The notes beneath the pieces are model-generated. The model made no database searches. It worked only from the letters and a program-made list of their open reading frames with translations, and had not been told where the DNA came from. From a virus, in the IMG/VR virus record IMGVR_UViG_3300025168_000773, positions 1 to 21,903 of that record: a stretch of 21,903 nucleotides of DNA; one strand, written 5' to 3'. Of this stretch, positions 1-21,903 are shown in pieces (within the stretch, counting starts at the first letter, position 1; every line of letters begins with the position of its first letter). Position numbers and translations under genes: made by a program.

Positions 1-329
1 AGAGATTCCAATAAATACGCTTCCGATTTGTAACCCAAAGCGTCGAATTGGTTTTGAGACAGATCTGTCTCCGTGCTTAGATTCTGCTCTACATTCGCAC
101 TGCTTGTAGAGCTGCTCGACTTTCCCGACTTTCCCGGTATTGGAACAGCGTTAGTGTTTTTTTCTAAAAAAGCCTCTTTGTTTTGTTCTTCAACTTTTAC
201 TGTTTTATCATTAACCTTATAATGTGATTCCTCAAAAACCGTAGCTTCAGGGTTTTTTTGTAAAAATTTTTCTACATTTTCTGGCTTAACGTTGACTTTT
301 TTATCGCCAACTATATATATTGTATTCAT
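1..329 (-). CDS. N-terminal part of a probable internal virion/structural protein (cut by window edge)
   Basis: The reading frame starts with ATG at 329 and stays open for 109 codons to the window edge, so the C-terminus is missing. I do not recognise the function. Residues 5-29 and 37-60 are two divergent copies of one module: a Y-x-V-x-D-K-x-V-x-V strand pair, then an N-x-E-x-F-L-x-K-N helix end. A Pro/Gly/Lys/Ser-rich linker follows (about 61-80); in it a 9-base tandem repeat at 118-135 encodes GKSGKS, which is low-complexity and not an ATP-binding loop. The gene follows two internal-protein candidates in the same orientation after a 33-base gap. In short-tailed phages this position often holds a large ejected protein such as a lytic transglycosylase-type or virion-associated protein, but only position suggests that here. 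The leader has no Shine-Dalgarno and has A at -3. Confidence 0.75.
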   Translation of the reverse strand, partial: MNTIYIVGDKKVNVKPENVEKFLQKNPEATVFEESHYKVNDKTVKVEEQNKEAFLEKNTNAVPIPGKSGKSSSSTSSANVEQNLSTETDLSQNQFDALGYKSEAYLLES

Positions 330-362
330 ACTGTTTCGTTAGTTACCCGTAATTAATATTTT

Positions 363-1445
363 CTAATCTATGATGTTACCTTCACTATCTGTTGTAGAGA
401 TTTGTTCAAAGTTACCACCTTGTTTCCACTGGTTCTCTGCGTACATAGTAAAATAATCTACCATTTCTTCTTTTAATAGTTTTTCGTCACCTTGTAGAGA
501 TTGCATCAGCACATCAGCTTCGTCTTCATCTATACCATCTGATACGTCAATATCTGGATAATCAAGAAGCATGTCTTCTGTTATACCTAGATCTTCGTAC
601 GTAACATTTCCGTTTACTAAACCTTCTTTTCTATCCTCTAAAAACGAAGTAGTTCCAAACATAGGGTCTCTCATCATTGACTTTAAATTACCTGTGTTTA
701 TCTGGTCAGTTATTACTTTTCTAGCTTCATTCGTAGGAAAAGGTTTTGTTGGATCAAATTTATCATCTCCAGTTTGCATAAAAAACTTTTGACCTATAGC
801 TTGAAATATTTCTTTAGAACTAGAGTCTATAGTGTTATCGGTGGCAAGTGTTTTTAAATCTTGGATAGACATCCAATTATCACCCATCATAACACCCATA
901 TCATTTGAATCACCTTCTTGAGCTTCTGGATTTGGTACTAACCTTGACTTGCCTTCCATAACATCTACAAACAGAGCTCCTTCATCGCTTTTTTTAAAAA
1001 CCTCACTAAAACCATTCATGTTTTCTTTGTCTCCAAGAACAGCTACATCATTAACTAGACTGCTATACTCTGCGTAACTATTTGCTTTTTCGTTTGTTCT
1101 TTTTATAATTAAAGCTCTAGTCTTTTTATCTCCATCAATAAAAGCCTGTCTGTCTTCTTGAAGGTTTTCGTATAAACTACCATACTCACCATCAGATAAT
1201 TTAGAACCATTCGTTAGAACCTTATCAGACCAAGCATCAAATCTAGCTCCATTCTGATCTTGTTTTAATTCTTCTTCCTCTTTTTCTTTTTTTGCTTCTG
1301 CTGCTTTTTTGTCCATGTAAGTAACAGCTTTTTGGGTTATGTCTTTACCTATATTAGACATAGCTTTTGAAGCTGCTAAGTTACCTGCGCCACTTGCTTG
1401 AGCTGCTTGACCGGCGCCGTGTACTAACATTCTATCTGCTGCCAT
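363..1445 (-). CDS. Putative internal virion protein (360 aa)
   Basis: No family is recognised with confidence. The N-terminal 45 residues are Ala/Gly/Ser/Met-rich. Next comes a highly charged Lys/Glu helix at about residues 46-65 that looks like a short coiled coil. The remainder is acidic and mostly helical, with very Asp/Glu-rich stretches near the C-terminus. There is no signal peptide or clear membrane segment. The gene lies 23 bases after the 213-residue Gln/Ala-rich protein and just before the truncated left-edge gene, the place where podoviruses keep proteins packed inside the head and ejected with DNA. That role is inferred from position and composition. It ends with TAG followed in frame by seven sense codons and a TAA, so even readthrough would add little. 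The ATG at 1445 directly follows an A/T-rich leader. Confidence 0.85.
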   Translation of the reverse strand: MAADRMLVHGAGQAAQASGAGNLAASKAMSNIGKDITQKAVTYMDKKAAEAKKEKEEEELKQDQNGARFDAWSDKVLTNGSKLSDGEYGSLYENLQEDRQAFIDGDKKTRALIIKRTNEKANSYAEYSSLVNDVAVLGDKENMNGFSEVFKKSDEGALFVDVMEGKSRLVPNPEAQEGDSNDMGVMMGDNWMSIQDLKTLATDNTIDSSSKEIFQAIGQKFFMQTGDDKFDPTKPFPTNEARKVITDQINTGNLKSMMRDPMFGTTSFLEDRKEGLVNGNVTYEDLGITEDMLLDYPDIDVSDGIDEDEADVLMQSLQGDEKLLKEEMVDYFTMYAENQWKQGGNFEQISTTDSEGNIID

Positions 1446-1454
1446 ATTTTATAT

Positions 1455-1473
1455 TATATTTATTATTACTATT
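1455..1473 (-). promoter_or_regulatory. A/T-rich leader motif AATAGTAATAATAAATA (possible regulatory element)
   Basis: This is one of three similar minus-strand leaders resembling ATAATAGTA-TAAATA; the others precede the 213-residue gene (2123-2138) and the 254-residue gene (13416-13430). It overlaps the tandem stop codons of the preceding gene and ends about 10 bases before the next ATG. In such AT-rich DNA the match may be chance or may reflect a leader favoured for translation. Confidence 0.15.
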
Positions 1474-2110
1474 GTTGCCCCATATAAGATGTTGCTACGT
1501 CTGCAACACCACTAATTCCACCACTAATTGAATCCCATTTAGCTTGTTGAGCTTGAGCTGCTTGTTGCCCGTATGCTGCTGTTTCTTGTTGTGCCATTCC
1601 TAACAACGTGCTAGTTTGGTCTCTTTTCATATCTCTAGATAGTATCTCTCCTTCTCTTTCTTTTCCTTGAATTACACCAGCCTGTGTTGCTGCGGCTCGT
1701 TGATTTGCTGACTCTTGCACACCTATACTAGCTGATGATTTTTGAGCGGCTAGTTGACCTTGTTGTGCCATTGCTTGAGCTGTTGCTGCTATTCCAGATC
1801 CCCCAGCTGCACCTCTCATTGAACTTAAAATATTAGCTTGACTTTGTTGAAAGTTTTGATTTTCCATTTGAGCTTGCTTTTGGTTGATTGTTAAATCTTC
1901 CATAGTGTTCTCCATGTTCATATAAGGATTACTAGTGTCAAGGTTAGAATATATATCTTTCATTCTTTCCATTTCTTTTCTAGCCTTCCTTTCTTTTCTT
2001 TCTGCTATACGCTTTTGTTTACCAGCACCTATTGCACCAAATATTCCTCCAGCCAATGAAGATACTCCCCCTATTATTGCTGACGTTGCTAAACCACCTG
2101 TTGGATCCAT
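1469..2110 (-). CDS. Putative internal virion / DNA ejection protein (213 aa, Gln/Ala-rich)
   Basis: Residues 5-30 form a Gly/Ala-rich hydrophobic stretch (contains GGVSSLAGGIFGAIGAG) that could insert into a membrane. A strongly basic-acidic helix follows at about 31-56. The rest, about 70-200, is a long Gln/Ala-rich helical region containing SSMRGAAGGSGIAA. This layout of a small hydrophobic Gly/Ala N-terminus plus Gln/Ala helices is typical of podovirus internal proteins that are ejected and form a channel through the cell envelope (analogous to T7 gp14). Homology is not shown, so the role is inferred. The gene sits between the tail genes and two further internal-protein candidates. The stop is TAG followed directly by TAA TAA TAA in frame. 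This is one of only two starts in the window without A at -3. Confidence 0.85.
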   Translation of the reverse strand: MDPTGGLATSAIIGGVSSLAGGIFGAIGAGKQKRIAERKERKARKEMERMKDIYSNLDTSNPYMNMENTMEDLTINQKQAQMENQNFQQSQANILSSMRGAAGGSGIAATAQAMAQQGQLAAQKSSASIGVQESANQRAAATQAGVIQGKEREGEILSRDMKRDQTSTLLGMAQQETAAYGQQAAQAQQAKWDSISGGISGVADVATSYMGQQ

Positions 2111-2122
2111 ATACTTTGTTTT

Positions 2123-2138
2123 TATTTATTACTATTAT
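2123..2138 (-). promoter_or_regulatory. A/T-rich leader motif ATAATAGTAATAAATA (possible regulatory element)
   Basis: This motif lies in the 48-base gap upstream of the 213-residue gene, about 12 bases before its ATG. It is similar to the leaders at 1455-1473 and 13416-13430. It might be a promoter -10 region or a translation-enhancing leader. No clear -35 or Bacteroidota -33 element is visible, so confidence is low. Confidence 0.2.
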
Positions 2139-2158
2139 ATAGTTACATTTCTTGTTGT

Positions 2159-2515
2159 TTATTTACTACTTTCTGCCATCCCACATGCAACAGCATACAA
2201 CTCAGCTTTCTTTTCTGAATCATTAATAAACTTAGCCGAACCGTAGTAACCTTTTACACTAGATGTATTGACTACATTACTTTTGCTAAAAAATATAAAG
2301 CTAATATTAAGTTGAGGTTGAATAATATCTTCTGGTACGTCTATAGAAACCGTAGTTGCTGTTACTCCTGTTATAAGTCCAAGTGGTAGTAGCGCATTAA
2401 TGTCCACGTCAAACCCAGTTCCAGCGTAGTACGTTGATGGGTTTGTAAAATAAGCTGTGTCGCCTACTTGAACTGAGGTGTTAACAGACGGAAACGTATA
2501 TGTTATTATAGCCAT
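2159..2515 (-). CDS. Small virion-associated protein (118 aa)
   Basis: The N-terminal half is beta-strand-like, alternating hydrophobic and polar residues with Thr/Val/Ile-rich segments. The C-terminal half contains SSVKGYYGSAKFIND followed by a charged helix ending in Ala-Glu-Ser-Ser-Lys. From memory, the K-x-N-x-V-N-x-S-S-x-x-G-Y-Y pattern with a C-terminal EKAEL-type helix and ESSK end recurs in small proteins beside tail genes of environmental Bacteroidota podoviruses, so it is probably a minor structural protein. No enzymatic motif is seen. The gene follows the 960-residue appendage candidate with a 9-base gap, suggesting co-translation and a common structure. The ATG at 2515 is preceded by AAAAAAC, giving A at -3 and no Shine-Dalgarno. 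Confidence 0.85.
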   Translation of the reverse strand: MAIITYTFPSVNTSVQVGDTAYFTNPSTYYAGTGFDVDINALLPLGLITGVTATTVSIDVPEDIIQPQLNISFIFFSKSNVVNTSSVKGYYGSAKFINDSEKKAELYAVACGMAESSK

Positions 2516-2524
2516 GTTTTTTAT

Positions 2525-5407
2525 TTAAGATATTGTTACTATTTTGTCTAGGTCTAATTCAAAAACTATATCTTCAACGCCCCAGTTTATTATTTCTAAT
2601 TCAGCTGTTATTGTTATTGTTTCTGCGCCAGTGCTTGTAATTGCTGTGTTATATATTTTAATATTTGAAGAATATAAATCTTTGTTTATTGTGTTGCTCC
2701 AATCAGAACCCCTACTTGTATTGTCTGCAACTGTACCTAACCCATCATAAGGAATTGATGCTGAGAAAAAAGGTGTTCTAGCTGCTGTAAATGTTTTTGT
2801 AGTTTCTGAATCTAACAAGTAAGTTAATTTAAACTTATTTTTAATGTTATGAGATTTTAATAACTTTATACCGTCTTTCTTTGCCTTACCTGAGTACACT
2901 GTGTCATACTCCTGTCTAATAGAAGCGTGCCCTGGTAGGTCTTGGGCATTTATTTTATATAGATGCGATGTTGCAGATATTCTTATTGTTACGGTAGGAT
3001 CTGTATATTGATTTATAGTATAGGTAGGTATTGTTGTTGGTATAGCGGAGCTAAAAGACGTTTCAGGTGTTACTGTTATATCGTAAGAAGTTGATCTTTT
3101 AAACTCAACTGCTAAATTATCAGCAATAATTATAGCTTGGTTTAAAACTAAAGTTGTTGAATTAGTAACAGAAGCTACCTTTAGGCTAGTAACAGCTGGC
3201 ATTGTAGCGTAAAACAGTTGATCTCCAGTTTCAACTCCTTCGGTTTTATCTAAAACTAAAGTTTTTGAAGCCACCGTTATGGCGCCATTTACTAAAGTTT
3301 TTAATGTAACTGGTAGGCTAGGAAACCTTTGATCAAAAGAGTATTTACCATTTTTACCAGTGACACTACTTATTGCGCCTATACTTTTACCTCCACTGCC
3401 AATTAAATTGTGGTTTAAGACTGTTCTACTTAATATAGATTTACCATAAGGGTCTCGAGATTGAAATTTTATTTCAACACCACTTTTAAATCCAGTTACT
3501 TTTTCTGAACGTAAAACTTGTTGTAAGGTTAAAATAAACGGTACACCCACGCTTCCTGTGAGTGTTATTTTTCTACGCTCACCTATTCTATTTAGACAAT
3601 CAGAACCATACTTTACGTGATTTATTATAGAAGATAGGGTAACTATAGATTGTTGCTTGTAGTTTAAGTTTACTTTTAAACCATCGATAATAGAGGTTGC
3701 TACATTATTTTTATACTTAACGTTTAATATATATGCTGTGACTTTGTTGTTTGTTTTCTCTACACTTTTAACTGACATTTTTATAATACCGTTAGTATTA
3801 ATCTTGTTTGCTCTTAGAACTGAATCTCGTGTCAAAGAAGGTGCATTTAAGAAATACTTATTAGTATCTGCATCTATTCTAATAGTAGCTATTACTGTAG
3901 ACTTAGATTCAGGTACTGTACCTGATATAGAATATACAGTTGCTTCATTTGTAAAACCACCTTTTTCAATAATTGATGTTACACTTGTTGTATTAGATGT
4001 TCCATATATACCAGTGTTTGTTGATCCGGTTACAGTAACCGTACCGCCATTACTACTAGGGTTTACGATATCAATATAAGAATTAATATCAATTGCTGGC
4101 ATACCACCCTGTCCTTGTATTATTGGAGTAGCTCTACCAGCAAAAGCCATCAAAGCGCTTAAACTTTCAAAAGATCCATCAACAATAAAATCATCTTGGT
4201 TGGTGTAGGTAACAACAACTCTATTATCTGCAGAATAAGGAGTTGATGTATTAGAAAATACTAGAGGTATTTGCACGAAGGCAGCGTTGCCTCCCCCTTG
4301 ATTCCATTGAGTTATATCATCTAGTGAATCAGGGTTTTGAAGTTGGTTGTTTTGACTATAAAAAATATAAGGCTGAACACCATAACCACTCCACTGAGCC
4401 GGATTAGATGACGGAAAGTCACCATTAAAAAGAGGATTAAAAAAAGAATTATTTGCACCAAATTGATTACTATTTATACCTTCAGGTTGAGCAATTGCTG
4501 AAGGAGTAATATATGGTTGGTTGCTTGATACACTTGATATATAGCCCATTGTTACCTGGGCAAAATCACTAGCAGAAACAACATAACCAGGTAGTGGTTT
4601 TATTGTCCAAAATACAGAAGGGGCAATAGTACCCTGGTTAATAGAAGTTATAGTATCAGCTGGTTGACCTAAAGATATAGTGTTTGACTTAATTTGAAAA
4701 TAACTTCCAAGAAATCCAATTGATGGTTGTTCAGCTGCACTTTCAGGAAAAACACCAACGTTATTAGAATAAGTTGTCTGTGAAGAGCCGTTTACACCAT
4801 AAGTGCTTTCTAGTATTATGTTTTGTATATTTTCGTCACCAGCTGAAAACGTGTAACCACTGATTACTCCGGTTTGATTTACAGCTGCGTCACCACTATT
4901 AGTTGGTATTCTAGTAGAGTTCGCTACTGTATCACCTACATACCCAGCGTCAAGTAAGTTATAACTAACAACAGTACCAACTTGCGTGGAAAGTATTGGT
5001 TTAGCCTCTCCATCAATATCTATATTAATAGTAATATTGTTGCTTGGCATAACAAAACCGTCTACTAAATAAACATCTACCTTAATTGTGTTACCCGTCT
5101 CACCTGGACCAATAGAATCACCAAAACGAACTTCATTTACTTCGCTAGATAAATTTGCGTTAGTATTATAAACGTACACCCAATCACCTCCAGGAGATGT
5201 AGATGTGTTTGGTAGTGCATAGTTGTATTGAACTCCACCTATACTAAAATCAATAGCAGAAACAGTAAAACCGACATCAGGTGTTATTACTAGCTGAACA
5301 GTCTGAGCAGTTAGTTGTCCGGTTCCAGTTCCAGCTCCAGTTTCAAAGTTGTCGCCAACTGTTTCGGTTGCTTGATATTGAGATACGCTATAATTTAATT
5401 CAGGCAT
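2525..5407 (-). CDS. Putative tail appendage / fibre protein (960 aa, beta-rich)
   Basis: This is a long, Ser/Thr/Asn/Val-rich protein with almost no charged helices, as expected for stacked beta-sandwich domains of a tail spike or fibre. Two related segments stand out: residues 39-56 (LVITPDVGFTVSAIDFSI) and 265-282 (FWTIKPLPGYVVSASDF), sharing the pattern I-x-P-x-x-G-[FY]-x-V-S-A-x-D-F. They suggest at least two copies of one domain in the N-terminal third. The middle carries Gly/Thr-rich strands. The C-terminal third is more basic and contains TPETSFSSAIPTTIPTYTI, and the last 60 residues again look beta-rich. There is no catalytic signature of a depolymerase. It lies 11 bases downstream of the giant hub gene and 9 bases upstream of a small structural gene, so attachment to the tail hub is a reasonable inference. 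Host-receptor binding is possible but unproven. Confidence 0.85.
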   Translation of the reverse strand: MPELNYSVSQYQATETVGDNFETGAGTGTGQLTAQTVQLVITPDVGFTVSAIDFSIGGVQYNYALPNTSTSPGGDWVYVYNTNANLSSEVNEVRFGDSIGPGETGNTIKVDVYLVDGFVMPSNNITINIDIDGEAKPILSTQVGTVVSYNLLDAGYVGDTVANSTRIPTNSGDAAVNQTGVISGYTFSAGDENIQNIILESTYGVNGSSQTTYSNNVGVFPESAAEQPSIGFLGSYFQIKSNTISLGQPADTITSINQGTIAPSVFWTIKPLPGYVVSASDFAQVTMGYISSVSSNQPYITPSAIAQPEGINSNQFGANNSFFNPLFNGDFPSSNPAQWSGYGVQPYIFYSQNNQLQNPDSLDDITQWNQGGGNAAFVQIPLVFSNTSTPYSADNRVVVTYTNQDDFIVDGSFESLSALMAFAGRATPIIQGQGGMPAIDINSYIDIVNPSSNGGTVTVTGSTNTGIYGTSNTTSVTSIIEKGGFTNEATVYSISGTVPESKSTVIATIRIDADTNKYFLNAPSLTRDSVLRANKINTNGIIKMSVKSVEKTNNKVTAYILNVKYKNNVATSIIDGLKVNLNYKQQSIVTLSSIINHVKYGSDCLNRIGERRKITLTGSVGVPFILTLQQVLRSEKVTGFKSGVEIKFQSRDPYGKSILSRTVLNHNLIGSGGKSIGAISSVTGKNGKYSFDQRFPSLPVTLKTLVNGAITVASKTLVLDKTEGVETGDQLFYATMPAVTSLKVASVTNSTTLVLNQAIIIADNLAVEFKRSTSYDITVTPETSFSSAIPTTIPTYTINQYTDPTVTIRISATSHLYKINAQDLPGHASIRQEYDTVYSGKAKKDGIKLLKSHNIKNKFKLTYLLDSETTKTFTAARTPFFSASIPYDGLGTVADNTSRGSDWSNTINKDLYSSNIKIYNTAITSTGAETITITAELEIINWGVEDIVFELDLDKIVTIS

Positions 5408-5418
5408 GCTATATTGTT

Positions 5419-8400
5419 TTAATTATCAGGATCATTTTGTACGGTTAAAGTAAAGTCAGTTTGTGGTGGAACGTTAGATGACGTTGGTATACCTATACCT
5501 TGAACTGTAAATTCACTAGAATCTATATTTCCAGGTATTTCATTTTCAGGTTGTAATACACCTGTGATTTTATTAAACCATTTGTTTTCTTTATTTATAA
5601 ACTCTGGCACATGAGCGCTTTGCCCAGGATTTGTTATTTGATTAAACTGATCAGTTTCAAAAGATTCAACATACCACCCATGTTTACCTACTAGGTTATA
5701 ATACTCACCATCCGTATAAACAATTCCAGGATTTAAACCAGATGGGTCTGTTCCATTCCAAAATTGATTTACTCTACTTTGAGTTCCCTCATAATTCATT
5801 GTTTGAAAAGACTTTATTATTCCTGGCGTATCATTAAACAAAACAGTTAAAGTTGAATCAGCTGCAGTCTCTGCTCCATAGAACTTATTTCTATTTGTAT
5901 CTTCACGGTTCGCATCTAGTATTTCAACATAATGCTGGTGTATATCACTTGCTTGAGTAGTTATATATTTTCCTCCAACTGATTCACCTGATTGAGGAAT
6001 GAATGATTTAAAACTAACCCAGCCTTTACTAGCTTCGTTAAATGATATAGTTCTGTTTAAAATGTTAGTTTGTTCAGCTTGTGTAAATTGTGTAAAGTCA
6101 GTAGGTATATGTATATTGTATCCAAGCGTAACATTATACTCACCGTTAACTTTATCAAAAGTACCTAAAATGCTAGGTGCTGTTTTTAAATTTTGTCTAA
6201 ACCAAGACTTCATACCAACATTGGATATTGGAGTTAATCCATCTCCTGATAACCTAAGAACAGCTCCTCTTTGCTTGTCAGTAAAATACATTCTATATTG
6301 GTCGGTAGCTAAAGATTCAGGATTCTTAGATATACCATATTCTCCAGCAAACGGCATAGCTTCACCAAGAACTCTATTTGTTGCAATAAGTTGAGGTTTT
6401 CCATCAGCATTAAACACTGCGTCTTTATTAGATAGTACTCTTAAAACTTTATCTTCTGTGAAAACAACAACATCTCTATCTCTAGTTTTTAAAGCTTGAA
6501 TAGAACCGTAAGATGGATTTAAATCTTTAGTTATTTTTTCAGCCATATTAAACTCGTTAAAATCGTTTACTCCAGAAGTAGAATTATAAATACCGGAATA
6601 TATCATACCACTTTTTTTAGTCTCTTCTTTATATCCAGAAACAGTTGTTGAAACTTTAACACCATTATCTATCATTGACGCATTGTAGTCATCTCTTATT
6701 CTATCAGACTCAACTGCATTTCCAAAAGAATAGCAATTGAACCAAGATAATTTAACAGGATACTTCCAAGCGTTAGTATCAATAGCGTAATAACCAGTTG
6801 CCGTTGAACTAGGGTTACCATCAACATCAACAAAACCAAGAACCTTAGTGGTTGTCTCTAGTCCATCGTTATGTACAAAGGTAATAAAGTTGTCAACAAC
6901 AATATCTTCATTGTTAGCGTAAAAACCACCTACTATGTCAAAATGTTTTATATTAACCGCGGCTCCAGTGTTAGTAAATATTATATTAGCCATATGGAAG
7001 TCTTCTTTAGTAGCTGCACCTGGAGTTGTTATGTCATCAGATGTACCTAGTATTCCATCTTCACCTTCGGATATAACATCGACCGATGTATCAGATAAAT
7101 CTACTATAGATAGGTTACCGTTATCATCTTCCGCTTTGACAATTATTTTGCAATTAAATGGAGCAAATGTAGACCAGTTACTTTGACTTACAACCATTGG
7201 TATAGCTTGAGTTGCTTCGTAGTACAGATCTAATCCAATGTCTTCTTTTGGTTCTGTTTCCCATACCGCACCATCTGTCGATATATCTTCGTCTCCTTCT
7301 CCTGTGCTTATAAATTCTACCATCTCCATTACAAAGAATCCATTACCATCGTGCCTGGTTAGTGCCCTTGGGTCAAATACTTCTGGTGCTATACCTTGGT
7401 TTGTTAATTCTCCAGTATCTGGATCTAATCTTCTAAACTCTATTCTAATACCAGCTCTTTTTGCTGATGAAACCGTGTTGTTATCATTACTAAACGCGCC
7501 GTAAGCACTTATACCAAACTGCAAGAAACCTTCACCTGAGCCAGAGCCTATTGCCGGCGGATTACCAATAGATAATCCATTATTAGATGCCATGTTAGGG
7601 ATTTGAGCTCCACCTACACCATTAGGCGCTACAACATCGTTCATAGATTGATTTGAATTTCTAGCATTAACAATAGCGTTATCTACAATAAAACCACCAG
7701 CTCCAGATAACAGTCTGTTCTGTGGGTTTCCAAAAGCATCATCAATATCAATGTACAAGTCTTGGTCATCAGTATTAGAATGTACCTCTGTCCAAGGTAA
7801 ATCTCTTAGTGAGCCATGAAAACCGACTCCATAACCAGTGTCATCACCAACTGGGTTATTAAAATCCCCCCAATAACCATTCTGATCATTAAAGTACTCG
7901 GAGTTGGTGTTAACATCTATATTACCTCCACCTCCCCCTTGTGTTCTACCATGATTTATTCCATTTTGCGTAGACTGTATACCCAAAACAGCTTCACCAC
8001 TTGCGTTTTGATTTATTATTCTATATACATGAGGCATTCCGTTGTTTGTTGTGTCATCTTTAAATTGGAAATGGTTTCCTGGTATACCCATGGCATTCTT
8101 AAATGCAATTGCCATTAGATTAGAAGGATTATCTCCATTACCACCAAACACACTAGCACCAACAGGATTTGCTGTTCTATCTTGATAACCAAAACACATT
8201 CTTCCTAATGTTCCAGCATCTGCTCCACCTTGATCTAGAGCTGTTGGTTTGTAAGCGAAGCTCGCTCTTCCACCATCAATATTAGTATCATTTACACTGT
8301 GAAATTCATATCCATCTACATTTGGAGTACTAGTAGGGGGAGAGTATTTTCTAGCTCTAGCACCATCTAAAAAAACGTACATTAAATCTGCTTGTGGTCT

Positions 8401-11400
8401 ATTTTCATACAGTACACCATCGTCGATCCATATGTTATTATATTCAACCCAGCTATCCCAAAAACCCTTAGTTGCACTTGATCTGTTATATATAACGTCA
8501 CCTGTTTGATTGAGAGGATTATTTTTTGCAACACTTGGCACAAAGTGAACACCTAGACCAAAAGCGTTTAGTAGACCTGCTTTAGTAAAACCTTCTGGTG
8601 TTTCTGTTAGTCCAAACTCATTAATAAAATTACCTACACCGTCATCACCAAAAGTAAAACCGCCGTTAACATATTGATTAGCACCTGAGTCTGGATAAAT
8701 GATACCATCCACCGTAACCTGCTGATAGTCTCCAAAAACATATGGATTAGTTCCAGAAAATTCTCCTTCAAAAGGAGATGGATGTTTTTCTACGGTATCT
8801 ATATAACTTACTAAAAATGTATCGGTAACTTCTTTTTCAGTTACCGCCATAGATTGCTTCATTATATTCTCTTGAATAATAACGTCTTTTTCTATTAAGG
8901 CGAAAAATCTACCGTCAAATTCTGGTTTGTTTTTAGTAACCTCTTGTTTGAACTCAAGAAAGTAAGTTAAGTCTCCAGCAAATGGAGGATCTATACCTGA
9001 GTCCGTAAACGAAGTTAGCATATTTGCAGAAGATCCTATCTGATCACCCCAATTTATTTTTCCACCAATACTCCCACCATCCTCACCACCAGCGGAATCT
9101 TGAGACCAATGAGTAACTATCGTCCATTTGTCAGATCGTCGTTCGCCTAGTATAACGGCTGGATCACCCACTTGTATTCTACCAACAACTCTAAATTTTA
9201 AATCACCTAAGTTATCATAATGGCCTAAAAAATTATTCCAACCAGATGGTTCTATTTCTATTGAAGTTTCAGCTGTTAGAAAATTTGGGGAGTCTGTCTC
9301 TGGGTCAAAAGCGATACCTTGGGAAGAAACGCTATCACTATTTAATTTAACTAGACCCATGTTTTTAGTAGTTATTTTTATAAAATCTGGGGCTTCGTTT
9401 TCTATTGCTATTATTTTGTATCTAGCTGATTCTTCTACTGGAGTTTGATTACCATGACCATTTTTTAATATGATATATGTTTCTTCATCTAACTTGTTTC
9501 TATCAGCAGAAGGAAACGATAACCAAATGTTACCATCTTCTGCGTTATACCAACGATCTAATACTAGATTATAGTATTCATTGGTTGTTTCTTTAACGTA
9601 GTATTTAACGTAATCCATCCACGTTAGATCTGGTTCTTCATCACTAATCATTTCTCCAGGTTTAACCCAGTCTTGTTTTAAAGTAAATCTATTAGCATAT
9701 TTTGCTAGTTGTTTTTCAACAATTATATCACCGGTCAATGTATCAAAACCGCCTGCTCCATCAGAGATAGAATAACCAGTTGATATAACGGGTGTCTCTC
9801 TACCGTATTCATCGCCAATAACTAATCCAAATTTATAATTTCTAATAGACTTTATAGATTTTTTTGGAGCTGCAAGTGTTGCAGTGTTTTCACTAGATAT
9901 TGATTGTATTAAGCTTGGAGAATGAGTTAAGTTGTATCCTTGTACGTAGTTTCCGTATATTAATCTATTCGCTGACATCTCTTGAGCCTTTGCGTATCTA
10001 GGTACGTTATCCCAAGCTCTTAGCATTTGATTTGAAGGTAAAACTTGATGGATCATTTCAGACGTTATGTTTAACTGACCTGTCAACAAAAGTGTATTAA
10101 TATTTACGCCATCATAAGTATACAACTCCCACTCTGCGTCCTTTTCTCTTTCAATAGTCTTTACTGTGTACACATTAGGCGAGTCAGTAGTTTTATATAA
10201 AACGTCAACAGCAATAACATCGTGTGGCCTATTATCAATCCAAGGAACAAAATCTTTTATAACAAGTTCACGAACAGTATTTATCATACCTAGGTTGTAA
10301 CCTTTTTTTACTTCGTAATCGTAAGGAGCAGGTAAAAACGCTAGCTCTGACCAAGGTGAAAAACTTGAATACTCTCCGTCTTCATATCTATACCTATAAC
10401 CAAATCTAACAAACTTTAATTCAAACAAAGGTTTCGTTAATTCAACAGACATTGACCACTCTAAACTAAAATCAAACACTTGTTCGTTTTTTGAAATTAT
10501 TTGTATTTTTATAGACTCAGTAGTTACTGCAACTTCTTCATTGTTGGTATCAATATATGAAATAAAAGTTGCTTTTATAATACCAGGTACATCACCATCA
10601 GCAGTCCCATTGTCTGTAAACTTTATTATATCTCCAGATCTAAAAAGAGTAGGAGCAAGTGGATTGTTAAGGTTGCCATCAGTTATAATTATTACATCTC
10701 CATTCACAACACCACTTAAGTCAGCCGTTGTTACTTCAGCTACTGATATTGAAGAATCGCTCCTAGAGTCCATATGTAGTGTTGGTGCCATTCTAGGCGC
10801 TTTTCTTAAGACAGTTATGTGTTCTTCTTTTAAATCTGAGTTAATAGCAAACTCTAAATCAGAAACAGTAACAAGATCAGCACCTGGTAAAGCAAGTGGA
10901 TCTTCAACCATTAATCTAGTGTGAGTATTAAAGTTATCTGTTCCAGCTTTACACCTTGTTATATTTATTTTTTTAGGCTCACTATGGTTGTCTGTCCAAA
11001 ACAATAAGTCGTCTATAATATTTATACCTGTTATTCTAATAGTTTTGTTAAATTTTAATAATCTATCTTCTTCTGGTATTTCAAATTTTAAGGCAACGCA
11101 ATTAGTAAACGTCCAAGTAGCAGGCTCAGCTTGACTAAACAGTGTTATAGTATCACCAGATATACTGCTTATTATAGCACCTGGAATTAAATTATTATCA
11201 TCTGCATCAAGAGCTGTAACTACCATACCAACTCTATATAACGAGTCGGCACCTGTGATATTAAAAGAAACATCATCGGTAAAAGTTGGACTACCAGCGT
11301 TAGCATACGTAGATGTAACTGCGAATCTATCAACCACAACAGGAGTTGTTGCTCCGTTGATGTGCTGCTCAACTATGTTATCATAGTAAATTGTTTGTGA

Positions 11401-11730
11401 AGTTATATCGCTTGAACTAGTTGGAACATCAGTACTACAAGCGAAAAAGAAATATGCTACATCATTTTTTTCGTAAGAAATGCTAGCAACAGTATACATT
11501 AAATCATTTGAACCAGGTTGAATAGAACTACCCATTGATGCTGTACCCATTATATTTTGTACGGTACCAGCATCACCAAGACCCACATTTTCACCACTAT
11601 CACCAACCTGTCCATCAGTTGTTCTAACTTGGATATTCATTGCATCTCTATATTCACCGTTTGGAACAAGTCTTTCGTCAAAATCTTTGTTCATCTTACC
11701 AGCAGTAAAAGTGTGTTTAATTTCTGCCAT
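5419..11730 (-). CDS. Giant tail hub / DNA-stabilisation-type protein (2103 aa)
   Basis: The N-terminus (residues 4-32) carries HTFTAGKMNKDFDERLVP and then NGEYRDAMNIQV, a signature I associate with the tail hub or packaged-DNA stabilisation proteins (P22 gp10-like/T7 gp12-like beta-propeller) of crAss-like and marine podoviruses. Further conserved-looking blocks are LLFWTDNHSEPKKINITRC (about 240-258), VKYYVKETTNEYYNL (about 705-720), GLTPISNVGMKSWF (about 1840) and SFNEASKGWVSFKSFIPQSG (about 1895-1915). Known relatives are much shorter (P22 gp10 about 470 residues, T7 gp12 about 790). The extra length comes largely from an Asn/Gly/Asp-rich central part at about 1000-1550. It includes a run of five glycines near 1266 and a DGILGTSDD segment near 1560 that might bind calcium. 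The gene starts 4 bases after the connector gene stop, so it is probably translationally coupled. The central expansion could be a surface-exposed or host-contact domain. Confidence 0.9.
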   Translation of the reverse strand: MAEIKHTFTAGKMNKDFDERLVPNGEYRDAMNIQVRTTDGQVGDSGENVGLGDAGTVQNIMGTASMGSSIQPGSNDLMYTVASISYEKNDVAYFFFACSTDVPTSSSDITSQTIYYDNIVEQHINGATTPVVVDRFAVTSTYANAGSPTFTDDVSFNITGADSLYRVGMVVTALDADDNNLIPGAIISSISGDTITLFSQAEPATWTFTNCVALKFEIPEEDRLLKFNKTIRITGINIIDDLLFWTDNHSEPKKINITRCKAGTDNFNTHTRLMVEDPLALPGADLVTVSDLEFAINSDLKEEHITVLRKAPRMAPTLHMDSRSDSSISVAEVTTADLSGVVNGDVIIITDGNLNNPLAPTLFRSGDIIKFTDNGTADGDVPGIIKATFISYIDTNNEEVAVTTESIKIQIISKNEQVFDFSLEWSMSVELTKPLFELKFVRFGYRYRYEDGEYSSFSPWSELAFLPAPYDYEVKKGYNLGMINTVRELVIKDFVPWIDNRPHDVIAVDVLYKTTDSPNVYTVKTIEREKDAEWELYTYDGVNINTLLLTGQLNITSEMIHQVLPSNQMLRAWDNVPRYAKAQEMSANRLIYGNYVQGYNLTHSPSLIQSISSENTATLAAPKKSIKSIRNYKFGLVIGDEYGRETPVISTGYSISDGAGGFDTLTGDIIVEKQLAKYANRFTLKQDWVKPGEMISDEEPDLTWMDYVKYYVKETTNEYYNLVLDRWYNAEDGNIWLSFPSADRNKLDEETYIILKNGHGNQTPVEESARYKIIAIENEAPDFIKITTKNMGLVKLNSDSVSSQGIAFDPETDSPNFLTAETSIEIEPSGWNNFLGHYDNLGDLKFRVVGRIQVGDPAVILGERRSDKWTIVTHWSQDSAGGEDGGSIGGKINWGDQIGSSANMLTSFTDSGIDPPFAGDLTYFLEFKQEVTKNKPEFDGRFFALIEKDVIIQENIMKQSMAVTEKEVTDTFLVSYIDTVEKHPSPFEGEFSGTNPYVFGDYQQVTVDGIIYPDSGANQYVNGGFTFGDDGVGNFINEFGLTETPEGFTKAGLLNAFGLGVHFVPSVAKNNPLNQTGDVIYNRSSATKGFWDSWVEYNNIWIDDGVLYENRPQADLMYVFLDGARARKYSPPTSTPNVDGYEFHSVNDTNIDGGRASFAYKPTALDQGGADAGTLGRMCFGYQDRTANPVGASVFGGNGDNPSNLMAIAFKNAMGIPGNHFQFKDDTTNNGMPHVYRIINQNASGEAVLGIQSTQNGINHGRTQGGGGGNIDVNTNSEYFNDQNGYWGDFNNPVGDDTGYGVGFHGSLRDLPWTEVHSNTDDQDLYIDIDDAFGNPQNRLLSGAGGFIVDNAIVNARNSNQSMNDVVAPNGVGGAQIPNMASNNGLSIGNPPAIGSGSGEGFLQFGISAYGAFSNDNNTVSSAKRAGIRIEFRRLDPDTGELTNQGIAPEVFDPRALTRHDGNGFFVMEMVEFISTGEGDEDISTDGAVWETEPKEDIGLDLYYEATQAIPMVVSQSNWSTFAPFNCKIIVKAEDDNGNLSIVDLSDTSVDVISEGEDGILGTSDDITTPGAATKEDFHMANIIFTNTGAAVNIKHFDIVGGFYANNEDIVVDNFITFVHNDGLETTTKVLGFVDVDGNPSSTATGYYAIDTNAWKYPVKLSWFNCYSFGNAVESDRIRDDYNASMIDNGVKVSTTVSGYKEETKKSGMIYSGIYNSTSGVNDFNEFNMAEKITKDLNPSYGSIQALKTRDRDVVVFTEDKVLRVLSNKDAVFNADGKPQLIATNRVLGEAMPFAGEYGISKNPESLATDQYRMYFTDKQRGAVLRLSGDGLTPISNVGMKSWFRQNLKTAPSILGTFDKVNGEYNVTLGYNIHIPTDFTQFTQAEQTNILNRTISFNEASKGWVSFKSFIPQSGESVGGKYITTQASDIHQHYVEILDANREDTNRNKFYGAETAADSTLTVLFNDTPGIIKSFQTMNYEGTQSRVNQFWNGTDPSGLNPGIVYTDGEYYNLVGKHGWYVESFETDQFNQITNPGQSAHVPEFINKENKWFNKITGVLQPENEIPGNIDSSEFTVQGIGIPTSSNVPPQTDFTLTVQNDPDN

Positions 11731-11734
11731 AATA

Positions 11735-12637
11735 TTACTTTATTTGTTTACTTAATCCTTTAAGCACTTGAGTAAATTCTTCAATTTTAATATTAGATAA
11801 TCTTATTTTCGCTTTTCTAGTTTCAGCAAACCTTTCTTTTTTAAACCTTAGAACAATGTACTCTGGTATGTTAGTTCTTGATGCTAAGATACCATAAGCT
11901 ATATGTTTATAAACAGCCTCTTCAGCAAATTTATGCACAACCATTTCAGCATCTGTACCTAACCCATCACTGATATATTTTAATGTAACTGTTTTTCCTG
12001 CCAACGCTGAGCTAAAATGTATTAAACCTTTTAGATAGTCTATATAAAAAGAACCATTATCTTGGGCGTACTGAGGATCTAGACCATATCTTCTACCTCT
12101 ATTGTCTACCTCAACATCAGTTGAACTATCTGTGCTTGAGGTTACTGAAGTTTGATCTTGGTAACTCTCCCAAGTATTACTACCACTTGCTTGTTCTGTT
12201 AAAATACCATCGTCTGTTAAACTAGCATCACCATCAACATCTGTATACTGGTAAACTCCAGCAACGTCTTGTGTTATTGAAAATGGATTAGATGTTTTAC
12301 CTGTTGGATATAGTACTCTTTCAATTCCATCGCTACCAATTCTAACTAGTTTAACATAATTAACATAATCATGAGGAAGAATCATTGTTAATGAAGGCGG
12401 TATTTCTATTTCTTGAGACTTAACAGATCTAAATACATCGTACGAAAGCTCTTGTATAGCTCTCATTCCATGGAACTGAACATCTGTTCTATTAACTTTT
12501 GATATTAATTTGCTTTCTCCAACATAAGCTACCATGAAAGCATTTATAATATGTTCAAGTGAAGTAAACTGATAGTTACCGTAACTAGCAGCTGTTGTGT
12601 AATAAGTATTTTGACTTGTTCCGTCTAGTAATCCCAT
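11735..12637 (-). CDS. Head-tail connector / tail-tube adaptor protein (300 aa)
   Basis: The N-terminal half is helical then beta: YQFTSLEHIINAFMVAYVG, then VQFHGMRAIQELSYDVF and SQEIEIPPSLTMILPHDYV (residues about 23-93). This pattern is familiar from adaptor/tail-tube genes of crAss-like and environmental Bacteroidota podoviruses. An acidic Ser/Thr-rich linker spans about 135-180. Next comes a strand segment (YLKGLIHFSSALAGKTVTL), then an amphipathic, very basic C-terminal helix (about 240-300) ending SKQIK. Such a protein usually forms a ring joining the portal to the tail hub, comparable to T7 gp11 or P22 gp4; that is inference from position and shape. It is translationally linked to both neighbours: two bases separate it from the preceding stop and four from the next start. 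Confidence 0.88.
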   Translation of the reverse strand: MGLLDGTSQNTYYTTAASYGNYQFTSLEHIINAFMVAYVGESKLISKVNRTDVQFHGMRAIQELSYDVFRSVKSQEIEIPPSLTMILPHDYVNYVKLVRIGSDGIERVLYPTGKTSNPFSITQDVAGVYQYTDVDGDASLTDDGILTEQASGSNTWESYQDQTSVTSSTDSSTDVEVDNRGRRYGLDPQYAQDNGSFYIDYLKGLIHFSSALAGKTVTLKYISDGLGTDAEMVVHKFAEEAVYKHIAYGILASRTNIPEYIVLRFKKERFAETRKAKIRLSNIKIEEFTQVLKGLSKQIK

Positions 12638-12639
12638 AG

Positions 12640-13404
12640 TTAACTATTTTGTTGTTGTTGTGTTACTTGCATTTGACCAGCACCTGCCTGTTGTAAATCT
12701 GGTTTCTGTATTGTAATACCAGCTAGTATTAGTATTTTATTTACTAAGTTTTCCTCTTCACTAGCATGTAACTCAAACGCCTGTGCGTCTGTAGCTGAAG
12801 CGTTATACAGTGCTTTCTCATTAATTATAACATATGTCCAATTAGGTGTATGAGGTTCTCTATAGTATTCAAGTGCATGAGAGTTTGTTGCTACGTATCC
12901 TATTGGGTAAATACGAATGGTTGGATTACCATTTCCATCATCACCAAAATAAACATAAACTTGTCTGTTTAATGTTGGAGCTGTTAATGGGTTTTCTAAT
13001 ATATAGTCGAGTTCTCTTGAACTTATTCTTTCTACTATCTTACCAGCACTTCCACCCGCTACCGTTGTCATCTGCGATGTTGTAGTAATTTTTATTATTC
13101 TTCTATCATTTATGTTTGCTACTAATAAAATAGCACTACCATTTGCAGCGTTGGATACACTTATATTGTCAGTTTTTATAAAAGAAGATAACTTCTGCTC
13201 AATAACTTCTTTTGAATCAGATTGTTGCATTTGATTTTTAGGCTTCTGCTCTGCAACACCTAGTTGATAAAAATAATTTTCATATATTTCGTTTTGAGCT
13301 CTATCGGCTAATAAATTAAACTCTTGAGGAGTTATATAGCCTCTTTGTTCTTTATTAGCTAAAGCTAAAACCTTTTGATACACTGTGTCTACTGATACTG
13401 CCAT
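12640..13404 (-). CDS. Head-completion / ring-type connector protein (254 aa)
   Basis: The first 45 residues form a helical domain containing TVYQKVLALANKEQRGYITP and EFNLLADRAQNEIYENYF. This N-terminus is common in virion proteins of crAss-like and other Bacteroidota phages. The middle is beta-rich (RRIIKITTTSQM; RQVYVYFGDDGNGNPTIRIY). The C-terminal part has a helix (EENLVNKILILAGITI) and ends in a Gln-rich tail. There is no enzyme motif. It precedes the 300-residue adaptor by two bases, so the pair probably assembles together as rings below the portal; which ring each makes cannot be told from sequence alone. It is the first gene after the terminator at 13469-13496, in a leader of about 60 bases containing an ATAATAGTATAAATA motif, so it may have its own promoter. 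Confidence 0.87.
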   Translation of the reverse strand: MAVSVDTVYQKVLALANKEQRGYITPQEFNLLADRAQNEIYENYFYQLGVAEQKPKNQMQQSDSKEVIEQKLSSFIKTDNISVSNAANGSAILLVANINDRRIIKITTTSQMTTVAGGSAGKIVERISSRELDYILENPLTAPTLNRQVYVYFGDDGNGNPTIRIYPIGYVATNSHALEYYREPHTPNWTYVIINEKALYNASATDAQAFELHASEEENLVNKILILAGITIQKPDLQQAGAGQMQVTQQQQNS

Positions 13405-13415
13405 GATTTATAATA

Positions 13416-13430
13416 TATTTATACTATTAT
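13416..13430 (-). promoter_or_regulatory. Candidate promoter/leader element ATAATAGTATAAATA
   Basis: The motif lies between a terminator hairpin (13469-13496) and the ATG at 13404, where restarting transcription for the connector and tail genes would need a promoter. Related sequences occur upstream of the 213- and 360-residue genes. The placement is reasonable, but the sequence is low-complexity A/T and there is no clear upstream -33/-35 box. Confidence 0.3.
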
Positions 13431-13465
13431 AATTACATAATAAAGCGAAAGGTTAGCATTTAAAT

Positions 13466-13496
13466 AAAAATAGCCACCCCGTTAAGAGTGGCTATT
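13466..13496 (-). terminator. Intrinsic terminator after the 277-aa gene
   Basis: On the minus strand AATAGCCAC and GTGGCTATT form a perfect 9-bp stem (arms 13488-13496 and 13469-13477) with a 10-base loop, followed by a T-rich run (TTTTTATTTA overlapping the stem base). The hairpin lies about 20 bases after the stop of the 277-residue gene. It should end or attenuate leftward transcripts from the capsid region before the connector/tail genes. Confidence 0.88.
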
Positions 13497-13516
13497 AATA
13501 ATTATTGTTAAAGATA

Positions 13517-14350
13517 TTAATTTAATCGTTTCTCAATATTGTTATATATCTCCATTCCTTCATCAGTTTTAAACCAATGCGCTAATGCTGTATATGGATG
13601 CTCATCAAAAGGAACTGTCATTAGTTTTCTATTATTAGAACCCCAATTAAAAGTTCTTTGATCTGACGATAGTTTAATAATACCTAGTTCAGTAGCTTTA
13701 ATACCAAAATTCCTAAGCACTACATTTTCGTCATTAACCAACTCTAAGAATAGCTCTGGGTTTCTTTTAGCGTATAGTAACAAATCTCTTCTAAGCTCCT
13801 TAGAATCCATCGTAGATACAGCTGATCCCTTTTCTACTCTCATGATAGCTTCGCCTAAATCTATATCTACATCTTTAGCAGCATTCAAGGCTTCTATTTC
13901 CATTTCCAACCAAGCTATTTGACTTTTTGCTTTTGCAATTGGTTTGTCTTCACGGAACATAACATCTCTATCTGGATGATATAATGATAATAATTTTTGA
14001 AGTACAGTTTTTTCTTTAGGAACCATTAAAAAGCCAGTTCTAAAAACAATATGCTCTAATCTTTGATCTCCTTTCATTTCATCAACAAATGTTGTTCTTT
14101 GATTTGAACAATATTTTAATTCTCTTTCGTAACCTTTCTCTTCATCAAACCAATGTATGTTTGCAGATCTAATCATTCTTGATAAAGGTTTTTTGCCGCC
14201 TTTTAAAAAATACATTCTATCTTTTATTTCCCATTCATCTTTTTTAGGTTTAGCTTCTACTTTAGGAGCTTTAACCACAGGTTGTTCCATAACAACCGTT
14301 TCTTCTTGAAGTGTTTCAACTTCAATTTTTGTTTCTTTTTTCTTTGCCAT
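13517..14350 (-). CDS. Conserved virion-region protein of unknown function (277 aa)
   Basis: The N-terminal 40 residues are a Lys/Glu/Val/Pro-rich disordered tail. The body starts with EWEIKDRMYFLKGGKKPLS and continues with IHWFDEEKGYERELKYC, then VPKEKTVLQKLLSLYHP (about 110-127). Next is a helical pair at about 138-160 (SQIAWLEMEIEALNAAKDVD) and a helical C-terminal half ending in a Tyr/Trp-containing segment. From memory the LKG-x-x-x-PLS start and VP-x-x-x-x-VLQ-x-L-L-x-x-H-P block recur in proteins next to capsid genes of Bacteroidota phages, with no assigned function. Placement between two terminators, directly after the capsid gene, suggests a virion component (head decoration or completion) made at a level different from capsid. 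No catalytic motif or membrane segment is visible. Confidence 0.87.
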   Translation of the reverse strand: MAKKKETKIEVETLQEETVVMEQPVVKAPKVEAKPKKDEWEIKDRMYFLKGGKKPLSRMIRSANIHWFDEEKGYERELKYCSNQRTTFVDEMKGDQRLEHIVFRTGFLMVPKEKTVLQKLLSLYHPDRDVMFREDKPIAKAKSQIAWLEMEIEALNAAKDVDIDLGEAIMRVEKGSAVSTMDSKELRRDLLLYAKRNPELFLELVNDENVVLRNFGIKATELGIIKLSSDQRTFNWGSNNRKLMTVPFDEHPYTALAHWFKTDEGMEIYNNIEKRLN

Positions 14351-14373
14351 AATATAATATAATAAAAATTAAT

Positions 14374-14407
14374 AAAAATAAAGAGGCTAGGGTTTCCCCT
14401 AACCTCT
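14374..14407 (-). terminator. Strong intrinsic terminator after the major capsid gene, GAAA loop
   Basis: On the minus strand AGAGGTTAGGG and CCCTAGCCTCT form an 11-bp stem (10 Watson-Crick pairs plus one G-U) closed by a GAAA tetraloop, followed by TTATTTTTATT. The arms are 14397-14407 and 14382-14392. It starts 16 bases after the capsid stop codon. The stable loop, GC-rich stem in AT-rich DNA and T-rich run are textbook features. It probably limits readthrough from the highly expressed capsid gene. Confidence 0.92.
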
Positions 14408-14422
14408 CTAAAGTGATTGTGC

Positions 14423-15940
14423 TTACTTCATTAACATGAAATTGTTAGCACCTTGTGTAACTAAACATCTTTCTGATAGATAATGTACTTCCATCGCGTC
14501 TAATGCAGATGTAGTAGCTCCAACAGAACCAGTAACCCAAGTTTTCATCTTTCTGTTATCCGTAGCAGAAGCTCTGTAACGAACGTGTAAGAAAGGTCTT
14601 TTTAGATTTTTTCCTAAAGACTGATCATAAACTGAAGTAGTTCCAGCTGGTATCATAACACCACGGATAGCTGCACTACCCGCTCTATCGTTAATACCAC
14701 CTCTTGTAGCTTTATCGTTTAAGTATCTAAAGTCAGATTTATAGAAGTCATAAGAACCTCGTCTAAATCCTGAGAAACCTAAGTTTAATGCCATATCTTC
14801 ATCGTTGTCAAATACTCCATAAGAAGTACCACCAGCTCCGTAAGAATTCATTGAAGCTAGCATGTCGTCTACAGCAAGAGATGTTGCTCTATTTATAAAC
14901 ATCATGTTTTCTTCAATAGCACCTTGCTTATCAAACTCAGCTAAAATAGCATCAAATTCAGCTAAATCAGTAGCAGCATTAACACCTGTAACACCAGAAG
15001 TTACATTACCTCTATTTTCAATAGCAGCAAATAAACCCTCAGTACCATGTCCACCAGGTCCAGAATCATCTCCATCAGTTGATGCAAAGAAACCATCGGC
15101 AGCACCTATGATAGAATTAGCAAGGGTTTTTTCAGCTTCAAGCATTGCCATTTCTAAGTAATCAGTAAATCTAGCTCTAGTATCACCTTTAGCTTTCAAA
15201 TACCATAAGTAACCGTTTTGCCCTTCTTCACCAGTAACTTCAACCCAACCAATTTGAGACGTATCAGATCCAGAGATCTCATAGTAATCTTTCATTATAA
15301 TTGGTTTGTTGCTAAAAGATTTAAAAGTAGGTTTTATAGCTGTTCTACTATCAGAACCTGTCGCTCCTGTAATAGCACTGTAAGCTTGACCCTTGTTATA
15401 CTCAGACCCTACAACTAATAAAGTTGAAGTACCTAAAGTAGTAACAGCTGTTGCGTGATCAGCTAAAGTAGCTTTATCATAAGCTTCAACAGAAACAATA
15501 GCTGTAGCTGGAGTTTCTGTAACTAAACACTTAGTAACGATACCAGCACTTGCAATAAGTACTATATCATTAACTCTAATACCGTGAGATGCTGGAGTGA
15601 ATCCATCACCTGATACATTGCCGTCGATATCAGCTAATACTGTAAATGTACCACCACCATCACCTGCTACCACTACAGTACCAGTATAAGATAAGTGTAA
15701 TCTTGATTGTTCAGACCAAACAACCTGATCAGATTGCATTGCCTCTTCTGCGCCAACTTTAGCTAAAAAACCTGAAATTGTTCTTTGTCCGAACACTTCA
15801 GCTTCTTTTTCCATTAAGTCTGGCAGGTATTGTTGGGACCAATCATTAGTCCCGCTTGTAAAATCGATGTAGTTTGAGTTTAGTGTTTGCTGCTGTGGTG
15901 CCGCAACACTGTTCAAGTCACCGCCTGCTGTAATTGCCAT
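14423..15940 (-). CDS. Major capsid protein (505 aa, HK97-like fold expected)
   Basis: Order and sequence fit a crAss-like/Bacteroidota-phage major capsid protein. There is an N-terminal arm at about 20-80 and a beta-rich, Gly/Thr/Val-rich insertion at about 85-180. A conserved-looking core block (GYLWYLKAKGDTRARFTDYL, residues 243-262) leads into the long spine-type helix to about 280. A C-terminal block at 443-503 contains KNLKRPFLHVRYR, MEVHYLSERCLVTQGANN and FML. The C-terminal ERCL-x-x-QGA-x-NF ending is the clearest family sign I recognise. The usual length in this group is near 500 residues, so it looks complete. It follows the scaffold-like gene by 24 bases and is followed at once by a strong terminator, as expected for the most abundant virion protein. 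The fold is inferred; a structure prediction would settle it. Confidence 0.93.
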   Translation of the reverse strand: MAITAGGDLNSVAAPQQQTLNSNYIDFTSGTNDWSQQYLPDLMEKEAEVFGQRTISGFLAKVGAEEAMQSDQVVWSEQSRLHLSYTGTVVVAGDGGGTFTVLADIDGNVSGDGFTPASHGIRVNDIVLIASAGIVTKCLVTETPATAIVSVEAYDKATLADHATAVTTLGTSTLLVVGSEYNKGQAYSAITGATGSDSRTAIKPTFKSFSNKPIIMKDYYEISGSDTSQIGWVEVTGEEGQNGYLWYLKAKGDTRARFTDYLEMAMLEAEKTLANSIIGAADGFFASTDGDDSGPGGHGTEGLFAAIENRGNVTSGVTGVNAATDLAEFDAILAEFDKQGAIEENMMFINRATSLAVDDMLASMNSYGAGGTSYGVFDNDEDMALNLGFSGFRRGSYDFYKSDFRYLNDKATRGGINDRAGSAAIRGVMIPAGTTSVYDQSLGKNLKRPFLHVRYRASATDNRKMKTWVTGSVGATTSALDAMEVHYLSERCLVTQGANNFMLMK

Positions 15941-15964
15941 AATATATTTTTTTTAAATTATTAA

Positions 15965-17122
15965 TTATTTTTTTCTTTTTATTTTAAATTGAAAATCTTT
16001 TGAACTATCACCTAAAACTCTATACTTAACTCCTCCAACATTTGTTTCACCATGTGTTTGGCGAGGGTCAATATTTATGTTTTTATCTTTTGCAACTTGT
16101 CCTTTTATTGCATCTGCTTTTCCTTGTTCATAAAAATGATTAGCAACAGCATCAGCGTTCATTGCGGTAAATAAAGATTTATGATAACCCTTAGCATCAG
16201 TAATAGTTGAATCATCGCCAACAAACTTGTTGACAAAATTATTAAGATCACTTTGAGTTTCTTTTACTTTATTTGCATCTTTAACGTTGAACCTAAATTT
16301 TTTGTCTCCAACTTGATAATCAAAACCTTTGAATTTATCATTGAAAACATTTTCAGTTCTTTGTTTAAATTTGCTTTTAGAAGATTTAGATATTTTATTT
16401 TGCTCTTCAGATTCCTTGTTGTATCTATCAAAGAAATTAATTGCTTCTTGTTGTTCGTTGGTCAACTTTGACCCAGCTTTAATGTCTTCATAGTATTTGG
16501 ACTTTTGCCCGTCCAGATGGGCTTTAGCCTCGGCAACTTGCTCTTTTAAGGCTATTTTCTTTTTTCTTATAGTTCTATCATCGTCAACCTCTTCATCAAT
16601 TCCAAAAGAGTCTTCTAATAAAAACCCTCTTTCTTCTGGTGTTAAATGAGATTTTGTTGAACGATAGTATTCGTCTAGTATTTCTGAGTCATCTAGTTTA
16701 GATGTATCCCTATTTAGTTGTACATAATCGCTTAAATCACCACCAGTCTCTTCCATAAAGTCTATCAACTTCTCAATATTCTCAGGTAGTGGTTTTCCAG
16801 TTTTCTCTGCCTCAGCAACAGCTTCTATTATTTCTTCTTCTACGTTTTCTATTTCTTCGTTTGTAACGTCTTGTAGGACCTCTTGCTCATTGTCGTTAAC
16901 CTCTTTAGTGGTACTTTCAACTTCTTGGTTTTCAGCAACAACATCATCACTAACTGTTTCTTCTGTAGTTGGTGGTTTACTTAGATCTACTTTAATAACG
17001 TCTGGATCTCCAGCGCTTTCAAATTTAGATTCATCAATTTTTTCTACAACAACCTCTTCAACTGGTTGTTCAACTTGTTTCTCAGTTGTTTCTTCAACAA
17101 CTTGTTCTATTTCTTCTGCCAT
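15965..17122 (-). CDS. Scaffolding-type protein (385 aa)
   Basis: The first 110 residues are extremely acidic and Val/Glu/Thr-rich, probably disordered. Residues about 128-215 form charged helices (YVQLNRDTSKLDDSEILDEY; LTPEERGFLLEDSFGID; then a Lys/Ala/Glu coiled-coil-like stretch at 186-212). The C-terminal part (about 250-385) is basic, with FDYQVGDKKFRFNVKDANKV and a tail ending KIKRKK. An acidic extended body plus a small basic C-terminal tail is the usual layout of phage scaffolding proteins, whose C-terminus binds capsid protein. Position between portal and capsid genes supports this. No protease active-site motif is visible, so I do not call a prohead protease. The gene starts 26 bases after the portal stop in a purely A/T leader. 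Confidence 0.85.
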   Translation of the reverse strand: MAEEIEQVVEETTEKQVEQPVEEVVVEKIDESKFESAGDPDVIKVDLSKPPTTEETVSDDVVAENQEVESTTKEVNDNEQEVLQDVTNEEIENVEEEIIEAVAEAEKTGKPLPENIEKLIDFMEETGGDLSDYVQLNRDTSKLDDSEILDEYYRSTKSHLTPEERGFLLEDSFGIDEEVDDDRTIRKKKIALKEQVAEAKAHLDGQKSKYYEDIKAGSKLTNEQQEAINFFDRYNKESEEQNKISKSSKSKFKQRTENVFNDKFKGFDYQVGDKKFRFNVKDANKVKETQSDLNNFVNKFVGDDSTITDAKGYHKSLFTAMNADAVANHFYEQGKADAIKGQVAKDKNINIDPRQTHGETNVGGVKYRVLGDSSKDFQFKIKRKK

Positions 17123-17148
17123 AATAAAATTTTATAAAATATTAAATA

Positions 17149-19548
17149 TTAGAGTCCGAATTTATCTAAGTTCGATCCTCCTGTAATTATATCATTACCT
17201 GACGATTCAAACTTTTTAACAGATTCACTCTCTTTTCTTTTGTCTATCATATTGTTTTGGTGAGCAGCTTGTCTATCAACTCTACCATCTTTTCTATCTT
17301 CTCTAACTGTTTCCATTTGATTTGCACTTTCTCTCTTCATTCCTTCTAATTGAGAGTTTAATTCAAATTCAAATTTCATTAACTCTTTTTTAACTGCTAC
17401 TTCTTCTTGTAGATATTGAATTTTTAGTTGGTTTTTAGTTTGCTCTAATTGTGCTTGTGATTGAGTTATCGCTTGATTCTTTTGTATCTCGCCTTGTGCT
17501 GCAGCTTGTTGAGCTTGTTGATTTGCTTGAGATTGAGCTTGTATATTCTCTTGCTGCATTTTTTGATCTCTCTGCATTTTCTTTTTTCTCTTAACCTTAA
17601 GAAGTTGATTTGCTAATTTAACATTTCGAGTACCCCTAAGATCAATAGCATCATCTAAGTCAATTGACTGCTGAGCAAGTGCCGCTTGGATATTATTTTC
17701 TAGTATTTGTTTTTCTTCTTCATCTGGCATTAGTTCTATAAATATACCAAAATCGTAAAGATGCAGATCTTTCATTTCGTCTAGTGTAGCAACGTTATGA
17801 GCACCAATAGCTTGTATAAAAGCGTTTCTTGTTGGTGAGTACTCTACTATATCTGCTATTCTCAAGGATAAGCACTCAGCTGTTTCAACTGTTAGATACA
17901 GCATTGACTGTAGTATATGTCTAGTTGCTGTGTTTGAATTTGCCGCTGCTAGTTTCTGTATACCAACTAACGCATTTTTATCAGGTGTACTAGCATCTCT
18001 AGCTTCGTTTAATCCAGTTGTATCTCTTATCATTTGTAAATAATAGTTGTACGTTTGGATCAGTGTTTGCATTTTGTTACCACCACTACCGCTTTGTATT
18101 TGTTGTATTGGTATTTTACCAGGATTTTGATCTCCATCAGAAGTGAAACTTCTACCAATAACAGAACCCGTTTGGAAAAACATGTTTAAAGCTTCTTGTG
18201 GACTATAGTTTGTTCCATTACCTAAATCAATCTCAGCTAATCCATCAGCATCAAGATATACACCGTCTGGAACCATTCTTGACATCACTTGTTGTAACTT
18301 CAAATGTGTCAATTGAATCATATCAGCAAAACCTGTTATTCTACTAACTATAGATTCTATTCTACCTTTGTACATTCTTGGTGCAACGATTTGATAACTC
18401 ATTTTCACTGAACTAAAATCAGACTTAGTTCTCATCATATTATCAGACATTTTCCATTTTAGCAGCTTATTAGAACCTATTAAATAAACACCTTCGTACA
18501 TGCATTCAACAACTCTTTCTAATTTACCAAAGTTACCTTCTTTGTTTTCTGGTGGATTAAATGTATCATCTTTTTGTATTACCTTGTCATTACCTGTACT
18601 AGTTGTCTTAACCTTATAAACATCGTTTGAGTGGGTTTTATAATTAAAATACAAAACCTCTACTTCATTAGTATCTCCGTTATTACTCCTAGAATAACTA
18701 GAACCACTTTGTGTTATTTCTTTTATTTCTGATTCTGATAGTTCTGTAAATTGCTTAACTAGTTCATTTATTGGCACTTGTTTTACTTCGCCAACGTAAT
18801 ATATATCTTCAAAGTAAGGAGACTCAGTATATGAGTAAACTAAATTAGCTGGATCAACATACTTAACTTTAGCGCCATCACTCCAATCAAAGGTTGTTTT
18901 CGTGGCTGCAATACCAAGTACCGCTAAATCGTACAAACAACGTCTTCTAACTAGTTCATAGTCGCTACCTTCCATCAAAACATTTATAGCCTGCTCCTCT
19001 GCTATTTCTACAGCTTGCTTGTATGTGAGTTGCATATGTAGAGCTAATTCTTCTTCGTTATCCGGCAATGTTTCTTTATCGTTCTCGTAAAGATCCATGT
19101 TGAATTGTTGCTTAGCTAGGTTATTAAACTCCTTAGAACGCATGTCTCTCAACATAGACTCCATGTACTCAGTTCTCTTACTAACACCATAAGCGTCTTG
19201 CGAAAAACAGTTTATTTCAAAAGTTCTTTGAGCCATTCCATTAACTAATATGTCTACAAACTTAGGTATTATAGGAACAGGTTTCCAATCTAAGTTTAAA
19301 TAAGACAGGTCACCATTTATAGATAATTCGTTTTTATATTTTTGTATAGACTGTTCTCCTCTAGCGTATAATCTCAATTGATGGTAGTTACCCATGTTGC
19401 CTTTATACTTGTGCTGTGAAGTGTTTGAATTTGTAGCTCCAAACCACTCTTGCTTTATAGCTCTGGCTACTTCTAGTCCATATTTTTGGGACATCTTCTC
19501 TTGATCGCTAACCGCTTGTGATGGAAAATTTATAACAGACTCTGTCAT
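17149..19548 (-). CDS. Portal protein (799 aa)
   Basis: The portal is the dodecameric ring at one capsid vertex through which DNA is pumped. Recognisable blocks are KPVPIIPKFVDILVNGMAQR (residues 89-108), CLYDLAVLGIAATKTTFDW (about 205-225), SRMVPDGVYLDADGLAEIDL (about 420) and RDTTGLNEARDAST (about 514-527), followed by long helices. The last 150 residues are Gln/Lys/Glu-rich and almost certainly a long coiled coil, comparable to the C-terminal helical barrel of P22-type portals reaching into the capsid. About 800 residues is normal for crAss-like portals. The start codon overlaps the terminase stop (ATGA, four bases), indicating translational coupling. The leader has A at -3 but no Shine-Dalgarno. 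Confidence 0.93.
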   Translation of the reverse strand: MTESVINFPSQAVSDQEKMSQKYGLEVARAIKQEWFGATNSNTSQHKYKGNMGNYHQLRLYARGEQSIQKYKNELSINGDLSYLNLDWKPVPIIPKFVDILVNGMAQRTFEINCFSQDAYGVSKRTEYMESMLRDMRSKEFNNLAKQQFNMDLYENDKETLPDNEEELALHMQLTYKQAVEIAEEQAINVLMEGSDYELVRRRCLYDLAVLGIAATKTTFDWSDGAKVKYVDPANLVYSYTESPYFEDIYYVGEVKQVPINELVKQFTELSESEIKEITQSGSSYSRSNNGDTNEVEVLYFNYKTHSNDVYKVKTTSTGNDKVIQKDDTFNPPENKEGNFGKLERVVECMYEGVYLIGSNKLLKWKMSDNMMRTKSDFSSVKMSYQIVAPRMYKGRIESIVSRITGFADMIQLTHLKLQQVMSRMVPDGVYLDADGLAEIDLGNGTNYSPQEALNMFFQTGSVIGRSFTSDGDQNPGKIPIQQIQSGSGGNKMQTLIQTYNYYLQMIRDTTGLNEARDASTPDKNALVGIQKLAAANSNTATRHILQSMLYLTVETAECLSLRIADIVEYSPTRNAFIQAIGAHNVATLDEMKDLHLYDFGIFIELMPDEEEKQILENNIQAALAQQSIDLDDAIDLRGTRNVKLANQLLKVKRKKKMQRDQKMQQENIQAQSQANQQAQQAAAQGEIQKNQAITQSQAQLEQTKNQLKIQYLQEEVAVKKELMKFEFELNSQLEGMKRESANQMETVREDRKDGRVDRQAAHQNNMIDKRKESESVKKFESSGNDIITGGSNLDKFGL

Positions 19549-21779
19549 GCTTTGTTTTTAATTAATTCTGAGGAAAATCCCTTATTATTATATCTTGATA
19601 CACTTAGGTTTAATGGTTCTTTTTTTACATCTCTATTTGGTTTATATAAGTGTCTATTGCAAGCCATTATAGCTAAACCAGAACTTATTGAGGCATCATG
19701 CTTTGTTCTTTTGTTTATATCAAATCTAGACCAGTCGTTTAATGTTTCACCAAAATACATAGCACCATAAGTGCCGTCTTGTAGTAATCCAACATGATCG
19801 TTGATATACATTTCAATTGCAGCAGCATGTGCTTGTTTTATGTCTTCACTAGAGTTTGGCATTCCACCAACTTCTTTTTCTGCAACTGATAATTTGTTCC
19901 AAACTTTATCTGGTCTATTCATACTAAACCCCCTGTAACCTCTTCTTCTTAAGTAGTACAATAACCTTGGTTTATTATTCTCTGCTAGTATTGGCATTCC
20001 ATAAAACACTAAGGACATTAGAACGTCTTCAAAAAATATTTCAGCGGTTTGAGGTCTAGCTATATATTCTAAAAAGAAAGTGTTAGCTGGAGCATCTTCC
20101 ATTGAAAACTTAGTTAATCCGTGCAAAGCTCCTTTAGAACCTATTTTATCTACTGTTCCTGATATATCGTACGAGTCACATCCAAACGCTCCCATGTGCT
20201 CATTACCTGGATACTTGACTCCGTTTTTTAATACAACGTTGTTTTGCATTTGACCACTTGGAACCCAACTAACCTTAAATCTACCTTTTGGATCTGGATT
20301 AAAAGTAACTTGAGTATCCTTAACTCCATTTGTCCACTGAAAATTACCAGGTGTCAACACTGATGAGTTTCTGTTTCCTTCATTATAATCTATTTGCTCG
20401 TATATCTTTACTAAGTTAAATAAACTATTTTTAGTTTCATCTCTAAACGCATGTTCTTCTGTTCTTGGGAATTGACGATAGAATTCATTTAAAGCATCTT
20501 GGTCATCTCTTAAACCATCCGCTTCGTTATCCCAGTGATCTATTACACCATAATCTATTTCTACTCCGTGTGGATCAGATGTTTGTTTTTCAGGAGTATT
20601 AAAAACGGGTGCTCCATATCCATCAATGAATCCTTCGTAATTCCATTCCATAGGAATAAACAAAGAATATAATCCCGACTTAGTCTGTCCATTTCTATTT
20701 CTTTTTGTAACATCTGAATTGTAATATAAGTTTTTAAAATTCTCACCTCCTTTGTCTAGAGCATTGCTTGTTGACCCCATCATGCATTTACCTATAATTC
20801 TACTACCTAATCGTAAACAAGTTTTTGTAACTCTCCAGTTATTTTTTATATTATCAGGTCTCTCCCACTTACCACTTTCATCATGAACTAATAAAGATAG
20901 CTTTTCACCATCATAACTATTGTCTCCTGTGTTTTTCCAATCAATAGTTGTATCTAGCCCCTCCATATCATCTTGCTCCTCTCGTTCCCTCATTTTTCTA
21001 CGAGTAAACTTTTTAGCTGGTATTCTATACGCTAACTCAGATTTTGGACGATCCATACCATCTTGTATTGGTTTGAAAAAGAATGGATAGTTTAAACTAA
21101 TTGGTACAACTTTGTCTGTAAACATCTTTTTAGCATCACCACCTGTTTTAGATAGTATACCAAATCTACTGTCACTTGCTAGTGTTGCTTGATTAACTGT
21201 CTCAGCTGAACTCATGAAAGAAAAACCAGATCGTCTGTTTTTTAGATAGCACATACCGTAGCATCTTCTATCTGATTTACAAGCTTCCCAAAATATAAAG
21301 AATAATCTATTTGCATCTCTAAAATCAGGAGCACCAACGTCAATCTTACTCCATTGTAAGTACATATAATGTGTACCTGTTATATATGTTGGTTCACCAT
21401 TGTTCATAAACCAAAAGCCCTCTTCTCTTCTTCTAAACTCTTCGTTTATATATTCGTAGTGTTTTTCTTTAAAGTCTTCTGGATACGTCTCCCAGTCAAA
21501 CACTGTTTTGATATTTTTAAAATCTGAATTAGGTTCGAACCTTTTCCATTTTTGCTCTTCCTGTACTTTACTACAAGAGTATATGTCTTTAGGTAATTTT
21601 GGTAAAGCTATTTGAAAACCTTGGATTTCAAGTACTTTATCAATTTGCCCGGTTTTAGAAATAACAACAATATCATTTTCTTTATTATAACCATATTTCC
21701 ACTTCTTAGACTTGTTTAGCCTTTTTAAAGTGTTAGACCTTATTGGGTCTACTATTTTGTATAAAGACTGACTATACAT
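19545..21779 (-). CDS. terL: Terminase large subunit, ATPase-nuclease (744 aa)
   Basis: This is the packaging motor that translocates and cuts phage DNA. The ATPase half has a variant P-loop at about 178-190 (YLKNRRSGFSFMS; the usual GK[ST] lysine is replaced). A clear Walker B with catalytic Glu follows at 293-301 (KLSLLVHDE), then a coupling motif at 335-339 (GSTSN). The RNase H-like nuclease half shows a first acidic residue in GCDSYD (D535), a second in PILAENN (E600), and a last in TKHDASISSGLA (D695). All are in the expected order and spacing. The length is typical of crAss-like and related large terminases. The start overlaps the upstream stop by one base (TAATG) and the end overlaps the portal start, so the three genes are probably co-translated. 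An AGAAGG lies about 16 bases upstream, too far to act as a normal ribosome-binding site. Confidence 0.95.
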   Translation of the reverse strand: MYSQSLYKIVDPIRSNTLKRLNKSKKWKYGYNKENDIVVISKTGQIDKVLEIQGFQIALPKLPKDIYSCSKVQEEQKWKRFEPNSDFKNIKTVFDWETYPEDFKEKHYEYINEEFRRREEGFWFMNNGEPTYITGTHYMYLQWSKIDVGAPDFRDANRLFFIFWEACKSDRRCYGMCYLKNRRSGFSFMSSAETVNQATLASDSRFGILSKTGGDAKKMFTDKVVPISLNYPFFFKPIQDGMDRPKSELAYRIPAKKFTRRKMREREEQDDMEGLDTTIDWKNTGDNSYDGEKLSLLVHDESGKWERPDNIKNNWRVTKTCLRLGSRIIGKCMMGSTSNALDKGGENFKNLYYNSDVTKRNRNGQTKSGLYSLFIPMEWNYEGFIDGYGAPVFNTPEKQTSDPHGVEIDYGVIDHWDNEADGLRDDQDALNEFYRQFPRTEEHAFRDETKNSLFNLVKIYEQIDYNEGNRNSSVLTPGNFQWTNGVKDTQVTFNPDPKGRFKVSWVPSGQMQNNVVLKNGVKYPGNEHMGAFGCDSYDISGTVDKIGSKGALHGLTKFSMEDAPANTFFLEYIARPQTAEIFFEDVLMSLVFYGMPILAENNKPRLLYYLRRRGYRGFSMNRPDKVWNKLSVAEKEVGGMPNSSEDIKQAHAAAIEMYINDHVGLLQDGTYGAMYFGETLNDWSRFDINKRTKHDASISSGLAIMACNRHLYKPNRDVKKEPLNLSVSRYNNKGFSSELIKNKA

Positions 21780-21903
21780 TACTTAGATCTACCTTCTGCA
21801 AAACCCTTAAACTTATTTTCTTTCTTCTCTTCTGCTGGTTTATCTTCAAGCATTACCTCTTCTTCTTGGATTCTATTTAATATCTCAAAAGCGTCGAATA
21901 TAG
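21779..21903 (-). CDS. C-terminal end of the gene upstream of terminase (partial)
   Basis: The open frame enters from the right edge and ends at TAA overlapping the terminase start by one base. The visible 41 residues begin IFDAFEILNRIQEEEV, then a Lys/Glu/Pro-rich segment, and end with FKGFAEGRSK. The pattern is a short helix followed by a charged flexible tail. The gene immediately before a large terminase is often the small terminase subunit, which binds phage DNA, but nothing in this fragment proves it. Tight overlap with the terminase indicates it belongs to the same transcription unit. Confidence 0.75.
   Translation of the reverse strand, partial: IFDAFEILNRIQEEEVMLEDKPAEEKKENKFKGFAEGRSK

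Follow-up and report, generated by a model that had tools for sequence, protein, structure and literature searches.

An enlarged, probably fast-changing centre in a crassvirus-type muzzle protein of a phi38:1-like phage

How does a phage tail protein come to measure 2103 residues, and what might its outsized centre contribute? The window, that is, the whole stretch of 21,903 nucleotides analysed here, encodes such a protein, which a preliminary description read as a tail-hub or stabilisation protein more than double the size of its T7/P22 counterparts, with a receptor-binding or enzymatic module possibly built into it. The best explanation as a whole is that the protein is a muzzle which probably has an enlarged, fast-changing distal centre, likely in contact with the host surface. 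To our knowledge, the way in which a muzzle of the crass type detects the cell and then opens is not settled.

Identity and layout of the protein

A single unbroken ORF on the minus strand (5419-11730; the preliminary description gave the same length and no strand) encodes the 2103 residues, and a plus-strand reading of the interval was dropped, with 122 stops in frame. The Pfam family PF25731 (crAss_MUZ) scores 44.1 bits against a cut-off of 27, covering model positions 1040-1219 only; it passes the cut-off in none of 14 control genomes, reaches 57.9 bits in the relative L009, and is absent from the listing at E <= 1 of hmmscan, a program that pre-filters. PF25729 (crAss_MUZ_C) stays below its cut-off of 27 here (20.4 bits) and passes it in other members (L033, 45.4; phi38:1 gp097, 67.9). 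Both ends are homologous by profile to the muzzle gp44 of phicrAss001 (PDB 7qok, 7qol, 8ckb), with hhalign E-values of 8e-14 and 5e-13 in two alignments for residues 1-263 (gp44 1-154) and 5.3e-16 for residues 1724-2066 (gp44 1047-1333); a PDB profile search with alignment A1 returned two weak matches only, to unrelated proteins (E 0.33 and 0.34). The gene order TerL-portal-385aa-MCP-277aa-254aa-300aa-muzzle parallels gp090-gp097 of Cellulophaga phage phi38:1 (Pervagoviridae, Callevirus), the nearest isolate, whose record names no order, and is found again in most relatives, though not in all (L012 and L014, for instance, depart from it). The ORF thus is a crassvirus-type muzzle (tail-tip nozzle) protein from a phage of the phi38:1-like, crAss-related kind, and on the strength of the both-end alignments and the crAss_MUZ match this identity replaces that of a T7/P22-sized hub with a foreign insert. 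The protein lays out as follows:

5419..11730, minus strand: whole ORF, muzzle-family protein of 2103 aa (PHROG 14478, E 5.8e-109; crAss_MUZ match)
10942..11730, minus strand: residues 1-263, ring-joining domain and first propeller blades (alignment to gp44 1-154; domain names as in passages of PMC10172136)
8866..10941, minus strand: residues 264-955, framework of the IG/crass segment, conserved at 436-800 and variable at 801-927 (position between the aligned ends; conservation; modelled from 560 onward, with a modest match to gp44 287-1008, Z 7.0)
7300..8865, minus strand: residues 956-1477, expanded variable central segment of 522 aa (lengths in relatives; model partly ordered, without fold match)
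7531..8673, minus strand: residues 1020-1400, hypervariable part among relatives (amino acid identity 0.54-0.62 vs 0.92-0.98 in flanks, five of nine near-identical clusters)
7474..7938, minus strand: residues 1265-1419, Asn/Gly/Asp-rich, with GGGGG and without confident predicted structure (pLDDT < 50 at model residues 341-495; composition of 1264-1419)
7186..7299, minus strand: residues 1478-1515, conserved anchor WETEPKED..YYEA (alignment of relatives)
6766..7185, minus strand: residues 1516-1655, second variable segment of 139 aa, reduced to 1 aa in 7 compact relatives of 44 (alignment of relatives)
5533..6561, minus strand: residues 1724-2066, C-terminal propeller and ring-joining part (alignment to gp44 1047-1333; crAss_MUZ at 5962-6561)

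The earlier reading was right to see a structural protein of the tail tip, the annotation 'stabilization protein' being carried by gp44 and many of its relatives, and right about signatures at the two conserved ends (MNKDFDERLVPNGEYRDAMN from residue 13, SFNEASKGWVSFKSF from 1896); what gives way is the T7/P22 hub. Its size comparison is true of the lengths of the T7 gp12 nozzle and the P22 gp10 hub only, the proper counterparts being crass muzzles of 1371 aa (gp44) and 1324 aa (gp097). The latter is 779 aa shorter and 28.8% identical over 42% of the query, in three pieces; relative to gp44 the protein is longer by 732 residues, of which 568 fall in the stretch that separates the aligned ends. 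In the passages of the gp44 paper on domain architecture (PMC10172136), the ring-joining domain and propeller of gp44 resemble the T7 nozzle, whereas its IG and crass domains, where the expansion of the present protein would fall, are said to differ from T7.

The middle could not be aligned to gp44 by sequence, as profile alignment recovered only the ends, and here structure prediction offers some guidance. For a model of residues 560-1725, VIA ranked gp44 (7qok_A) first among 985 chains (Z 7.0 against 5.8 for the next chain; 242 residues aligned at an rmsd of 5.0, pairing model 11-1125 with gp44 287-1008), a modest Z inside the range where, as the tool warns, a match may reflect a common arrangement. 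The BFVD top match was a muzzle-C-terminal protein (E 2.7e-31), and Foldseek alone gave no PDB match at E <= 0.001. The modelled middle points to the IG2/crass region of gp44 rather than to ordinary propeller blades, and its position is consistent with IG1, IG2 and crass domains set between blades, the fold match being modest and unaccompanied by a profile match. A separate model of the central segment placed 200 of 606 residues at pLDDT >= 70 and found no fold match, in a VIA comparison of 231 chains that does not exclude a family.

The Asn/Gly/Asp-rich character noted earlier is confirmed (N 14.7%, G 17.3% and D 9.6% at 1264-1419, against 6.8/6.0/7.9% at residues 1-800), and since the N+G+D content of the centre exceeds that of the framework in 100 of 103 proteins, this composition is a family property and not chance. 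Two details fared less well: the five-glycine run is present at 1265 and recurs in only 4 of 107 relatives, and DGILGTSDD, proposed as a calcium loop, lies at 1558, just beyond the 1000-1550 given for it, with its motif DGx(1-3)GTxDD in none of the 107, so that neither looks functional.

Variation among relatives

The family is abundant, a single query retrieving at least 593 stretches, and far from sharing one length and uniform conservation its members range from 1339 to 3326 aa. The large central expansion described earlier is borne out as a region variable in both length and sequence: the central segment measures 195-618 aa in 42 of 44 relatives (it is not alignable in the other two), with 195-258 aa in compact relatives, and in 51 of 104 relatives a resemblance of about 25% identity is kept. 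Taken alone, it matched no Pfam family and no PDB sequence, and a comparison with viral contigs gave eight stretches that fit a pattern, none confirmed; with no fold match either, VIA covering 231 chains, an imported domain was rejected. As read from these comparisons, the centre belongs to the family as a rapidly evolving domain without detectable outside origin. Insertions into the crass and IG2 domains are already published as the source of length differences among crassvirus muzzles (in passages of PMC10172136); the present comparison adds local hypervariability inside a single lineage, of which we recognised no prior report in the titles, abstract openings and selected passages of the openly licensed literature.

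This hypervariability is most evident among near-identical muzzles, where the centre is 54-62% identical against 92-98% in the flanks in five of nine clusters; in the other four, centre identity does not drop by 0.15 or more. Fourfold-site differences in centre and flank of the five variable clusters are 0.29/0.11, 0.39/0.11, 0.33/0.26, 0.31/0.15 and 0.34/0.14, so that synonymous change in the centre is 2-3.6 times that of the flanks in four of them, which suggests local allele exchange between related phages, seen through synonymous divergence and not directly. Rotation tests on six pairs gave 20, 446, 350, 67, 58 and 601 of 2000, three clear and three not, and these pair tests were not blind, the limits 1020-1400 having been picked after the conservation profile was known. 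Synonymous divergence is already high from residue 600 in L004/L022 and from 800 in L032/L049 and is therefore not confined to the centre. No donor allele turned up either: for none of 103 proteins was the best partner by centre nearer there than in the framework by over 2 points. Across 1020-1400, dN/dS is below 1 in six pairs (0.11-0.40) and above that of the ends in most. The closest relative of the window protein in the set has a portal and scaffold identity of 76%, and with no near-identical relative at hand, the hypervariability of this protein is inferred from relatives only.

On a broader scale the muzzle, like gp44, follows other structural genes. Across 40 proteins, its segments correlate with portal and scaffold (Spearman 0.54-0.82); only the N-terminal segment shows no correlation with anything (-0.16 to 0.17), for which gaps may be responsible. 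Whole-muzzle swapping relative to the portal was accordingly rejected. MCP and its neighbour agree less well with the portal (0.53 and 0.48), which indicates that recombination reaches beyond the muzzle. Among 12 pairs shown, the one clear difference over the whole gene sets L019 apart from L023 and L020, with portal identities of 0.98 and 0.91 and a muzzle that differs along its full length. The trees are quick ones with long branches. L018, whose muzzle is the same as that of L049, was left out from the central-length alignment onward; cluster L127/L128 (framework >= 0.998) was omitted, keeping nine of ten clusters; L042 and L052 (poorly aligned anchors, centre of 8 aa) were left out of A4 and the portal-correlation set, the latter also without L009; and alignment A5 holds 41 rows, L009 and ten others having been dropped from 52 prepared.

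Possible roles of the variable centre

In light of these results, we propose that the oversized centre (956-1477, with 1516-1655) would form the distal part of the muzzle, enlarged in this lineage by loop-rich insertions. Its counterparts in relatives evolve far more rapidly than the remainder of the protein, apparently because related phages exchange alleles locally. Such a variable tip would most likely touch a varying structure of the host surface, and this contact could then trigger opening of the gate. The gp44 authors regard the crass domain as likely to contact the cell surface (as stated in PMC10172136). We put it forward tentatively, as a credible possibility, that the enlarged crass domain is a hypervariable, allele-exchanged receptor-binding domain, recognition and gate opening thus residing in one polypeptide; the basis for a receptor-binding role is indirect, namely the hypervariability seen in relatives' sequences.

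As far as could be seen, the centre is neither an enzyme nor an imported fibre domain: Pfam, PDB sequence and fold comparisons detected no enzyme or receptor-binding fold in it, and the enzymatic module once suggested for it was thus not found. A true enzymatic or carbohydrate-binding module beyond recognition by the tools used, which might account for the confidently predicted residues that lack a PDB match and for the central CxxC of 32 of 105 proteins, is improbable, given the missing Pfam and PDB sequence matches, the lack of any conserved catalytic-looking motif in A5 as judged by eye, and centres as short as those of the compact relatives. An exposed, loop-rich tail-tip region under weak constraint, drifting and gaining or losing residues with no part in recognition, would fit the Asn/Gly/Asp-rich, low-confidence stretch, dN/dS values mostly above those of the ends, as expected under relaxed constraint, and relatives that manage with so short a centre; it is nonetheless unlikely, as drift alone does not raise the synonymous divergence seen in four of the five variable clusters, and conserved anchors and an ordered core persist across the centre. 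Some crass-like phages are reported to carry diversity-generating retroelements associated with tail genes (in passages of PMC10136315 and PMC12386605), but here such an element is a very improbable source of the variation, which spans >1 kb with insertions and deletions among the changes, and no reverse transcriptase (PF00078) was found in the 14 records of the compared pairs, all of them possibly fragments.

A possible, if somewhat doubtful, reading places host recognition in one or more separate genes directly downstream (window 2525-5407), with the muzzle centre only co-varying. The downstream gene, 960 aa long here, varies in size between relatives; L002 and L003, with portals identical across the stretch compared, agree at 61% in its first part; and a review passage holds crassvirus tail fibres and spikes to be likely receptor-binding proteins (PMC10136315). 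A neighbour that varies as well leaves the preliminary contrast with a separate fibre unsupported. Recognition there is compatible with recognition by the muzzle centre, and both may occur. Against the downstream reading, L032 and L049 share 92% identity in the downstream gene and, over aligned codons, 59% in the muzzle centre. Where phages are otherwise near-identical, so marked a difference at the tip picks out candidate residues for cell sensing.

Family and neighbourhood of the muzzle protein

The 2103-aa protein encoded on the minus strand, a single frame filling positions 5419-11730, is a muzzle of the crAss type whose tip is expanded and, across the lineage, hypervariable; the comparisons presented here demonstrate the protein's family, the placement of this part within the protein, its expansion and its hypervariability among relatives. 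The source record is a 21.9-kb virus contig whose large genes all run in the direction of the muzzle ORF:

19545-21779, minus strand, terminase large subunit
17149-19548, minus strand, portal
between the portal and the MCP-position gene, 385-aa protein
14423-15940, minus strand, MCP-position protein
between the MCP-position gene and the muzzle ORF, in this order, 277-aa, 254-aa and 300-aa proteins
5419-11730, minus strand, muzzle ORF
after the muzzle ORF, ORFs of 960 aa (2525-5407, minus strand), 118, 213 and 360 aa

This order parallels gp090-gp097 of Cellulophaga phage phi38:1, with MCP and scaffold named by position, and is present again in most of 77 related loci (exceptions include L012 and L014). 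The protein matches PHROG 14478 ('virion structural protein', E 5.8e-109), and hmmscan reports PF25729 crAss_MUZ_C alone, below cut-off. When the record is searched directly with the PF25731 crAss_MUZ model, it scores 44.1 bits against a cut-off of 27, with matches in 0 of 14 control genomes; relatives L009 and L065 also exceed this cut-off, as L033 and phi38:1 gp097 do that of PF25729. Furthermore, profile-profile alignment equates residues 1-263 with residues 1-154 of gp44, the 1371-aa muzzle of phicrAss001 (E 5e-13 and 8e-14 in two alignments), and residues 1724-2066 with gp44 1047-1333 (E 5e-16). Between these aligned ends gp44 has 892 residues and the window muzzle 1460, which accounts for 568 of its 732 extra residues. 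The gp44 paper assigns this stretch to IG1, IG2 and a crass domain inserted in IG2 (PMC10172136). The middle of the window muzzle has no profile alignment to gp44, the top hint pairing residues 621-651 with gp44 364-394 (E 0.006, probability 6.6%).

Length variation and hypervariability of the centre

An apparently complete muzzle ORF is found in 56 of the 77 loci (1339-3326 aa); with two further scans, whose filters differ from those of the 56-locus set, there are 107 distinct complete ORFs of 1441-3326 aa (median 2122). The central segment (residues 956-1477) corresponds to 195-618 aa in 42 of 44 closer relatives and to 8 aa in the poorly anchored alignments of L042 and L052, and the second variable segment (1516-1655) to 1-311 aa across all 44. 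In seven compact members of this group the first segment has 195-258 aa and the second a single residue. The conserved block at query residue 1659 starts near residue 920-970 in the 11 most distant rows and near 1037-1136 in the seven compact relatives, so that the small form is probably ancestral; compact and expanded states require two changes on the portal-plus-scaffold tree (47 rows, 43 labelled). At roughly 25% identity, 51 of 104 relatives have a centre resembling that of the query, which argues for one domain changing fast rather than for unrelated modules. This spread of lengths and the variable centre are compatible with the central expansion proposed in the preliminary description of an oversized tail hub, and the two features it singled out, a five-glycine run (4 of 107 relatives) and a DGILGTSDD 'calcium loop' (DG..GT.DD in 0 of 107), prove idiosyncratic. 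That muzzle lengths vary by insertion is already in print; the point added here is strong variability between near-identical phages.

Hypervariability was measured in relatives; the set contains nothing nearly identical to the window protein (76% for the closest portal plus scaffold). Where two phages share almost the same portal, their muzzles are also near-identical in the framework outside the centre, and identity collapses across residues 1020-1400. In five of six codon-compared pairs dS there reaches 0.72-1.32, versus 0.05-0.56 in the end segments (residues 1-262, 1656-1840 and 1841-2080), with the rise starting earlier in L004/L022 (residue 600) and L032/L049 (residue 800); in the sixth, L026/L044, it is 0.62-0.95 throughout. 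At 4-fold sites of identical, well-aligned residues, centre/flank differences in six pairs were 0.34/0.14, 0.31/0.26, 0.39/0.11, 0.34/0.15, 0.29/0.11 and 0.41/0.38, values reached in 20, 446, 350, 67, 58 and 601 of 2000 control rotations, respectively. Ten clusters of near-identical muzzles have framework identity of at least 0.90; among the nine compared, centre identity drops in five and synonymous change is greater in the centre in seven (lower in L119/L131 and L035/L037), with pooled values of 141/492 versus 788/3702. The drop falls in the second segment (1516-1655) for L119/L131 and L044/L026.

The simplest reading of these sequence comparisons is that related but unsampled phages supply alleles that are exchanged locally in the centre; the relatives compared yielded no donor allele, and the 14 records searched contained no reverse transcriptase. 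Recombination is general in these phages. Agreement with the portal is weaker for MCP and its neighbour than for the scaffold: pairwise identities of the MCP-position gene and the 277-aa neighbour (13517-15940) and their relatives agree mutually (Spearman 0.79), versus 0.53 and 0.48 with the portal and 0.85 for scaffold against portal, which suggests that the two genes are exchanged as a capsid cassette; the portal-plus-scaffold tree and a second tree also differ. L019 and L023 share 98% portal and 96% scaffold identity in the stretches compared; their R_12640 homologues are only 38% identical and their muzzles different along the whole length, an apparent whole-module replacement.

Predicted fold and probable host contact

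An AlphaFold2 model of residues 560-1725 (43-row alignment; mean pLDDT 62.9, pTM 0.48) is well predicted across most of 575-1000 and parts of 1420-1675. Foldseek returned no PDB match at E <= 0.001, and a second structural comparison placed gp44 (7qok_A) at the head of 985 chains, with 242 residues aligned within gp44 287-1008 at Z 7.0 (runner-up Z 5.8); in a viral structure library the top match was a muzzle-C-terminal protein of Virus NIOZ-UU157 (E 2.7e-31). A Z below 8 is weak alone, and together with the bracketing aligned ends it makes the IG2/crass region the best reading of the modelled middle. A separate model of residues 925-1530 (41 rows) has mean pLDDT 58.1 and pTM 0.63; 200 of its 606 residues score at least 70, and the 155 residues of 1265-1419 fall below 50. 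It gave no Foldseek match at E <= 0.001 and no VIA match at Z >= 2; the centre thus does not resemble propeller blades and displays no known enzyme fold, and the enzymatic module once envisaged there was not found.

The gp44 authors propose that blade 4 of the propeller carries a gate loop and that the distal crass domain contacts the cell (PMC10172136), and a review repeats the suggestion that the particle may dock through its crass and IG domains (PMC10136315). By analogy, the window muzzle would stand in six copies around the exit, with a comparable gate and an exposed tip; given the same IG/crass layout, that enlarged and variable tip is the likely contact surface with the host. Host recognition may also reside in a separate gene downstream, the 960-aa ORF, whose first part is itself variable (61% identity for L002 against L003, two phages with no portal difference in the part compared); this ORF appears to span what L003, L004 and L019 encode as two genes, and has no Pfam or PHROG match.

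Muzzle termini and cysteine motifs

Query residues ~1848-1891 are a hot spot of insertion and splitting. In eight loci (L059, L062, L065, L071, L073, L074, L075 and L077) the C-terminal piece lies in a separate downstream gene of 246-266 aa and the muzzle ORF extends into a tail without BLAST match to the query (275-632 aa in six measured); L090 gp75/gp74 also belongs among these cases, and L051/L054 have 1350 and 1377 aa in place of the query's 104. In L059 and L065, the two tested, the C-terminal piece belongs to PHROG 18548 ('unknown function'), a family that also matches query residues 1892-1986. Loci of this kind would have a two-gene muzzle.

Long C-terminal extensions occur in L035, L037 and L016, and tails also in L021, L029 and L039. 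Cysteine-rich GCxxxxAxNYxxxAxxDDGSC-like repeats mark L035 and L037, with related ones in L016 and short ones in L021; the L029 tail has Asp-rich DGDGID-type repeats and that of L039 a Pfam Big_9 Ig domain. Repeats of this kind are common in Bacteroidota surface proteins. A CxxC motif, absent from the window protein, is found in the centre of 32 of 105 proteins, 22 with a CxxC...C.R arrangement (carriers in the 41-row alignment include L003, L005, L007, L120, L136, L182 and L201), and is possibly a metal or disulfide clamp.
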